DNA from: an uncultured Desulfobacter sp.
GTDB lineage: Bacteria; Desulfobacterota; Desulfobacteria; Desulfobacterales; Desulfobacteraceae
DNA length: 64,000 nt
NCBI RefSeq assembly: GCF_963665355.1
Contig: NZ_OY762229.1
Span: 1,364,001 to 1,428,000, forward strand
Reading direction: 5' to 3'
Part shown: piece by piece, positions 1-64,000 of the stretch
Layout: every line of letters begins with the position of its first letter
Numbering within the stretch: the first letter of the stretch is position 1
Program-made: the position numbers and the translations under genes
The notes under the pieces: model-generated
Database searches by the model: none
What the model saw: the letters and a program-made list of their open reading frames with translations, nothing else
What the model was told of the DNA's origin: nothing

Positions 1-285
1 ATCCACCGGGATCCAGTATGAATCCACAATGCCAAGGGTGTCATTGTGGACTACATCTCTTTGGGCTTTGCCTTGCTTGCGCATCACCGGGGCTTTGCAC
101 CCCTTGCACATCCGGCCTGTCCCGTTCAGGGAGAAGCAGTTGATGCCGGGTTCTATCCCAAGGTCCTGGGCCACTTTGTTCACGGCAACGATCTCATGTT
201 TTTGGTTCAGCAGCAGGGCCACTTCCGGATAGTTGCCCCACATCTGCCTAAACGCGTGGATAACGTGTGTGTTCTGTTCTGCCAT
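1..285 (-). CDS. PAS-like sensor protein, N-terminal part (runs off left edge)
   Basis: On the minus strand an ATG at 285, preceded by a GGAG ribosome site, opens a frame that stays open for 95 codons to the window edge. The product begins MAEQNTHVIHAFRQMWGNYP and continues with segments such as PEVALLLNQKHEIVAVNKVA, which resembles the opening of a PAS domain (a sensed region followed by 'xIVAVN'). A CxxC pair (MCKGCK) lies near residue 76 and could bind metal or haem, but this is a guess. It is divergent from the AraC-type gene at 424, so the 138 bp between them probably carries both promoters. The C-terminal half, which would show an output domain, is outside the window. Confidence 0.55.
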   Translation of the reverse strand, partial: MAEQNTHVIHAFRQMWGNYPEVALLLNQKHEIVAVNKVAQDLGIEPGINCFSLNGTGRMCKGCKAPVMRKQGKAQRDVVHNDTLGIVDSYWIPVD

Positions 286-423
286 TTTGATTCTCCATTA
301 TTTAAAAATTGATAAATTATCATTTCGGGTATATCATGCACTATGATGAAAGCATGATAGCAGAATGGTTCTCTACGGTCTTTCATTATTGGCCACAATT
401 ATTATCGAATCGGGTAAATTATT

Positions 424-1221
424 ATGTACTGGAGCATGACGCTGGATCTTAAGGAATCTTTAGGGTGGCATTCCCATGAAGTATATGAGTTGCTGTACTG
501 CCGAAAAGGGCGGGGACATATCATTTTTGACAATCAGGATATTTCATTTCAAGGCGGCCGCTTCATTCTCATCCTGCCGGAAAGCAGGCATCGATTTCTT
601 TTCGGACAGGATGAGTCGGCGGATTTAAAAATTCTGTGCCTTACGGCTGCGGATGCTGCCATTCATCTTTCCTCCTCATTATCAAACTGGCTCCAAAATA
701 TTAAAAAGACCCCGGCGGTTTTTTCCGACCATGAAGAAGACAGTGAATTTTCAGCTCTTTTTGACAAGATCCCGGACGCTCTCGGGGAGACAGAAAAAAA
801 GGACCTTGATATTATCTGGGGCAGAATCGGTCTTATCCTGGCCATTCATTTCAAAAACCAGGGAGCAGGCGACATGGACAGCCAGGGGCGTCATGGAGAC
901 ACGGTGGATCGTATCTGCAACTGGATAGACGACAATTTGGCAGAACAACTCACCCTTGATATGATCGCATCCGAGTTCGGCATGTCCAGAAGCTTGCTTA
1001 CCAGGGAATTTAGAAAATTCACAAGCATCAGTATTGTTGAATACATGAACATGCGAAGGCTGCAGACGGCGGGTGCCCTACTTGCGAAAACAGGAAAAAG
1101 CATTACGGAAGCCGCCTTGGAAAGCGGGTTCTCAAGTATCGGGAACTTCTATCAAAAATTTAAAGCGCTATATGGTGTGACGCCGTCGGAATTTAAAAAA
1201 CAGCTTGATCTTCAAAGATAG
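424..1221 (+). CDS. AraC-family transcriptional regulator
   Basis: This 265-residue protein has the two-part layout of AraC/XylS regulators. An N-terminal cupin-like sensor runs over about residues 10-100 (HSHEVYELLYCRKGRGHI, with GGRFILILPESRHRF as the next strand). A C-terminal double helix-turn-helix covers about residues 160-262 (LTLDMIASEFGMSRSLLTRE, then ITEAALESGFSSIGNFYQKF and the family-typical YGVTPSEFKK). It should bind DNA as a ligand-responsive activator or repressor. The start at 424 has only a weak ribosome site, and Met5 at 436 is an alternative. It diverges from the PAS-like gene on the left, which is the most likely target. Nothing in it identifies the ligand. Confidence 0.85.
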   Translation: MYWSMTLDLKESLGWHSHEVYELLYCRKGRGHIIFDNQDISFQGGRFILILPESRHRFLFGQDESADLKILCLTAADAAIHLSSSLSNWLQNIKKTPAVFSDHEEDSEFSALFDKIPDALGETEKKDLDIIWGRIGLILAIHFKNQGAGDMDSQGRHGDTVDRICNWIDDNLAEQLTLDMIASEFGMSRSLLTREFRKFTSISIVEYMNMRRLQTAGALLAKTGKSITEAALESGFSSIGNFYQKFKALYGVTPSEFKKQLDLQR

Positions 1222-1611
1222 ATGGGTGCTTTCATATTTGGTAGAAATATTTGACCAGCCACCAATGGTATCAAACCAATCTCTATAAAGAGAGTACGAT
1301 TGGAGGCAGTCTGCTCTTTTTGAAAAAAGCGGGCCCTACGAGTTGTAGGGTTCACTGGTGCCGATTTGAGACACCTGATTCATTTTTTAGAATTGGTCGC
1401 TTAATTTAAAATCTTGCCGGTCCGGTTAAATAGCAAAGTCAACGGTCGTTCCGGTCCGGAATGCAAGGAAATTAACCCCAACGTTGCATAAAATAAGCAC
1501 CATTGCATGGGAAGAAGGCTGCTGTTATTATGGGAAACCATTTTTTCAGAATAATTCAGGACCTCACCAAAAGATAACGATTTTTATTCATGGCACTCCT
1601 CCTTCCTTTGA
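1222..1611. other. Intergenic region without a recognisable gene
   Basis: About 390 bp with no supported coding sequence. A short perfect inverted repeat, CCCTAC/GTAGGG with a 5-nt loop, lies at 1334-1350. It is not followed by a T run, so it is not a good intrinsic terminator. The rest shows no repeat or motif I recognise. Confidence 0.5.
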
Positions 1612-1860
1612 CTAAACGATTCCACCGTTTACATAGATAGTTTGACCATTCACCCACCCGGCATCTTCACCGACAAGAAACGCTACGGCATTGGCAATAT
1701 CTTCAGGCTGCCCAAGCCGCTCCAACGGCGGCATTTGAGCCAGGTGTTGGATCTGTTCGTTCGTTTTGTTTTTCAAAAAAAGATCAGTTGCAGTTGGTCC
1801 GGGAGCCACGGCGTTTACGGTGATGTTCCTGCCGCGCAATTCCTTGGCAAAAATATTTGT
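1612..1860 (-). pseudogene. Short-chain dehydrogenase (SDR) C-terminal remnant
   Basis: The minus strand encodes the last ~83 residues of a classical SDR: TNIFAKELRGRNITVNAVAP, then PGPTATDLF, RLGQPEDIANAVAFLVGEDA and the terminal WVNGQTIYVNGGIV. The NAVAPG and 'G..GQ.I.VNGG' motifs are diagnostic of the family. The Rossmann fold (TGxxxGIG) and the catalytic YxxxK are absent. Upstream of about 1860 the sequence becomes a low-complexity stretch with a 12-bp direct repeat, so the gene is 5'-truncated. The break lies next to the ISKra4-type transposase remnant, which may have caused it. Confidence 0.8.
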
Positions 1861-1865
1861 CTGAT

Positions 1866-1900
1866 CAACGACAATTATTTTTTCCCCTCAACGACAATTA
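1866..1900. repeat. 12-bp direct repeat at the SDR truncation point
   Basis: CAACGACAATTA occurs at 1866-1877 and again at 1889-1900, giving a period of 23 bp. It sits exactly where the SDR reading frame loses homology, so it is probably a scar of the rearrangement that removed the 5' part of the gene. Confidence 0.7.
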
Positions 1901-2011
1901 AAATTCCCGTTCTTCATCCTTTATAACTATCTAATTTTGTATCAACTTTCGATTATTTCCTTGCTATTCCTTGTAACGCTGATCATTTGGGGCGCATTCC
2001 CATTTTCCCGG

Positions 2012-3057
2012 TCATGCAGCCGGTACTGGATTGTGCGTGGTTGCCATCTGTTTTAGGCAGTTCCAACGCCCTGCTTTATAAAATGATCGCAGCATAATCA
2101 TTTTTTCTGCATTCTCCCGATACCAAAAAGTGCATGGACCTTTAAGACGTAAATTCACAACTCTACGAATTGAACTTTCAATAGCACCGCTGCCAATCGG
2201 TAAATTCAACGATTTTACAGTTAAGAAATCAAGCCGCCCTTCATTGCGCACAAAACAATCACGTTCTGTCTTTATAGCCTTACTGTTCCTGCCTCGACAA
2301 AGTTTCTGAACGACCTGAACCACGTCAGCAGCTTTTCCTTTCAGCAGGAAACCCCGCTGTTTCGATACCCAGTGTTTGCGCTCCCTGGAAGACCAGGTCT
2401 TCTTTAAGCCTGACACCGTACCTAAATGCTCCACCGCATGGTAAAAATCAAGGAGTTCATATAACCCTTTAACAGGTGGAATAAGCCATCCGGGCCGCTG
2501 AAACTGCCATCAATAAATGGTGAGAAGCTTTTTTCTTGTTTGCCCTGGGCATCCACCACATAAATAATCAAGAGTTTGGGTTCTCGCCACGCCACACGAA
2601 ATCGGGTTCTATCCTTTTGGATTTTTGGGCCTCTTTTCGTCTCTCTTAGCCGTGTGCGTCCACCATCGGTGCTTATAACCACTCGCCGACCATCAAGTGT
2701 ATCTGTCTCATTTAGCGGGATTCGACCCGCTTGTTGCTCGGCACGGGCCCGTTCTGCATACCAATAGGTAAGTTTGCGGATAACCTTTATATCCAACACC
2801 ATACCATGATCACAAAGCACTTGACGGACTTCTTCAAAAGAACTCAATAGCGCTGACCAGGCACTCACCATAGAAGCCAAAGCTGGTGAGCAGCGATCAT
2901 AAATTCCAAGAAGGATTAAACCGGCGTATGCACCTTTATACCTTTTTCGATTTCGACGGTCACAGGATCTCCGATAATATAGTTTCGCAGTTGCTCGCAT
3001 ACGGATACTGCCGGGAGCATCAAAGTCGGCTCCAAACTGAGGCTCAAGCCCTGACCA
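2012..3057 (-). pseudogene. ISKra4-type transposase, frameshifted
   Basis: Two overlapping minus-strand frames together make one transposase. The first (from about 3057 down to 2422) carries LDGRRVVISTDGGRTRLRET and FRVAWREPKLLIIYVVDAQG. The second (2434 to 2012) carries SLNLPIGSGAIESSIRRVVN, then LRLKGPCTFWYRENAEKMIM and LRSFYKAGRWN, which is typical of the ISKra4 family. Near 2450 the frame changes: ELLDFYHAVEHLGTV reads on in the second frame, whereas the first frame ends in a short nonsense tail. Upstream of the first ATG (3000) the frame stays homologous-looking (FRFWSGLEPQFGADFDAPGS), so the true N-terminus lies further up. A programmed frameshift is possible, but I see no strong slippery sequence and treat it as decayed. 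Confidence 0.75.
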
Positions 3058-3231
3058 AAACCTGAAATGTATATGATAAAAACAGATCGTATATGATCAT
3101 GTGGCCAGATATAACCTGTTTCTATGGTGGTTTTCTTCTCCGGCCATGATCCATTGATGCAATTATTCTCTGATGATTTAACAGACTATGACGAAAAATA
3201 AAAATTTATTATGTTTGGTCCGAAACTTGAA
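3057..3231. repeat. ISKra4-flank dispersed repeat, copy 1
   Basis: This ~175-bp stretch, beginning CAAAACCTGAAATGTA and ending near AAACTTGAA, recurs at 23605-23781 with roughly 80% identity by eye. It overlaps the 5' coding end of the transposase. It is followed by a second copy of a 20-bp motif of the form ATGTTTGGYCCGAAAYTTGA (3211-3230 and 3239-3258). It is probably the end region of the insertion element; the second copy at 23.6 kb would then be a solo end. Confidence 0.7.
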
Positions 3232-3282
3232 TAGGTTATGTTTGGCCCGAAATTTGAGGTTAAATGTGGGGGTTATTCTAAA

Positions 3283-3423
3283 ATGGAAGAACATTCTAAA
3301 AAAGTACAACCAGTTGCCGTGCCGGTCTGGCTGATTATGAAACCTGCCATAAGTCCGCATTTCATTCAAAAAATGAAAGCCGAAAGTTCAAATCCAGCAG
3401 CCAGGGAGATGGAGAACACATAG
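3283..3423 (+). pseudogene. Shard of the UDP-glucose pyrophosphorylase gene 5' end
   Basis: A 46-codon frame starting at ATG 3283 is a shrunken copy of the first ~60 codons of the intact gene at 27079. It begins MEEHSKKVQPVAVPVW (intact copy MEQQTIKVQQITEPVW) and later has PHFIQKMKAESSNPA (intact PHFIQKMNVENMHPA), with the intervening residues partly deleted. The sequence upstream of the ATG (GGTTATT.TAAA) also matches, which supports the start chosen for the intact gene. It ends at a stop after MENT and cannot encode an enzyme. Confidence 0.8.
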
Positions 3424-3443
3424 CCCTTCTGTTTGCCTGGGGA

Positions 3444-3737
3444 TTGGATTCGGAATGCGGGATAGGGATATTCTGTCAATACCGTACTTGGGGACATGCG
3501 GGCGGGGCGGCGGCGGGCGAGGGACATATGGATGCAGTCTTTGCCCTGTTAGGCGGACCGGCCGGGACAGCCCTTTTCGCCCAGTTGCATGAGACCCTGA
3601 TCCCCATTTTATACGATCCCACCAACCTGGGGCAAATCACCCTGACGGACTTGTTCGACAATTACGCCCTATCTGTGTCGGTGCTGGCCATCGGTTTTAG
3701 CCTGTGTGTCTGGGGCATTGGAAAGCTCTGGGGATGA
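3444..3737 (+). pseudogene. Shard of a YeeE/YedE transporter gene 3' end
   Basis: From about 3516 the frame matches the last third of the YeeE-type protein at 26282-26908 at roughly 90% identity: MDAVFALLGGPAGTALFAQL, HETLIPILYDPTNLGQITLT and ending WGIGKLWG followed by a stop. It lacks the GYCPGT motif region. The upstream ~70 bp (GC-rich, GGCGGGGCGGCGGCGGGCGAG) is diverged. The natural stop directly after GKLWG is informative, because the full-length gene at 26.3 kb reads on for another 34 codons of different origin. Confidence 0.85.
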
Positions 3738-3809
3738 GGCAAACGGTCTGTTCCTTTCAAATCGGGACCAGTTTCATAAATATTCATCACAAAAAATAAG
3801 GAGACGTAT

Positions 3810-4211
3810 ATGAAAACAAATTTGGGGTTGTGGATAGATCATCGTAAGGCTGTGATTGTGACAGTTTCGGGTAAGGGAGAGGAAACAAACATTATCAAAT
3901 CAAAAGCAGAAAAACAGGCCGGACGGTTTGACGGGGTACGTTCGACTGCCCCGTATGAATCTCAAAAGGTTCAAGCGGATGGCAGACAGGATATAAAATT
4001 CGTCGATGAACTTAACATCTACTACGATGAAGTCATTTCGATTCTTCGTGACGCTGATTCCATTTTGCTTTTTGGCCCTGGAGAGGCAAAAGGTGAGCTG
4101 AAGAAACGTTTAAAAGATGCCCATCTTGATAGCCTCATCCAAGCTGTGGAAACAGTTGATCAGATGACAGATCGTCAGATTGCAGCCAAAGTCCGGGAGT
4201 ATTACAACTAA
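3810..4211 (+). CDS. Conserved small cytoplasmic protein of unknown function
   Basis: A 133-residue soluble protein with a good ribosome site (AAGGAG) before ATG 3810. It opens MKTNLGLWIDHRKAVIVTVS and has conserved-looking blocks ELNIYYDEVISILRDADSIL, LLFGPGEAKGELKKRL and VDQMTDRQIAAKVREYYN. The pattern (an N-terminal 'lWIDHRkAv' strand, then a 'lFGPGEAK.EL' loop) recalls small eRF1/pelota-like or host-attachment-type proteins often annotated as hypothetical; I cannot assign a reaction. There is no signal peptide or membrane segment. It lies 87 bp upstream of glgP, separated by the G10/C10 hairpin. Confidence 0.7.
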   Translation: MKTNLGLWIDHRKAVIVTVSGKGEETNIIKSKAEKQAGRFDGVRSTAPYESQKVQADGRQDIKFVDELNIYYDEVISILRDADSILLFGPGEAKGELKKRLKDAHLDSLIQAVETVDQMTDRQIAAKVREYYN

Positions 4212-4212
4212 A

Positions 4213-4263
4213 GGGGGGGGGGTACCAAACTGATCGGGAGCCGATAGCGAAATCCCCCCCCCC
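4213..4263. repeat. G10...C10 hairpin between two genes
   Basis: A run of ten G (4213-4222) and a run of ten C (4254-4263) can pair perfectly across a ~31-nt loop, and another six C follow. There is no T tract, so it is not a standard terminator, but it should strongly affect transcription or message stability before glgP. Long homopolymers also change length easily during replication. Confidence 0.6.
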
Positions 4264-4297
4264 TCCCCCCGCTACAGCCGGAATCAAAGGAGAGCGT

Positions 4298-6844
4298 ATG
4301 AACAAACAAAAACGTGTCAGCCATCCAATATATAATCTACTCGCCACAGATATAGAGGGTTTTGAGTTCCTGGCTGAGCTGGCCCTGGATATGCAATGGT
4401 CATGGGATCATTCCACCGACGAAGTGTGGCGGCAGCTTGACCCTGAACTGTGGGAAATCACGCATAACCCCTGGGTTGTCCTGGAGACGGTCTCGCGCAG
4501 CCGGATCGAGGATATGTTGACCGATTCAGTTTACCGTAAAAATGTCGATGACCTGGTTAATATCAAACGACAGAATCTGGATGCTCCGGCCTGGTTTCAG
4601 CAGCATCACGCGAAAAGTCCTTTGACCTGTGCCGCCTATTTCAGTCTGGAATTCATGCTGAGTGAGGCCCTGCCTATCTACTCGGGAGGGCTGGGCAATG
4701 TAGCCGGTGATCAGCTCAAAGCCGCAAGCGACCTGGGCGTGCCGGTGGTGGGTGTCGGGTTGTTGTACCAGCAGGGCTATTTCCGCCAGGTGATCGATAA
4801 AGATGGGGCCCAGCAGTCCCTGTTTCCGTATAACGATCCCGGACAACTGCCGATTACGCCCCTGCGCCGGGCAGATGGCGAATGGCTGCGGCTGGAGATT
4901 GCCTTGCCGGGGTATTTGGTATGGCTCAGGGCCTGGCAGGTTCAAGTCGGCAGGATAAAACTGTACCTGCTGGACAGCAACGACGCGGCCAATATCCCGG
5001 CACATCGCGGGATCACCAGCGAACTGTATGGTGGCGGGCCGGAGTTGCGTCTGAAACAGGAACTGCTTCTCGGCATTGGCGGCTGGAGATTGCTAAATGC
5101 CCTTGGCTTTAAGCCGGAAGTCTGCCATTTGAACGAAGGGCACGCGGCCTTTGCTATTCTGGAACGCGCCCGCACGTTTATGCAGGAGACCGGGCAGCCC
5201 TTTGACGTCGCGTTGGCAGCCACCCGGGCCGGGAACCTCTTCACCACCCACACTGCCGTGAGCGCAGGCTTTGACCGTTTCACTCCGGCTCTGATCAAGC
5301 AGTATCTCGGCGGTTATGCTGAACATAGTCTCGAGATACCCCTCCATGACCTTATGGCCCTGGGCCGAAGGGACCCCGATAATATCTTAGAGGATTTCAA
5401 TATGGCTTATCTGGCAATCCGGGGGAGCGGGGCCGTGAACGGCGTGAGCAAATTGCATGGAAAGGTCAGCCGACATCTTTTTGAGCCTCTTTTTCCTCGG
5501 TGGCCTGCAGATGAAGTGCCTGTGGGACACGTGACCAATGGCGTTCATATGCCGACCTGGGATTCGGCCCCGGCCGATGCCCTCTGGACAGAAGCCTGTG
5601 GCAAGGACCGCTGGGTGGGGACGATGAAGACCCTGGAACAGGATATCCGCGAGATCTCCGATGCCGGGCTCTGGCATTTTCGCCTCGCGGCCGGCAGGTC
5701 TCTTGTGGATTATGTCCGCAAGCGTTTATCCCGTCAGCTTACTGCTTACGGCGCGGCGTCCGAGACAGTGCAAAGGGCGGGAAATCTCTTTGATCCTGGA
5801 GTATTGACACTGGGATTCGCACGCAGATTTGCCACGTATAAGCGGCCGAACCTGCTGCTGCACGACCCTGATCGGCTTCTGCTGCTGCTCACCAATCCCG
5901 AACAACCCGTGCAATTAATCATTGCCGGCAAGGCCCATCCGGAAGACCGGACAGGGCAGGCCCTGATCCAGGAATGGATACGATTCATCCGTCAACCCAA
6001 GGCCCGGGCCCATGTCGTCTTCCTTGATGATTACGACATGCTGTTGTCCGAGCAGTTGGTACAAGGCGTGGACGTCTGGATCAACACGCCCAGGCGGCCC
6101 TGGGAGGCATGCGGCACGAGCGGCATGAAGGTGCTCGTCAACGGCGGCATCAATCTGTCGGTATTGGATGGCTGGTGGGCCGAGGCCTATACCCCCGAGG
6201 TGGGGTGGGCGCTGGGGGACGGGCAGGAGCATGGCGACGATCCGGCCTGGGACGCTGTTGAGGCCAATGCGCTCTATGACCTGCTCGAGCGGGAGGTGAT
6301 CCCGGAGTTCTACACCCGGGATGAGAACGGCATCCCTGCTGTATGGGTATCCCGGATGCGGGAAAGCATGGCACGCTTGACGCCGCGCTTCTCCGCCAAC
6401 CGCGCAGTGCGTGAATACACCGAACAGCACTACCTTCCGGCTGCCGCCGCCTTCCGAACTCGCGCCGCCGATAAAGGCACAATCGGCAAACAGATGGTTG
6501 AATGGCGGCACGAGTTGGAAAAAAAATGGGCTGCACTGCGGTTTGGTGAAGTAACGGTTGAAACAAAAGGCAAACAGCACCTGTATGAGGCCCGAGTCTT
6601 TCTCAAGGAGATTGACCCCATGGCGGTGCGGGTCGAATTGTATGCCGAAGGAATAAACGACGGCGTACCGGTACGGCAGGAGATGATGTGTGATTCAATT
6701 TTTGCCGATGCTTCGGGCTGGGTCATTTACAATGCGGCCGTGTCCGATGATCGGCCACCAGATGATTATACCGTGCGACTGATACCATACTGCGATGGCG
6801 TTGCGATCCCCCTGGAAAATAGCCGTATTCTATGGCAGCGATGA
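4298..6844 (+). CDS. glgP: Alpha-glucan phosphorylase (GT35)
   Basis: This 848-residue enzyme releases glucose-1-phosphate from alpha-1,4-glucan using phosphate and pyridoxal phosphate. The N-terminus is the DUF3417-type extension of this subgroup (ALDMQWSWDHSTDEVWRQLD). YFSLEFMLSEALPIYSGGLG and GVGLLYQQGYFRQ begin the catalytic core. The PLP-binding lysine is Lys611 in GTSGMKVLVNGG, followed by NLSVLDGWWAEAY. Length and order fit the bacterial 'alpha-glucan family phosphorylase' group. The C-terminal ~65 residues (VRVELYAEGINDGVPVRQEM onward) also occur as a separate diverged shard at 20.8 kb. It heads a set with phosphoketolase and a histidine phosphatase, which suggests glucan breakdown feeding the phosphoketolase pathway. 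Confidence 0.95.
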   Translation: MNKQKRVSHPIYNLLATDIEGFEFLAELALDMQWSWDHSTDEVWRQLDPELWEITHNPWVVLETVSRSRIEDMLTDSVYRKNVDDLVNIKRQNLDAPAWFQQHHAKSPLTCAAYFSLEFMLSEALPIYSGGLGNVAGDQLKAASDLGVPVVGVGLLYQQGYFRQVIDKDGAQQSLFPYNDPGQLPITPLRRADGEWLRLEIALPGYLVWLRAWQVQVGRIKLYLLDSNDAANIPAHRGITSELYGGGPELRLKQELLLGIGGWRLLNALGFKPEVCHLNEGHAAFAILERARTFMQETGQPFDVALAATRAGNLFTTHTAVSAGFDRFTPALIKQYLGGYAEHSLEIPLHDLMALGRRDPDNILEDFNMAYLAIRGSGAVNGVSKLHGKVSRHLFEPLFPRWPADEVPVGHVTNGVHMPTWDSAPADALWTEACGKDRWVGTMKTLEQDIREISDAGLWHFRLAAGRSLVDYVRKRLSRQLTAYGAASETVQRAGNLFDPGVLTLGFARRFATYKRPNLLLHDPDRLLLLLTNPEQPVQLIIAGKAHPEDRTGQALIQEWIRFIRQPKARAHVVFLDDYDMLLSEQLVQGVDVWINTPRRPWEACGTSGMKVLVNGGINLSVLDGWWAEAYTPEVGWALGDGQEHGDDPAWDAVEANALYDLLEREVIPEFYTRDENGIPAVWVSRMRESMARLTPRFSANRAVREYTEQHYLPAAAAFRTRAADKGTIGKQMVEWRHELEKKWAALRFGEVTVETKGKQHLYEARVFLKEIDPMAVRVELYAEGINDGVPVRQEMMCDSIFADASGWVIYNAAVSDDRPPDDYTVRLIPYCDGVAIPLENSRILWQR

Positions 6845-6868
6845 TGAAAGCTATAAGAAAAAAACGCG

Positions 6869-7009
6869 GTGACGGTGACTGCAGATGTAATTTTCACGGA
6901 GACCGGACAGGTTACGGTTCGTGCCATCCGTACAGACGAAGAACTAATGATAGCCACCTTGGTTTACCGAGTCCTTGGGCCCTTGGCGGCAAAAAGGAGA
7001 AATGAATGA
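6869..7009 (+). other. Short open frame before phosphoketolase, possible coding remnant
   Basis: A GTG-started frame of 46 codons fills the gap between glgP and the phosphoketolase gene and overlaps the latter's ATG by four bases. It reads VTVTADVIFTETGQVTVRAI, then RTDEELMIATLVYRVLG. The beta-strand-like alternation suggests the tail of an Ig-like or sandwich domain. I do not recognise the family, and it may only be debris or leader sequence. Confidence 0.25.
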
Positions 7010-9381
7010 TACCAACTAAAACCCTGTCCCCTGACCAGCTCGTCAAGATAGATGCTTACTGGCGCGCTGCCAACTACCTGTCGGTAGCCCAGATATATCT
7101 TTATGACAATCCGCTTCTGAAGAAGCCCTTGAAACTGTCGGATGTGAAGCCGCTGGTGGTCGGACACTGGGGCACGACGCCAGGCCAGAATTTCATCTAT
7201 GTGCATTTAAACCGGGTCATCAAAAAGTATGACCTGGATATGTTCTACATCTCAGGACCCGGTCATGGCGGTCCGGCATTGGTTGCCAATACATACCTGG
7301 AAGGCAGCTACAGCGAGATTTATCCGGATATCAGCCAGGATAAAGCCGGGCTGAAAAAGCTGTTCAAGCAGTTTTCATTTCCCGGCGGGATTTCCAGCCA
7401 TGTTGCGCCAACGACCCCGGGGTCGATTCACGAAGGGGGTGAGCTGGGATATTCGCTCAGCCATGCCTTTGGTGCGGCATTCGATAATCCGGATCTCATT
7501 GTCGCCTGCATTGTGGGTGATGGTGAAGCAGAAACAGGCCCCCTGGCCACTGCATGGCATTCCACCAAGTTTCTCAACCCGATCACCGACGGAGCCGTGC
7601 TGCCGATTTTGCATCTTAACGGGTACAAGATCAACAACCCGACCGTCCTGGCCCGCATCGAACATGACGAATTGGAGCAGTTTATACGGGGCTGCGGATG
7701 GACGCCTTTTTTTGTGGAAGGCGATGACCCGGAAACCATGCACCATCTCATGGCCGATACAATGGAAACGGTCATCAAGAACATTCAGCAGATTAAAGAC
7801 AACGCAACAAAAAACAACGACACCACACGACCCCGCTGGCCAATGATTATCCTCAAGTCCCCCAAGGGCTGGACAGGGCCGAAAGTGATTGATGGGATAC
7901 AGATAGAAGGCACATCCCGGTCTCACCAGGTACCGATTCTTGTCGATTCCAAGCACCCCGATCATGTCAGGCTGCTTGAAAAGTGGATGAAGAGTTATAA
8001 ACCGGAAGAACTGTTTGATAAACAAGGCCGTCTCATGCCGGAATTGGCCGAATTAGCGCCAACGGGCGATCGGCGGATGGGCGCAAATCCCCATGCCAAC
8101 GGCGGAATTCTGCTGCGTGATCTGAAAATGCCGGATTTTCGTCTCCACGCGGTCACGGTACCTTCCCCCGGGGCTGTTGACGGTCAGGATACGCTCGTGC
8201 TGGGCAAGTTCCTGCGCGACGTGGCCAGGTTAAATCAGGATCACCATAATTTCCGGATATTCGGACCCGATGAAACCCAATCAAATCTTCTCAGTGCCGT
8301 GTTTGAAGTCACCAACCGCCAGTGGGACGGCCGGGTCATGGAAAATGATGAATGCCTTGCACCTGACGGGCAGGTGCTGGACTCGATGCTCAGTGAACAC
8401 CAATGTGAAGGCTGGCTGGAAGGCTATCTGCTGACCGGACGGCACGGGCTGTTCAACAGCTATGAAGCGTTCATCCGCATTGTTGATTCGATGTTCAGCC
8501 AGCACGCCAAGTGGTTGAAAGTGACCAATGAACTGCCGTGGCGTCGAAAAATTGCATCCCTTAATTATCTGCTGGCCTCCCATGTGTGGCAGCAGGACCA
8601 CAACGGATTTACACACCAGGACCCCGGTTTTCTCGACCATGTGATCAACAAGAAGGCCGATATCGTGCGTGTTTACCTGCCGCCTGATGCCAATTGTCTG
8701 TTGTCGGTCTTTGATCATTGCCTACGCGGCCGCAATTACGTCAATGTGGTGGTTGCCGGAAAACATCCGCTTCCCCAATGGTTAACCATGGAAGAGGCAG
8801 TTGTGCATTGCACACAGGGAATCGGCATCTGGCAATGGGCCGGCAACGACAAGGGCAAAGAGCCTGACGTGGTCATGGCCTGTTGCGGGGATACACCAAC
8901 ACTTGAAATACTGGCAGCGGTTTCTATTCTGCGCAAGCATTTGCCTGATTTAAAAATCCGGGTCATCAATGTTGTCGATCTGATGCGGCTGCAACCTGAA
9001 AGCGAGCATCCACACGGGCTTAGCGAAACAGATTATGATTCGCTCTTTACAAAGGATAAGCACATTATTTTTGGCTTTCATGGATATCCCTGGCTGATTC
9101 ATCGGTTAACCTATCGCAGAACGAACCGCAATCTGCACGTCCGCGGGTACAAGGAAGAGGGTACGATTACAACCCCCTTTGACATAAGGGTGCAAAATGA
9201 TCTGGACCGGTTTCACCTGGTACTGGATGTAATTGACCGGCTGCCGAAGCTGGGCAATAAAGGGAATTATCTGAAGCAGATGATGAAGGACAAGCTCGTC
9301 GAACACAAAATATATATTGATAAACACGGCGAGGATCTGCCGGAAATCAGGAACTGGAAATGGAATCAAACCAAAAAATAG
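7006..9381 (+). CDS. xfp: Phosphoketolase (xylulose-5-P/fructose-6-P)
   Basis: At 791 residues this has the usual family length. It cleaves xylulose-5-phosphate or fructose-6-phosphate with phosphate, giving acetyl-phosphate and a shorter sugar phosphate, using thiamine diphosphate. The N-terminal domain has [40 protein letters not shown] and the ThDP/Mg motif [14 protein letters not shown] (residues 171 onward), followed by [17 protein letters not shown]. The middle and C-terminal domains ([37 protein letters not shown]) are complete. The ribosome site is AAGGAG before ATG 7006. With GlgP upstream it offers a route from stored glucan to acetyl-phosphate and hence ATP. Confidence 0.96.
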
Positions 9382-10052
9382 AACGCATATACGTTGAAAC
9401 CAGTGCCGGAGAAAGACCTGACGGAAAAGCCATGAGCATGACCGCAACCAGCCCGGGATCTTTGCGCCTCTACCTCATCCGGCACGGTGAAACCGAGTGG
9501 GCGCTATCCAGCCGGCACACCGGTCTCACAGATATTCCATTGACCGCCAACGGTAAAACCCAGGCGCAAACCCTTGGCAAGCACCTTTGGGGCATCCGGT
9601 TTAACCATGTGCTCACCAGTCCGCTGAAGCGTGCCCGGCAAACCTGCGAGCTGGCCGGGCTGGATAAAGTATCAATCATCGAACCAGACCTGACGGAATG
9701 GGACTATGGCGATTACGAAGGAAAGCGAACTGTGGATATCTTCAAGGAACGACCGGCCTGGAATGTTTTTCGGGACGGTTGTCCGAACGGTGAAATGCCC
9801 GCACAGGTTTCCGGGCGGGCTGATCGGCTCATTGCCCGCCTTCGAACAATGGATGGAAAAGTGGCGCTTTTTTCCCATGGCCAGTTCGGCGGGGTCCTGG
9901 CCGCACGATGGATCGGATTGCCATTAATCGAAGCGTGGCATTTTCCGCTCGGCACAGCAGCTCTCAGCATTTTCAGCTTCAACTCCCACCATCCCGAAAT
10001 ACCTGTCATTGATTTGTGGAATGCAACCGTAAACCAGGAAGGAGTTTCCTGA
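9360..10052 (+). CDS. Histidine phosphatase family protein
   Basis: A phosphoglycerate-mutase-like phosphatase of up to 230 residues. The catalytic histidine lies in [34 protein letters not shown] supplies the second phosphate-binding arginines, and [19 protein letters not shown] carries the second histidine. This family dephosphorylates small phosphate esters, such as sugar phosphates or alpha-ribazole-phosphate, and the substrate cannot be read from sequence. The start is uncertain: ATG 9360 has an AGGA site and overlaps xfp by 22 bp, while ATG 9432 would give a 206-residue protein closer to the family's usual start. The stop overlaps the ATPase start by one base (TGATG), so the two are translationally coupled. 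Confidence 0.85.
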
Positions 10053-12565
10053 TGAAGGCGCAGACTACCACAAATAAACCTGAATCCAAAATACCATCGG
10101 AGCCGGACGCAAAGCACGACCTGAAATCCCTGCCCCTGTCCGAAGTGCAGAAAAAATTGGACAGCTCGCCGGATGGCCTGAGTCAGGCCGAGGCTGAAAA
10201 ACGGTTGAGCCAATACGGACCCAACGAGATCGAAGAAAAAAAAACCAATCTGTTGCTCAAGTTCCTGTCGTACTTCTGGGGACCTATCCCATGGATGATA
10301 GAGGCCGCGGTAATTCTCTCGGGCGCGGTCCAACACTGGCCGGATTTTTTCATCATCCTTCTTTTGCTGTTTGCCAACGCCGTGGTCGGATTCTGGGAAG
10401 AACATGAGGCGGGCAATGCCATAGACGCCTTGAAAGCCAAACTGGCCATCAAAGCCCGGGTCAAACGGGATGGAAAGTGGGAGACACCGCCGGCGCGGGA
10501 ACTGGTGCCGGGAGACGTGATCCGCCTGCGGTTAGGCGACATTGTGCCAGCTGATGCGCGCATGCTGACCGGCGACCCCGTGGAGGTAGATCAGTCGGCA
10601 CTGACGGGAGAATCCCTGCCCGCAACGTGTAAGTCCGGCGAGGCAGTGTTCTCCGGATCAATCATCCGCCGGGGGGAAATCAGCGCCCTTGTTTATGCCA
10701 CGGGCGCAGACACCTATTTCGGCAAGACAGCGCAACTGGTTCAGCAGGCCGACACCGTCAGCCACTTTCAAAAAGCGGTGTTGAAGATCGGCAATTATTT
10801 GATCATCCTGGCAGTGGTACTGGTCGCGGTGATCATTGGGGTTGCAATCTTTCGAGGAGACAAAATCCTCACCACCTTGCAGTTCGCCCTGGTATTGACC
10901 GTGGCAGCGATTCCCGTAGCCATGCCGACGGTATTATCTGTGACAATGGCGGTAGGCGCACGGTTGCTTGCCAAAAAAAAAGCGATCGTGAGCAAGCTTG
11001 TGGCAATTGAGGAGCTGGCAGGCGTGGATGTCCTGTGCGCGGACAAAACCGGCACCCTGACCCAGAACAAATTGACGCTTGGCAATCCGTTTTCCCTTAG
11101 CCCTGTCTCTGCCGGGGATGTCATCCTGAACGGTGCACTGTCATCGCGTGCCGAAAACAACGACACCATTGATCTGGCCGTACTGGATGGTCTGAAAGAC
11201 AAAGATGCGTTAAAGGATTTTGAGGTGGTTCATTTCCAGCCGTTCGACCCGGTGCATAAGCGCACCGAGGCCACTGTCAAGACCAAAGACGGCAAGGAAT
11301 TTAAAGTGACGAAGGGTGCTCCGCAAGTGATCCTGGCGTTATCGACCCATGCCGGGCCAATAGAGGCCGAGGTTGAAAAGGCGGTAGGCGGGTTTGCACA
11401 GCGAGGGTTCCGTTCGCTGGGTGTGGCACGGGCCGATGGAGACGGCGAATGGCAGTTTCTGGGTGTATTGCCCCTGTTTGATCCGCCGCGTGAAGATGCC
11501 CAGGCTACCATTGCCACTGCATTGGCAATGGGCGTGAAAATCAAGATGGTCACGGGTGATGCCCTGGCAATCGCCCGGGAAACCGCCAAGAAATTAAACA
11601 TGGGCGCAGACATTCTTGATGCCTCGGGCCTGGGCGACGTCAAACATGATGAGACTGCACAAGTGGCGGAGTCCATCGAAAAATCGGATGGTTTTGCCCA
11701 GGTGTTTCCCGAACATAAGTTCCATATTGTGGATGTTTTGCAAAAATGCGGTCACATTGTCGGAATGACGGGCGATGGGGTCAATGACGCCCCTGCTCTG
11801 AAGAAGGCCGACTGCGGCATTGCCGTATCCGGGGCTACGGACGCCGCGCGTGCGGCCTCGGACATCGTGCTGGTGACACCCGGCCTGTCGGTGATCATCG
11901 ACGCAATCAAGGAGAGCCGCCGAATCTTCCAGCGGATGAACAGCTATGCCATCTATCGGATTGCCGAGACCCTGCGCGTGCTGTTGTTCATGACACTGTC
12001 CATCCTGGTCTTTAACTTTTATCCGGTGACTGCGGTGATGATCGTGATGCTGGCCCTACTCAACGACGGCGCCATCCTGTCCATCGCCTACGACAATGTG
12101 CATTACAAAGACCAGCCCGAGTCCTGGAACATGCGGATGGTGCTGGGAATCTCCACCGTACTGGGTATCATCGGGGTTGTCTCCGCCTTTGGCCTGTTTT
12201 ATCTGGGTGAGCGCGTTTTTCATCTCGACCGTATGCATATCCAGACGTTGATGTATTTAAAACTTTCCGTGGCAGGACATCTGACAATCTTCCTCACTCG
12301 CACCCGCGGACCGTTCTGGTCGATCCGCCCTGCAAAGATTTTATGGCTGGCCGTGGTTGGCACCCAGATTGTTGCCACGCTGATTGCGGTTTACGGGTTC
12401 TTCATGACACCGCTGGGCTGGGGGTGGGCCCTCTTTGTCTGGGGCTATGCATTGATCTGGTTTCTGGTGAACGACTGCTTGAAACTGCTGGCCTACAGGA
12501 TTTTCGACCCGATCGGCGTGTCATCACCCGCCAAAAAATCGGGCGATTTAAACCCGCCAGAATGA
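10052..12565 (+). CDS. Plasma-membrane proton-efflux P-type ATPase (P3A type)
   Basis: This 837-residue transporter has an N-terminal cation-ATPase domain ([20 protein letters not shown]), the actuator loop ([20 protein letters not shown]), the phosphorylated aspartate Asp331 in [16 protein letters not shown], a KGAP nucleotide-binding loop and the hinge [20 protein letters not shown]. Multiple membrane segments flank these. The close match to fungal/plant-type H+-ATPases ([20 protein letters not shown]) points to H+ export rather than Ca2+ transport. I chose ATG 10052 because GAAGGAG lies just before it; an in-frame GTG at 10016 is less likely. It could restore pH or drive ion gradients, perhaps paid for by phosphoketolase-derived ATP, which is inference. 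Confidence 0.93.
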
Positions 12566-12588
12566 GGGAAGAGAGAAGGAGTGGAGTA

Positions 12589-14676
12589 ATGAATATTTTC
12601 AAAAACATGGGCATTGGTAAAAAACTTATCGTATCGATTCTTTTTGTCAGTATTTTGGGGATAACCCTTTTATCCGTGTTCATTTATAGCCGGTCAAGGA
12701 CTCTTCAGATTTTTATTTCAATGGAGAATGCCAGAAACCTATCGGAAAAGTATTCCAAGGATCTCGAGGCCAAACTTGAATTGCCCATGAATACCGCAAG
12801 GAACCTGGCCCAAATCATGGAAGGATTTGAGACCCTTGGCCCGGATGAGCGACGCAGGGACTATAACAATATTCTAAAGGGCATTCTTGCTGCAAATCCT
12901 GAATTCCTCGGTGTCTGGACATGTTGGGAACCCGATGCTTTGGACGGGCTTGACGCAAGCCTCGCCAATACTCCGGGAACGGACGCCACCGGGAGGTTCA
13001 TCCCGTACTGGAACCGGGCCAGCGGAACCATAATCTTAGAGCCGCTGGTCGATTATGACAAGAACGGGGCTGGCGACTATTACCAGATTTCCCTGAAAAC
13101 GGGAAAAGAATCCATCATTGATCCCTACCAGTATCCAATTGCTGGTGAGAATGTACTCCTCACCAGCCTTGTCGTACCCATCAAAAAAAACGGTAGCGTT
13201 GTAGGTGTTGCCGGTATAGATATTGGGTTGTCGTCTTTGCAGAGTATTGTTGAGGGGATAAAACCATATGGAACAGGTGTATCAGCCATTTTCAGCAATA
13301 AAGGAATCGTAGCAGCACACTTTGACCCATCCAGACTGGGAAAACAGATGCGTGAATCGGAAAAGGATATGAACGGTGAATTTAGCGACAGCTTCGCCGA
13401 CCAGGTTGCTGTGGGTCAGGAATACGCCTTTTCTATATATTCACCACAGATGAAAACCACTATCCAAGTCATAGCCACACCGTTTACCATAGGAAATACG
13501 GTGACACCCTGGTCCTTTGCCGTGGGCATACCCATGGATAAAGTCCTGGCCCCGGTAAAATCAATGATGTATTTTACCATTCTAATCGGGGTTGCCGTTT
13601 TAGCGTTCATATCCATTGCCGTTGTTTTGATTTCCAGGGGTATCACTTCTCCAATCCGACGTACAATGGAGATGGTCAAAGACATCAGCCAGGGCGAAGG
13701 TGATCTGACCCGGCGACTGGATGCTACAAGTCACGATGAGCTAGGCGAGCTGGCTTTGTATTTCAACCAGTTCATCGAGAAATTGCAGAGCATTATTGGT
13801 AGTGCTACAGCCAATGCCGATACTGTGGCCTCGGCATCAACTGAATTGACAGCGATTTCTGACCAGATGACCAGAAATTCCGAGAATACAGCGGAAAATT
13901 CACAGGCTGTTGCTGCGGCTGCAGAAGAGATGAGCACCAATATGAACAATGTATCTTCGGCTATGGAAGATACATCGGCGAATATCCAGATGATCGTATC
14001 AGCAGCAGGAGAGATGACATCCACCATCCAGGAAATTGCCAACAACACCTCCCAGGGCAATACGATCACCCAAAAAGCAGTCCAAACAGCAGATAATGTA
14101 TCCCAAAAAGTACTCAACCTGAGCAAAGCCGCCAGAGATATCAGCAAGGTAACGGAAGCCATTGCCGATATTTCTGCACAGACCAATCTGCTGGCATTGA
14201 ACGCCACCATTGAAGCAGCCAGGGCCGGAGATGCCGGCAAGGGATTTGCCGTGGTTGCAGGAGAGATTAAGGCTCTGGCCCATCAGACGGCGCAGGCTAC
14301 CAATGAAATCAATACCAAAATTTCCGATGTTCAGGCCACCACAACTGATTCTGTCAAGGCCATTGAAGAGATTGTCAGTGTCATTAATGATATCAATGAT
14401 ATAATGACCACCGTGGCCACGGCCATTGAGGAACAATCGGCCACAACGCTGGAAATTTCCAAAAATGTGAGTCAGGCGGCTTCCGGAGTGGAAGATGTCA
14501 ACGACAATATGGGCCAGATTTTGGGGGCAACGGCTGAAGTAACCCAGAATATTTCAAAGGTCAGCCAGGATGCGGCACAGATGAATTCCGGCAGTGCCCA
14601 GGTCAATAAAGGTGCCAAAGAGCTCTCCAAATTAGCTATAGATTTAAATCAGATGCTCCGTCAGTTCAAAATTTAG
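12589..14676 (+). CDS. Methyl-accepting chemotaxis protein with Cache sensor
   Basis: A 695-residue receptor. The first membrane helix is at about residues 12-35 ([20 protein letters not shown]). An extracytoplasmic double-Cache domain spans roughly 45-315, with the typical [16 protein letters not shown] and [20 protein letters not shown]. The second helix is near 325-350 ([20 protein letters not shown]), followed by a HAMP domain and a long cytoplasmic coiled coil. The hairpin tip [20 protein letters not shown] binds CheA/CheW in this family. Cache domains usually sense small organic ligands; the ligand is unknown. ATG 12589 has a GGAG site 23 bp after the ATPase stop. No C-terminal CheR-tethering pentapeptide is seen. 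Confidence 0.93.
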
Positions 14677-14683
14677 AAAGGAC

Positions 14684-14717
14684 CGGTTTCACGGATATTC
14701 CATTCACCGCTGAATGC
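14684..14717 (+). pseudogene. Possible tiny shard of the histidine phosphatase gene
   Basis: ACCGGTTTCACGGATATTCC and the next dozen bases resemble 9520-9550 of the histidine phosphatase gene and would encode TGFTDIPFTA against [10 protein letters not shown]. The match is about 30 bp long, so it is suggestive only. It fits the pattern of gene shards in this window. Confidence 0.4.
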
Positions 14718-14768
14718 GGGAGTGGTGTCGGGTAAGACATAATCAGATATGACCAAAGGAAGAGACAC

Positions 14769-14852
14769 ATGAACATAAGCCCTTATGCAAAAAAACTGGC
14801 CAAGCCAGCTATGTTGGTTCGCGTAAAAGGAAAATTGTATTATGAACAATAA
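14769..14852 (+). pseudogene. pgm: Phosphoglucomutase gene 5' shard
   Basis: A 27-codon frame with a ribosome site (GGAAGAG) reads MNISPYAKKLAKPAMLVRVK then GKLYYEQ and stops. This resembles the N-terminus of alpha-phosphoglucomutases of the type 'MKISPLAGKPAPxSMLVxVPxLxxAYY'. The frame ends where the next motif (KPDP...FGTSGHRG) should follow, and that very motif occurs as a separate shard at 20986-21076. The shard overlaps the ATG of the AAA+ ATPase gene, so its ribosome site may now serve that gene by translational coupling. Confidence 0.6.
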
Positions 14853-15924
14853 GACACTGCAAACTCTTTTACCGAAAGCCGCTGCGACCAGTATCTTTGA
14901 AATGAGCGGAGCTGAGTTTGAGCCGGATATTGCTGCTAAAATGTGGTCTAAAATATTAAATCATAAGTGGATTCTTTCTGAAAAAGTCGGCCGGGACGTC
15001 GGTTTACGGACCGCCTGCATTGATTTTTTAGAAAATATGGAACAGGCTCATGATGAATACAGGACCTATAAACACAAAGATATCCTCATGGAGATGGGAG
15101 CACAGACTTTCAGCAGGGAAATGTGGGATACCATAGCCGACTCTCAGCCCCCAAAGCAATTGGTGCAGCGCAGAATAATTCTGCCCCTGAAAGAAGAAAC
15201 CCTTGCACAAAAACATGGCGTTGTTCATCCCAGAGCAATCATATTTTTCGGACCTCCAGGCACAGGAAAGACTCATTTTGTAAAGGCCATAGCAGGTGTT
15301 TTGTCCTGGTGGTACATTGAGATTCTACCGAGCATGCTTATGGTGGATGGCGTTGAAAAAGTCGGGGCAAATCTGCGTGAAGTCATGCAAAAGGCGGGAA
15401 ATCTTGATAAAGTTGTCCTTTTTGTAGATGAATTCGAAGAAATCGCCGGCAGCCGTGACAGGGCAGACAGGATTGATAAGTCCATTACTAACGAATTTTT
15501 AAAACAGATTCCCCTGCTCAAGAATCAAAAAAACAAAATACTCCTGGTTTGCGCCACTAATTATATCCGGCAGCTGGATGCTGCTATGCTCAGACCTGGA
15601 AGGTTTGACTGTGTTATTCCGGTTGGCGGATTGGATAGGCAAGGAAGGACAACCATCCTTGAATATTATATTGCAAAGCTTAATATCGGGCAAATCAATA
15701 TGGATCAACTTATTGAAATGACATCCGGGCTCACCCCTGCTGACATCCAGTATCTTTTTGATCAGGTTGCATATTTTGCATTTGAGCAGGAGATTATTGA
15801 TAAAAAGGACTACCGGGTAAGCACAGATACATTCATTCAAATAATGTCAAAAGTTCCCCCCTCTCTGAGCCATGAAGTAATTGAAGAATTTGAAAAAGAC
15901 AGGATCACCTATTCACGGGTGTAA
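14842..15924 (+). CDS. AAA+ ATPase linked to HflK-HflC
   Basis: This 360-residue protein has one AAA+ module of the FtsH/Vps4-like class: Walker A GPPGTGKTHFVKAIAG, Walker B VVLFVDEFEEIAGSRDRADR, sensor 1 LLVCATNYIRQLD and the arginine-finger/second region AAMLRPGRFDCVIPVGG. There is no zinc-protease domain and no membrane helix. The N-terminal ~110 residues carry AAKMWSKILNHKWILSEKVG and RDVGLRTACIDFLEN, a block that resembles a motif in DUF4032-type proteins (from memory, not certain). It lies 98 bp upstream of hflK and hflC on the same strand. In other bacteria HflKC bind the AAA+ protease FtsH, so an AAA+ partner here is noteworthy. Substrate and function are unknown. Confidence 0.8.
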   Translation: MNNKTLQTLLPKAAATSIFEMSGAEFEPDIAAKMWSKILNHKWILSEKVGRDVGLRTACIDFLENMEQAHDEYRTYKHKDILMEMGAQTFSREMWDTIADSQPPKQLVQRRIILPLKEETLAQKHGVVHPRAIIFFGPPGTGKTHFVKAIAGVLSWWYIEILPSMLMVDGVEKVGANLREVMQKAGNLDKVVLFVDEFEEIAGSRDRADRIDKSITNEFLKQIPLLKNQKNKILLVCATNYIRQLDAAMLRPGRFDCVIPVGGLDRQGRTTILEYYIAKLNIGQINMDQLIEMTSGLTPADIQYLFDQVAYFAFEQEIIDKKDYRVSTDTFIQIMSKVPPSLSHEVIEEFEKDRITYSRV

Positions 15925-16022
15925 AGCAGCGTTATGTAAGTGGTAAAATGGACTAAATAGTATTCGCCCTGAACAAACAAACGTCGATGAAGCTGATCGG
16001 CTCATTAATCAGGAGGTAAGTT

Positions 16023-17072
16023 ATGACTGAACAGAAGCCCCCCCCGGGGGGATCCAAACCGACTTCGAATGACGTGCTGAAAAAAATTCTACAACAGTTT
16101 AATAGATTTAAAGGTGGTCCTGTCTTAATTCTTGTTGCTGGTGTGATTGTGGTGGTCTTATGGACTGCATGGTTCACCGTCCAACCGGAGGAAACGGGGA
16201 TTGTACAGCGCTTCGGCAAGGTCATACGCACGGCCGGTCCGGGACTGCATTTCAAATTGCCTTATGGTATCGAAAAAGTCAGTTTGCTGCCCACGGCTCG
16301 CGTGCTAAAAGAAGAGTTCGGGTTTCGGACGGTTTCGGTTTCCACAGTTCCTGGTGAAAAGACCCGCTATGATACGAGCGGCACCTATAAGGACGAGTCG
16401 CTGATGCTCACCGGGGATTTGAACGTCATAGATGTTCAGTGGATCGTCCAGTACCGCATCGAAGACCCGATCCGATACCTGTTCCAGGTCCGCGACATTT
16501 TGAAAACAATCCGTGACACTAGCGAGGCGGTCATGCGCCGCGCGGTCGGCAACCGTCTGGGCAGCGATGTACTGACCACCGGACGGGTGGCAGTGGCCAG
16601 TGAAGCCAAAAACGAAATCCAGAAAATCCTGACAGCCTATAATTCCGGCGTGCGACTGGTTACCGTGGAACTTCAGGATGTAACTCCTCCGGATACGGTT
16701 AAACCTGCCTTTAATGAAGTCAACGAGTCGCGTCAGGACAAAGAGCAAACGATTAATAAAGCCCAGGAACAGGCCAACCGGGAAATCCCCAAAGCCCGAG
16801 GGGTGGCGACCCAAAGCATCAGTGAGGCCGAAGGTTACGCACTGGAACGTATAAACCGGGCCAAAGGTGAGGCCAATCGTTTTGAGGCCATTTTAGGACA
16901 ATACGAACAGGCGCCGCAGGTTACACGCCGGCGGCTGTATCTGGAGGCCATGACCGGTTTCCTGTCAGACATGAAAGGACTTTATATCGTGGATAAGGAC
17001 CAGAAGGCCATGGTGCCCTGGCTCCCATTGGAATCCAGTGGACAACCATCCGCACAAGGGGGAAAACCATGA
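16023..17072 (+). CDS. hflK: HflK, SPFH/band-7 membrane protein
   Basis: A 349-residue protein with a Pro/Gly-rich start, one membrane helix at about residues 33-53 (VLILVAGVIVVVLWTAWFTV) and an SPFH domain starting QPEETGIVQRFGKVIRTAGP. The C-terminal helical region (REIPKARGVATQSISEAEGY) is typical. HflK and HflC form a large membrane cage that regulates FtsH in known bacteria. AGGAGG before ATG 16023 is a strong ribosome site. The following hflC overlaps by four bases (ATGA), so the pair is made together. At 349 residues it is shorter than E. coli HflK, but no conserved part is obviously missing. Confidence 0.93.
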   Translation: MTEQKPPPGGSKPTSNDVLKKILQQFNRFKGGPVLILVAGVIVVVLWTAWFTVQPEETGIVQRFGKVIRTAGPGLHFKLPYGIEKVSLLPTARVLKEEFGFRTVSVSTVPGEKTRYDTSGTYKDESLMLTGDLNVIDVQWIVQYRIEDPIRYLFQVRDILKTIRDTSEAVMRRAVGNRLGSDVLTTGRVAVASEAKNEIQKILTAYNSGVRLVTVELQDVTPPDTVKPAFNEVNESRQDKEQTINKAQEQANREIPKARGVATQSISEAEGYALERINRAKGEANRFEAILGQYEQAPQVTRRRLYLEAMTGFLSDMKGLYIVDKDQKAMVPWLPLESSGQPSAQGGKP

Positions 17073-18043
17073 AGTTTACCTTGAAAGCAGTAACCCTCGC
17101 AATAGTGATGGCGATCGGTATAGTACTCTATGGCGGTCTATATACATTGGAAGAGGGTCTACAGGCCATTGTCGTGCAGTTTGGGCGGCCTGTTGGGGAA
17201 CCGGTGACCAAAGCCGGGCTGCACATGAAACTGCCATTTGTGCAGGAGGTCCGGCGATTCGAAAAGCGTCTGCTGGTCTGGGACGGAGACCCGAACCAGG
17301 TTCCCACCAAAGGGCGCGAGTTCATCTGGGTGGATACCACGGCCCGATGGCGGATTGCCGATGCAAAAAAATTTCTGGAGAATGTGGCCAGCGAAAATGG
17401 CGCCCAGTCGCGCTTGAACGATATTCTTGATTCGGTGGTACGAGACCAGGTGTCGAGCAGCGAACTTGTTGAACTCGTGCGCAGCGCATCGTGGGAAGTG
17501 CCCGAGGGCGAAGCTTTGAAAGAGATCCCAAAGGAGCGCGAAGAGGAACTTAAAAGGGAGATTGCCCGGGGCAGGGAGGAGATCACCCGAACAATACTGA
17601 CTGAAGCACAGAAGATCATCCCGCAATACGGTATTGAACTTGTGGATGTGCGCATCAAGCGCCTCGACTACGTTGAAAGCGTCCGTGAAAAGGTCTATGA
17701 GCGCATGATTTCCGAGCGCAAGCGCATTGCCGCGCAGTTCCGTTCCGAAGGCGAGGGACGCAGCGCCGAGATCCTCGGCACAATGGAAAAACAGCTGCGC
17801 CAGATCCGTTCAACCGCCTACCGCCAGGTGCAGGAGGTCCAAGGCAAAGCCGACGCTGAAGCGACGCAAATCTACGGTCAAGCATACAATAAAAATCCGG
17901 AATTCTATGCCTTTTTGCGCACCCTTGAAAGCTACAAGGAGAAAACGAATAAGAATTCCGTACTGATTCTCACCACGGACAGCGACTTTTATCAATATAT
18001 CAAGCAGGCGAGCCCCGGGGAAAAAAGTCGGGGAGGTCTATAA
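17069..18043 (+). CDS. hflC: HflC, SPFH/band-7 membrane protein
   Basis: A 324-residue partner of HflK. It has an N-terminal membrane anchor (AVTLAIVMAIGIVLYGGLYT), an SPFH domain (EEGLQAIVVQFGRPVGEPVT, GLHMKLPFVQEVRRFEKRLL) and a charged coiled-coil C-terminus with YGIELVDVRIKRLDYVESVR, the typical HflC signature. Its start overlaps the hflK stop, which implies coupled translation and a stoichiometric complex. A MITE-like element begins three bases after its stop codon. Confidence 0.94.
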   Translation: MKFTLKAVTLAIVMAIGIVLYGGLYTLEEGLQAIVVQFGRPVGEPVTKAGLHMKLPFVQEVRRFEKRLLVWDGDPNQVPTKGREFIWVDTTARWRIADAKKFLENVASENGAQSRLNDILDSVVRDQVSSSELVELVRSASWEVPEGEALKEIPKEREEELKREIARGREEITRTILTEAQKIIPQYGIELVDVRIKRLDYVESVREKVYERMISERKRIAAQFRSEGEGRSAEILGTMEKQLRQIRSTAYRQVQEVQGKADAEATQIYGQAYNKNPEFYAFLRTLESYKEKTNKNSVLILTTDSDFYQYIKQASPGEKSRGGL

Positions 18044-18045
18044 AT

Positions 18046-18155
18046 GGTACTGGGCTCGTACTATTCCAGAACACCATAAGTTGTGCTTTTTAAAATTGAA
18101 AACCCACGATATCTTGTGGATTTTCTGCTACGCAGAATGATACGAGCCCAGTGCC
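18046..18155. mobile_element. MITE-like element with 15-bp terminal inverted repeats
   Basis: GGTACTGGGCTCGTA (18046-18060) and TACGAGCCCAGTGCC (18141-18155) are inverted copies with one mismatch. Between them lie two more inverted pairs: AAAACCCAC (18099-18107) with GTGGATTTT (18116-18124, one mismatch), and TTCTGC/GCAGAA (18123-18137, perfect). The 110-bp unit has no coding capacity. It separates hflC from an SDR shard. The structure fits a non-autonomous miniature transposable element or a strongly folded RNA element; no second copy was noticed in the window. Confidence 0.55.
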
Positions 18156-18269
18156 CATCTTGGTGAACCAATAGATATTGCTTATGGAATACTTTATCTT
18201 GTATCTGACGAATCAAAATTTATTACTGGAAGTGAATTAGTTATTGATGGAGGTTATACCTGTAAATAA
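18156..18269 (+). pseudogene. Second SDR C-terminal shard
   Basis: Directly after the MITE-like element, a frame without a start codon reads HLGEPIDIAYGILYLVSDES, then KFITGSELVIDGGYTCK and a stop at 18267-18269. This is the last ~37 residues of a short-chain dehydrogenase (motifs 'GEPxDIAxxxLYLxSDES' and 'TGxELxxDGGY'). All catalytic residues are missing. It is a different SDR from the remnant at 1.6 kb. The element probably cut the gene here. Confidence 0.8.
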
Positions 18270-18300
18270 GATGCCTGAAAGAAACTGACCGGTTAGTTCA

Positions 18301-18399
18301 GTTCTTTCATATAACGGCCATGGGCCGCCTTGAACGTCCGTCAGCGTGCCCACAACAAACCATTAAAGAATTCAGGCTGTTGGTGGTTCTTTCATATAA
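18301..18399. repeat. Dispersed ~100-bp repeat R1, copy a
   Basis: The unit is bounded by GTTCTTTCATATAA at 18301-18314 and 18386-18399. It contains the near-palindrome CGGCCATGGGCCG and, later, CCCACAAC. Related copies are at 22591-22620 (partial), 51841-51935 and 53777-53920. It lies upstream of trkH. No coding frame is evident. Confidence 0.65.
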
Positions 18400-18462
18400 A
18401 AACAGCTTGGATGAGATGTTGGAATATCGTTTGCAATCCCGGGTGTAAAGGAGAGATGAGTA

Positions 18463-19926
18463 GTGGGTAAACAATCAATTGAACTCAGCTACGCTGTCCG
18501 GTTTCGTGTGGTCTTCAAGTATTTCGGTCAACTGAGCCTCGTGCTCGCCGCGCTGTCGCTTGTGCCGTTGGTGATGTCGGTGATTTTTGGTGACACATCC
18601 GTCAGCCTTCGGTATGGCATTGTGATCGGCGGGCTCTCAGCCTCTGGGTTCGGCTTGGCACGACTGCGCGCCCCTTCAAGGGTGCAGGTCAATGAAGGCA
18701 TGGTGTTGGTCGCACTGATGTTTATTTCCACTCCGATAGTGATGTCTTATCCGATGATGGGCTCGGGGTTGAATTTCATAGATGCCTTTTTTGAGGCAGT
18801 CTCCGGCGTCACGACCACGGGTCTGAGCACGAAGGCGACGCTTGCTGGTGCGCCGCAGATGTTTCTTTTTGCCCGCGCCTGGATGCAGTGGTACGGTGGG
18901 CTGGGCGTTATCGTATTTTCACTGGCGCTCATTATGCAACCGGGTCTGGTGGCCAAAGGCCTGGCTGCAACAGCAGCCGAAACCGATGATTTGGTCGGTG
19001 GCACACGGGCATACGCACGGCGAGCCCTGAAAGTCTATGGCGGTTTGACCGCCCTGGGCATCATCGGCTCCTTGGCGGTGGGAATCGGGTTTTTGGACGC
19101 GGTGCTGTATACATTTGCGGCGGTCTCTACCGGGGGCTTTGCCCCGAATGACGGCAGCCTATCGACGCTCGGCAGGCCCGCACAGCTGTGGATTACCCTG
19201 CTTTGCCTCGCCGGTGCGATCCCGCTGGCGTTCTATTACCGAGTGTTTAAGGAGAAGCAGCGCGTTGCCGTGGACTTTCTGCAACTCCAGGCCGTTATAA
19301 TCGCTTCTCTGGTCGTTTCGCTGGCAGTGGGTGCCACCATGTGGCTGAGTGCCGGCATGGATTGGCTGCAAGTGCTCCACCACGCGCCCTTGCTCGCCAT
19401 TTCCGCGCAGTCAACTGCGGGATTTTCCTCGATGCCGTGTGCACAACTTGATGGGGGCTCGAAGCTGGTCCTGATTTTCTCGATGCTTGTAGGCGGAGGC
19501 GCAGGGTCGACCGCGGGTGGATTCAAACTGCTGCGGCTGTTGATCGTGGCGAGTGTGTTTCGGTTGATCCTCCTTCGGACCGGCCTGTCGAAACACGCCG
19601 TCATCGAGCCCCGGTTGGCTGGCCGTCGACTGATAGATGACGAGATCCACGCGGCCCTTCTCCTCATTGTGATGTTCGTCGCCGTCGTCGTGTTCTCCTG
19701 GCTTCCCTTTGTTGCAATGGGATACAGCCCGCTTGACTCCTTGTTTGAAGTGGTTTCGGCCACGGGAACGGCGGGGCTTTCTGTGGGGCTGACGAGTGCA
19801 AAGTTGCCCTCACTGCTTAAGGGGATTTTGTGTGTTGACATGCTGATGGGAAGACTTGAAATCATCGCGTGGCTTGTGATGTTTTACCCTGGGACCTGGT
19901 TTGGCAGGAGAATGGAGGGAACATGA
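18463..19926 (+). CDS. trkH: TrkH-family potassium uptake channel subunit
   Basis: A 487-residue polytopic membrane protein with the four pore loops of the Trk/Ktr/HKT superfamily: AVSGVTTTGLSTKA, AAVSTGGFAPNDGS, ISAQSTAGFSSMPC and VVSATGTAGLSVGL. The glycine in each loop forms the K+ selectivity filter. The start is GTG 18463 with AAGGAGAG upstream. The gene overlaps trkA by four bases (ATGA), so channel and regulatory ring are co-translated. K+ uptake through Trk is usually the first response to osmotic upshift, before compatible solutes such as trehalose accumulate, which suits the rest of the window. Confidence 0.95.
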   Translation: MGKQSIELSYAVRFRVVFKYFGQLSLVLAALSLVPLVMSVIFGDTSVSLRYGIVIGGLSASGFGLARLRAPSRVQVNEGMVLVALMFISTPIVMSYPMMGSGLNFIDAFFEAVSGVTTTGLSTKATLAGAPQMFLFARAWMQWYGGLGVIVFSLALIMQPGLVAKGLAATAAETDDLVGGTRAYARRALKVYGGLTALGIIGSLAVGIGFLDAVLYTFAAVSTGGFAPNDGSLSTLGRPAQLWITLLCLAGAIPLAFYYRVFKEKQRVAVDFLQLQAVIIASLVVSLAVGATMWLSAGMDWLQVLHHAPLLAISAQSTAGFSSMPCAQLDGGSKLVLIFSMLVGGGAGSTAGGFKLLRLLIVASVFRLILLRTGLSKHAVIEPRLAGRRLIDDEIHAALLLIVMFVAVVVFSWLPFVAMGYSPLDSLFEVVSATGTAGLSVGLTSAKLPSLLKGILCVDMLMGRLEIIAWLVMFYPGTWFGRRMEGT

Positions 19927-20624
19927 GAACTGTGTTTATTGGAGCCGGTGAAGTCAGCATTGAAACTGCTAAGGCACTCACCACTAAAGGCCAAGAAGTC
20001 ATAATCATCGAGACCGACAAGGCCAGAATTGACGAATTGTCTGAAGAGATGGACTGCAGCTTTCTGCAAGGTGATGGCAGCCGGCCCGACATCCTGCGTG
20101 AAGTGAATCCCGAACAGACCGACTTCCTGTTCTGTTTGACCGATAGCGACCAGACCAACGTCATTGCCAGCCTCGTGGGCCGATCCCTCGGATTCAAGCG
20201 AGTCGTGACGAGCATTCATCATGAGCAATTCGAGGTCATCTGCCACGAGTTGGGGTTGAAGGATACGATCATCCCATCCCGCACGATCAGCCGTTATCTG
20301 GCGGATATGGTCGGCGGCAGTGAAAACGTCGAGTTGTCCACGGTCCTCAAAAACGAGGCCCGGTTTTTCACCTTCACCGCCAAGCAAGAAGATGCTGTCG
20401 TGATCAAAGAGCTAAAGCTGCCCGCGGAAGCCCGCGTCGTTTGCTATTATCGGGAAGACAAGTTCGCCCATGCCGATGAAGAGACCACGCTGCACACAGG
20501 CGACGAGATCGTGATTCTGACACACAGCAAAAACTTGGGTGAATTGGAAAAGCGCTGGCAGCCAAAACAACGGGATGAGACGCTGTCGGATTCGGCCTTC
20601 AGCAAGAAGAACAAGCAGAAGTGA
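19923..20624 (+). CDS. trkA: TrkA-type (single-unit) RCK regulatory subunit
   Basis: This cytoplasmic protein of 233 residues has one NAD/nucleotide-binding Rossmann unit (MRTVFIGAGEVSIETAKALT, with acidic IIIETDKARIDELSEE ending beta 2) and one C-terminal RCK_C domain (VVIKELKLPAEARVVCYYRE ... LHTGDEIVILTHS). It is half the length of E. coli TrkA, as in KtrA/CeoB-type subunits, and should assemble as an octameric ring on TrkH. The start was set at ATG 19923, overlapping the trkH stop, rather than at upstream in-frame codons inside trkH. Confidence 0.93.
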   Translation: MRTVFIGAGEVSIETAKALTTKGQEVIIIETDKARIDELSEEMDCSFLQGDGSRPDILREVNPEQTDFLFCLTDSDQTNVIASLVGRSLGFKRVVTSIHHEQFEVICHELGLKDTIIPSRTISRYLADMVGGSENVELSTVLKNEARFFTFTAKQEDAVVIKELKLPAEARVVCYYREDKFAHADEETTLHTGDEIVILTHSKNLGELEKRWQPKQRDETLSDSAFSKKNKQK

Positions 20625-20784
20625 TCGGTGGTCAGCATGGAAGGCCAAATCATTTTATTAAATTTGCGGTCCTATGTTTTCAGGAATAATGCCCTGCTGC
20701 TTACCCCCTGTGTCAGGATAGATGTCGCCTCAATTGAAAAACAAAAGTGGGGCATTGAGGTGATGATATTATTTTCCATAGTTT
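20625..20784. other. Intergenic stretch after trkA
   Basis: No coding sequence is supported here. It leads into the three-part mosaic of gene shards on the minus strand (20785-21108). I see no hairpin followed by a T run that would act as a trkA terminator. Confidence 0.4.
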
Positions 20785-20985
20785 TCATCATCGCTGCCAT
20801 AGAATCCGGCTGTTTTCCAGGGGGATCGCAACGCCGTCGCAGTGCGGGTATCAGTCGCGCGGTATAATCTTCCGGTGGCCGGTCCGCGGCCACAGGTGCA
20901 TTGTAAATGGCCCAACCCGAAGCATCGGCAGGAACCTGATCACACATCATCTCCTGCCGTACCGGTTCGCGGCCGTTTATTCCTT
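20785..20985 (-). pseudogene. Glucan phosphorylase 3' shard
   Basis: The minus strand matches the last ~65 codons of glgP (6645-6850) at about 80% identity. GINGREPVRQEMMCDQVPAD (glgP: GINDGVPVRQEMMCDSIFAD) is followed by ASGWAIYNAPVAADRPPEDY and TARLIP. A one-base shift after ARLIP puts the rest (ENSRILWQR in glgP) out of frame, but the nucleotides still match through GGCAGCGATGATGAAA. The divergence suggests it comes from a second phosphorylase gene rather than a recent copy of this one. It is joined directly to a pgm shard. Confidence 0.85.
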
Positions 20986-21076
20986 TCTTTGAACGCCTTG
21001 TCAAAGGCACAGCCTCGGCGTCCCGAGGTGCCGAAAACAACCTGTTGTTCTTGCACCGCCGGATCAGGCTTCATCG
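20986..21076 (-). pseudogene. pgm: Phosphoglucomutase gene internal shard
   Basis: The minus strand encodes KPDPAVQEQQVVFGTSGRRG then CAFDKAFKE. This is the signature 'PDPxxxxQxVxFGTSGHRGxxxxxxFNExHI' near residue 40-65 of alpha-phosphoglucomutase. It is continuous in homology with the 5' shard at 14769, which stops where this one begins. The downstream side is fused to the glgP shard at about 20985 and the upstream side to the first codons of a DUF3309-like gene. Confidence 0.75.
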
Positions 21077-21108
21077 TGTAAAATGAGTAAAATTGTGCCT
21101 ATTGTCAT
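21064..21108 (-). pseudogene. DUF3309 gene 5' shard
   Basis: ATG 21108 opens MTIGTILLILHDEA and a stop. The first nine residues and the upstream bases (AGGAGGATTCATC on the minus strand) match the intact DUF3309 gene at 52368-52526 (MSIGTILLIILV). Homology ends abruptly at the pgm shard. Its ATG overlaps the stop of the DUF948-like gene. Confidence 0.75.
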
Positions 21109-21503
21109 GATGAATCCTCCTCTTTTTCATTTGATGAAAACAAATTGACAATGGTCTTGACAATTTCGCCGATGATCAAGGCATAGTTTGCCAGATATTG
21201 GGCAGTATCATTGATTGTCGATACCGTATCAGTGGTTTCCTGAGAAATGGTTCTGATGGCGTCCCCCGCCTCTCCAATACTTTTTTTGAATTCCTCGCTT
21301 ATTCTTGCGGTATTCTCTGAAATCTCATCAATATTGGGAATGATCCGGTTAAAATGATCCGTGTTTCTTTGAATCAGCGCATTGGCTTTTTTGATAAAGC
21401 CGTTCATGTTTCTCAGGGTCACAATGGCATATCCACCGGCCACTGCAAATAAAATAAAAATGATTAATATGCCCAGCTCATTCAAGGTAATGGATCCTTG
21501 CAT
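21105..21503 (-). CDS. DUF948-like membrane-anchored coiled-coil protein
   Basis: A 132-residue protein with one N-terminal membrane helix (ELGILIIFILFAVAGGYAIV, residues 8-27), followed by a long amphipathic helical region (NMNGFIKKANALIQRNTDHF ... ISEEFKKSIGEAGDAIRTIS) and an acidic tail SSNEKEEDSS. This layout matches DUF948/YtxG-like proteins, which commonly neighbour YtxH genes as here. GGAG precedes ATG 21503. It probably sits in the inner membrane with a cytoplasmic coiled coil; the function is unknown but it is stress-associated in Firmicutes relatives. Confidence 0.75.
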   Translation of the reverse strand: MQGSITLNELGILIIFILFAVAGGYAIVTLRNMNGFIKKANALIQRNTDHFNRIIPNIDEISENTARISEEFKKSIGEAGDAIRTISQETTDTVSTINDTAQYLANYALIIGEIVKTIVNLFSSNEKEEDSS

Positions 21504-21548
21504 AAGAATCTCCTTTTTTTGTGTTTTGCAAGGGGTTTCTATTGCTCG

Positions 21549-21878
21549 CTATTTTTTCAACGTTTCTTTTCCGATCTCATCGCTGTTTTCTCCGGTCTTA
21601 TGAGATCGGGATTTTTTTTCTGTTGATGAGGCAAACATCCTGGCTTTGGCTGCGACCACATTGTCTTTAAGATTCTTGGCAGTTTTGCCGGTCCGATCGG
21701 CAATGACTTTGCGGGTTTCGCTGCCTGATTTCGGGGCGAACAGGATTCCGGCGGCAACCCCCACTGCAGATCCGATACCAGCCCCTATGAGCATATTTCT
21801 GGTTCTGTTTCGGCGCATATCCCTTGTTCGTGAATATCTTATCTTTTTTACCTGATTTGCCAATTCATTAAAAATCAT
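21549..21878 (-). CDS. YtxH-domain protein
   Basis: This small protein of 109 residues has the YtxH signature NMLIGAGIGSAVGVAAGILF then APKSGSETRKVIADRTGKTA: a glycine-rich membrane segment followed by 'AP.SG...R..I'. A basic segment precedes it and a Lys/Glu-rich tail follows. ATG 21878 is preceded by GGAGG; an in-frame upstream ATG near 21929 has no such site. It is cotranscribed in appearance with the DUF948-like gene downstream and the lmo0937-like gene upstream. Confidence 0.85.
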   Translation of the reverse strand: MIFNELANQVKKIRYSRTRDMRRNRTRNMLIGAGIGSAVGVAAGILFAPKSGSETRKVIADRTGKTAKNLKDNVVAAKARMFASSTEKKSRSHKTGENSDEIGKETLKK

Positions 21879-22032
21879 TATGTATCCTCCTGTTCTGGTA
21901 ATTTTCATTAACATTGTTTTCTCCCTCATTTGCCCAATTTTTTAAGTTCAGCAAATTTTCCGATTTTCAGTTTTATTTGTAACTTTACTCGTCCATTCCA
22001 TTTTTGATCTGCTCGTATTTGGGCGTTTTTTA

Positions 22033-22182
22033 CTACGAAGTTTTCCGACCCCGGATGATTTGGAAAAGAACGGTGATCACAGCTAATACCAAGAGGATAT
22101 GGATAAATCCTCCCATGGTATAACTGCTTACTAATCCCAGCACCCAAAGAATTACCAGCACTACTGTGATTGTCCACAACAT
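22033..22182 (-). CDS. lmo0937-family small membrane protein, copy 1
   Basis: A 49-residue peptide, almost entirely two membrane helices: MLWTITVVLVILWVLGLVSS and GGFIHILLVLAVITVLFQII, ending RGRKTS. This is the lmo0937/DUF5670 pattern, frequent in stress-gene neighbourhoods. AAGGAG lies before ATG 22182. A near-identical paralogue lies 1 kb upstream (23182-23331). The function is unknown; the inner membrane is the likely location. Confidence 0.85.
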   Translation of the reverse strand: MLWTITVVLVILWVLGLVSSYTMGGFIHILLVLAVITVLFQIIRGRKTS

Positions 22183-22212
22183 GGTTTTCTCCTTTTTTTT
22201 TCGGTTTGTTTC

Positions 22213-22437
22213 AACGGGAATTATCTTTGACAAGCGGTTCATCGACCCGGTATTCCCGCGGTGTCAACGGCCTTGATGGTATGATTGCTCACATCATGAG
22301 TGCTGCGCAAATGGGAATCCTGCACTCTCTCATCCTGAGTGGTAGCCGCCCATTTATCACTGTCACGCACAATATATGAACAATATTCCCACATGGATTC
22401 ACCTGTCCAATACGACGGGTATCCATAATATCCGTTA
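22213..22437 (-). pseudogene. PRC-barrel protein gene shard with internal deletion
   Basis: The minus strand encodes GYYGYPSYWTGESMWEYCSY, IVRDSDKWAATTQDERVQDS and HLRSTHDVSNHTIKAVD. It parallels HGYYGYPEYWVGSYMWGIYP and LRSTQEVSGHHIQAADGEIG of the intact PRC-barrel gene at 59025. After AVD the frame jumps to YRVDEPLVKDN, which resembles the protein's C-terminal tail (YWVDESVSQ). So the second PRC domain has been deleted. No start codon or full frame remains. Confidence 0.75.
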
Positions 22438-22510
22438 AGGCAATCATTGTGCCAGGGTTCAAAATTACTGGGTTAATTTGCCCATCGTATTGATTTTTAA
22501 GCACAAATAA
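22431..22510 (-). repeat. Short repeat R2, copy 1 (MLKN... peptide frame)
   Basis: About 75 bp matches 32825-32909 in inverted orientation at roughly 80% identity. Both copies can encode a peptide beginning MLKN-YD-QIN--ILNPG (here MLKNQYDGQINPVILNPGTM from GTG 22504). The copy runs directly into the PRC-barrel shard. The origin of the sequence is unknown. Confidence 0.6.
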
Positions 22511-22590
22511 TCACAACTTGCAGTTTCAAGCCAATCATCAGCAATCAAATACAAAAGGTAGTATATACTCAAAAGGTGATATAGAACCTT

Positions 22591-22620
22591 TTTTTATAAC
22601 GGCCATGGGCCGACCTGGTT
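22591..22620. repeat. Dispersed repeat R1, copy b (partial)
   Basis: TATAACGGCCATGGGCCGAC and the next few bases (22595-22620) match the first third of R1 copy d at 53825. The remainder is missing. It supplies the last codons and stop of the truncated DUF2254 frame (VGPWPL). Confidence 0.65.
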
Positions 22621-23181
22621 TATCAATACCGGTTCCATCCGTACGATGGTCTGGTGCTCCCTCGCCAAACACAGGAGTGCTGCGTTATCCACGGTTTGGA
22701 TATAACCATTCCCCTTGGCTGCAACTGCCTGCCAGCTCCTCTCCTGCAAGGGGAGTGGCGACTGATCCTCATCATTGTCAACCGGTCCGTTTCCATGCTG
22801 CTCTGGAAAATGCCGATCAACGGCCACCATGGTTTCGGCAGCAACCGAGGCGATGATATTCGATGCCTGGATCAAAGAGGCGATGTGATGAATGAAAAAA
22901 ATGAGGACGCTGATGCCGCCGATTGCCAGAACGACACTGAAAGACACTGCCAGGTTCGGAATAAACCCGCTCTCCTCGCCGCCGCGGATGGTGCGTAACA
23001 CAATCAGGCAATAGGTGAAAATACCCGTGAAGATTCCGAGTACGACCTGCGTGACGCGGTCACGCATGAAGTTCCGCAGGATACGCGAGGTGTATTGGCT
23101 CGAAGCCAGCGCCAGTGTTACCAAGGTCATCGAAAACGTACCCCCCACCACGGTCATCATCGAACCGGCAATCGTGGACAA
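22594..23181 (-). pseudogene. DUF2254 membrane protein, truncated at both ends
   Basis: The frame of 195 codons matches the middle of DUF2254 predicted membrane proteins: GSMMTVVGGTFSMTLVTLAL, SSQYTSRILRNFMRDRVTQV, LGIFTGIFTYCLIVLRTIRG and HHIASLIQASNIIASVAAET, then an extramembrane part. Such proteins are usually over 400 residues. Here the N-terminal helices are absent because the frame starts at the base after the lmo0937-like stop codon. The C-terminal domain is cut by repeat R1b. It is probably non-functional, although a TTG at 23181 could in principle start translation. Confidence 0.75.
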
Positions 23182-23331
23182 CTAAAGGATTCTCCGGCCC
23201 TGAATGATGTTGACCAGTATCGTGATAACGGCAATCACGAGCAGGATATGGATAAACCCTCCCATGGTGTAACTGCTCACAAGTCCCAGAACCCACAGGA
23301 TTAACAGTACTACAGCGATCATCCACAACAT
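23182..23331 (-). CDS. lmo0937-family small membrane protein, copy 2
   Basis: A 49-residue double-helix membrane peptide beginning MLWMIAVVLLILWVLGLVSS and ending VNIIQGRRIL. It differs from copy 1 (22033) at about ten positions. ATG 23331 is preceded on the minus strand by AAGGAG. Its stop abuts the truncated DUF2254 frame. Duplication with divergence suggests both may still be expressed. Confidence 0.82.
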   Translation of the reverse strand: MLWMIAVVLLILWVLGLVSSYTMGGFIHILLVIAVITILVNIIQGRRIL

Positions 23332-23926
23332 TGGAAACTCCTTTCGAGTTTTTCGTTAGAGCATTGGGAACTCAAATCGTAAAATGCCCACCCGTTCTCC
23401 GGATACACTCCGGCTTGGATGGCAGATTTTAGGTGTCAGGTGGGAAGTGTTATTCCGCTGTCCTTTGCTTTGTCCGATTATCTATTCAATTATCTACTCA
23501 AGTTACGTGCCAGGTTTTTGTCCATCGTATAAGCAGAACTCAACCTTATGTGCAGAATGGATAATCTTTCAGGTAATCCTTAAAAAAACGGCACTGACAG
23601 CCTTACAAAACCTGAAATGTAGATGACCGAAACAGATCATATATGGCTTTCTGGTCATATATGATTTGTTTTTATGATAGTTCTCTTCTCCGGCCATGAT
23701 CCATTGATGGAATTATTCTTTGATAATTTAGCATATTAAGACGAAAAATTAAAATTCGTTATGTTTGGCTCAAAACTTGAAAATATTGAATATAATATAG
23801 ACTTCCGAAAAAGCGAAAAGAGGTTTTGCAAATACGTCTATCAATGGCCGAGACTCTCTGGTTTGGAAATGGATGCTCACTAAGAATGAACGCTGAAAGT
23901 ACGAAGAGGCGCTAGGAAAGGTCTTT
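23332..23926. other. Intergenic region with hairpin and IS-end repeat
   Basis: Nearly 600 bp without a convincing gene; an 80-codon plus-strand frame at 23384-23626 has no ribosome site or recognisable content. It contains the second copy of the ISKra4-flank repeat (23605-23781) and, inside it, a perfect 10-bp inverted repeat ATCATATATG/CATATATGAT (23636-23645 and 23656-23665). The promoter of the lipoprotein gene at 23927 should lie in the last 140 bp. Confidence 0.5.
23605..23781. repeat. ISKra4-flank dispersed repeat, copy 2
   Basis: Matches 3057-3231 in the same orientation, including CAAAACCTGAAATGTA, the block TCTCCGGCCATGATCCATTG and the end AAACTTGAA. No transposase sequence accompanies it, so it is either a solo insertion-sequence end or a remnant of an excised copy. 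Confidence 0.7.
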
Positions 23927-24586
23927 ATGAAAATTAGAATCTTCAATACGGCAACCCTGACGGTACTTATGATTTGCGCGTGTGTGGCAGGGATATCCGG
24001 CTGCCGGCCAGATCCGGGAACGGATGGGCCATCGGATGGTCTTGTTTTTGTCCCTCATGGGTACATGGCCCGGCTGGAGCAGGTGCATGAGGGCGGGATG
24101 ATCGGGTTCGGACCCTTCGTGGGCTATTACTTTCGGCCGGATGACCCCAAAGATCTGAGTCGCTTGCAATTTGTCTGTTTCAATGAAAACCGGTTCTACA
24201 GTTCAGACATGCCCGACGGCGCAAAACTGTTTGAAGGAACCGCGGTGCGGACAACACTGCCCCTGACCGATGCCGTCATACCCGCCCGGGACAGGATTAA
24301 TCCGGTATTTTTCCATGAAGCACCCGAAGACTGGCTCGCCACACGGCCGGAGCCAGGGGACGAGTTTGTGCATTTTCACTCCTGTTACAACGGTACGGGA
24401 TCGGTGCTGACCGGATACTGGATTCGCCATGTGGCCCTTTCCGAATTTACTTATGACATGGGGGGATGGGTGGGAATAAAAAGTCCTCTGTATCATCAGG
24501 CTCGCAAAGGACCGGACCGGGATTTTGCCAAGATCGTCGAATTCGACAAAGGGCCGAAAAAAAAGGGATCGGAAAAAAAAAATTGA
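23927..24586 (+). CDS. Predicted lipoprotein of unknown function
   Basis: A 219-residue protein with a lipoprotein signal: a hydrophobic stretch LTVLMICACVAGISGC with the acylated cysteine at residue 26. The mature part has an aromatic-rich sequence (GPFVGYYFRPDDPKDLSRLQ, DEFVHFHSCYNGTGSVLTGY, EFTYDMGGWVGIKSPLYHQA) and a very basic tail KKKGSEKKN. I do not recognise a family. It lies 51 bp before the rhodanese gene on the same strand, so a role in periplasmic sulfur-compound handling is possible but unproven. Confidence 0.7.
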   Translation: MKIRIFNTATLTVLMICACVAGISGCRPDPGTDGPSDGLVFVPHGYMARLEQVHEGGMIGFGPFVGYYFRPDDPKDLSRLQFVCFNENRFYSSDMPDGAKLFEGTAVRTTLPLTDAVIPARDRINPVFFHEAPEDWLATRPEPGDEFVHFHSCYNGTGSVLTGYWIRHVALSEFTYDMGGWVGIKSPLYHQARKGPDRDFAKIVEFDKGPKKKGSEKKN

Positions 24587-24637
24587 ACCGCATCTTTATT
24601 GCAAAGCGATACCTAATACGGAAAGGACAAAAAAGGC

Positions 24638-25738
24638 ATGAAAAATGGTAAACTGATTCGTTATGTGGCGATTGTCGCGGTTTTGCTGCTGGGTGTTTAC
24701 TGGTCGGCGGCTTCGGCGATTAGCGGCGAAGATTATCCCAACGCTGTATTCCTGGCCAGTGCCGAGTGGTTGAAATCCCACAAAGACGACCCGTCCCTTG
24801 TGATTGTGGATGTCCGAATGGATAAATACTTTGATGGTAAACTGATTCCTAACGCCGTCCGCATGCCCTGGCAGCAATTCCAAAACGACGACATTGCTGG
24901 TAACATGGGCGGGCTGTTCGTGGGCATCGGGCCTGCACAGCAACTGCTGGGCGAACACGGCATCAGCCGGAACGACACTGTGGTGCTTTATGATTCGGTG
25001 AAACGGGACGGGGGTGCCACCAGTTCCTACATCTTCTGGGTTCTTGATCTGCTGGGTCACAAGAACATGAAGGTGCTGGAGCGGGGCATTGACAATTGGA
25101 TCGAGGCCGGCGGAGAAACGGTGTCTGAACCCCGCAAGCCCGAAGCAGTCCTCTACCAGGCCCCGTCAGGAGAGATAAATCTGCGCAAATGGGTCAAGGC
25201 AGACTACATTATGCCGCGGCTTGGTGATCCCTATTATCAGATTCTGGATGTCCGGTCCCGGGAAGAGTACTTGGGCCAAAAATCCAATACCGGGCTGGAC
25301 GGCACGGCGCTCAGTCCGGGTCATATTCCGACCGCAACCAACTACGACTACACCCTCAACTGGACCAGCTCTGAAATCAAGGCGATCAAACCATACGCCG
25401 CGTTGAGGGAACTCTACAGCGGCCTTGACCCCGGCAGGGCTGTGATCACCTATTGTCATTCGGCCAGACGGGGATCTTTCGAATATTTCATCCTCAGACT
25501 CATGGGATTCGAGGACGCCATGCTCTACGAGCCGTCCTGGATGGAATGGGGCAATAAACGCTACTACCTCCCTGTTGAAACTGCGGAAAACGTCCTCACC
25601 CGCAATACCCTGCCAGAGGGCAAGTCCACATCGGGGGTCTTCAATCCCCAGGGAAAGACAAACCGGAAAAGCGGCGTTGCCGCATCATCCGGAGGCGACC
25701 GCGGTTCTAAAAGCGGGTACACCTCCTGCGGAGGATAA
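24638..25738 (+). CDS. Exported two-domain rhodanese (sulfurtransferase)
   Basis: A 366-residue protein with an N-terminal signal peptide (VAIVAVLLLGVYWSAASAIS). Two rhodanese domains follow: the first, inactive-type domain is about residues 35-155 (SLVIVDVRMDKYFDGKLIPN, GISRNDTVVLYDSVKRDGGA). The second is about 185-310, with YQILDVRSREEYLGQKSNT and the active cysteine Cys273 in VITYCHSARRGSF. It should transfer sulfane sulfur, e.g. from thiosulfate, in the periplasm. The last ~40 residues are Ser/Gly-rich with a further cysteine (GYTSCGG). The YeeE/YedE genes follow within 4 bp, making a sulfur transfer-and-import operon likely. Confidence 0.92.
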   Translation: MKNGKLIRYVAIVAVLLLGVYWSAASAISGEDYPNAVFLASAEWLKSHKDDPSLVIVDVRMDKYFDGKLIPNAVRMPWQQFQNDDIAGNMGGLFVGIGPAQQLLGEHGISRNDTVVLYDSVKRDGGATSSYIFWVLDLLGHKNMKVLERGIDNWIEAGGETVSEPRKPEAVLYQAPSGEINLRKWVKADYIMPRLGDPYYQILDVRSREEYLGQKSNTGLDGTALSPGHIPTATNYDYTLNWTSSEIKAIKPYAALRELYSGLDPGRAVITYCHSARRGSFEYFILRLMGFEDAMLYEPSWMEWGNKRYYLPVETAENVLTRNTLPEGKSTSGVFNPQGKTNRKSGVAASSGGDRGSKSGYTSCGG

Positions 25739-25742
25739 GCAT

Positions 25743-26285
25743 ATGGAAAACACAAACAGACATTGTAGCCCTTACTGGAACTGGATCCCGGCCGCGTTTG
25801 CCCTGTCGGGCATCATCATCTTTATTTTCGCGACCTACGGGCCTCCGGCCTCGTCCAGCGGATTCGTCAGCGTCCTCAAAGGCTTTTTCGAGTGGGCTGC
25901 GCCGGAATATGTTAGAACCAAGGCTCACTACAAATCTATTCCCGGTCCCGGCTCATGGATCTTCACCTTTGTGCTGGGCATGGCCATCGGCGGTTTTATC
26001 GCAGGCCGGACATCCAAAACGATCCCGGTGCATGATGTGCCGCCTATCTGGAAAAGACGGTTCGGCAGCAGCCGGGCAAAACGGTACGCAGCCACTTTTT
26101 TGGGAGGATTCCTGATCCTTTTTGGTTCGCGGCTGGCCGGCGGCTGTACCCTGGGACTTTTCATCGCAGGCTCGACACAACTGGCCGTCAGCGGCCTTTA
26201 TTTCGGTGTGATCATTTTTGCCGTGGCCATGCTCACGGCCCGGCTGATCTTTGGTAAGATCACGGAAAAGGAGGATATCCAATGA
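25743..26285 (+). CDS. YeeE/YedE-type transporter, first half
   Basis: A 180-residue membrane protein of the YeeE/YedE (TsuA/PmpA) family. It begins MENTNRHCSPYWNWIPAAFA and carries the family motif SRLAGGCTLGLFIAGSTQLA, whose cysteine relays thiosulfate in TsuA-type proteins. About four membrane helices are visible. GGAGG precedes ATG 25743, and the stop overlaps the next gene by four bases. In many bacteria the two halves are fused; here they are separate, co-translated genes. With the upstream rhodanese, import of sulfur compounds such as thiosulfate is likely. Confidence 0.87.
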   Translation: MENTNRHCSPYWNWIPAAFALSGIIIFIFATYGPPASSSGFVSVLKGFFEWAAPEYVRTKAHYKSIPGPGSWIFTFVLGMAIGGFIAGRTSKTIPVHDVPPIWKRRFGSSRAKRYAATFLGGFLILFGSRLAGGCTLGLFIAGSTQLAVSGLYFGVIIFAVAMLTARLIFGKITEKEDIQ

Positions 26286-26908
26286 CGAATATCTGGCTGG
26301 GGCTCTTTTCAGGGATTGCCTTCGGATTTGTAATCCAGCGCATCGGCGCTACCGACGCCAATCGAATGGCCCGATCCCACCTGATGCTGGACGCGGATAT
26401 CCCCCGGTTCATGATCCTGACGGTGGCCTTGTCCGCCGTGGGCCTCTTCGGTCTCCAGGCGGTCGGCGTGGGGCGCATCCTGCCCCTGCCCACCAGCATC
26501 GTGGCCACCGGGCTTGCCGCAGTGATCTTTGGCATCGGGTGGGGGCTGACCGGGTACTGCCCCGGCACCACCTGGGCCGCTGCGGGCGAGGGACGTATGG
26601 ATGCAGTCTTTGCCCTGCTGGGCGGACTGGCCGGGACAGCCATTTTTGCCCAGTTGCATGAAACCCTGATCCCCATTTTATACGATCCCACTAACCTGGG
26701 ACAAATCACCCTGACGGACCTGTTCGGCAATTACGCCCTGGCCGTCACGGTGCTGGCCATAGGTTTCGGTCTGTGCGCCTGGGGCATTGGAAAGCTGTGG
26801 GGATCAGCGGTTCTGCTGAATCGGGATTATGAGACCAGACTGCATGGACATTACCATCTCCATGGATACTGGGTGGATGAATCAATTCCCCGGCAGACTT
26901 CGGATTGA
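26282..26908 (+). CDS. YeeE/YedE-type transporter, second half, with foreign C-terminal tail
   Basis: A 208-residue partner of the preceding protein, with the second conserved cysteine motif IGWGLTGYCPGTTWAAAGEG and four or five membrane helices. The family part ends at WGIGKLWG (about residue 174), where the related shard at 3.7 kb has its stop. Here the frame continues SAVLLNRDYETRLHGHYHLH then GYWVDESIPRQTSD. That tail resembles the C-terminus of the PRC-barrel protein at 59.0 kb (LLTRTYENRLYQHYKRQGYW then VDESVSQ). The gene therefore looks like a recombination chimera. Whether the tail is tolerated or functional is unknown. Confidence 0.85.
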   Translation: MTNIWLGLFSGIAFGFVIQRIGATDANRMARSHLMLDADIPRFMILTVALSAVGLFGLQAVGVGRILPLPTSIVATGLAAVIFGIGWGLTGYCPGTTWAAAGEGRMDAVFALLGGLAGTAIFAQLHETLIPILYDPTNLGQITLTDLFGNYALAVTVLAIGFGLCAWGIGKLWGSAVLLNRDYETRLHGHYHLHGYWVDESIPRQTSD

Positions 26909-27078
26909 ACCCAACTGCGTTCTCACATAAAGGGAGTGCTTGCCAATAAATTGAGGACTGTCAAACATTACTATTTGGGGATTTCAGCAGCTATGGCACT
27001 GGCAACCAAGGCCTTAGCGGGCCAAGGCAATAGCTTGTTAGAGCGGTAATGTCAATCAATAAGGAGGTTATTTGTAAA

Positions 27079-28572
27079 ATGGAACAACAGACTATAAAAG
27101 TACAACAGATTACCGAGCCGGTCTGGCCGGGTTTGAGCCCTGCCCTAAACCCGATCCTGAGTCCGCCTTTGATTATTAGGCCAAAGCGTAGAAAGGAAAT
27201 CCACCATCTTCCGCATTTCATTCAAAAAATGAACGTTGAAAATATGCATCCAGCAGTCATCAAGACCTTTCAGCATTATTATGCAGAGGTCTGCAACGGT
27301 GCCAATGGTATGATTGGGGAAGATGAAATAACCCGCATCAATCCAGTCGACCTTGTTCAGGCGGATCAGCTTGCTGAATTTTCCACGCAAGGGAAAAAAG
27401 CGCTTGATAAAGCCGTTATGATCGTACTCAACGGCGGGCTGGGTACCAGCATGGGGCTTGATAATGCAAAATCGCTGATCCCCGTGAAAAGCTCACGTTC
27501 GTTCATGGAAATCACCATCAACCAAGCATCTCAACAGGGCGTCAGGCTCTGCTTCATGAACAGTTTCACCACCCATAACGATACCCTTAATTTTATTGCA
27601 GCCCAAAATTTTTCCCATCCGGTAGTGCATTTTATTCAGAATAAATTCCCAAAGATTCTAAGAGATACTCTTGGGCCGGCCAGTTGGCTGCAGGATCCAA
27701 GTCTGGAATGGAATCCTCCGGGACACGGTGATATTTATACGGCCATTCATGCGTCCGGGATGTTAGGCCAGCTGCTTGATGCAGGCATTAAATACGCTTT
27801 TATCTCCAACGCGGATAATTTGAGTGGAACTCTGGATGAAGCACTGCTCGGTTATTTCGTTGAATCCAGAATCCCTTTCATGATGGAAGTCTCAAAAAGA
27901 ACCCCTTCTGATATCAAGGGCGGACACATCGCCAGAAGGAAAGACGGACGCCTGGTTTTAAGAGAAATTTCCCAATGCCCCCAAAAGGACCTGGTGCATT
28001 TTCAAGATATTCTTCGCCATTGTTTTTTCAACACCAATAATATCTGGATAGATCTTGAAGAACTCAGTAAACAGATTAAAAACGACGGATTGATTCGGCT
28101 TCCGATGATCCTTAATCCCAAGAGCCTTGATCCAAATGATGAAACTTCTCCCCCGGTTTATCAGGTCGAAACTGCAATGGGGAGCGCTATTTCATTGTTT
28201 GAAGACGCCAGGGCCGTTGCCGTTGAAAGAGATCGCTTTTCCCCTGTCAAAACTTGTAACGACCTTCTGGTTCTCCAATCAGATCGCGTTCTTCTAACTC
28301 ATGACAGCAAGCTGATACCAAATCCTGAAAACAAGGATGAAACGATACACGTTCAGCTCGACCCGAAGTTTTACGGGAAAATAGACAGGTTCCAGGAACG
28401 CTTCCCTTTTGGTCCGCCATCTCTCACTGGCTGCCGTTCTTTGACTGTTGAAGGCGATGTCCGTTTCGAACGTAACGTTGTCCTGAACGGCCGGGTTACC
28501 ATCTGCAACAAGAGGAAAAATCAGGAAATCATTAAAGCGGAATCAATTGTAACCAGTGACCTTCAATTCTAA
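27079..28572 (+). CDS. UTP-glucose-1-phosphate uridylyltransferase (UDPGP family)
   Basis: A 497-residue enzyme making UDP-glucose from UTP and glucose-1-phosphate. It belongs to the eukaryote-like UDPGP family, not the GalU family: nucleotide loop VMIVLNGGLGTSMGLDNAKS, then MNSFTTHNDT, WNPPGHGDIYTAIHASGMLG and FISNADNLSGTLD, and the C-terminal beta-helix (FERNVVLNGRVTICNKRKN). I start it at ATG 27079: AAGGAGG lies upstream and the shard at 3.28 kb is homologous from exactly this codon. An in-frame ATG at 27049 lies before the ribosome site. It heads the trehalose/glucan cluster and could supply UDP-glucose for trehalose-phosphate synthesis encoded elsewhere. Confidence 0.93.
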   Translation: MEQQTIKVQQITEPVWPGLSPALNPILSPPLIIRPKRRKEIHHLPHFIQKMNVENMHPAVIKTFQHYYAEVCNGANGMIGEDEITRINPVDLVQADQLAEFSTQGKKALDKAVMIVLNGGLGTSMGLDNAKSLIPVKSSRSFMEITINQASQQGVRLCFMNSFTTHNDTLNFIAAQNFSHPVVHFIQNKFPKILRDTLGPASWLQDPSLEWNPPGHGDIYTAIHASGMLGQLLDAGIKYAFISNADNLSGTLDEALLGYFVESRIPFMMEVSKRTPSDIKGGHIARRKDGRLVLREISQCPQKDLVHFQDILRHCFFNTNNIWIDLEELSKQIKNDGLIRLPMILNPKSLDPNDETSPPVYQVETAMGSAISLFEDARAVAVERDRFSPVKTCNDLLVLQSDRVLLTHDSKLIPNPENKDETIHVQLDPKFYGKIDRFQERFPFGPPSLTGCRSLTVEGDVRFERNVVLNGRVTICNKRKNQEIIKAESIVTSDLQF

Positions 28573-28667
28573 CCCTTACCGGGGAATGTCTTGGGTGGTT
28601 CAAAGAATAAATAAAAACAATTGAAAAGAAAAGATTATTACAGGCATCACTTGAAAGGACAAGGTTC

Positions 28668-30239
28668 ATGAATCAGACAGGTTATGAAATTTTAAAAGAA
28701 AATTGTGATGGTGTTATTTTTGACCTTGACGGCGTGATCACCCAGACCGCAAAAGTGCATGCCAAGGCATGGAAAATCCTTTTTGACGGGTATTTAAAAG
28801 AACGGGCAGCCCGGGAAAATGAAAATTTCATCCCTTTTGACATGGACAAAGATTACCGTACCTTTGTGGACGGAAAACCCCGTTACGATGGGATAGAATC
28901 TTTTCTCACTTCCCGCGAAATTGACCTGTCCCGGGGAGATCCTTCAGATGGGCCGGGCAAAGAAACCATATATGGTCTTGGCAATCAGAAAAACGAAATT
29001 TTCAATGACTTTCTGCAACAACAGGGGGCCACAGTATACGAAGATACTTTGAGCCTGGTGTATGAATTAAAAAAACAAGGCTGGAAAACAGCTGTAATTT
29101 CAGCCAGCAAAAACTGCATTCCAGTGCTTAGGTCTGTTGGTATTTTAGACTGGTTTGATACGGTGGTGGACGGCATCCTTTCCGAGCAGCTTGGAATAAA
29201 AGGAAAACCTGAACCGGATATATTTTTTGAGGCTGCCCGCCGTATTGGGGTCACCCCTGCAAGGACAGCTGTTTTTGAAGATGCAACCGCAGGGGTAAGT
29301 GCTGCAAAAAAAAGCGGGTTTTACCAGGTAATCGGTGTGGACAGAGCAAAAAATGAAGGCATTCTTAAAAAAGCGGGCGCAGATGTTGTTTTTTCAGATC
29401 TGTGTGACATCCGCATCAATGGCAGACTGCCGGTCAGAAAAAAACAAATGGCATCCCTGCCCCCTGCACTGGACCATATTCAGGATATTTTACAGCAGGC
29501 AGGTGACAGGAAACCAGTCCTTTTTCTGGATTATGACGGCACCCTGACCCCTATCGTCAATGATCCGGAAAAGGCATTTCTTGATCAGGGCACAAGACAA
29601 ATACTGGAAAAAGTGGCTGAAAAATGGGTAGTTGCCGTCATCAGCGGCAGGGACCTTAGGACCATTCAACAGTTTGTACAACTGGACAATCTCTATTTTG
29701 CCGGCAGCCACGGCTTTGATATTGCCGGTCCCGCGAACTTGACCCTTGAAATGCAGAAGGGAAAGGATTTTCTGCCGGTTCTGGACATTGCCCAGGGCCA
29801 TCTGGAAGAAAAACTGGCAGACATACCAGGTGCTGCCATTGAACGTAAAAAATTTTCCATTGCCATCCATTACCGGAACGTAAAACAAACAGCAGCACAA
29901 TCAGTCAAACAGGCGGTTCGCCAGGTACAGGCAGCGCATCCTGAACTGCGCATCACTGAAGGCAAAAAAGTGTTTGAACTGCAGCCGGATATTGACTGGC
30001 ACAAAGGCAAAGCCTTGATATGGCTGATGGAAAAACTCAACTTAGACCAGGATACATATTATCCCCTGTATATTGGTGATGATATAACTGATGAAGATGC
30101 ATTTGAGACGCTGGAAAAAATCGGCACCAGTATTATTGTCAAAGGCAGTTTTCACCCGACGTCAGCAGATTTTGTACTTGAAAATACCCGGGAAACCGCC
30201 GCATTTTTAATAAAGCTGTTTGATGAAAAGGAAAAATGA
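28668..30239 (+). CDS. Fusion of beta-phosphoglucomutase-like HAD and trehalose-6-phosphatase
   Basis: A 523-residue fusion of two HAD phosphohydrolase units. Residues 1-250 are beta-PGM-like: catalytic Asp19/Asp21 in VIFDLDGVITQTAKVHAKAW, then KTAVISASKNCIPVLRSVGI and AVFEDATAGVSAAKKSGFYQ. Residues 280-523 are an OtsB-type trehalose-6-phosphate phosphatase: Asp288/Asp290 in VLFLDYDGTLTPIVNDPEKA, then VVAVISGRDLRTIQQFVQL, GSHGFDI and YIGDDITDEDAFETL. It is immediately followed by a GH65 gene. Together the three domains reproduce the order of mycobacterial OtsB1 (Rv2006), here in two genes. The first domain could isomerise beta-glucose-1-phosphate released by GH65. The second would make trehalose, but no otsA is in the window. 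Confidence 0.9.
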   Translation: MNQTGYEILKENCDGVIFDLDGVITQTAKVHAKAWKILFDGYLKERAARENENFIPFDMDKDYRTFVDGKPRYDGIESFLTSREIDLSRGDPSDGPGKETIYGLGNQKNEIFNDFLQQQGATVYEDTLSLVYELKKQGWKTAVISASKNCIPVLRSVGILDWFDTVVDGILSEQLGIKGKPEPDIFFEAARRIGVTPARTAVFEDATAGVSAAKKSGFYQVIGVDRAKNEGILKKAGADVVFSDLCDIRINGRLPVRKKQMASLPPALDHIQDILQQAGDRKPVLFLDYDGTLTPIVNDPEKAFLDQGTRQILEKVAEKWVVAVISGRDLRTIQQFVQLDNLYFAGSHGFDIAGPANLTLEMQKGKDFLPVLDIAQGHLEEKLADIPGAAIERKKFSIAIHYRNVKQTAAQSVKQAVRQVQAAHPELRITEGKKVFELQPDIDWHKGKALIWLMEKLNLDQDTYYPLYIGDDITDEDAFETLEKIGTSIIVKGSFHPTSADFVLENTRETAAFLIKLFDEKEK

Positions 30240-30240
30240 T

Positions 30241-32649
30241 ATGACTGCCTGGAATTTAACCTATGAGACCTATAAGCCACAGGATCAGGGACTTCGTGAA
30301 GCCCTGTGCACACTGGGGAACGGCTATTTCGCCACCCGTGGGGCCAGTGCCCAGGTGTCTGCCGGTGACATCCATTATCCCGGCACCTATCTGGCCGGGG
30401 GATACAACCGGCTTACAACCGTCATTGCCGGCAAGGAAATTGAAAACGAAGACCTTGTTAATATGCCCAACTGGCTCTATCTTAAATTTCGTTTCACTGA
30501 TGGACAATGGTTCTCCCCTGAAACCGCAACCATCCGCTCTTATTGCCAGGATCTTGATATGAAAAACGGGGTTCTCATCCATATCGTTGTTTTTGAGGAT
30601 GAACAGGAACGCCGCATCAGGATGGAAGAGCACCGCATTGTTCATATGGGAGACCGGCACACGGCTGCCATACGGGTATTGTTAACCAGTGAAAACCAAA
30701 CAGGGTCCCTTGAGGTGGAATCTGCCATTGACGGCACGGTCCGGAACCAGGGTGTGAAGCGATACCGTGATCTGAACAGCCAGCACCTGGAAATTCTGGA
30801 AAGTGAATCAACCCAGAACGAACCGGTATTTTTAAAAGTGCAGACCGTCCAGTCTGAACTGCGGGTGGCCATGGCAGCCAGAACCCGGATAATAAAAAAA
30901 GGCAGGCCCTTGGATTTACAGGCAGAGCTGATAAATGACAATGGATATGTCGGCAAACGCTATACCGTGGATATCAGCCAGGGAGAAACCATTCAGGTGG
31001 AAAAAATCGTTCTGGTGTACACATCGCGTGATATTGCCATCTCTGAATGCGGCTTGGCCGTCAGGACAAGAATCCTGCATGCCCCGGAATTTGATGACCT
31101 GCTTGCCAGCCATAAACTGGTTTGGAAACAATTTTGGCGGCGGTCTGACATGAAAATGACTGACCGTAGAAAAAAACGCCAGTCCCTCCGTCCGGAGATG
31201 GTTGTCAGGCTGTATACCTTCCATCTGCTTCAGACCGTATCCAAACAGACCATTGATTTGGATGTAGGCGTGCCCGCCAGGGGATGGCATGGCGAGGCCT
31301 ACCGGGGGCATATTTTCTGGGATGAACTGTATATTTACCCGTTTATCACCCTGCAGTATCCGGAAATCACCCGCTCTCTTCTGCTTTACCGGTACCGCAG
31401 GCTGGATATGGCCCGTGCCGCTGCCAGGGAAGCCGGATACAAGGGCGCCATGTTCCCATGGCAAAGCAGCAGCAGCGGCAGGGAAGAAAGCCAGACAATG
31501 CACCTGAACCCCGAATCAGGACGGTGGCTCCCGGATAATTCCCATTTCCAGAAACATGTGAATGCAGCCATTGCATTCAATATCTGGAAATATTTCGAAT
31601 CCACCGGAGATATCCAGTTCATGTGTGAATATGGTGCAGAGGTTTTGTTTGAAATTGCCCGGTTCTGGGCAAGCATTGCCACCTATAACAAAGATCTTGA
31701 CCGGTATGAAATCCTCAAGGTGATGGGGCCTGATGAATACCATGATGCCTATCCGGATGCAGAGGCACCCGGGCTGGACAATAATGCCTATACCAATGTC
31801 ATGGCCACATGGGTATTGACCCGGGCCCTGAATGCCCTGGACATTCTGCCCAGGGACCGGGTTGAGGAGCTGTGTGAAACCCTGGGGATCACAGAATCAG
31901 AAATAGAATTGTGGTGGGATATCAGCCGGAAAATGCGGGTCATCTTTCATGATGACAACATCATCAGCCAGTTTGAGCATTATGACCAGCTCAAGGAGCT
32001 TGACTGGGATAAATACAGGAAAAAATATCCCAATATCCAGCGCATGGACCGGATACTGGAAACCGAAGGAGACAGCGCCAACAACTATAAGGTAACAAAG
32101 CAGGCAGATGTTCTCATGCTGTTTTACCTGTTTTCCGCACCTGAACTTAAAACACTGTTCAAACAATTGAATTATCCCTTTGAGTACGAGACGATTCCAA
32201 AAAACATAGACTATTATGTCCGCCGTACCTCCTATGGTTCTTCCTTGAGCTGGGTGGTCCATTCCTGGGTTCTGGCCCGTTTGGACAGGAAACGCTCCTG
32301 GAAATTTTTCTTAAAAGCCCTTCAAAGCGATATTGATGATATCCAGGGGGGCACCACCCAGGAAGGGATTCATCTGGGTGCCATGGCCGGCTCCATAAAT
32401 CTTATTCAGGAAGCCTATATGGGCATAAAAACCCGGGGTGATTTTCTCTGGGTCAATCCGGAGCTGCCTGAAGTACTTGAGAAACTGAGAATGCAGGTGC
32501 GGCACAGGGGCAGCACCCTGGCATTTGAAACAACCCAGGATATGTGCAAAATCACCCTCTTATGCAGCCCGAAAAATACGTTTAAATTCGGATTCAATGA
32601 CAATATGTATGAACTGGCAGTCGGGGCCACCAGAAAATTTCACATCTGA
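30241..32649 (+). CDS. GH65 trehalose/kojibiose-type glycoside phosphorylase or hydrolase
   Basis: An 802-residue GH65 enzyme. It has the N-terminal beta-sandwich (LGNGYFATRGASAQVSAGDI), the (alpha/alpha)6 barrel with ARGWHGEAYRGHIFWDELYI, the catalytic acid Glu499 in MGPDEYHDAYPDAEAPGLDN, and KQADVLMLFYLFSA and RRTSYGSSLSWVVHSWVLAR later. GH65 members cleave trehalose, maltose, kojibiose or similar disaccharides by phosphorolysis, releasing beta-glucose-1-phosphate, or by hydrolysis; the specificity is not readable. The beta-PGM-like domain in the preceding gene favours phosphorolysis of trehalose. The start is ATG 30241, one base after the preceding stop, with AAGGAAA upstream. Confidence 0.92.
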   Translation: MTAWNLTYETYKPQDQGLREALCTLGNGYFATRGASAQVSAGDIHYPGTYLAGGYNRLTTVIAGKEIENEDLVNMPNWLYLKFRFTDGQWFSPETATIRSYCQDLDMKNGVLIHIVVFEDEQERRIRMEEHRIVHMGDRHTAAIRVLLTSENQTGSLEVESAIDGTVRNQGVKRYRDLNSQHLEILESESTQNEPVFLKVQTVQSELRVAMAARTRIIKKGRPLDLQAELINDNGYVGKRYTVDISQGETIQVEKIVLVYTSRDIAISECGLAVRTRILHAPEFDDLLASHKLVWKQFWRRSDMKMTDRRKKRQSLRPEMVVRLYTFHLLQTVSKQTIDLDVGVPARGWHGEAYRGHIFWDELYIYPFITLQYPEITRSLLLYRYRRLDMARAAAREAGYKGAMFPWQSSSSGREESQTMHLNPESGRWLPDNSHFQKHVNAAIAFNIWKYFESTGDIQFMCEYGAEVLFEIARFWASIATYNKDLDRYEILKVMGPDEYHDAYPDAEAPGLDNNAYTNVMATWVLTRALNALDILPRDRVEELCETLGITESEIELWWDISRKMRVIFHDDNIISQFEHYDQLKELDWDKYRKKYPNIQRMDRILETEGDSANNYKVTKQADVLMLFYLFSAPELKTLFKQLNYPFEYETIPKNIDYYVRRTSYGSSLSWVVHSWVLARLDRKRSWKFFLKALQSDIDDIQGGTTQEGIHLGAMAGSINLIQEAYMGIKTRGDFLWVNPELPEVLEKLRMQVRHRGSTLAFETTQDMCKITLLCSPKNTFKFGFNDNMYELAVGATRKFHI

Positions 32650-32937
32650 CCCCCGGCCCATTCGGCTGCGCATGGTGGGTTGGCTATGCTGTGGCTTGGT
32701 CTGTTTCATGACAAAAATGACAGGTTATGCCCCGGGTAAAGATTCCGGGCAAATGTGATCTAACGGTCGCATATGACCTTCTATGTTGGGTTGCTGATCA
32801 CTGGATTGAAAACAGCAAACAATGATATTTTATGCTTAAAAATAAATATGATGTACAAATTAACCACGGGATTTTGAACCCTGGCATAATAATCGCTATG
32901 TATCTATAAAGTATATAGAGCTGTAGATCTGTAGATT
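32650..32937. other. Gap between GH65 and glgX, with repeat R2 copy 2
   Basis: The 288-bp gap is the largest break inside the glucan cluster and may carry a second promoter. It contains repeat R2 (32825-32909), matching 22431-22510 in inverted orientation, with a 25-codon frame from ATG 32832 (MLKNKYDVQINHGILNPGII) and no ribosome site. The last 40 bp are AT-rich. No clear terminator follows the GH65 gene. Confidence 0.5.
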
Positions 32938-35079
32938 ATGTGTCAAGATAACCCAGAACCCGGAAGGATAATTTGTAATTTGAAAACATGGCCAGGACAA
33001 CCCTATCCATTAGGTGCTGTATTTGATGGCTCCGGAACCAACTTTTCCTTGTTTTCCGAGATTGCCGAGCGTGTAGAACTCTGCCTCTTTGACGAGCAAG
33101 GCGTTGAGACGCGTGTTAACCTGTCTGAAGTGACGGGCTATTGCTGGCACGCATACCTGCCCTTTGTGGAGCCGGGCCAGCGATATGGGTTTCGTATTCA
33201 TGGCCCCTGGGACCCTTCCCGGGGACTTTGCTGCAATCCTGCCAAGCTGCTGCTGGACCCGTATGCCAAAGCCATGGATGGACAGGTGCAATGGGATGAG
33301 GCTGTATTCCCGTATCCCTTTGATGACGGTCCCGGCATCCGCAGCGACACTGACAGCGCCCCCTTCATGCCCAAGAGCGTGGTTCATCAGCCCCATTTCG
33401 ACTGGAGCGGAGACCGTAGCCTGCGGATACCCTGGCATGAAACCGTGATCTATGAAACCCATGTAAAAGGGTTCACCGCCCGCCATCCAGGCGTCCCCCC
33501 TGACATGTCGGGCACCTATGCAGGTCTTGCGCATCCCGCGATTATTGAATACCTCAAGGTCCTGGGTGTCACAGCCGTTGAACTGATGCCGGTTCATTTT
33601 TTTATCGATGACAAGCACCTGGTTGATCAGGGACTGAAAAACTACTGGGGCTATAATTCCATCGGGTATTTTGCACCCCACATCGTATATGCGGCAGACA
33701 ACCGTCCCGGCGGTGTTGTGGCTGAATTCAAACAGATGGTGAAAACCCTTCACCAGGCCGGTCTGGAAGTTATTCTGGATGTGGTTTACAACCACACGGC
33801 AGAGGGAAATCACCTGGGACCCATGTTCAGTTTTAAGGGAATTGACAACACCTATTATTATCGTCTTACCGATGATCTGCAATACTACATGGATTATACC
33901 GGCACCGGTAATACCCTGAATATGCGCAATCCCCATGTTTTGCAGCTTGTCATGGATTCTTTGCGGTACTGGGTTTTGGAAATGCATGTGGACGGGTTCC
34001 GGTTTGATCTGGCATCTGCCCTGGCAAGAGAACTGCATGATGTGGACCGGCTGTCTGCTTTTTTTGATATCATCCAGCAGGATCCTGTTATCAGCCAGGT
34101 CAAGCTTATTGCCGAACCCTGGGATGTGGGTGAGGGCGGCTACCAGGTCGGCAATTTTCCGCCGGTGTGGACCGAATGGAACGGCAAATACCGGGACTGC
34201 GTCCGTGATTTCTGGCGGGGGGAGAAGCGGACCATGGGCGAGTTTGCCGCCCGGTTTACCGGCAGTTCCGATCTGTACGAAAACACCTCGCGCCTGCCCT
34301 ATGCCAGCATCAATTTTATCACGGCCCATGATGGGTTCACCCTGCATGATCTGGTTTCCTATAATGAAAAGCATAACATGGCCAACGGCGAGGAAAACCT
34401 TGATGGGGAAGATTACAACCGTTCCTGGAACTGCGGTGAGGAGGGTGAAACCGACCAGCCGAAGATACTTGAGCTGCGAAATCTGCAACAGCGAAACTTT
34501 CTTGCAACCCTGCTCCTTTCCCAGGGCGTGCCCATGCTTTCAGGCGGAGATGAAATCGGACGCACCCAGCAGGGGAACAACAATGCCTACGGCCAGGACA
34601 ATGAACTTTCCTGGTACAACTGGGAAAATAAAGACGAAGCGTTGCTGGATTTTTGTAAAAAACTTATCCAGTACCGAAGAGACCACCCGGCTTTCCGGCG
34701 CCGGGGGTGGTTCCATGGCCGGTCGATTCATGGCAGCGATGTTGACGACATCCGGTGGTTCACCATGGCAGGGGAGCAGATGGCTGAAGAGGACTGGGGA
34801 CTGGGGTTCACAAAATCCATGGGCGTATTTTTGAATGGCGCCACCATTCCCAACCCCAATCCCCGGGGTGAACCGGTAATTGATGACAACTTTTACCTGA
34901 TTTTCAATGCCCTTCATAACCCCTTGCAATTTGTTCTTCCCGGCCTTGATTATGGGGCCCACTGGGTAAAGGATCTGGATACCCAGACCGGGTGGCTGGA
35001 AGAACAAAAATTATTGAAAGCAGGGGACACAATCAGGGTTGCGGCCCGTTCCCTGGTGGTACTGCGTCATGAAACCTGA
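32938..35079 (+). CDS. glgX: Glycogen debranching enzyme (isoamylase-type, GH13_11)
   Basis: A 713-residue enzyme hydrolysing alpha-1,6 branches. It has an N-terminal CBM48 (YPLGAVFDGSGTNFSLFSEI) and the catalytic GH13 barrel: DVVYNHTAEGNHLGP (region I), the nucleophile in VDGFRFDLASALARELHDVD, the acid in LIAEPWDVGEGGYQVGNFPP and INFITAHDGFTLHDLVSYNE (region IV). GRTQQGNNNAYGQDNELSWY is typical of GlgX/TreX. TreX-type members operate with TreY and TreZ, which follow directly, so debranching to free chains for trehalose formation is likely. The ATG 32938 lacks a clear ribosome site. It overlaps treY by 11 bp. Confidence 0.95.
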   Translation: MCQDNPEPGRIICNLKTWPGQPYPLGAVFDGSGTNFSLFSEIAERVELCLFDEQGVETRVNLSEVTGYCWHAYLPFVEPGQRYGFRIHGPWDPSRGLCCNPAKLLLDPYAKAMDGQVQWDEAVFPYPFDDGPGIRSDTDSAPFMPKSVVHQPHFDWSGDRSLRIPWHETVIYETHVKGFTARHPGVPPDMSGTYAGLAHPAIIEYLKVLGVTAVELMPVHFFIDDKHLVDQGLKNYWGYNSIGYFAPHIVYAADNRPGGVVAEFKQMVKTLHQAGLEVILDVVYNHTAEGNHLGPMFSFKGIDNTYYYRLTDDLQYYMDYTGTGNTLNMRNPHVLQLVMDSLRYWVLEMHVDGFRFDLASALARELHDVDRLSAFFDIIQQDPVISQVKLIAEPWDVGEGGYQVGNFPPVWTEWNGKYRDCVRDFWRGEKRTMGEFAARFTGSSDLYENTSRLPYASINFITAHDGFTLHDLVSYNEKHNMANGEENLDGEDYNRSWNCGEEGETDQPKILELRNLQQRNFLATLLLSQGVPMLSGGDEIGRTQQGNNNAYGQDNELSWYNWENKDEALLDFCKKLIQYRRDHPAFRRRGWFHGRSIHGSDVDDIRWFTMAGEQMAEEDWGLGFTKSMGVFLNGATIPNPNPRGEPVIDDNFYLIFNALHNPLQFVLPGLDYGAHWVKDLDTQTGWLEEQKLLKAGDTIRVAARSLVVLRHET

Positions 35080-37579
35080 ACCTGTTGCAACCTATCGGCT
35101 GCAGATGCATCCCAGGTTCGGTTTTGACCAGGCCACAGAGATTGTACCCTATTTGTATGATCTTGGAATCAGCCATCTGTATACATCTCCATATCTCCAG
35201 GCGGCCGCCGGCAGTACCCACGGATATGATATTGTGGATCCCACACAGGTAAATGAGGAACTCGGGGGGACCCGGGCCCATGCCCTTTTGTGTGAGACCT
35301 TGGGTGCGGCAGGCCTTGGTCACATGATTGATGTGGTGCCCAACCATATGGCCATTGCAGGGCGCCGGAACGCCTGGTGGTGGCATGTGCTGGAGAACGG
35401 ACCGTCCAGCTGTTTTGCCGCCTTTTTTGATGTGGATTGGAACAATGGTGCAAATCGCTGGCCCAACAAGATCCTCCTGCCGGTTCTGGAAGATCACTAC
35501 GGCCGTATCCTTAAGGCCGGACAACTCCGGTTGTCATATACAGATGGCAGGGTTATCCTTCACTATCACGACCATGTATTTCCTGTGACCCAAGCCAGCG
35601 TGGCCCAATTATTGCCCAAAGCGGGTGAATCCTGTGGATCGGATGATGCAGTCATCGCCGCAGAGATTGCGCGCCTGAACCGTGATCCGGATGCCCTGGA
35701 TCTGCTGATCAACCAGCAGCATTACCGGCTGGCTTTCTGGCGGATGGCGAACACAGACCTTGGATACCGCAGATTTTTCGACATCAGGGATCTGGCAGGC
35801 ATAAGGGTTGAGGATATGACGGTGTTCAACGCGGTTCATGAGCTACCCCTGGCATGGGTGCACAAGGGATGGGTCCAGGGGCTGCGCATTGACCATCCGG
35901 ACGGTTTGTGGGACCCGGCTCACTATTTTTACAAATTGCAGAAAGCCTGCCCCAATGCCTGGGTTGTTGTGGAAAAAATTCTTGAGCCCGGCGAAACGCT
36001 TTCTTCAGACTGGCCTGTTGCCGGCACCACGGGATATGATTTCATGAACCTTGCCGGGGGCCTGTTGATTAATCCTGAAAACGCGGATGCGCTGACACAA
36101 TGTTATGCAGCGTTTACAGGTATTCAGACAAATTTTTCCGCCCTGGTCCATGACTGCAAAAGCCTGGTGCTTTCCCAGCTTTTGGGAAGTGAGATCAAAC
36201 GGCTCACCAGCCTGTTTGAACGTATCTGTGAATGGCACCGGTGCCATCGGGATTATTCACGACAGCAATTGCGGGATGCACTGTTTGAGACAGCGGTTCA
36301 TTTTCCGGTATACCGGTCTTATGTGTCTGCTGCCATGAATAAGGTTTCCCAAAAGGACGAACACTATGTCGACGCAGCCATTGAAGGTGCCATAATGGCG
36401 CGGACAGACCTGGACCCTGAACTTTTTTCATTTCTAAAAGATTTGCTGCTTCTGCGGATCAAAGGGCCTCTGGAAGCAGAACTGGCCATGCGGTTCCAGC
36501 AACTCACCGGTCCGGCCATGGCCAAGGGCGTGGAAGATACGGCCTTTTACCGCTACCACCGCCTGATCTGCCTCAATGAGGTGGGAGGAGATCCCGGCCG
36601 ATTTGGTGTGGATCTGCGGCAGTTTCATGGGGCCTGTGCCCGGGCACACACAGAACATCCCCTGGGATTGCTGGCCTCCACCACCCATGATACCAAGCGC
36701 AGTGAGGATGTCCGGACCCGGCTGGCGCTGCTTTCCGAGATTCCGGAGCAATGGGCGGACGCGGTTTGCAGATGGGCGGGCCGTAACAAGCGCCACCGTA
36801 CAGGAGCGTTTCCCGATCGTAATACCGAGTATCTTTTATACCAGACCCTGGTCGGGGCCTGGCCCATTGATCTGAAAAGAATAAGTGCCTATATGGAGAA
36901 GGCGGTCAAAGAAGCCAAGGCACACACCTCCTGGACAACGCAAAACCAGCCATATGAGCGCGCCCTGGCTGATTTTATTGCAGCAGTAATGGCAGACAAA
37001 ACCTTTAGCAGCGATCTTGAAAGTTTTGTCGCAGATCTTGTTTTTCCCGGAAGAATCAACAGCCTTGCCCAGACCCTCATAAAACTGACAGCCCCGGGGG
37101 TTCCCGACATCTACCAGGGAACTGAACTGTGGGATTTGAGCCTTGTGGACCCGGATAACCGCAGACCTGTGGATTTTGCCCTGCGCCGCCGCCTGCTCAC
37201 AGAATTGCCTCAATTTTCTCCTGAACAGATTCTGGCCGGAATGGACATGGGTCTGCCCAAACTCTGGGTCATCCGGCAGGCCCTGCATCTGCGCCGCAGC
37301 CGCCCCGAACTGTTTGGTCCCCAAGCCGCATACCACCCCTTGTACGCAACCGGAAAAAAAGCGGATCATCTGGTGGCATTTATCCGGGGACAAGCTGTTA
37401 TTTCTCTGGCCCCAAGGCTTGTTATGAGCCTGGATAATGACTGGGAGGACACCCTCCTGGAATTGCCCCGGGGAAAATGGCATAACATTCTGACAGAAGA
37501 TGCCACAGCAGGCGGCCCTGTAAGGCTTAAGGAACTGTTGCACCGTTTTCCTGTCGGGTTACTCATACAAAGGAAATAA
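35069..37579 (+). CDS. treY: Maltooligosyl trehalose synthase
   Basis: An 836-residue GH13_26 enzyme that converts the reducing-end alpha-1,4 bond of a maltodextrin into an alpha,alpha-1,1 bond. Signature blocks: VATYRLQMHPRFGFDQATEI, HLYTSPYLQAAAGSTHGYDI, GLGHMIDVVPNHMAIAGRRN, the nucleophile in VQGLRIDHPDGLWDPAHYFY, the acid in VVVEKILEPGETLSSDWPVA and LLASTTHDTKRSEDVRTRLA, with YQGTELWDLSLVDPDNRRPV near the end. I chose ATG 35069 because the protein then begins MKPEPVATYRLQ as in the family. It overlaps glgX, and treZ follows after 5 bp, so the three are co-translated. Confidence 0.95.
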   Translation: MKPEPVATYRLQMHPRFGFDQATEIVPYLYDLGISHLYTSPYLQAAAGSTHGYDIVDPTQVNEELGGTRAHALLCETLGAAGLGHMIDVVPNHMAIAGRRNAWWWHVLENGPSSCFAAFFDVDWNNGANRWPNKILLPVLEDHYGRILKAGQLRLSYTDGRVILHYHDHVFPVTQASVAQLLPKAGESCGSDDAVIAAEIARLNRDPDALDLLINQQHYRLAFWRMANTDLGYRRFFDIRDLAGIRVEDMTVFNAVHELPLAWVHKGWVQGLRIDHPDGLWDPAHYFYKLQKACPNAWVVVEKILEPGETLSSDWPVAGTTGYDFMNLAGGLLINPENADALTQCYAAFTGIQTNFSALVHDCKSLVLSQLLGSEIKRLTSLFERICEWHRCHRDYSRQQLRDALFETAVHFPVYRSYVSAAMNKVSQKDEHYVDAAIEGAIMARTDLDPELFSFLKDLLLLRIKGPLEAELAMRFQQLTGPAMAKGVEDTAFYRYHRLICLNEVGGDPGRFGVDLRQFHGACARAHTEHPLGLLASTTHDTKRSEDVRTRLALLSEIPEQWADAVCRWAGRNKRHRTGAFPDRNTEYLLYQTLVGAWPIDLKRISAYMEKAVKEAKAHTSWTTQNQPYERALADFIAAVMADKTFSSDLESFVADLVFPGRINSLAQTLIKLTAPGVPDIYQGTELWDLSLVDPDNRRPVDFALRRRLLTELPQFSPEQILAGMDMGLPKLWVIRQALHLRRSRPELFGPQAAYHPLYATGKKADHLVAFIRGQAVISLAPRLVMSLDNDWEDTLLELPRGKWHNILTEDATAGGPVRLKELLHRFPVGLLIQRK

Positions 37580-37584
37580 CGGCC

Positions 37585-39318
37585 ATGGTTGATATGCGTG
37601 TCTGGGCACCTGTGGCCTGCGAAGTAAAATTACACAGCAATAACCAGGTGCTTGCCATGGAAAAAAATGCAGGGGGCTGGTGGCATGTGGATGTCCCTTT
37701 TATGCACCACGGCGTTGATTATGCGTATGAAGTGGACAGCAACGGACCTTTTCCTGATCCGCGCTCCTTCTGGCAGCCCAACGGGATACACGGGCCTTCC
37801 AGATGGGTGGACCATTCTCTTTTTGACTGGACCGATGCAGGCTGGCAGCAACCGCCCCTGGGATCAGCCGTTATCTACGAGCTGCACCTGGGAACTTTCA
37901 CCCCAGAGGGAACATGTGATGCAGCCATTCTTCGCCTGGATCATCTGGTAAAACTGGGCATCACCCATGTGGAATTGATGCCGGTCGCACAGTTTTCCGG
38001 CAGTCGGGGATGGGGCTACGACGGGGTTGACCTGTATGCGCCCCACCAGGCCTACGGCGGCCCCGATGGGTTGAAACGCCTGGTGGATGCCTGTCATCAA
38101 CGCGGCCTGGCTGTGGTGCTTGACGTGGTTTACAACCATCTGGGGCCTGCGGGAAATTATCTCAGTCAGTTTGGTCCTTATTTTACTGCCCGGTATGCGA
38201 CACCCTGGGGTGAGGCTGTCAATTTTGATGAACCTGACAGCCATGAGGTGCGGCAATTCTTTGTGGACAATGCCCTGATGTGGCTGCAGGAGTATCATAT
38301 GGATGGATTGCGCATTGACGCGGTTCATGCCATCCTGGATACATCTGCCATTCATTTTCTGGAAACGCTTGCCAATGCGGTAAAAAATCTGGAAGCCGCA
38401 CTGGGCAAGCATTTTGTGCTCATCGCAGAAAGCGATCTGAATGACCTCCGGGTGGTGCGCTCGCCGGCGGTGGGTGGATACGGCATTGATGCCCAGTGGA
38501 ACGAGGATTTTCACCATGCCCTGCACGCGGTTCTGACCGGCGAAAACCAGGGATATTATCAGGATTTCGGCACCTTGTCCCAACTGGCCAGGGTCCTGAC
38601 CAATGGATTGGTGTATGACGGGTGTTATTCTGTTTACCGGCGTCGCTGTCATGGACGGCCCGCCACCGGGCTGAGTGGCACCCAATTTGTGGGATGTTTG
38701 CAAAACCATGACCAGGTGGGCAACCGCGCGCTTGGGGAGCGGACAGGCCGGCTGCTCTCCCTGGACCTGCTCAAAATCGGGGCTGCTCTGGTACTGACAT
38801 CGCCTTTTGTGCCCATGCTGTTTCAAGGGGAAGAGTGGGGGGCATCAACTCCGTTTTTGTATTTTACCGATCACCAGGAACCTGATCTGGGGGAAGCGGT
38901 AAGGCGCGGACGACAAAAAGAGTTTGCCGCCTTTGGGTGGGAACCTGAAAAAATCCCTGATCCCCAGGCCGAAAAAACCTTTCTGCAGTCCAGGCCCAAT
39001 TGGGATGAATTACACCAGGAGCCGCATAATCAAATTTTGGACTGGCATCAATCTCTTATCAAACTGCGGCGCCGCTTGCCGGATTTGACAGATGGCCGGA
39101 TGGAAAAAATCTGTGTTTTTTATGATGAAACACAGCAATGGCTGATCATGACACGCGGATCTGTAGTGGTGGCCTGCAATTTTTCACAGGTGCCCCAATC
39201 TGTTTCATGTGCAGGTGTAAAAGATAAAAAAACGGTTCTGTGTTCAAAAAAAGGCCTGGTTGCAAAAGAAGATACCCTTTTACTGCCGGAAGGGACCGTC
39301 GCAATCTTAGTGGGTTAA
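37585..39318 (+). CDS. treZ: Maltooligosyl trehalose trehalohydrolase
   Basis: A 577-residue GH13_10 enzyme that releases trehalose from the TreY product. It has an N-terminal sandwich domain (MVDMRVWAPVACEVKLHSNN), then SAVIYELHLGTFTPEGTCDA, AQFSGSRGWGYDGVDLYAPH, VLDVVYNHLGPAGNYLSQFG, the nucleophile in MDGLRIDAVHAILDTSAIHF, the acid in VLIAESDLNDLRVVRSPAVG and CLQNHDQVGNRALGERTGRL. MLFQGEEWGASTPFLYFTDH is a TreZ hallmark. AAGGAAA precedes the ATG. With TreY and GlgX it forms the glucan-to-trehalose route. Confidence 0.95.
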   Translation: MVDMRVWAPVACEVKLHSNNQVLAMEKNAGGWWHVDVPFMHHGVDYAYEVDSNGPFPDPRSFWQPNGIHGPSRWVDHSLFDWTDAGWQQPPLGSAVIYELHLGTFTPEGTCDAAILRLDHLVKLGITHVELMPVAQFSGSRGWGYDGVDLYAPHQAYGGPDGLKRLVDACHQRGLAVVLDVVYNHLGPAGNYLSQFGPYFTARYATPWGEAVNFDEPDSHEVRQFFVDNALMWLQEYHMDGLRIDAVHAILDTSAIHFLETLANAVKNLEAALGKHFVLIAESDLNDLRVVRSPAVGGYGIDAQWNEDFHHALHAVLTGENQGYYQDFGTLSQLARVLTNGLVYDGCYSVYRRRCHGRPATGLSGTQFVGCLQNHDQVGNRALGERTGRLLSLDLLKIGAALVLTSPFVPMLFQGEEWGASTPFLYFTDHQEPDLGEAVRRGRQKEFAAFGWEPEKIPDPQAEKTFLQSRPNWDELHQEPHNQILDWHQSLIKLRRRLPDLTDGRMEKICVFYDETQQWLIMTRGSVVVACNFSQVPQSVSCAGVKDKKTVLCSKKGLVAKEDTLLLPEGTVAILVG

Positions 39319-39340
39319 AAAACTAACAAGGAGAGATGCC

Positions 39341-40912
39341 ATGCATATCGTTCATATGGCTGCGGAAAATGACAGCCTGCCGGATGCCAAGGTGGGCGGT
39401 GTGGCAGATGTGGTGCGGGATATTGCACCGGCACTGGCAGACCTTGGGCACAAGGTAAGCGTTGTAATGCCCGGATACGGGTTTTTGCACCGGATCAAAG
39501 GGGCCCAATGGACCGCGGATATCAGGTTTCCTTTTCGCGGGACAGTGCATGAAGCACAGCTCTACAGGGTACCGGCAAAGCGTGTGCATCCTGGTGTAGA
39601 CCATTATGTGATACATCATCCGTTTTTAGAGGCCATACATGCCCAAACAGGCCGGCACCAGATCTATGTGCATGATCCGGATGATCAGCCTTTTTTCAGC
39701 GATGGCTCCCGTTTTGCCTGCTTTTGCAGTGCCGCAGCCGCCGCCCTGACCCAGGGTGCCATACCCTGGGCCGATGTGATGCATCTGCATGACTGGCATA
39801 TGGCCCTTGTGGCGCTGCTGCGCCGATACCATCCTGCCTGCGCAGCATTAAAGGACATCCGGACGGTGTTTACCATCCACAATGTGGCGCTGCAGGGGGT
39901 CCGGCCCCTGGAGGGAAGCAGTTCCTCTTTGTCAGCCTGGTTTCCGGAGATCACCTGTCAGTGGCTGGATGTGGCTGATCCACGGTGGCCGGATACCTGC
40001 AATCTGATGGCCTGCGGCATCCGCCTGGCAGACAAGGTTCATACGGTGTCACCCGCCTATGCCCGTGAAATTTGCCGGCCCGATGACCTGCCCCGGTTTT
40101 ATGGTGCCCAGGGACTTGAAGCCGTGCTTGCCCATGAAAATGACACAGGGAATCTGGTGGGCATCCTCAATGGCTGCGATTACCCGGAACCCCGCTGTCC
40201 CCCTGTAATGGAATTTTCAGAAATGACCCGCGGTTTTCAGCACCAGATCATGCAGTGGTCTGCCGGTCGACAGACAGTGTCCAGTGACGCCTTTATCGCC
40301 TGCCACAACCTTTCCAGCCTGTGTCAGCGCCTTCCTTGCCCCCGAATGGTAGTGTGCAGTGTCACGCGTCTCACCGAACAAAAAGTGCTGCTCATGCTGC
40401 AGGGACAGGACAATGAAATGTCAGCCATAGCCCGTATTCTTACGGCATTGGGAGATGATGGGGTGTATTTTCTTCTGGGAACCGGCGATGAACGGTTTGC
40501 GCGGTTTTTTACACAACTTGGTGCCGAGTTTCCCAATTTTATTTTTCTTAACGGATTTTCAGATCAGGCAGCCCAGGCCCTTTATGCCAATGGCGATCTT
40601 TTTTTGATGCCCAGTTCTTTTGAGCCATGCGGTATCAGCCAGATGCTGGCCATGCGGGATGGACAACCCTGTGTGGTTCATGCTGTCGGCGGTTTGCGCG
40701 ATACTGTCCGTCACGATGTCAACGGGTTCTGCTTTGAGGGCAGCGATCTGAATGACCAGGCACAAAATTTTGTTGATACCACCTGTCAGGCCATCCATAT
40801 GTTCAGAAACGACCTTGAAAAATGGCAGAACATTAAAACCGGGGCCGCTGCTGCACGCTTCCTGTGGCAAGACGCGGCTCGGCAGTATGGTGAAAAGTTA
40901 TACAAGCCTTGA
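39341..40912 (+). CDS. glgA: Glycogen/starch synthase, GT5 type
   Basis: A 523-residue GT-B fold synthase transferring glucose from ADP- or UDP-glucose to an alpha-1,4-glucan. It opens MHIVHMAAENDSLPDAKVGG, the last part being the KxGG nucleotide-sugar motif, followed by VADVVRDIAPALADLGH. WADVMHLHDWHMALVALLRR and TVFTIHNVALQGVRPLEGSS are typical of GT5, and the C-terminal donor site is FLMPSSFEPCGISQMLAMRD. The ~90-residue second half of the N-domain is unusually His/Asp-rich (HQIYVHDPDDQPFFSDGSRF). It coexists with a GT4 synthase at 48.4 kb, so chain elongation and maltose-1-phosphate synthesis may be split between them. Confidence 0.88.
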   Translation: MHIVHMAAENDSLPDAKVGGVADVVRDIAPALADLGHKVSVVMPGYGFLHRIKGAQWTADIRFPFRGTVHEAQLYRVPAKRVHPGVDHYVIHHPFLEAIHAQTGRHQIYVHDPDDQPFFSDGSRFACFCSAAAAALTQGAIPWADVMHLHDWHMALVALLRRYHPACAALKDIRTVFTIHNVALQGVRPLEGSSSSLSAWFPEITCQWLDVADPRWPDTCNLMACGIRLADKVHTVSPAYAREICRPDDLPRFYGAQGLEAVLAHENDTGNLVGILNGCDYPEPRCPPVMEFSEMTRGFQHQIMQWSAGRQTVSSDAFIACHNLSSLCQRLPCPRMVVCSVTRLTEQKVLLMLQGQDNEMSAIARILTALGDDGVYFLLGTGDERFARFFTQLGAEFPNFIFLNGFSDQAAQALYANGDLFLMPSSFEPCGISQMLAMRDGQPCVVHAVGGLRDTVRHDVNGFCFEGSDLNDQAQNFVDTTCQAIHMFRNDLEKWQNIKTGAAAARFLWQDAARQYGEKLYKP

Positions 40913-40948
40913 TTAAAAAAATTACCAGCCCAAAAAGAGAAATCTATT

Positions 40949-42949
40949 ATGACAGATATTATAAAACGTGTGGTTATTGAAAATGTAACGCCCAATGTTG
41001 ACGGCGGCCGTTTTCCCGCCAGACGGGTGGTGAATGACACAGTGGTGGTAACAGCAGACATCTTTGTGGACGGACATGACCGGTTGTCGGCCCGGCTGCT
41101 GCACCGAAAGGCCGGGGCAAACCACTGGGAAAAAACCCCCATGCAGCCGCAGGTGAACGACCTGTGGCAGGCTGTTTTTATTCCCTGTGAGCTGGGAATC
41201 TATGAATACACTGTCACTGCCTGGATAGACCGGTTTGAAACCTGGCGCAGCCAGATTGAAAAAAAGATCGATGATGACCAGGCTGTCGCAGTGGAGTTGA
41301 TGGAGGGTGCCGCCATGGTCACAGAAGCGGCAGGGCGGGCCCAAAATGAGGATGCTGAACAACTGCACCTTCTGGCAGGCCGGCTTTTGTCAGAAGAGGC
41401 GGTAGAGCAGCCGACGGCCTTTGTCCAGGATACAACCCTTAGCCTGCTGATGGCACGCTATCCGGACACAGGCACACAGATTGACTATCCAAAGATATTG
41501 CCCCTGCGAATCGAGCCGCACAAGGCCCTTTACAGCACCTGGTATGAAATGTTTCCCCGTTCCTGTGCTGACACGGACCCACCTTCTCACGGCACATTCA
41601 AAGACTGTATCAAACGACTCCCCTATATTGCCGGCATGGGGTTTGATGTGCTTTACCTGCCGCCAATCCATCCCATCGGACCCAGCCACAGAAAAGGAAA
41701 GAACAATGCGATTCTTGCCGGACCGGGTGATCCCGGCAGTCCCTGGGCCATTGGGTCGAAAGAGGGGGGACACAAGGACATCCATCCAGAACTGGGAACC
41801 CTGGCGGATTTCAGGGACCTTTTGGCCAAAGCCCGGGAGTACGGCATTGACATTGCTCTGGATATGGCGTTCCAGTGCAGCCCGGACCATCCCTATGTTT
41901 CGGACCATCCTGAATGGTTCCACTCACGTCCCGACGGCACAATTCAGTATGCGGAAAATCCCCCGAAAAAATACCAGGATATTTATCCTTTTGCGTTTGA
42001 TTGCGCCCATTATGACAGCCTGGGCCGGGAACTGCTGGATGTGGTCCAGTATTGGATAGACCAGGGGGTCCGGATTTTTCGGGTGGACAACCCCCACACC
42101 AAACCCTTGCGATTCTGGGAGTGGCTCATTGCCGCATGCAAAGAACAAAATCCTGAGATAATTTTTCTGGCCGAGGCATTCACCCGGCCCAAAACCATGT
42201 ATAGGCTGGCCAAAGGCGGATTCACCCAGTCCTATACCTATTTTACCTGGCGCAACCTCAAATGGGAAATCCAGAACTATTTTGACACATTGACCCGGAC
42301 CAGTGTCAAAGACTTTTTCTGGCCCAACCTGTGGCCCAATACCCCGGATATTCTGCCTGAATTTTTGCAGCTGGGCGGGCGGCCAGCATTTATCCTCCGC
42401 CTGATGCTGGCTGCAACCCTTTCATCCAGTTACGGCATCTATGGTCCGGCTTTTGAATTGTGTGTGAACAAGCCCCTGCCTCCCAATGGCGAGGCGTATG
42501 GCGAAGAGTATATGGATTCGGAAAAATTCGAGATTGCCCATTGGGATCTTAACGCCTCCCATACGATCAGGCCGTTTATCACCAGAATCAACCGGATCAG
42601 GCGGGAAAATCCCGCCCTGCAACAGACCCGGAACCTGATTTTCCATCCAGTGGATAAAGAAGAGATGCTGTGCTTCAGCAAATATACAGATGATTTTTCC
42701 AACATCATTTTTGTGGCAGCCAATCTTGATCCCCATCACGCCCACAGCGCCTGGGTGCGGCTGCCGTTTGAGGAAATGGGTATACCGATTGAAAAAAGCT
42801 TTCAGATGCATGATCTGGTGAGCGATGCCAGATACCTGTGGCATGAGGATTACAATTTTCTGGAAATCGATCCCCAGGTGGTTCCGGTGCAGGTTTTCCG
42901 CATCCGGCGGCGGATGCGTACGGAAAATGATTTTGATTATTTCATGTAA
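40949..42949 (+). CDS. glgE: GlgE, alpha-1,4-glucan:maltose-1-phosphate maltosyltransferase
   Basis: A 666-residue GH13_3 enzyme that extends alpha-1,4-glucan with maltosyl units from maltose-1-phosphate. The N-terminal DUF3416-type domain (RRVVNDTVVVTADIFVDGHD) is present. The catalytic nucleophile is Asp380 in GVRIFRVDNPHTKPLRFWEW and the acid is Glu409 in IIFLAEAFTRPKTMYRLAKG; their 29-residue spacing equals that in Streptomyces GlgE. YTYFTWRNLKWEIQNYF and the GPAFELCVNKPLPPNGEAYG region follow. It lies directly before TreS-maltokinase, which supplies maltose-1-phosphate, and in the same run as GlgB and the GT4 synthase: the complete GlgE pathway. Confidence 0.96.
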   Translation: MTDIIKRVVIENVTPNVDGGRFPARRVVNDTVVVTADIFVDGHDRLSARLLHRKAGANHWEKTPMQPQVNDLWQAVFIPCELGIYEYTVTAWIDRFETWRSQIEKKIDDDQAVAVELMEGAAMVTEAAGRAQNEDAEQLHLLAGRLLSEEAVEQPTAFVQDTTLSLLMARYPDTGTQIDYPKILPLRIEPHKALYSTWYEMFPRSCADTDPPSHGTFKDCIKRLPYIAGMGFDVLYLPPIHPIGPSHRKGKNNAILAGPGDPGSPWAIGSKEGGHKDIHPELGTLADFRDLLAKAREYGIDIALDMAFQCSPDHPYVSDHPEWFHSRPDGTIQYAENPPKKYQDIYPFAFDCAHYDSLGRELLDVVQYWIDQGVRIFRVDNPHTKPLRFWEWLIAACKEQNPEIIFLAEAFTRPKTMYRLAKGGFTQSYTYFTWRNLKWEIQNYFDTLTRTSVKDFFWPNLWPNTPDILPEFLQLGGRPAFILRLMLAATLSSSYGIYGPAFELCVNKPLPPNGEAYGEEYMDSEKFEIAHWDLNASHTIRPFITRINRIRRENPALQQTRNLIFHPVDKEEMLCFSKYTDDFSNIIFVAANLDPHHAHSAWVRLPFEEMGIPIEKSFQMHDLVSDARYLWHEDYNFLEIDPQVVPVQVFRIRRRMRTENDFDYFM

Positions 42950-42973
42950 CCAGACAAAAAGGACTGCATAGTT

Positions 42974-45900
42974 ATGGAAAAGCCCACATTGCAGACGCAA
43001 AATGATCCGTTATGGTACAAAGATGCGGTTATTTATCAGCTTCATATCAAGACGTTTTATGACAGCAATGGTGATGGTATCGGGGATTTCAAAGGCCTTA
43101 CCGAGAAACTGGACTATCTGCATGAGCTGGGCGTCACTGCCCTGTGGCTGCTGCCTTTTTACCCATCCCCCCTGAGGGATGATGGATATGACATCGCTGA
43201 TTTCAAGGCCATCAACCCGGTATACGGCACCCTGGCTGATTTTAAAGCTTTTATGCGGGCGGCCTGCAAACGGAACATGAAAGTCATCACTGAGCTGGTG
43301 ATCAACCACACCTCGGACCAGCATCCCTGGTTCCAGCGGGCCCGCCAGTCAAAACCAGGCAGTGCCGGGCGCAATTTTTATGTATGGAGCGACACCCCGG
43401 AAAAATACACGGATGCGCGCATTATTTTTCAGGATTTTGAGACCAGCAACTGGAACTGGGATCCAGTGGCCAAAGCCTATTATTGGCACCGGTTTTATTC
43501 CCACCAGCCCGATCTCAACTACGATAATCCCAGGGTCCATGAAGCGATCTTCAAGGCCCTGGATTTCTGGATGGACATGGGGGTGGACGGCCTGCGTCTG
43601 GACGCCATTCCCTATCTGTACCAGCGGGAGGGTACCAACTGCGAAAATCTTCCTGAAACCCATGCATTTCTCAAAAAGCTGCGCCAGCGCATGGACGAAA
43701 AATACAAAGGCCGGATGTTTCTGGCCGAAGCCAACCAGTGGCCTGAGGATGCGGTGCAATATTTTGGCGATGGGGATGAGTGTCATATGAGCTTTCATTT
43801 CCCCTTGATGCCCAGGCTCTACATGGCGGTGCATATGGAAAGCCGGTTTCCGGTCACCGAAATCCTCAGCAGTACGCCCGCTATCCCTTTATCCTGTCAA
43901 TGGGCCATATTTTTGCGTAACCACGATGAACTGACCCTGGAAATGGTCACGGACGAGGAACGTGACTATATGTACCGGGCCTATGCCCGGGATTCTCGAA
44001 TGCGCCTGAATCTGGGCATCCGCCGTCGCCTGGCCCCGCTCATGGGCAACGACCGCCGCCGGATTGAACTGATGTATGCACTGCTGCTCTGCCTGCCGGG
44101 CACCCCCATCCTGTATTACGGGGATGAGATCGGCATGGGGGATAATATCTATCTGGGTGACAGAAACGGGGTCCGCACCCCCATGCAGTGGAGTCCGGAC
44201 CGCAATGCCGGTTTTTCCCGGTGTAATCCCCAACAGCTCTATCTGCCGGTGATCACCGATCCTGAATATCACTTTGAGGTGCTCAATGTGGAGGCCCAGA
44301 AACAAAACCGCCACTCCCTTTTCTGGTGGATACGGCGGCTGCTCACACTGCGCAGCCGCATCCCGGCCTTCAGCAGGGGGGATATGAATTTTTTGACGCC
44401 GGAAAATTCCAAAATCCTGGCCTTTATCCGGCAGTATGAAAACCAGTCTGTACTGGTGGTGGTCAATCTTTCGCGTTTTGTACAGATTACTGAACTGGAT
44501 CTGCAGGCCTATGAAGGAATGATCCCGGTGGAAATTTTCGGCAACACCCCGTTCCCATGTATCACAACCCCCCCGTATTTTCTTACCCTCGGACCCCATG
44601 GCTTTTACTGGTTTTTTCTGACGCCCCACCCGGATGCGGATATTGATGCGGCCATGGATACCGACCTGCCGGTATTTGAGGTTCACACAAGATGGGAGGA
44701 AGTGATTCAGGGGCCTCAAAGGGAACGCCTTGAAAAATACCTGCGGCCATATATCATGAAATGCCGGTGGTTTGGCGCCAAGAACAGCCGCATCACCTCC
44801 GTTACCGTGCGTGAGCACCTGCCTGTCGGCAATAATGCTTTGACGGGTTTCATTCTCATGGTGGACCTGGGTTACGCTGACGGGACAGCAGAAACCTATA
44901 TCCTGCCGGTCACCTATCTGCCCCGGGCAGACAGTGAAACGATCATGGCGGACCATCCCTGGGCGCCCATGGCACTCATAAAATTTCAGTCCGGTGAAGA
45001 AGAAGGATTTCTTGTGGACGGCCTGGTTCACACAGGTTTTTGCAATGTTCTTCTGGAAATGATGCACCGCCGCCATCACATCAGCGGCACAGAGGGACGG
45101 TTTTGCGCCACGCCTGCCAGGGCCTTCAAACCATTGTATGAAACTGAAAAATTACCCATGGAAACCAGGGTGATAGGCGTGGAGCAGAGCAATACATCCA
45201 TCATTTACGGGCATTGTTTTATCCTTAAACTTTTCCGGCGCCTCCAGGAAGGGACCAATCCGGATCTGGAGATTTCCCGTTTTTTAACTGCCAGGGGGTT
45301 TGCCAATCTGCCCGGGCTTGCCGGCTGCCTGGAATATACCCGCAGCAAAGAGGAACCCTGTACAATAGGTCTTCTCCAGGCGTATGTGAGCAACCAGGGA
45401 GATGCCTGGGAATATACTCTGGGCAGTCTGTCCGGATTTTTTGAACGGGTTATGGAAAAGCAGGGTACCACTGAAGTTTTTCTGCCGGTAAAAAGCCTGC
45501 TGGCATTAAGCCAGGATCCCATTCCTGCAGATATCAGGGCCCAGATCGGGTTTTATCTGGAATCCGCGCGCCTGCTGGCACAGCGGACTGCTGACATGCA
45601 TACGGCACTGGCAGCAGGGTCACAAGATGTTTTGTTCACGCCAGAACCATTTTCCAAACTCTACCAGCGTTCCCTTTTCCAGTCCATGACTTCCATGGCA
45701 GGGCAGATACTGATCCAGCTGGAAAAGCACATCAAAGCCCGGAAAAATCCATTGCCTGAAAATATTTCGGACGCCGGAGAACAGATACTGGACCGCAGAC
45801 AGGAAATCATGGACCGTTTCAAGGCGCTGACAAGATGCAAAATTAACGCCATGCGCCTGAGATGTCACGGCGATTTTCACCTGGGTCAGGTTTTATACAC

Positions 45901-46321
45901 GGGCAAGGATTTCGTTATTATCGATTTTGAAGGCGAACCGGCACGTCCCGTAAGTGAACGACGCATCAAACGGTCACCCCTTCGGGATGTGGCAGGACTT
46001 TTACGGTCATTCCACTATGCCTGTCATTTTGCCCTGCAGGCCGAGGAAGCCCGTGGGATGTTCCATCCAAAATCAGGTGGGGCCATGGAGGCCAAGGCAG
46101 AAGAATGGCGGATGTGGGTGAGTGCGCAATACCTGGGTGAATATCTGGCCAGAAGCGCCGATAAAGGCTTTCTGCCAAAAACCCATGAGGAGACAGGGGT
46201 GCTTTTGAATGCCTATCTGATGGAAAAAGCCTTATACGAACTTGGTTATGAAATGAACAACCGGCCTGACTGGATTACCATACCCCTTAAGGGAATTATA
46301 CAGTTATTAAATGAAACCTAA
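42974..46321 (+). CDS. treS: Trehalose synthase-maltokinase fusion (TreS-Mak)
   Basis: A 1115-residue bifunctional enzyme. Residues ~12-560 are trehalose synthase (GH13_16), interconverting trehalose and maltose: [20 protein letters not shown], nucleophile Asp210 in [20 protein letters not shown], acid in [20 protein letters not shown], and [15 protein letters not shown]. Residues ~600-1110 are a maltokinase (Pep2-like): an N-cap domain with [20 protein letters not shown], the catalytic loop with Asp967 in [20 protein letters not shown], and [20 protein letters not shown] for Mg-ATP. It converts trehalose via maltose to maltose-1-phosphate for GlgE. The fusion is common and the length is normal. 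It begins 24 bp after glgE. Confidence 0.96.
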
Positions 46322-46338
46322 GATTTGCGGAGGCTAAC

Positions 46339-48372
46339 ATGCCCATTCAAGACGACAGCACATCCCAGCATAAAACGCTGATATGCAGCGACATCAGCCT
46401 GTTGAGCGACGATGATGTCTTTTTGTTCAATGAAGGCAGCCATTTTTGTCTGTACGACAAGCTGGGTGCCCATCCCATGAAAGTTGACGGTCAGGACGGA
46501 TTCTATTTCGCGGTGTGGGCACCCAATGCCCGGACGGTTTCTGTCATGGGAACCTTCAACCACTGGAACAAGGAACAGCATCCCTTGGCCCCCAGGCAAA
46601 GGTCGGGTATCTGGGAGGGGTTTATTCCCGGCATCCGGTCCGGAACCACTTATAAATACCATATTCGTTCCAACCAGGAAAACTATGAGGTGGATAAAAC
46701 CGACCCCTTTGCCTTTTACACCGAGTTGTCCCCCCAGACCGCCTCTGTGACCTGGGATCTGGCCCATGAATGGCAAGATGCCGCCTGGATGAAAAGCCGC
46801 GGTGTTATTGACGTAAAATCAGCGCCCATGTCCATTTATGAAATGCACCTGGGGTCCTGGATGCGGATACCTGAGGAAAGAAACCGGTTTCCAACTTATC
46901 GGGAACTGGCGCAAAAACTGCCGGATTACCTGGTAAAGATGGGGTTTACCCATGTGGAGTTTCTGCCGGTCATGGAACATCCCTTTTACGGCAGCTGGGG
47001 ATATCAGTGTCTGGGCTATTTTGCCCCCAGCAGCCGTTTCGGCACGCCCCAGGATTTCATGTATCTGGTGGAACAGCTTCACCAGAAAAACATCGGAGTG
47101 ATTCTGGACTGGGTGCCCTCTCATTTTCCCAGTGATGAACACGGGCTGGGATATTTTGACGGTACCCATCTGTTTGAACACGAAGATCCGCGCAAGGGGT
47201 TTCATCCTGACTGGAAAAGTCTGATTTTCAACTATGGCCGCAATGAAGTTATCTGCTATCTCATCAGCAGTGCCCAGTTCTGGCTGGAAAACTATCACAT
47301 TGACGGCTTCAGGGTGGATGCGGTGGCCTCAATGCTTTATCTGGACTATTCCCGCAAGCCGGATGAATGGGTCCCCAACATATTCGGGGGCAGGGAAAAC
47401 CTGGAAGCTGTTGACTTTTTGAAGCGGTTCAACGAGGTGCTTCATGGCAATTTTCCCGGGACAATCACCATAGCTGAGGAATCTACGGACTGGCCCATGG
47501 TTTCCAGGCCGGTGCACCTGGGCGGGCTGGGATTTGATATGAAGTGGGACATGGGATGGATGCACGACACCCTGGCCTACATGTCCATAGATCCCATCCA
47601 CCGCAGCTTTCATCACGATACACTGACGTTTCGGATGATATATGCCTTTAAGGAAAACTATGTGCTCCCGTTGTCTCACGATGAGGTTGTCCACGGCAAG
47701 GGGTCTTTGCTGGGGAAAATGCCGGGTGACGACTGGCAGAAGTTTGCCAATCTGCGTCTGCTTTTTGGATATATGTATGCCCAGCCAGCCAAAAAACTTA
47801 TTTTCATGGGAAGCGAGATCGGCCAGAGTCGGGAATGGAACCATGACAGCAGCCTAGACTGGCATTTGCTGGAAAATCCATTCAACAAGGGGCTTCAGCG
47901 CTGGATCGAAGATCTGAACCAGTTTTACCGGCACATCCCGGCCATGCACTCAGGTGATTTTTCCCCCCAGGGATTCCAATGGATCGACTGCCATGATGTG
48001 CAGCAATCCACCCTCAGCTTTTTGCGGTCCGGTAGATCATCATCCGGTGGATCCTCATCCGGTGGATCATCCGCAGATCAAATTATTGCTGTATGTAATT
48101 TCACGCCAATACCCCGGCCCAATTACCGGCTGGGTGTTTCCGCGGATGGTTTCTGGAAAGAATGCCTGAACAGTGATGCCAAAGAATACGGGGGCAGCAA
48201 CCTGGGCAGCCTGGGACAGATTGAGGCCTCTCCGGTGCCGTCCCACGGGCATTCCTTTTCCCTGAACCTGGTGCTGCCGCCCCTGGGCATTGTTTTTCTG
48301 CAGAAAATGCAATTGGAACAGGATGCACCTGAACATAATATTTCCACCCCGCAGGATATAGCCGGTAAATAA
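46339..48372 (+). CDS. glgB: 1,4-alpha-glucan branching enzyme
   Basis: A 677-residue GH13_9 enzyme introducing alpha-1,6 branches. It has an N-terminal CBM48 (YDKLGAHPMKVDGQDGFYFA, FNHWNKEQHPLAPRQRSGIW), then SIYEMHLGSWMRIPEERNRF, EHPFYGSWGYQCLGYFAPSS, the nucleophile in IDGFRVDAVASMLYLDYSRK, the acid in TITIAEESTDWPMVSRPVHL and YVLPLSHDEVVHGKGSLLGK. Near residue 570 the C-terminal domain contains a Ser/Gly stretch (SGRSSSGGSSSGGSSAD) encoded by 15-bp tandem repeats at 48028-48071, an insertion unusual for the family. It lies between treS and the GT4 synthase in the GlgE-pathway gene set. Confidence 0.96.
   Translation: MPIQDDSTSQHKTLICSDISLLSDDDVFLFNEGSHFCLYDKLGAHPMKVDGQDGFYFAVWAPNARTVSVMGTFNHWNKEQHPLAPRQRSGIWEGFIPGIRSGTTYKYHIRSNQENYEVDKTDPFAFYTELSPQTASVTWDLAHEWQDAAWMKSRGVIDVKSAPMSIYEMHLGSWMRIPEERNRFPTYRELAQKLPDYLVKMGFTHVEFLPVMEHPFYGSWGYQCLGYFAPSSRFGTPQDFMYLVEQLHQKNIGVILDWVPSHFPSDEHGLGYFDGTHLFEHEDPRKGFHPDWKSLIFNYGRNEVICYLISSAQFWLENYHIDGFRVDAVASMLYLDYSRKPDEWVPNIFGGRENLEAVDFLKRFNEVLHGNFPGTITIAEESTDWPMVSRPVHLGGLGFDMKWDMGWMHDTLAYMSIDPIHRSFHHDTLTFRMIYAFKENYVLPLSHDEVVHGKGSLLGKMPGDDWQKFANLRLLFGYMYAQPAKKLIFMGSEIGQSREWNHDSSLDWHLLENPFNKGLQRWIEDLNQFYRHIPAMHSGDFSPQGFQWIDCHDVQQSTLSFLRSGRSSSGGSSSGGSSADQIIAVCNFTPIPRPNYRLGVSADGFWKECLNSDAKEYGGSNLGSLGQIEASPVPSHGHSFSLNLVLPPLGIVFLQKMQLEQDAPEHNISTPQDIAGK
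48028..48071 (+). repeat. 15-bp tandem repeat inside glgB
   Basis: Two full and two partial units of TCATCCGGTGGATCN stand in frame in the C-terminal part of glgB and encode a flexible Ser-Gly linker. Unit number can change by slippage without disturbing the frame because the period is a multiple of three. Confidence 0.8.
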
Positions 48373-48383
48373 AGGAATAATCA

Positions 48384-49628
48384 ATGAAAGCATTGATTTT
48401 GACCAATGAGTATCCCCCCCATACTTACGGCGGGGCCGGCGTTCATGTTGCACACCTTCTCCGGGAAATGACAGCCCTGTCCCCGGACACAGATCATTTC
48501 GATGTCCTGTGTTTCGGTAACCAGAAAGATGCCGGGACAAATCTGCGGGTGTCTGGTGTGCCCGGGGAAAATTTTCAGGCATTAGAGCTGCAGCGGCCCA
48601 AACTGGGGGACACCCTGCTGCGCAATGCCGTTATGACCGGCATTGCAGATGCGGCTGACGTGATCCACTGCCATACCTGGTACACCTATATGGCCGGGTG
48701 TCTGCTCAAGGAGATTCTCCAGGCCGCCCTGGTTCTCACTACCCATTCCCTGGAACCCCACCGCCCCTGGAAAAGAGACCAGCTCGGTGACAGCTACCAT
48801 GCCACCTGCTGGCTGGAAAAAACCGCCATGGAAAATGCAGACGGTATTATTGCCGTGTCCGAGACAATGAAACAGAACGTCATAGACCTGTACCATATTC
48901 ACCCTGAAAAGATTCAAGTCATTTATAACGGGGTTGATACCCGATTTTTCAGTCCCATATCCCGGCCGGATATTCTCAGGTCCTACGGCATTGATCCGGA
49001 CAGGCCCTATCTCCTTTTTGTGGGCCGGATTACCCGGCAAAAGGGGATCATGCATCTGATCCGGGCCATTTCCATGGTGGACCCGGGCGTACAGACAGTG
49101 CTGTGTGCCAGCGCCCCTGATACTGAGGAAATTGCCCGGGAAATGCAAACCCGGGTGGAAACAGCCAGGCAGACAATAGGCCGGGACCTTCTCTGGCTTT
49201 CTGAAACAATTCCCTTGCAGGATCTGCCGGTCCTTTACAGCCATGCTGCTGTGTTTGTGTGCCCTTCGGTGTATGAGCCCTTTGGTATTATCAACCTTGA
49301 AGCCGGGGCATGCAGTACGCCGGTTGTGGCTGCGGCTGTCGGGGGGATTCCCGAGGTGGTGGTCCACGAAGAAACCGGGCTGCTGGTTCCCTTTGACGCA
49401 AAAGAAGATGCTGAGCCCGCAAAACCGGAAATATATGCTGCGGATCTGGCAGCTGCCATTAACACCCTGATTCGGGCGCCGGAAAAAGGCGCACAGATGG
49501 GTGCGGCAGCCCGCAAAAGAATTGAAAAACACTTTTCATGGACTCGTATTGCCCACCAGACCATGGAATTTTATCAGCACCTGATCAAAAACAGACGTCA
49601 GCCTGATCAAGCCCGGCACCGGCCGTAG
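48384..49628 (+). CDS. glgM: Glycogen synthase, GT4 (actinobacterial GlgA/GlgM) type
   Basis: A 414-residue GT4 glycosyltransferase. It opens MKALILTNEYPPHTYGGAGV then HVAHLLREM, the hallmark of the actinobacterial 'glycogen synthase' group whose mycobacterial member GlgM makes maltose-1-phosphate from ADP-glucose and glucose-1-phosphate. DVIHCHTWYTYMAGCLLKEI, QVIYNGVDTRFFSPI and the donor-site VFVCPSVYEPFGIINLEAGA complete the fold. Position beside glgE, treS-mak and glgB supports the GlgM role; the glgA symbol would be equally conventional. Its last ~16 codons lie in the 86-bp sequence repeated at 55.4 kb. That repeat shows that its 3' end originally overlapped the 3' end of malQ. Confidence 0.85.
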   Translation: MKALILTNEYPPHTYGGAGVHVAHLLREMTALSPDTDHFDVLCFGNQKDAGTNLRVSGVPGENFQALELQRPKLGDTLLRNAVMTGIADAADVIHCHTWYTYMAGCLLKEILQAALVLTTHSLEPHRPWKRDQLGDSYHATCWLEKTAMENADGIIAVSETMKQNVIDLYHIHPEKIQVIYNGVDTRFFSPISRPDILRSYGIDPDRPYLLFVGRITRQKGIMHLIRAISMVDPGVQTVLCASAPDTEEIAREMQTRVETARQTIGRDLLWLSETIPLQDLPVLYSHAAVFVCPSVYEPFGIINLEAGACSTPVVAAAVGGIPEVVVHEETGLLVPFDAKEDAEPAKPEIYAADLAAAINTLIRAPEKGAQMGAAARKRIEKHFSWTRIAHQTMEFYQHLIKNRRQPDQARHRP

Positions 49629-49667
49629 GCAGCCATGGTCTTTTTGAGCCACCCGGCATGCTGTTTT
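49582..49667. repeat. 86-bp direct repeat, left copy
   Basis: Matches 55412-55497 at 84 of 86 positions in the same orientation. It covers the 3' end of the GT4 synthase gene plus the final codons of malQ on the other strand. The malQ part is only a fragment here. Together with the right copy it frames a ~5.7-kb block. Confidence 0.92.
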
Positions 49668-49736
49668 TAGGATTTTTGCGACCAGTTGAGGAACTCCTTC
49701 CATGATTTCAATAATCTTGCGTACCTCTTCCCAAGA
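49668..49736 (-). pseudogene. Possible integron/Xer-type tyrosine recombinase shard
   Basis: Immediately inside the left 86-bp repeat, the minus strand reads SWEEVRKIIEIMEGVPQLVA then KIL in one open frame. This resembles the segment 'EEVxxLIxxMxGxPQLMAxLLYGxGLR' of integron-type integrases, just before their first catalytic arginine. It is only 23 codons, so the assignment is tentative. If right, the block's edge cuts through a recombinase gene, which would bear on how the block arrived. Confidence 0.4.
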
Positions 49737-50167
49737 TTAAAGTATCCCCACATCCATAGCGGTGGCCTTCAGGGATTCTGCCGCCTTTTGAAATCCGTCA
49801 ATCTCCTCTCTATTAAGATGAGGTACAGGGGATTTTTCCACACCTCTGCGTCCGATAATTACAGGAAGACTTAATGTCAAACCATTAACACCTGCATACC
49901 CCTGAACTTTCGTTGAAACATTAAGGATGCTCTTTTCATCCCGTAAGATAGCCGTCAGTATTCTGAGCACAGTTTGTGCAATTCCAATGAGGTGACGAAA
50001 CCTGCTTGTATCCAGTAATGTACCGGACCCTATTATCTGCCTTGGCTCAAGGCTTGAATGTCTATAAATTTATCAACGAGTACAAGCTGTTCTGCAATTC
50101 CTGAAACAGCAATTGAATATGCGATTGTGGCTCCAACTGATCCCAGGCCGACAATACCGATTTTCAT
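49737..50167 (-). pseudogene. L-lactate/malate dehydrogenase with large internal deletion
   Basis: From ATG 50167 (with GGAGG before it) the minus strand reads MKIGIVGLGSVGATIAYSIA and VSGIAEQLVLVDKF, the NAD-binding GxGxxG start of lactate dehydrogenase, and stops after ~45 codons. Past a frame change it resumes with IIGSGTLLDTSRFRHLIGIA (LDH substrate-loop region). It finally reads ILNVSTKVQGYAGVNGLTLS, LPVIIGRRGVEKSPVPHLNR to the natural C-terminus. About half of a normal ~310-residue protein, including the catalytic HGD motif, is missing. The gene is dead. Confidence 0.85.
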
Positions 50168-50187
50168 GATATTCCTCCCATCTTCCT

Positions 50188-50371
50188 TTATTTTGATTGT
50201 GTGACTTTTATATCTTTTCGAATTTCCTTCTCCGCCTGCTTCCAGTCCTCATTTTTGCGACCTGTGCGGACCATAGGCACCACTTTGACAAAAGGCCCCA
50301 CCTTGCCCCAGAGTGTCTGCCGTGGGAGAGGGGGGCCTGTTCTATGGTGATCATTTACAAAAGATCGCCGT
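50188..50371 (-). other. Open frame of unknown identity upstream of the LDH remnant
   Basis: Between the LDH remnant and csbD the minus strand has an open frame without a start codon, reading GKVGPFVKVVPMVRTGRKNE then DWKQAEKEIRKDIKVTQSK and a stop at 50188. The composition looks protein-like (a basic, amphipathic end), but I cannot name a family. It may be another truncated gene end. Confidence 0.3.
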
Positions 50372-50551
50372 CTACTTGTCTAAAACATTCTTGATCTGGC
50401 TGCGCTTTTCCTGCACTTTCCCTTTAATATTTTCGATGTTACCGTTGGCTTTCAGGTAGGGGTTTCCCACCAACTTCCCGACGAACTCCTTGATCTTACC
50501 TTTCACCTGGTGCATCTTGCCTGTTGCGTTATCCTGTGTGCTTGACTTCAT
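50372..50551 (-). CDS. CsbD-family stress protein
   Basis: A 59-residue hydrophilic protein: MKSSTQDNATGKMHQVKGKI, KEFVGKLVGNPYLKANGNIE and NIKGKVQEKRSQIKNVLDK. The 'GK.hq.KGKiKe..GK..gn..l.a.Gn.e...GK.Q' pattern is the CsbD signature. Members are general-stress-induced in many bacteria and are of unknown biochemical role. The ATG is preceded by AGGAGA. It is one of the few intact genes in the inserted block. Confidence 0.9.
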   Translation of the reverse strand: MKSSTQDNATGKMHQVKGKIKEFVGKLVGNPYLKANGNIENIKGKVQEKRSQIKNVLDK

Positions 50552-50729
50552 GGTGTTTCTCCTGTTTGATTCCGAAAATTGAGTTTGTAATTAATTAGGT
50601 GACGACGGCTTGAACGGAAGATGCTGTACCCGTGCAGAACCTCGAGACCATCTCTATGAAGCCCTTGTCAATCAAGCTACCGACCTATATCCTCAAAGGC
50701 ATCTACCACCATTCCCGTTCCAATTGAAA
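50552..50729. other. Intergenic stretch
   Basis: No recognisable gene. A plus-strand frame (50610-50825) is open but matches nothing I know and overlaps the secreted-protein remnant on the other strand. The csbD promoter should lie just right of 50551. Confidence 0.4.
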
Positions 50730-50957
50730 TTAACAGTATATCCTGGGCCACGCGCACGAAGCAGTGTCTTGGCGGCGCAGGACCCAATCGCCCAAGGATG
50801 CTTGGTGGAAGATTATAGAAAATAACTTCTCTTGGTGGTTCTTACCCTTTTTACCGTCAGCCCAGTCCGGCTTTCCTGCGAGTGCCGTATTTGTTAAACA
50901 TATCCCGGCAAATATAAGCAATAGTATAAGGCTCATCTGAAAAACAGATCGCTGCAT
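50730..50957 (-). pseudogene. Small secreted protein, probably truncated
   Basis: ATG 50957, with AGGAG upstream, starts a clear signal peptide (MQRSVFQMSLILLLIFAGIC then LTNTALA) and a mature start GKPDWADGKKGKNHQEK. Secreted proteins beginning this way normally continue with a charged, Asp/Arg/His-rich region. Here the sequence instead changes to FSIIFHQASLGDWVLRRQDT and an unrelated end, so a rearrangement probably replaced the 3' part. A short secreted product could still be made. Confidence 0.5.
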
Positions 50958-51066
50958 GATCTTAACTCCTATTCAAAAGGTTATAGATGCGATCACAGGG
51001 TAAAAATTTAATCATCGGGTAAAAGGTTCTCCCTTGGGTCAAGGGATCTACCTATGGCAGATTTTT

Positions 51067-51710
51067 TTACCATTGAACTTTTAAAAAGGTCTGTCTATTT
51101 TTTATCGGATAAATTTCAACACGTCGATTCAATGCCCTGCCTTTATCTGTTTTATTGGATTCCACCGGGTTTGAGAACCCAACTCCCTCGCAGGACAGAC
51201 GATTTCCATCAATTCCCTTGTCAATAAGATAGTTTTTACAGCCTCAGCCCGTCTCAGTGATAGGACTTCATTATACGCTTTGGTACCGATGCTGTCCGTA
51301 TGCCTTGGATTTTAGCAAAAAGATCGGGACGAGATTTCAGAACATCGGCAACCTTGTCAAGATAATCAAAACCTGCCGGTTTGATGATAATTTAATTAAA
51401 ATCAAAATAAGCTTCATTCACCACCCAGACTTTTTCAACTACTGGAGTGACAACCGGTGCTTGAACTATGCCTTTGACTTTTTCGGTCAGAAACACATCC
51501 TTCACAAACTGTCCCATACCGCTGCCTGTCAGCAATTTATCCGCTTTGGTGACAAAGCCGCAGCTACCGATCCGGGCAATATCATCCACGGGAAAAACAT
51601 AATCGTCTGAATTAAATATGGTTGGGTTAAAATCGGAAATGGGCTGGACCGATTGGCTGGCAACACATCCGAATAGAAATAAAGCTGTAATGAGCGGTAA
51701 GGCACAACAT
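51067..51710 (-). pseudogene. OmpA-family lipoprotein, multiply frameshifted
   Basis: The minus strand retains the whole length of an OmpA-like lipoprotein, broken into frames. It starts with a signal and lipobox (ITALFLFGC), then VNEAYFDFN and a premature stop, which should begin the OmpA domain. Next come DYLDKVADVLKSRPDLFAKI, a shift inside the expected 'GHTDSIGTKAYNE' motif, LSLRRAEAVKT, another shift, and GIDGNRLSCEGVGFSNPVES then NKTDKGRALNRRVEI, the peptidoglycan-binding signature. The start codon is also lost. At least three lesions show it is dead. Confidence 0.82.
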
Positions 51711-51950
51711 CAGAATAAACTCGTCCAAAAGATCAATCAACATAGAACGGTATGTCAACAGGCCATGGCTCAATCCCCTTGATTCGGAAAATTTGACTTT
51801 CTATAACCCGCATGGCCTGTTTTGTCAGACTTACGCCTTTTTTATAACAGCCATGGGCTGACCCGGGTTTTCACCGTGGTTCAGCCCACAACGAAAGTTG
51901 AAAGATCTGTGCAGGTTACACAGACTTTCTTATAAAATCTTTGATTTGAG
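51711..51950. repeat. Gap containing dispersed repeat R1, copy c
   Basis: R1 copy c occupies 51841-51935: TATAACAGCCATGGGCTGAC at the left, CCCACAACGAAAGTTGAAAG in the middle and GGTTACACAGACTTTCTTAT at the right. It is the closest full-length relative of copy d at 53821. The remaining ~130 bp to its left shows nothing recognisable. Confidence 0.65.
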
Positions 51951-52268
51951 CTAATTTTTGACGATAAGGCTGTTCTTAACGGATTGGACACCCTTAACTG
52001 ATCTGGCGACTTCCACAGCTCTGGCAGAGGCAGCAACAGAATTCACAAAACCGCTTAACTGCACTTTTCCCTTGAAAGTTTCAACAGTGATCTGGAGCAC
52101 CTTGAGCATGGGGTCATCAAATATTTGTGCTTTCACCTTGGTGGTTATGACGGAATCATCAACAAATTCGCCCGTACTTTCCTTGTGATGTGTTCCGGCA
52201 CAACCGGCACCAAAGGTAAGCAGAAAAAATCCAAGAATAAAACAGTTGACAAAATTTTTTGCTTTCAT
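51951..52268 (-). CDS. Single-BON-domain lipoprotein
   Basis: A 105-residue protein with a lipoprotein signal (FILGFFLLTFGAGC, Cys23) and one BON domain at about residues 38-104: FVDDSVITTKVKAQIFDDPM, VETFKGKVQLSGFVNSVAAS and VKGVQSVKNSLIVKN. BON domains bind phospholipid or stabilise the outer membrane, as in OsmY and DolP. It is probably anchored in the outer membrane facing the periplasm and induced by osmotic stress by analogy. GGAG precedes the ATG. Confidence 0.88.
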   Translation of the reverse strand: MKAKNFVNCFILGFFLLTFGAGCAGTHHKESTGEFVDDSVITTKVKAQIFDDPMLKVLQITVETFKGKVQLSGFVNSVAASARAVEVARSVKGVQSVKNSLIVKN

Positions 52269-52367
52269 AATTTCTCCTTAGTATATTATCTTTTGGGTTC
52301 ATATTGGATTCCGGGGTCTTGATATGATAAGGGATGTGGTCCCCTTGCAATTGACAATGACCCGGAG

Positions 52368-52526
52368 CTAAATTTTACCCAGCACGACCAGAATCAAAAG
52401 TATCAGCACGATAAGCCCGAATCCTCCGCTGGGTCCATAACCCCATGATCGGCTATGCGGCCAGACAGGGATTACACCCAATAGCGCCAGTACCAGTATT
52501 ATGAGTAAAATTGTGCCTATTGACAT
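52368..52526 (-). CDS. DUF3309 small membrane protein
   Basis: A 52-residue protein, MSIGTILLIILVLALLGVIP then VWPHSRSWGYGPSGGFGLIV and LILLILVVLGKI: two helices joined by the conserved 'P.WP.SR.WGYGPSG' loop of DUF3309. AGGAGG precedes ATG 52526. The first codons and ribosome site are repeated as a shard at 21.1 kb. It sits between two BON-protein genes on the same strand. The function is unknown. Confidence 0.9.
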   Translation of the reverse strand: MSIGTILLIILVLALLGVIPVWPHSRSWGYGPSGGFGLIVLILLILVVLGKI

Positions 52527-52624
52527 GATGAATCCTCCTGTTTTTTAAATGGTTATAAATCCTCTGCCGCACAAAACATCCAACGGCGGATTGATCCACA
52601 GTCCGAGTAACTTTTGAATTCGAC

Positions 52625-53419
52625 TTACTCGACGGTTATATTGTTGTTAACATCCTTTACCCCGTTAACATCACTCGCATATTTGCCGGCCAGATCCTTT
52701 TCAGCGGACGTCTTGGCCATGCCTTCCAACGTGACCACACTATTTTTCGTCTCAACTTTGGTGTTGATGGCACTGGTCGAGCGATGATAGAGCAATGAGG
52801 TTTTTACCAAGGCAGTAATAGATGCATCATCAATGGATTCAACAACGCGATTCGTCTTGTCGACCACCTTTTTTTTGATACCTGATGTTTCATTACCGGC
52901 ATCTGGCACAGTCATTTCATTTTTTACATTTTCAACACCTTCCACATCCATGGCGTACTCGGTGGTAAGGTCCTTTTGAGCAAGACTTTCGGCTTTGCCG
53001 CGTAACGAGATGGTGCCATTGTCGGCGAGAACTTCAGTTCCGGTGCCGCTGACGTGCCTATGAAATAAAAGTGCGGTTTTTACTTTGGCAATGAGCCATG
53101 CATCTGATTTTTCAGCAGGGCTGTTTTTATCTTTTTCTTCCAATTTGTTGTCCACGCCCTTAACTCCGGGAAGGCCTGCAATGGTTTCCTCGGCCAATGA
53201 TTTATGGGATGGGTCCTGAACAGTCCCGGTCAAGGTGACAAGGCCGTTTTTTGACTTGATTTTAATGTTGTCGTCCTTGAGGTAGGTCTTGAATACATAG
53301 GTCTTTGGGGCCGAGGCTTCAATGCGGTCATCCGTATCAGATGCAAATAAGGGGATGGTGGTAAACAACATGGCGGCTACAGCGGCCAGAACGGCCAATC
53401 GGTACACTGGTTTTTTCAT
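52625..53419 (-). CDS. Periplasmic protein with three BON domains
   Basis: A 264-residue exported protein with signal peptide LAVLAAVAAMLFTTIPLFAS. BON domain 1 is about residues 40-95 (NIKIKSKNGLVTLTGTVQDP). BON 2 is about 105-170 (SDAWLIAKVKTALLFHRHVS, DNGTISLRGKAESLAQKDLT). BON 3 is about 200-264 (SITALVKTSLLYHRSTSAIN, NSVVTLEGMAKTSAEKDLAG). This is OsmY-like, with one extra repeat. It is likely a periplasmic osmotic-stress protein acting on the envelope. A second, 5'-truncated copy lacking BON 1 lies at 63.2 kb. The ATG has AGGAGAA upstream. Confidence 0.9.
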   Translation of the reverse strand: MKKPVYRLAVLAAVAAMLFTTIPLFASDTDDRIEASAPKTYVFKTYLKDDNIKIKSKNGLVTLTGTVQDPSHKSLAEETIAGLPGVKGVDNKLEEKDKNSPAEKSDAWLIAKVKTALLFHRHVSGTGTEVLADNGTISLRGKAESLAQKDLTTEYAMDVEGVENVKNEMTVPDAGNETSGIKKKVVDKTNRVVESIDDASITALVKTSLLYHRSTSAINTKVETKNSVVTLEGMAKTSAEKDLAGKYASDVNGVKDVNNNITVE

Positions 53420-53673
53420 GTTACTTTTCTCCTGTTCTTTAGGTTGATTTTAAATGGTGGAAAACGGAAATCCTTCTTCTGTTATTCGCTTTCCATTTTA
53501 ATCTATACTCAATTCTTGTGCCAGGTTGACACTCATCCTTGTTTTTCCATCCATAGAGTTGAATTTTAAGACTAATTTATGAAAACAACATGAACACGTA
53601 TCCCATGAGAAATCATGGAAAAAAGGTTGCCCTTAACCAATGGTCGTATGTGATCTTTTTTCAGGTCCCTTGC

Positions 53674-53776
53674 CAGGCGGATCATGTGCTGGTGAATATT
53701 TTCGGCAGACAGATGTTTTCCCAGATAACGCTGCAAATTGACTCTGGTCTGATTGTCGATTTCCTGACCCAGATTC
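53674..53776 (-). pseudogene. malQ internal shard
   Basis: The minus strand reads QEIDNQTRVNLQRYLGKHLS then AENIHQHMIRLA, matching EQEIDNQTRVNLQRYLGTHL then SAENIHHHMIRLA of the intact malQ (nucleotides 55632-55735) at about 90% identity. The frame then continues into unrelated residues. The left end abuts repeat R1d/e. It is one more short piece of a cluster gene inside the inserted block. Confidence 0.85.
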
Positions 53777-53920
53777 ATCCCACAACGGAAATTGTAAGAT
53801 TTATGTAGGTTCCATAAATTTTCTTATAACGGCCATGGGCCGACCTGGCATATCAACTGCCAGACTCAACCCACAACGAAGGTAGAAAGATCGGTGTCGG
53901 TTACACAGACTTTCATATAA
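53777..53920. repeat. Dispersed repeat R1, copy d with a half copy in tandem
   Basis: A full R1 unit runs 53821-53920: TATAACGGCCATGGGCCGAC, CCCACAACGAAGGTAGAAAG and GTTACACAGACTTTCATATA. It is preceded by the right half of another unit (53777-53829, CCCACAACGGAAATTGTAAG to TCTTATAA). The unit supplies the last ~18 codons and stop of the decayed AAA/Lon gene, showing that R1 arrived at, or caused, that gene's truncation. Confidence 0.7.
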
Positions 53921-55352
53921 AAAAAACTGATCTTGTCGCTATTTCTCATAATCTTTTTGCTTTGGACAATATCTTCTTTCAGATTAGCCGTATTCTCAGC
54001 GTCGTAGTATCTTTCCGTCTTGTATTTTATTCTCTTTTCAATCAAGTCTTCGCGCATCTTATTGTGGGTCTCATCCAGGAACAGAACCTCGGGCATGAGG
54101 TCGGCAAAATGGGTTACGGCAATAATATCCTTGTCACGCTGCCAGTAGACGATAAGAAATTCAGGCTCAAGATTCTGGTAGTTCTGCAGCGGCATGTACA
54201 TCCGCCTAAGATACAGCAGCACTTTTTCCGTTTTTTTCCGATGCCCGCCGATGATAACCGAACCGCCGATTTCGTCCTTTTTGACCCCTTTGGTCCAGGG
54301 TGCCCCGGTGATGCCAAAGTCAATGCAAAGGGGGATCTGAAGCAAGTCCGACATGGTGTTCAGGGCTAGGGCATACCCTGCGGACGGTCCCCCGACGTTG
54401 TAGGATGCGGATAACAGCTGGTGGTGGATGGAATACCGCTGGAAAAAATCCCCGAACAGCCATGGGATGCTGATATCCGGGCACAGGCACTGGATATAGT
54501 TTTTCACCATGGTCAGTGCCTCCTGGGCCGACTGATTGGTCATTTTTACGGCCATGTCCATCTGAGCGGTCTGGGCCGAAGGCGTGGCCACGGCCCCGGT
54601 TACAATGATCGGCGCATTTTCGACCCTGCCGGTCAGACTGGTGGCAATGGGCAACAGCATTCCGGTCGTCTCATTGGCTCCCACGCCAATAATAAAACCG
54701 ACCTGGGGTTCCTGGCTCAGCTCGGTTTGTAAAAATTCGTTCAGCTGGATGGCTCCTTTGCGCGTGGGACTTTGGGAAATTTCCCTTCTGGCGGATTCCA
54801 GGTGGGACACAACAATGGGATAATTCTGTTCCCGGGTAATATGATTCACACTTTCCAGGATCTTGTCGTAATGCTCCACAAAATTTTTCAGATCGTTTTT
54901 GATTTTGGATTTGATCAGGGGTTGGGCTGGGCATCAAGAATCCCCAGGACGGTTTTAAAATTAAGTTTGACAAAGTTATATTTTTCATCCCGGGTTGAGG
55001 ATTTGAGATCCCGAAGTTTGAGCAGAACTTTAAACTCGGTGCTGCAAAGGGCAATGGCCTTCTGGGTAAACGATGTGTAGTCTGCCGGGGTATTGCAGAT
55101 CCCATAGGCTGTTTCTATGATTTTTTCCACCTCAAATTTTCGTTGGTGAGAAACATGTTCAAACTGCTTTTTGATGATTTCAAAAATTTGTTGGTCAGGG
55201 CATCCGAGGGGTGGCCTCCGGTAGCGCTTCGTTTGGGGACAAGCGCATCTCCCTCGTCAAAAAAGATCTCCGTGGGGGCGATCATTTTTGCAATATCATA
55301 CACTTTTTCAAGGTTGGATACGGCGCCGTGTACAGGACTTGAAGGAATTCAA
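53866..55352 (-). pseudogene. AAA+/Lon-type protease, frameshifted and truncated at both ends
   Basis: Three minus-strand frames form one former protein. The first (55352 onward) has an AAA+ Walker B region (MIAPTEIFFDEGDALVPKRS). The second (to 54915) has a helical region (IIETAYGICNTPADYTSFTQ). The third (about 54920-53866) has a Lon/S16-like proteolytic domain: VGFIIGVGANETTGMLLPIA, the serine motif in ASYNVGGPSAGYALALNTMS and a lysine in GGSVIIGGHRKKTEKVLLYL. The last shift is a C-run near 54927. Walker A is missing upstream, and the C-terminus is overwritten by repeat R1d (VCVTDTDLSTFVVG). The proteolytic domain alone might still be translated, but the gene is probably dead. Confidence 0.75.
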
Positions 55353-55411
55353 GAGTGTAAAAAATTATACATGAAGATTTATTAATGGTCAAAAAATATT
55401 ACCGACACCCA
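55353..55411. other. Right edge of the inserted block
   Basis: AT-rich sequence without coding potential, joining the decayed protease gene to the right 86-bp repeat. The bases just before the repeat (ACCGACACCCATGATC) resemble those before the left copy (TCAGCACCTGATC), so homology may extend slightly beyond the 86 bp. Confidence 0.4.
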
Positions 55412-55497
55412 TGATCAAAAACAGACGTCAGCCTGATCAAGCCCGGCACCGACCGTAGGCAGCCGTGGTCTTTTTGAGCCACCCGGCATGCTGTTTT
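55412..55497. repeat. 86-bp direct repeat, right copy
   Basis: The partner of 49582-49667, with two mismatches. It contains the true 3' end of malQ and, on the plus strand, a fragment of the GT4 synthase 3' end. It implies that the synthase and malQ were once adjacent and convergent, with their ends overlapping by about 22 bp. Confidence 0.92.
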
Positions 55498-56942
55498 GTC
55501 AAGCTGCCCTTTGCCAGCCGCCACTGCCAGTTGTTCTTTGCGCCGGCCGGCTGGTTCAGGCGGGCATCCGCCCCCAGACCGAGAATGTCCTGGAGCGGGA
55601 TGATCACTGTATCCGCCACAGACATCATTGCCAGGCGGATCATGTGGTGGTGAATATTTTCTGCGGACAGATGCGTTCCCAGATAACGCTGCAAATTCAC
55701 CCTGGTCTGATTGTCGATTTCCTGTTCAAACCAGCCGCGGATCGTGTTGTTGTCATGGGTGCCAGTATAAACGATACAGTCTGGGACATGGTGATGGGGC
55801 AGAAAGGAACTGTCTGGAAAATCGTCCCCAAAGGCGAACTGCAGCACCCGCATGCCGGGTAATTGAAATTTGCGCATACATTCCCGAACATCAGGTGTGA
55901 TCGTGCCCAGGTCTTCGGCGATGACCGGCAGCCGTCCAAATCGCATGGTCAACCTGGTGAAAAAATCATCCCCTGGTGCCTGTACCCACTCCCCGTCCAC
56001 AGCGGTCTGTGCCGAAGCCGCAACCTCCCAGTATGCAACCAGGCCCCTGAAATGATCGATGCGCACCACATCAAACATCTCAAAATTGTGTGCAAACCGC
56101 TTCAGCCACCAGTTGTAGCCATTTTGCTGCAAAAATTGCCAATCGTACACCGGGTGGCCCCACAGCTGTCCTGTGGTGCTGAAGTAATCCGGGGGCACAC
56201 CTGACACCATTGTCGGTGATCTGTTTTCATCCAGTTTATACTGTTGTGGACAGCTCCAGACATCTGCGCTGTCAAAGGGCAGATAGATGGGAATATCTCC
56301 GTAAAGGCGGATGCTGCGGGTATTGCAGTAGTCTTTGAGTGCCTGCCACTGAAGGAAGAACACAAACTGCACAAACTTATGCTGCCGGATCTGTTTTGCC
56401 AGTTTGCCTTGCATCTCAGCCAGGGCATCCGGGTGCCGGTCCCGTAAAGGCTGGGGCCATTGACTCCAGCTTTGCATGTGAAAATGCTCTTTGATGGCCA
56501 TATAGGCTGCAAAATCATCCAGCCAGGCCTTTTGCCGGGTACAGAAATGCGCAAACCCGCCAGGGGATTTTCCCTGCTGTTCCAGGCGTTCACACGCCAG
56601 CGAAAGAAGGGTGCGCCTATGTTCGGCAACTGCCGGATAATCAACACGGTCATCTGAAAATGGCTGCTGGAAAATGGTTTCATCTTTGGACAGCAGACCG
56701 GTTCGGATGAGAAAATACGGGCTTATGAGTAAAGGGTTGCCGGCAAAGGCAGACGAGCAGCTGTAGGGAGAGCCGCCACTTTGTCTGTCAACCGGATTCA
56801 GCGGCAGCATTTGCCAAACATGCTGGCCTGAGGCAGATAAAAAATCGGCAAACCCGTAGGCAGAGGGTCCCAGATCGCCAATGCCATATCCGCCGGGAAG
56901 ACAGCTTATGTGCATCAGAATGCCGCTTGTGCGGATGGTCAT
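55437..56942 (-). CDS. malQ: 4-alpha-glucanotransferase (amylomaltase)
   Basis: A 501-residue GH77 enzyme that disproportionates maltodextrins. It opens TSGILMHISCLPGGYGIGDL then GPSAYGFADFLSASGQ. The catalytic blocks are YGDIPIYLPFDSADVWSCPQ, the nucleophile in DVVRIDHFRGLVAYWEVAAS, the acid in RLPVIAEDLGTITPDVRECM, and CIVYTGTHDNNTIRGWFEQE. MSVADTVIIPLQDILGLGAD near the end is normal for MalQ. Length fits the family. Its ATG overlaps the stop of the mscS-type gene by four bases (ATGA), an odd partnership that ties osmotic release to glucan metabolism. Its last codons lie in the right 86-bp repeat. Confidence 0.96.
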   Translation of the reverse strand: MTIRTSGILMHISCLPGGYGIGDLGPSAYGFADFLSASGQHVWQMLPLNPVDRQSGGSPYSCSSAFAGNPLLISPYFLIRTGLLSKDETIFQQPFSDDRVDYPAVAEHRRTLLSLACERLEQQGKSPGGFAHFCTRQKAWLDDFAAYMAIKEHFHMQSWSQWPQPLRDRHPDALAEMQGKLAKQIRQHKFVQFVFFLQWQALKDYCNTRSIRLYGDIPIYLPFDSADVWSCPQQYKLDENRSPTMVSGVPPDYFSTTGQLWGHPVYDWQFLQQNGYNWWLKRFAHNFEMFDVVRIDHFRGLVAYWEVAASAQTAVDGEWVQAPGDDFFTRLTMRFGRLPVIAEDLGTITPDVRECMRKFQLPGMRVLQFAFGDDFPDSSFLPHHHVPDCIVYTGTHDNNTIRGWFEQEIDNQTRVNLQRYLGTHLSAENIHHHMIRLAMMSVADTVIIPLQDILGLGADARLNQPAGAKNNWQWRLAKGSLTKQHAGWLKKTTAAYGRCRA

Positions 56943-58585
56943 GGCAGCACCGCTATGGATTCAGGTGTATTCTCCTGCATTTGCGCACGCATTTTGGGTA
57001 AACTTTGGGGATAATTTTGTTGCACAAAGGCAATCATCTTTTCCCTGACTTCACAGCGCAGATCCCAACCTTTGGATGCGTCATCGGTGCTGAGGAGCAG
57101 ACGCAGTTCCATGGACTGAGCCGAGGTATTGGTTACCTGCACCTGACCCACCTTGCCATTCCATAAGGGTGAGGCCTGCAGCACGCGCTGCAGTTCCTCG
57201 CGTATGGCCTCCACCGGGACGGTATAGTCCAGATACAAAAAAACCGTGCCCAGCAGTTCCGATGAAACCCGGGTCCAGTTTTGAAAAGGCTTTTCCGTAA
57301 AATAGGCGGTGGGTACGATCAATCGCCTAAGATCCCAGATCCGGACCACCACAAAGGTCATGGTGATTTCTTCGATGCGCCCCCATTCATTTTCAATAAT
57401 AACCACATCATCAAGACGAATGGGTTGGGTAAGGGCGATCTGCAACCCGACGAGAATGTTGGAAATGGAACGTTGAGCAGCAAGGCCGACCACGATACCG
57501 ATAATACCGGCGGAGGCCAGAATACTGGTGCCGAGTTGGCGAACCTTATCAAACACCATGAGCATGGAACCTCCGGCAAGGATCGCAACCAAGGTGATGG
57601 CGAATCGCTTGAGAAAGCGCACCTGAGTATGCATTTTTCGTGCTTGCAGGTTATCGACAACATTGAGATCATAATAGCTGAGTACGATTTCTTCGAGCGC
57701 ATTCAACCCTTGCACCATCAGCCAGGTCAAACCCGCTATAAACAGCAGACCAAAGGCCTGGCCGGTGAGGAATTCCAGTTTTTCCCCCGGGTCGAACAGG
57801 GGGACGGCCAAACGAAAAAACACAAGCAGGATAAGCATGTTCGCAGGCCTGCGAAGGTGTTTTGAAAGAGAGAAAACGATAGTACTCACAGAAGCCTGCC
57901 TCGAACCTGCCCAGTGTTTGATTTGAAAATCAACCAGATGGAACAAACGATACAGAAACCACAGTGCCACAACGGTACCACCGACATCCGTACACCATTT
58001 GATAATCCCATGAAGCAATTGCGGCAATCCCGGTTGTTCGAAATGAGAAAATAACGGAGACAGGGCACCATAGGTCCCATACACCCAGAGAAAAAGAGAA
58101 AAGGGTTTTGTGACGCCCCGGAGAAAAAAAGAAAACCAGGTGGTGGAGGCAGCTGTCTCCCCCTTTACCCCCAGTCTGCGTTTAATGAAAAAATGAACGA
58201 GGCGCTCAAAGAGAAGGACGAGCAGGAAAATACCGCAACAAAAAATCAGTTTAAACCAGGTGATGCCCCAAAATAATTCGCTGTTAATCCAGTTTCCGAG
58301 AAAGGGGGAAATTTTCTTGCCCAGGACCTTGATACGATCACCGATCTTCTCTCCTGCCCGGTCGATCTGTTCGGTTCGAATGGGGGTCGTCGTTTGTTTC
58401 GACAACTCCTTAAGGTGATCAAGAACAGTGGGAGGGGCTGTTTGTTTTTCCACCACCGCTGCCTTTTCCACTGCCGCCCAAACCCCAACGGCGGGGAAAA
58501 ATAGAACAAAAATCGCCGGTAAGAGGATCAACCGACTGAATCTATTTAATTTCTTCTTCAGTATGCTGATACTCAATACCGTCAT
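56939..58585 (-). CDS. MscS-family mechanosensitive channel
   Basis: A 548-residue membrane protein with an N-terminal signal-like helix (LILLPAIFVLFFPAVGVWAA), a periplasmic segment, several membrane helices, and the conserved pore and beta domain: ILASAGIIGIVVGLAAQRSI, SNILVGLQIALTQPIRLDDV and VIIENEWGRIEEITMTFVVV, then RRLIVPTAYFTEKPFQNWTR. It is larger than E. coli MscS (286 residues), as are many MscK/YbdG-like members. It should open under membrane tension and release solutes on osmotic downshift. It is the first gene of a two-gene minus-strand operon with malQ. Confidence 0.92.
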   Translation of the reverse strand: MTVLSISILKKKLNRFSRLILLPAIFVLFFPAVGVWAAVEKAAVVEKQTAPPTVLDHLKELSKQTTTPIRTEQIDRAGEKIGDRIKVLGKKISPFLGNWINSELFWGITWFKLIFCCGIFLLVLLFERLVHFFIKRRLGVKGETAASTTWFSFFLRGVTKPFSLFLWVYGTYGALSPLFSHFEQPGLPQLLHGIIKWCTDVGGTVVALWFLYRLFHLVDFQIKHWAGSRQASVSTIVFSLSKHLRRPANMLILLVFFRLAVPLFDPGEKLEFLTGQAFGLLFIAGLTWLMVQGLNALEEIVLSYYDLNVVDNLQARKMHTQVRFLKRFAITLVAILAGGSMLMVFDKVRQLGTSILASAGIIGIVVGLAAQRSISNILVGLQIALTQPIRLDDVVIIENEWGRIEEITMTFVVVRIWDLRRLIVPTAYFTEKPFQNWTRVSSELLGTVFLYLDYTVPVEAIREELQRVLQASPLWNGKVGQVQVTNTSAQSMELRLLLSTDDASKGWDLRCEVREKMIAFVQQNYPQSLPKMRAQMQENTPESIAVLP

Positions 58586-59024
58586 TTTATTCTTCTCTTC
58601 TGAAATTGATAGGGGGAGGGGGTGCCGGTGGTCGAACTGCTTTCAACATCTAAAAAATTAAATTAATGCTTTTTTGTTTTTTGTCAAGACGAGGGAATTT
58701 TTTTACAAACATGAAAAATATGCCCCTGTCTCAGGGATGACACAACATTGGGTTGAGGCTGCGTATGACCTTTTGAGTATATACGGCCTTTTTGTCTCGT
58801 ATGTATGACAGACTTTAAAAATGCTGTTTCAGGAATTTATGTTAATAAATCAGAAGGATGGGAGATGTTTTGCTGGTACTAAGTTCCCGGCACGGAACTT
58901 GATCATTAAAGATAGAAAAGCGCAGCAGATAGAATGAGAACTATTCCCCTGATCCGGAAGGGGATAGGCCTTTAAGAAACATAGGCAAAGATAAATAAAG
59001 CTGGCTTTTATAAGGAGAAATATC
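58586..59024. other. Divergent intergenic region
   Basis: About 440 bp between the divergent mscS-type and PRC-barrel genes; it should hold both promoters. It has T-rich tracts (58666-58700). A partly sigma-54-like GGCAC...TTGA sequence near 58893 lacks the required GC at -12. No repeat or gene is recognised. Confidence 0.4.
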
Positions 59025-59933
59025 ATGAAACCGAACACAGAAAACAGCGAAAAGGGTACGACCGACACCATCGGTAAAGTAAAGAGGGTCGTTCAAAAAA
59101 CGTATGGGAATAACAACATGGAAGTCGATGACAAAGCTCAAGAAGAAGAAAAACGTTTTTTTATGCTCCATAATGCCAAGGTACTAAAAGGGTATAAATT
59201 GAACAGTCTTGACGGGGAAATAGGAAGGGTCAAGGAATTTTACTTCGATGATCGGCACTGGACGGTTCGTTATCTTGTGGTCGACACGGGGAACTGGCTT
59301 ACGAGTCGGCAAGTGCTTATTTCTCCCTATACATTGACCGGCGTGAACAAAGAAGAACAATACATTACTGTTAATTTGACAAAGAAACAGATAGAGGAGA
59401 GTCCTTCTTTGAACCTTGACAAACCTGTATCCCGGCAATTCGAGGATTCCTTCCACGGATATTACGGATATCCGGAATACTGGGTCGGTTCATACATGTG
59501 GGGAATCTATCCGGACATTGTGCGCGATCGTGAGAAATGGAAAGCCTTCACCCAAAATGACAAGGCATGGGATCCAAATTTGCGCAGCACCCAAGAGGTG
59601 AGTGGTCATCATATCCAGGCAGCAGACGGTGAGATTGGCCATGTCGAGGATTTTATCATAGATGAGGAGACATGGGCGATTCGGTATCTCATCATTGATA
59701 CAAAAAATTGGTGGTCGGGTAAAGAGGTCCTGGTGTCTCCTCAATGGATTGATCATATCAGCTGGAATGAATCAAAAGTATTTGTCAATCTTACCTGTGA
59801 GACCATCAAACAATCACCGGAATTTACAGAATGGTCCCTGCTGACCCGGACTTACGAAAACAGGTTGTATCAACATTACAAACGACAGGGATATTGGGTC
59901 GATGAATCGGTTTCCCAGACTATTTGCCAATGA
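59025..59933 (+). CDS. Protein with two PRC-barrel domains
   Basis: A 302-residue soluble protein. PRC-barrel 1 is about residues 48-125 (VLKGYKLNSLDGEIGRVKEF, YFDDRHWTVRYLVVDTGNWL). PRC-barrel 2 is about 190-265 (VSGHHIQAADGEIGHVEDFI, IDEETWAIRYLIIDTKNWWS), joined by a Tyr/Trp-rich linker HGYYGYPEYWVGSYMWGIYP. The C-terminus is YENRLYQHYKRQGYWVDESV. Such proteins are common in stress-tolerant bacteria; ligand and partners are unknown. AAGGAGAA precedes the ATG. Parts of related genes occur at 22.2-22.4 kb and as the tail of the YeeE protein at 26.8 kb. Confidence 0.9.
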   Translation: MKPNTENSEKGTTDTIGKVKRVVQKTYGNNNMEVDDKAQEEEKRFFMLHNAKVLKGYKLNSLDGEIGRVKEFYFDDRHWTVRYLVVDTGNWLTSRQVLISPYTLTGVNKEEQYITVNLTKKQIEESPSLNLDKPVSRQFEDSFHGYYGYPEYWVGSYMWGIYPDIVRDREKWKAFTQNDKAWDPNLRSTQEVSGHHIQAADGEIGHVEDFIIDEETWAIRYLIIDTKNWWSGKEVLVSPQWIDHISWNESKVFVNLTCETIKQSPEFTEWSLLTRTYENRLYQHYKRQGYWVDESVSQTICQ

Positions 59934-59998
59934 AGGATAAACGTATTGCAAAATGAAATACTAAAATTTGTTCATTTTTATTTATAGGCGGTCTGAAT

Positions 59999-61046
59999 AT
60001 GAAGTCCTGTCTTCGATTCGGTAAGATCTTTATTCTCATTTTTTTTTCTTTTTTCTTTTTATCGGCGTCTGCATGGCCTAAATCCCCTTCTGAACTTCAA
60101 ACGCTTCAGTTGTTTTATGAAAATGATCTTTTTGCCGGCACGGATGAATATTATACCAATGCCTTCCAATTGACTTGGCTTTCATCGGATCTGAGCCAAT
60201 ATGAGGATGACACCCGCCTGCCGAAATGGTTCGTATCGGTTATAAATGAGATCCCCTTTTCAGGAGACCCCTAAAAGTGTTCATAATGTCGGTATTCTAT
60301 TGGGGCAGCAGATCTATACACCCTCAGATACCCAGACAACCACTCGGATTGAAAATGACAGGCCCTATGCCGGTTTTCTTTATGGCGGACTTGCCCTGCA
60401 CAGCAAAACCGATTCCAAACTGGATACCATGGAAATTGTTTTGGGGGTTGTAGGCCCTGCTTCCAAGGCTGAGCTGGCTCAAAATACAGTTCATGACTTA
60501 AGAGATATTCCTACGGCCAAAGGCTGGGATAACCAGCTTCACAATGAACCGGCAGTCCGGTTGTCCTGGCAGCGCAAATGGCGGCTGCTGTCCGACAGGA
60601 CGTTGTGGGGTCCTTTGAGCTATGATTTGATTTCCCGTGCGGGAATCACCCTGGGGAATGTCAGGATATCAACCAGTGCCGGGGGAGAAATCCGTTTCGG
60701 GTATAATATTCCGGAAGATTTCGGGTCGGATGTGATCCGGGCCGGAGCAGGGGTCAGTGCACCGGTTATTGGGAATTCAAAACCAGGTAAAACATCCTTT
60801 GGTGCACATATATTTGCCGGTTCCCAGATTGAAGCAGTTGGTCATGACATCTTTCTTGACGGCAACACCTGGCAGCATAGCCAGAGTGTTGATAAAAAAT
60901 TTCTGGTGGCAGACATTTCCCTGGGTGTTTCAGTCAGCATGAACATGTTCAAACTGACCTATCGGCATCTTTTCAGGACGAAAGAGTTTGACAACCAGAA
61001 ACAGGGCCATGCCATCGGCTCTTTAACCCTGGCACTGTCTTTTTAA
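59999..61046 (+). pseudogene. lpxR: LpxR-like lipid A deacylase (DUF2219), one frameshift
   Basis: Two overlapping frames make one outer-membrane beta-barrel protein. The first (59999-60274) has a signal peptide (FILIFFSFFFLSASAWPKSP) and LQLFYENDLFAGTDEYYTNA. The second picks up at about 60270 with SVHNVGILLGQQIYTPSDTQ, IENDRPYAGFLYGGLALHSK and ends GHAIGSLTLALSF with a C-terminal Phe, as expected of a barrel. The homology crosses smoothly at NEIPFSGDP/KSVHNVG, where one C too many or too few in GACCCCTAAAAG breaks the frame. LpxR removes 3'-acyl chains from lipid A. A sequencing error could equally explain the shift. Confidence 0.82.
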
Positions 61047-61123
61047 TATTCGTAAAACTATCTGATCACAGAAGACAGTAAGCAACGAGTGCTGAAACCT
61101 GTTATCAGAAAATCAGGAGGAAA

Positions 61124-61345
61124 ATGAAAACAACTATAATATTTGCCGTCATATTAATCGTCATCGGTATAGCATCCTTTGGTTATCAGGGGATCACTTA
61201 CACGACAAGAGAAAAAGTGGTTGACATCGGACCGCTGACCGTAACAGCGGATAAAACAAGCACGATTCCATTGCCGCCTGTCATTGGAGCAATTGCTTTG
61301 GCGGGTGGTATCGGACTGCTGATTATTGGAAGAAAGAAAGCCTGA
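61124..61345 (+). CDS. DUF3185-like small membrane protein
   Basis: A 73-residue protein with two membrane helices (IIFAVILIVIGIASFGYQGI and PPVIGAIALAGGIGLLIIGR) around a periplasmic loop YTTREKVVDIGPLTVTADKT. The 'GYQGITYTTREKVVDIGP...T...IPLPP' block is widespread in proteobacterial small membrane proteins annotated DUF3185. AGGAGG precedes the ATG. The function is unknown, but such genes usually sit among other stress-linked small proteins, as here. Confidence 0.85.
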   Translation: MKTTIIFAVILIVIGIASFGYQGITYTTREKVVDIGPLTVTADKTSTIPLPPVIGAIALAGGIGLLIIGRKKA

Positions 61346-61412
61346 TGGAATCAGTGATGTCTGTCTTTGGCTTTGATCATAATGTATTGGATATAAAAGG
61401 AGAAAAAATCAA

Positions 61413-61724
61413 ATGAAAATTTCAACATGGCTGAGTAAAAATATAGCTGAGGGCATAGATGTTTCTAAAATCGAATTGCCGTCAGATGTGTCGTACGACA
61501 ATGATCCGGATGAAACTGTTTTTTTTGAGGAGTACAAACCTTGCGGGTATTTCTGTGCAAAAAATCATCCTTTTTCTACGGTGGAACGATTTGGATCATG
61601 GTATTACAGCAGAGGGCAGGACAAGAAAGCCGGCATCCATTCATCAGAAATGAAGTGGCATATATTCACAAAGGATAAAGAGTTGGCTATTAAAACGGCT
61701 AAAGCACACCTGCAGACCTCATAG
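61413..61724 (+). CDS. Small soluble protein of unknown function
   Basis: A 103-residue cytoplasmic-looking protein ([60 protein letters not shown], ending [10 protein letters not shown]). AAGGAGA before ATG 61413 supports it as a real gene. It has several aromatic residues and two cysteines (CGYFC) that could bind metal. No family is recognised. It lies just ahead of the antiporter gene on the same strand. Confidence 0.6.
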
Positions 61725-61752
61725 GTGTAAAAAAGGCATTTTTTACAAAATT

Positions 61753-63006
61753 ATGCATATACAATTATTTGAAATAATATCGATATTGATGGTGCTGACC
61801 GCGATATTCAGCTATATCAATTATCGTTTTCTACATATGCCCACGACAATCGGCGTAATGTTCATCTCTCTTGCCCTTTCTCTCTGTCTGGTACTGTTCA
61901 GCTGGATGGGCATGGATGTCGGCCAAGAGGGTGTTAAAAACATCCTTCAGTCTATTGATTTTAATGAAACATTACTGCACGGCATGCTGGCGTTCCTGCT
62001 TTTTGCCGGAGCCATGCATATTGATTTAGCTGATTTGCGGGATCAACAATGGGCCATTGCCTTGATGGCCACTTTCGGCGTTGTTGTTTCCACCTTTATT
62101 GTCGGCAGCCTTACCTGGCTCGTTCTGGATTTTCTTGCTATCCAAGCCTCTTTTATTTACTGTCTTCTGTTTGGGGCGCTGATTTCACCAACCGACCCGG
62201 TAGCTGTTCTGAGCATACTAAAAACAGCCGGCGTCCCGAAAAGCCTTGAGACCAAAATTGCCGGAGAATCACTGTTTAATGACGGTATCGGGGTGGTGAT
62301 TTTTTTGATTATTCTCCAACTGGCCCAAGGCCAAGGAGAACTTTCCATCTCCCACGTGGCAACGCTTTTTTTCAAGGAAGTCGGCGGAGGGTTCGTGCTT
62401 GGCATGATGATCGGCCTGGTTGCCTATCAGATGCTCAAACGGGTGGACAACTACCAGGTAGAAGTGCTTATCACCCTGGCCATGGTCATGGGTGGCTATG
62501 CCTTTGCTGACCGATTCCATATATCCGGCCCAATTGCCATAGTCGTGGCGGGTTTACTTATTGGCAATCAAGGTCGCACCTTTGCCATGTCCGCTCACAC
62601 CCGGGAACGTCTTGACGATTTTTGGGAGCTGATCGATGAAATACTCAATGCCATCCTGTTTATGCTGATTGGCCTGGAAATACTGATCATACCATTTAGT
62701 CTCGAATTAGTTATTTCCGGACTTTTCTCCATAGTTATTGCTCTCTTTGCCCGTTGGGCATGTGTCGGGGGAGCGGTGCTGGTTATGCGGCCTTTCAGGC
62801 CATTCAGTCCGGGAGTGGTCACCATGATGACCTGGGGAGGCTTACGCGGCGGCATCTCGGTTGCACTGGCATTGTCCCTGCCCTATGTTCCTGAGCGGAC
62901 AACTATTATCACCATCACCTATATCATTGTCATCTTTTCCATTGTCGTTCAGGGAATGACCTTACAAAAACTGGCCGCCCGACAAGCCAGGAAGAGGGTC
63001 CCGTAA
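61753..63006 (+). CDS. NhaP/CPA1-type Na+(K+)/H+ antiporter
   Basis: A 417-residue polytopic protein of the CPA1 family. The ion-binding core is [20 protein letters not shown] and [20 protein letters not shown] (the ND motif), with [20 protein letters not shown] and [20 protein letters not shown] later. It exchanges Na+ or K+ for H+ across the inner membrane, giving pH and salt control together with the P-type H+ pump and Trk system. No large C-terminal regulatory domain is present. The ribosome site before ATG 61753 is weak. A good terminator-like hairpin follows at 63085. Confidence 0.94.
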
Positions 63007-63084
63007 TTTTTGTATCGTTAACAAGGTCTTCAACGTCAAGTGATAGCATCAGCCATACGAAAAATTATAGATCAACCCTCATAA

Positions 63085-63120
63085 GGTCATATTCGACCTA
63101 AGCTTGAATATGACCCTTTT
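63085..63120 (+). terminator. Intrinsic terminator after the antiporter gene
   Basis: GGTCATATTC (63085-63094) and GAATATGACC (63106-63115) form a perfect 10-bp stem with an 11-nt loop, followed by CTTTTTAT. The position 79 bp after the antiporter stop fits a rho-independent terminator, although the stem is AT-rich. Confidence 0.7.
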
Positions 63121-63228
63121 TATCTGATGGACGGAGTGGGTATGAAACTGTCGTTAAGAGCAATTATTCTAATAAACTCAACACAATGCAGACCGATAGG
63201 ATTCTGGCACAAATATTGAATTATTATA

Positions 63229-63751
63229 GAGTGAATAGTCAAAAGATGACCAACCTGCTGAAAAATCAGACGCATGGCTCATTACCAAAGTAAAAACCAC
63301 ACTTTTATTTCATAGGAACGTCAGCACTACGGCAACTGAGGTTTTCGCAAAAGATGGCACCATCACCTTGCGCGGTGAAGCAGACAATAACGCCCAGAAA
63401 GATTTGACGACCGAATATGCCTTGGATGTGGAAGGCGTTAAAAATGTAAATAATGAAATGACCGTTTCAGAGGCCGGTGAGGCAACATCAAGTGCCCAAA
63501 AGATCGCCGCCAAGACGAATGTGGTGGTTGAATTGATTGACGATACGTCTATTACTGCCCTGGTAAAAACCTCATTGCTTTATCATCGCTCAACCAGTGC
63601 CATCAACACCGAAGTTGAGACAAAAAATGGTGTGGTCACGCTGAAAGGCATAGCCAAGACGTCCGCTGAAAAGGATCTGGCCGGCAGATATGCAAGTGAT
63701 GTTAACGGCGTAAATAAGGTTAACAACATCATCATCGTCATCGTCGAGTAA
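63229..63751 (+). pseudogene. 5'-truncated copy of the three-BON protein gene
   Basis: The frame reads PAEKSDAWLITKVKTTLLFH, KDGTITLRGEADNNAQKDLT, SITALVKTSLLYHRSTSAIN and SAEKDLAGRYASDVNGVNKV, about 80% identical to BON domains 2 and 3 of the protein at 52625-53419. The signal peptide, BON 1 and the start codon are missing: a stop codon lies at about 63226 just upstream of the homology. A TTG inside BON 2 (63368) could start an unexported fragment. It is probably non-functional. Confidence 0.82.
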
Positions 63752-63789
63752 GGGACAAGGAATATCCTATTTTTTGAAGGAGTCCAATC

Positions 63790-63954
63790 ATGTACCGACT
63801 TGTATTGTTGTTTGTAATTACGGGGCTTATCTGTTGGTCAGGCAATATCGGCGCCAAGGAGATAAACCTCGGTGCAGGAGAAATCTACCACCAAGGAGAC
63901 CTCACCGTTACCTGTGGCCAATCATCGACTGATCAACCCCTGATGGTCCTGTAA
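63790..63954 (+). CDS. Very small exported protein
   Basis: A 54-residue product with AAGGAG before ATG 63790 and a signal peptide (MYRLVLLFVITGLICWSGNI, cleavage after IGA likely). The mature part is KEINLGAGEIYHQGDLTVTC then GQSSTDQPLMVL, with a single cysteine. The 'G..Y.QGD.TV.C' pattern suggests a tiny periplasmic domain, but I cannot name it. It lies 38 bp after the BON remnant. Confidence 0.6.
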   Translation: MYRLVLLFVITGLICWSGNIGAKEINLGAGEIYHQGDLTVTCGQSSTDQPLMVL

Positions 63955-64000
63955 AAAGTCAGAGCCCAAATCAAGCTCCTGTTTTTGAGTTTGAACACTA

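Follow-up and report, generated by a model that had tools for sequence, protein, structure and literature searches.

The tail-to-tail junction of glgM and malQ described here is best explained as an integrase-free site to which DNA was repeatedly added by homology-anchored recombination, followed by deletion, a reading to which we assign a probability of about 0.52. The sequence comparisons suggest that recombination repeated at this junction, rather than a jumping element, built the block that now separates both genes in the window, the stretch of 64,000 nucleotides that was analysed as a whole.

The glgM gene, which encodes a glycogen synthase of the GT4 family (TIGR02149; 48384..49628, plus strand), is open and so is malQ, which encodes a 4-alpha-glucanotransferase (55437..56942, minus strand). 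The block between them is framed by two direct repeat copies, a left copy at 49582-49667 and a right copy at 55412-55497, identical at 84 of 86 positions, with similarity dropping off on either side. Within the window, a gapped alignment extends the match leftwards by some 15 bp of lower identity (92% over 103 columns, E 2e-36). Searched against its own genome at E 0.001, the 86-bp repeat matched at these two places only. The glgM ORF ends at 49628, repeat position 47 of the left copy, which also holds the opposite-strand last codons of malQ; the malQ ORF ends at 55437, repeat position 26 of the right copy. Hence the sequence-only reading was correct in claiming an 86-bp direct duplication with the 3' ends of both genes in each copy. 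The copies are 5744 bases apart (49668-55411), and no inverted repeat pair of at least 16 nt was found at the block edges in the window.

The block forms a mosaic of gene pieces. Deletions have shortened several of them, and in DNA comparison the nearest relatives of the pieces are spread over several genomes. All genes and gene remnants in it lie on the minus strand. A lactate dehydrogenase (LDH) remnant (49735..50189) consists of three pieces with 96.5-98% identity to an open LDH frame in G003, compared to which it has lost about 0.23 and 0.27 kb in two internal deletions. It is followed by an open CsbD-like gene (50372..50551; domain match, best DNA match 77%, in G062) and a small protein gene remnant (50662..50985) in two pieces, 90% and 84% identical to an open homologue in G076, which belongs to another genus; about 0.24 kb is absent between the pieces. 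An OmpA/VWA protein gene remnant (51095..51704) shows an internal deletion of about 0.47 kb as compared with an open homologue of 402 aa in G019. The 3' end of an ISAzo13-type transposase gene (51692..51847) is a mid-block remnant of 156 bp with 96-97% identity to two further loci of its own genome. Next to a copy of a dispersed repeat of about 100 bp (51838..51937) lie three open genes: a BON-domain protein gene (51951..52268), which adjoins an OmpA gene also in G019, G015 and G004, a DUF3309 gene recognised by its domain match (52368..52526), and a gene for a protein with three BON domains (52625..53419), 82% identical to a G018 gene downstream of malQ and 83% to window positions 63254-63739. 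The segment 53433..53666 precedes a relic of a middle junction copy (53670..53766, minus strand), an internal malQ fragment of 97 bp that is 93% identical to 55628-55724. Adjoining copies of the dispersed repeat (53775..53922) lead to a fragment of a large AAA/Lon-type protease gene (53943..55346), 95% identical to an open gene in G003 and 89% to the native copy of its own genome.

A family scan of chosen ORFs matched the LDH C-terminal domain, CsbD, BON, DUF3309, the three BON domains and Lon_C, in agreement with the gene content proposed from sequence alone except that OmpA is recognised only via the open G019 homologue, since the two short ORFs of the remnant itself have no Pfam match, and that "Lon" is more precisely the 3' piece of a gene for a large AAA/Lon_C protein, 1107 aa in G003. 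The malQ fragment, the transposase 3' end and the dispersed-repeat copies are additions to that reading of the block. Exact microhomology at the internal deletion joints is short, about 1-5 bp, and counts against our explanation. Ku was matched in none of the 19 genomes of the genus (14 of which have a completeness of 90% or more and a contamination of 5% or less), and Ku-type end joining is not favoured as the cause of the joints. No RNA family reached its gathering score in the window. A plasmid or phage source of the block was rejected as region 49400-55800 had no match at E 1e-5 among 72,556 plasmid and 50,697 phage records.

The nearest relative, G018, has the junction three times in direct orientation with two different inserts between the copies. 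The outer copies share 334 bp at 91.6% identity, and the left and middle copies share pieces of 106 and 237 bp. The inserts contain an MdoG gene with a GT2 gene, toxin-antitoxin genes, two transposase genes and a weakly matched DAC-domain protein. The relic at 53670-53766 of the window adjoins the same 234-bp segment as in G018 (85% identity to L011:5145-5378), where it directly precedes the middle junction copy. Because of the long outer copies and the third copy in G018 and the relic in the window, the 86 bp can be understood as the remainder of a longer, older duplication. This, together with the different and mosaic cargo, gives no support to the earlier view in which the 86-bp duplication arose through the entry of a 5.7-kb block in one piece. 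On the glgM side the left copies of G018 and the window's genome, G000, differ at 3/147 positions, compared with 8/147 between left and right inside G018; on the malQ side left and right inside G018 differ at 26/273 positions and the right copies of both species at 15/273. The duplication is therefore probably no younger than the split of G000 and G018, which is tempered by only 16/273 differences between G018 left and G000 right on the malQ side. In a tree the junction copies are poorly resolved (supports of 16-70 within the genus), being too short to decide the matter.

Nine of the 86 genomes surveyed have both gene-end regions on one contig. The junction is interrupted in eight, with contents that differ among G000, G018 and the sister-genus set, and uninterrupted in G096. 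These nine are not independent cases because they include the close pairs G093/G094 (inserts 1595/1606, alike) and G097/G100 (97% at the malQ end). Since G096 keeps a single uninterrupted junction, there was one junction copy before the duplication, as the sequence-only reading had it, and the frame arose by duplication of a single ancestral junction. Such an adjacent convergent pair is what the sequence-only reading had proposed to look for; the observations it named as contrary to its view, a block with equal decay in all relatives or the lack of any uninterrupted genome, were not made. In the sister genus the junction holds other inserts, and the cargo of G097 and G100 is framed by shorter copies (43/50 and 47/51). 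Three of the nine, G093, G094 and G099, have an insert without junction duplication, which counts against our explanation. The BON proteins of the G099 insert and the window block show distant likeness only. The idea that a 22-bp ORF overlap holds in every relative, such that only a duplication keeps both genes intact, does not hold generally: an earlier glgM stop in G096 leaves an 8-bp gap instead of an overlap, and in G093, G094 and G099 the GlgM tail is replaced. At E 1e-60, close malQ relatives occur in only two of the 19 genomes of the genus (G000 and G018), along with one of 54% identity in G002; several of the 19 genomes are incomplete. A scan of genome contigs identified only two distant malQ loci.

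The right-hand edge is informative as to the origin of the DNA. Between Lon-type fragment and right repeat copy lies segment X with an 11-bp spacer (55342..55411). X is natively found beyond the Lon-type gene and is identical at 58 of 59 positions to G003, another species, where at the Lon-type locus it also leads into the repeat; this common joint covers 181 bp at 93.9% identity. The Lon-type fragment groups with G003 in the tree (UFBoot 100), away from the native gene of its own genome, and a duplication of the latter was rejected. These comparisons show that the Lon-X edge is of foreign origin, and the right-hand edge has a history of its own because its joint exists in G003. There the Lon-X segment continues into this repeat and 25 bp of malQ, which provides the homologous stretch that homology-anchored integration requires. 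The identity switches at the joint, the right repeat copy matching G003 at 78/86 and the left copy at 84/86 positions. A crossover where the repeat begins would produce such a switch, and gene conversion could imitate it. Further observations count against our explanation: the joint in G003 is at a chromosomal locus, and the LDH of that genome is found 28 kb from it on its opposite side; for the left joint (from repeat end to 49734) the 86 genomes gave no informative match, 49664-49740 giving matches of only 19-30 bp in other genomes; and an incoming molecule with the junction and this cargo was not found.

An integration event of the proposed kind could leave a junction copy on either side of the new DNA, with a copy length that equals the length of shared homology and is free of the limit of target-site duplications. 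More than one such event would have occurred, given three junction copies in the ancestor of G000 and G018. Of the gene ends, just the leftmost glgM and the rightmost malQ would have kept the connection to their own upstream DNA, and for that reason inner copies and cargo would have been free to decay, largely by deletions, with further foreign pieces overlaying or replacing them. The 86-bp frame would then be the surviving overlap of left and right copies. That homology of incoming DNA rather than a prior tandem duplication made the copies, as well as in what order the events took place and why the outer genes were retained, is what we infer. A ComEC homologue is present, and competence is not thereby established since 10 of 14 control genomes have one too.

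A serious rival, to which we give distinctly lower odds, is that tandem duplication came first. A junction stretch of 334 bp or more, perhaps some 740 bp (glgM 49242 to malQ position 55724), would have been duplicated and triplicated in place, making the inner copies startless gene ends from birth, and unrelated DNA such as IS and gene fragments would have landed between them later by any route. The three direct copies in G018, whose kept parts reach into both genes, fit this, as do outer copies that hold the glgM 3' end and the complete malQ and the IS activity between copies, to which the transposase fragment of the window block and the two transposase genes of G018 testify. However, no bare tandem array of the junction was found among the matches in the 86 genomes, the recurrence of the Lon-X-repeat joint in G003 gives that edge a history outside a simple local array, and duplication and filling would be separate steps needed in each genus.

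The sequence-only reading had listed tandem duplication, which is thus still in play, alongside an unspecified element, which is disfavoured. A mobile element or integrative island with the 86-bp copies as its ends, either att-like sites or an unusually long target duplication, is highly improbable, even though direct repeats frame the block, both gene ends are preserved in the manner of islands that insert at gene 3' ends, and the same site was used repeatedly in two genera. The repeat length varies across genomes (334, 86, 51, 50 bp or none), as does the cargo, much of which is eroded, and no integrase or recombinase was found among the ORFs scanned, namely those of the window block, eight of the G018 inserts and seven of the G099 insert. 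These were chosen stop-free ORFs rather than all six frames, with the inserts of G097, G100 and G102 left out. The fixed short duplication, inverted terminal repeats and transposase of a transposon are lacking apart from the mid-block remnant, which supports the earlier claim that this is not an ordinary transposon target duplication, and neither the integrase gene nor the fixed att core of an integrative island was seen among the scanned ORFs and the variable repeats. Assembly error or chance similarity is the least probable of all, since, although repeats and mosaic joints are typical places of misassembly, the window lies within a 5.54-Mb contig, the X-repeat joint recurs in the independent genome G003 and the surroundings of the middle copy in G018, and the E-value of the repeat argues against chance.

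Homology-anchored integration could also act as a ratchet, each event leaving another copy of the glgM-malQ ends and the relics serving as homology landing pads for the next incoming DNA. That the tails of a gene pair act in this way as a recombinase-free docking site that multiplies itself, in at least two genera, is a speculative and rather doubtful extension. If relics were landing pads, this would explain how some intergenic spots keep drawing foreign DNA without a recombinase. In any case a long direct duplication can be mistaken for a giant target-site duplication once erosion has left no more than the overlap of its two copies, and the natural series of one, two and three junction copies, with inserts framed or unframed, is suited to the study of integrase-free insertion at a fixed site. 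A literature search for insertions between convergent genes whose overlap is duplicated retrieved no paper, from which we do not claim absence from print.

Islands integrated at gene 3' ends restore these ends and have direct repeats at both edges. The junction block resembles them in its repeats and intact gene ends and differs in having no recognised recombinase among the scanned ORFs and no fixed repeat length. Linear DNA that has been circularised can integrate through a single crossing-over, which duplicates the homology. With this and with homology-facilitated integration the junction shares one homologous anchor and the gain of foreign DNA. In homology-facilitated illegitimate recombination, as outlined in PMC3240628, foreign DNA is added at one homologous anchor with short microhomology at the illegitimate joint, for which 3-10 bp was taken as the measure. 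That process was studied as single laboratory events, whereas the glgM-malQ junction shows just the end product of an old history of several steps. Integrase-free insertion hotspots are, according to Oliveira et al. 2017 (PMC5635113), driven by homologous recombination at flanking genes. As in the hotspots described there, the same flanking gene pair encloses contents that differ per genome, with no recognised mobility gene at the edges in the ORFs scanned; unlike in them, the flanking genes are not core in the genus, given the malQ distribution, the boundary itself is duplicated and persists in the form of relics, and the content is in large part broken.

The 86-bp direct duplication at the tail-to-tail meeting point of glgM and malQ, which according to NCBIfam encode a glycogen synthase (TIGR02149 subfamily) and a 4-alpha-glucanotransferase, is real and largely explained. 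Its copies at 49582-49667 and 55412-55497 are identical at 84 of 86 positions, with similarity dropping off on either side, and they hold the ends of glgM (49628, left copy) and malQ (55437, right copy), as the sequence-only reading had described. A gapped BLAST alignment of the two copies within the window spans 103 columns at 92%; no third place was found in the own genome at E 0.001 (5.64 Mb, three contigs; the window corresponds to C2:1364001-1428000).

The 5744-base block between the copies has a G+C content of 44.8%, compared to 52.6% for the 10 kb to its left and 51.6% for malQ-mscS, and is a mosaic of pieces. LDH is present as three pieces with two internal deletions, at 96.5-98% to an open frame in the related genome G003; 50662-50985 consists of two pieces, at 90% and 84% to an open frame in another genus (G076), with about 0.24 kb gone between them; an OmpA/VWA remnant and an open BON gene correspond to a contiguous pair in G019 (73-86%), as well as in G015 and G004 (69-82%). 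Further pieces are the 3'-terminal 156 bp of a transposase gene of ISAzo13 type, a three-BON gene (82% to a gene downstream of malQ in G018), part of a large gene for an AAA/Lon-type protease (95% to G003) and 97 bp of malQ at 53670-53766. The LDH, OmpA and Lon-type genes are decayed, as had been noted before; the CsbD, BON and DUF3309 genes listed with them have open reading frames, as has the three-BON gene, so the block is not decayed throughout. Deletion joints with near parents show exact microhomology of approximately 1-5 bp, in our reading of the alignments as printed, since the overlap that the script gives for its anchors is too high wherever a gap or mismatch occurs.

A dispersed repeat of about 100 bp lies at 51838-51937, 53775-53831 and 53820-53922. 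It is matched at least 45 times in the own genome (from 40 scored regions among 147 candidates) and also across many genomes of the genus, forms tandem pairs in places, carries the motif TTTCATATAA at each end of a 20-copy consensus, is predicted to fold into hairpins and had no match in Rfam. Separately, a segment of about 175 bp occurs in three direct-orientation copies, 77-82% alike, at 3056-3231, 23606-23781 and, counted from the window start and past its end, 66154-66327 (L017).

Among the 86 genomes of the family searched, the malQ end was matched in 13 and the glgM end in 15, and nine have both regions on one contig: the own genome (G000), G018, G093, G094, G096, G097, G099, G100 and G102. 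G096 retains glgM adjoining malQ with a single junction copy, its glgM stopping earlier and leaving an 8-bp gap; this is the uninterrupted pair for which a search in relatives had been proposed, and it bears out the single copy postulated before the block. The pair is interrupted in eight of the nine. Junction copies stand on both sides in four (G000, G018, G097, G100), three have an insert without junction copies (G093, G094, G099), and the remaining two are the fragmented G102, with glgM-end relics on two contigs, and G096. Independent cases are fewer than nine, since G093 is close to G094 and G097 to G100, and G000 has ancestry in common with G018. A similar picture is seen at this junction in the sister genus. 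In G099 the gap measures 12 kb, and seven scanned ORFs encode BON, CNNM/CorC, DUF2254, DUF4112, a cation-chloride cotransporter, a Na+/H+ exchanger and a sodium:sulfate symporter. The shorter inserts of G097 and G100 have, by their translations, some genes in common with it; they are framed by junction copies matching at 43/50 and 47/51, and both gene ends are complete (the G100 contig holds only the last 32 glgM codons). The G093/G094 insert is BrkB-type, the match being made on G094 only, and lacks a duplication. GlgM tails are replaced in G093, G094 and G099.

G018, whose malQ is 94% identical to that of the window, carries the junction in triplicate. The left copy comprises glgM with some 190 bp of malQ, the middle copy a 106-bp glgM piece with some 230 bp of repeat plus malQ, and the right copy 147 bp of the glgM end and a complete malQ. 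Left and right have 334 bp in common (91.6%), left and middle stretches of 106 and 237 bp, middle and right 237 bp. A Tle1-like fragment, a GT2 gene and an MdoG gene (opgGH-like) lie between left and middle; an antitoxin, a YoeB-like toxin, two transposase genes and a protein with a sub-cut-off Pfam DAC match lie between middle and right. The 234-bp segment directly before the middle copy is found in the window three bases before the malQ fragment at 53670; by this common neighbour the middle copy is of shared ancestry and was mostly deleted in the window. Judged by these alignments, the duplication was once longer than 86 bp and predates the present block; the claim that entry of a 5.7-kb block gave an 86-bp duplication is not supported, given the 334 bp and the third copy of G018. 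In our own reading the duplication probably dates back at least to the split between the two species. For the glgM side, the left copies of both differ at 3/147 positions, left and right within G018 at 8/147; the malQ side gives 26/273 between left and right within G018 and 15/273 between the right copies of the two species. The G018 left and G000 right copies differ at 16/273, by which duplication and split may be of about the same age; the tree of junction copies has weak support (values of 16-70 inside the genus). In G018 the glycogen/trehalose cluster shows ongoing decay: upstream of glgB 8.5 kb are gone, glgM is broken by a deletion and mscS is also internally deleted, with malQ open. The gene pair at window 16003-18033 is at least partly present twice in G018 (L012:7031-9061 and L011:19287-20000), about 32 kb apart and 95% alike.

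At the right edge, the Lon-type fragment is placed with G003 in the tree at UFBoot 100, apart from the native gene at C2:2.037 Mb. The native G003 locus continues into X, a short segment natively beyond the Lon-type gene, an 11-bp spacer and the same repeat with 25 bp of malQ (181 bp, 93.9%); in G000, G018, G017 and G002 the native loci are homologous to G003 up to a point 11 bp short of the repeat, and those of G018 and G017 stay alike beyond it. Given this grouping and these loci, the Lon-X-repeat joint most likely has a single origin and came to the own genome from G003-like DNA. X matches G003 at 58/59 positions, the right repeat matches G003 at 78/86 and the left copy at 84/86; this identity switch, small as the numbers are, would be as expected for a crossover at the repeat start, though gene conversion would also yield it. 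No malQ match was found in the G003 draft (95% complete) at E 1e-60. Its AAA and Lon-type protein (1107 aa, L048:6160-9483) is related at the DNA level to sequences in many genomes of the genus and matched none of 12 listed NCBIfam models at cut-off.

The junction thus occurs in single, double and triple states, its cargo is mosaic and marked by deletions, and the Lon-X edge is of foreign origin. The differing lengths of the duplication (334, 86, 51 and 50 bp, or none) and the threefold copies argue for homology-anchored recombination at the junction followed by erosion, to which we give a probability of roughly 0.52. Homology carried by incoming DNA would have made the junction copies, erosion would have come second in the order of events, and selection would act on the outer gene copies only. 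That the junction was first duplicated in tandem and filled afterwards we consider less probable, but a serious alternative. A transposase or integrase as maker of the duplication was rejected on the same variation in length and the possible threefold state. Ku had no match in any of the 19 genomes of the genus; a ComEC homologue is present and uninformative. The relatives make the case mildly interesting, as between them they show the same site in several different states. For incoming bacterial DNA, passages of PMC3240628 describe one-end homology-anchored integration and single-crossover integration of circularised DNA, and insertion spots with recombining flanks and without mobility genes are common according to passages of PMC5635113.
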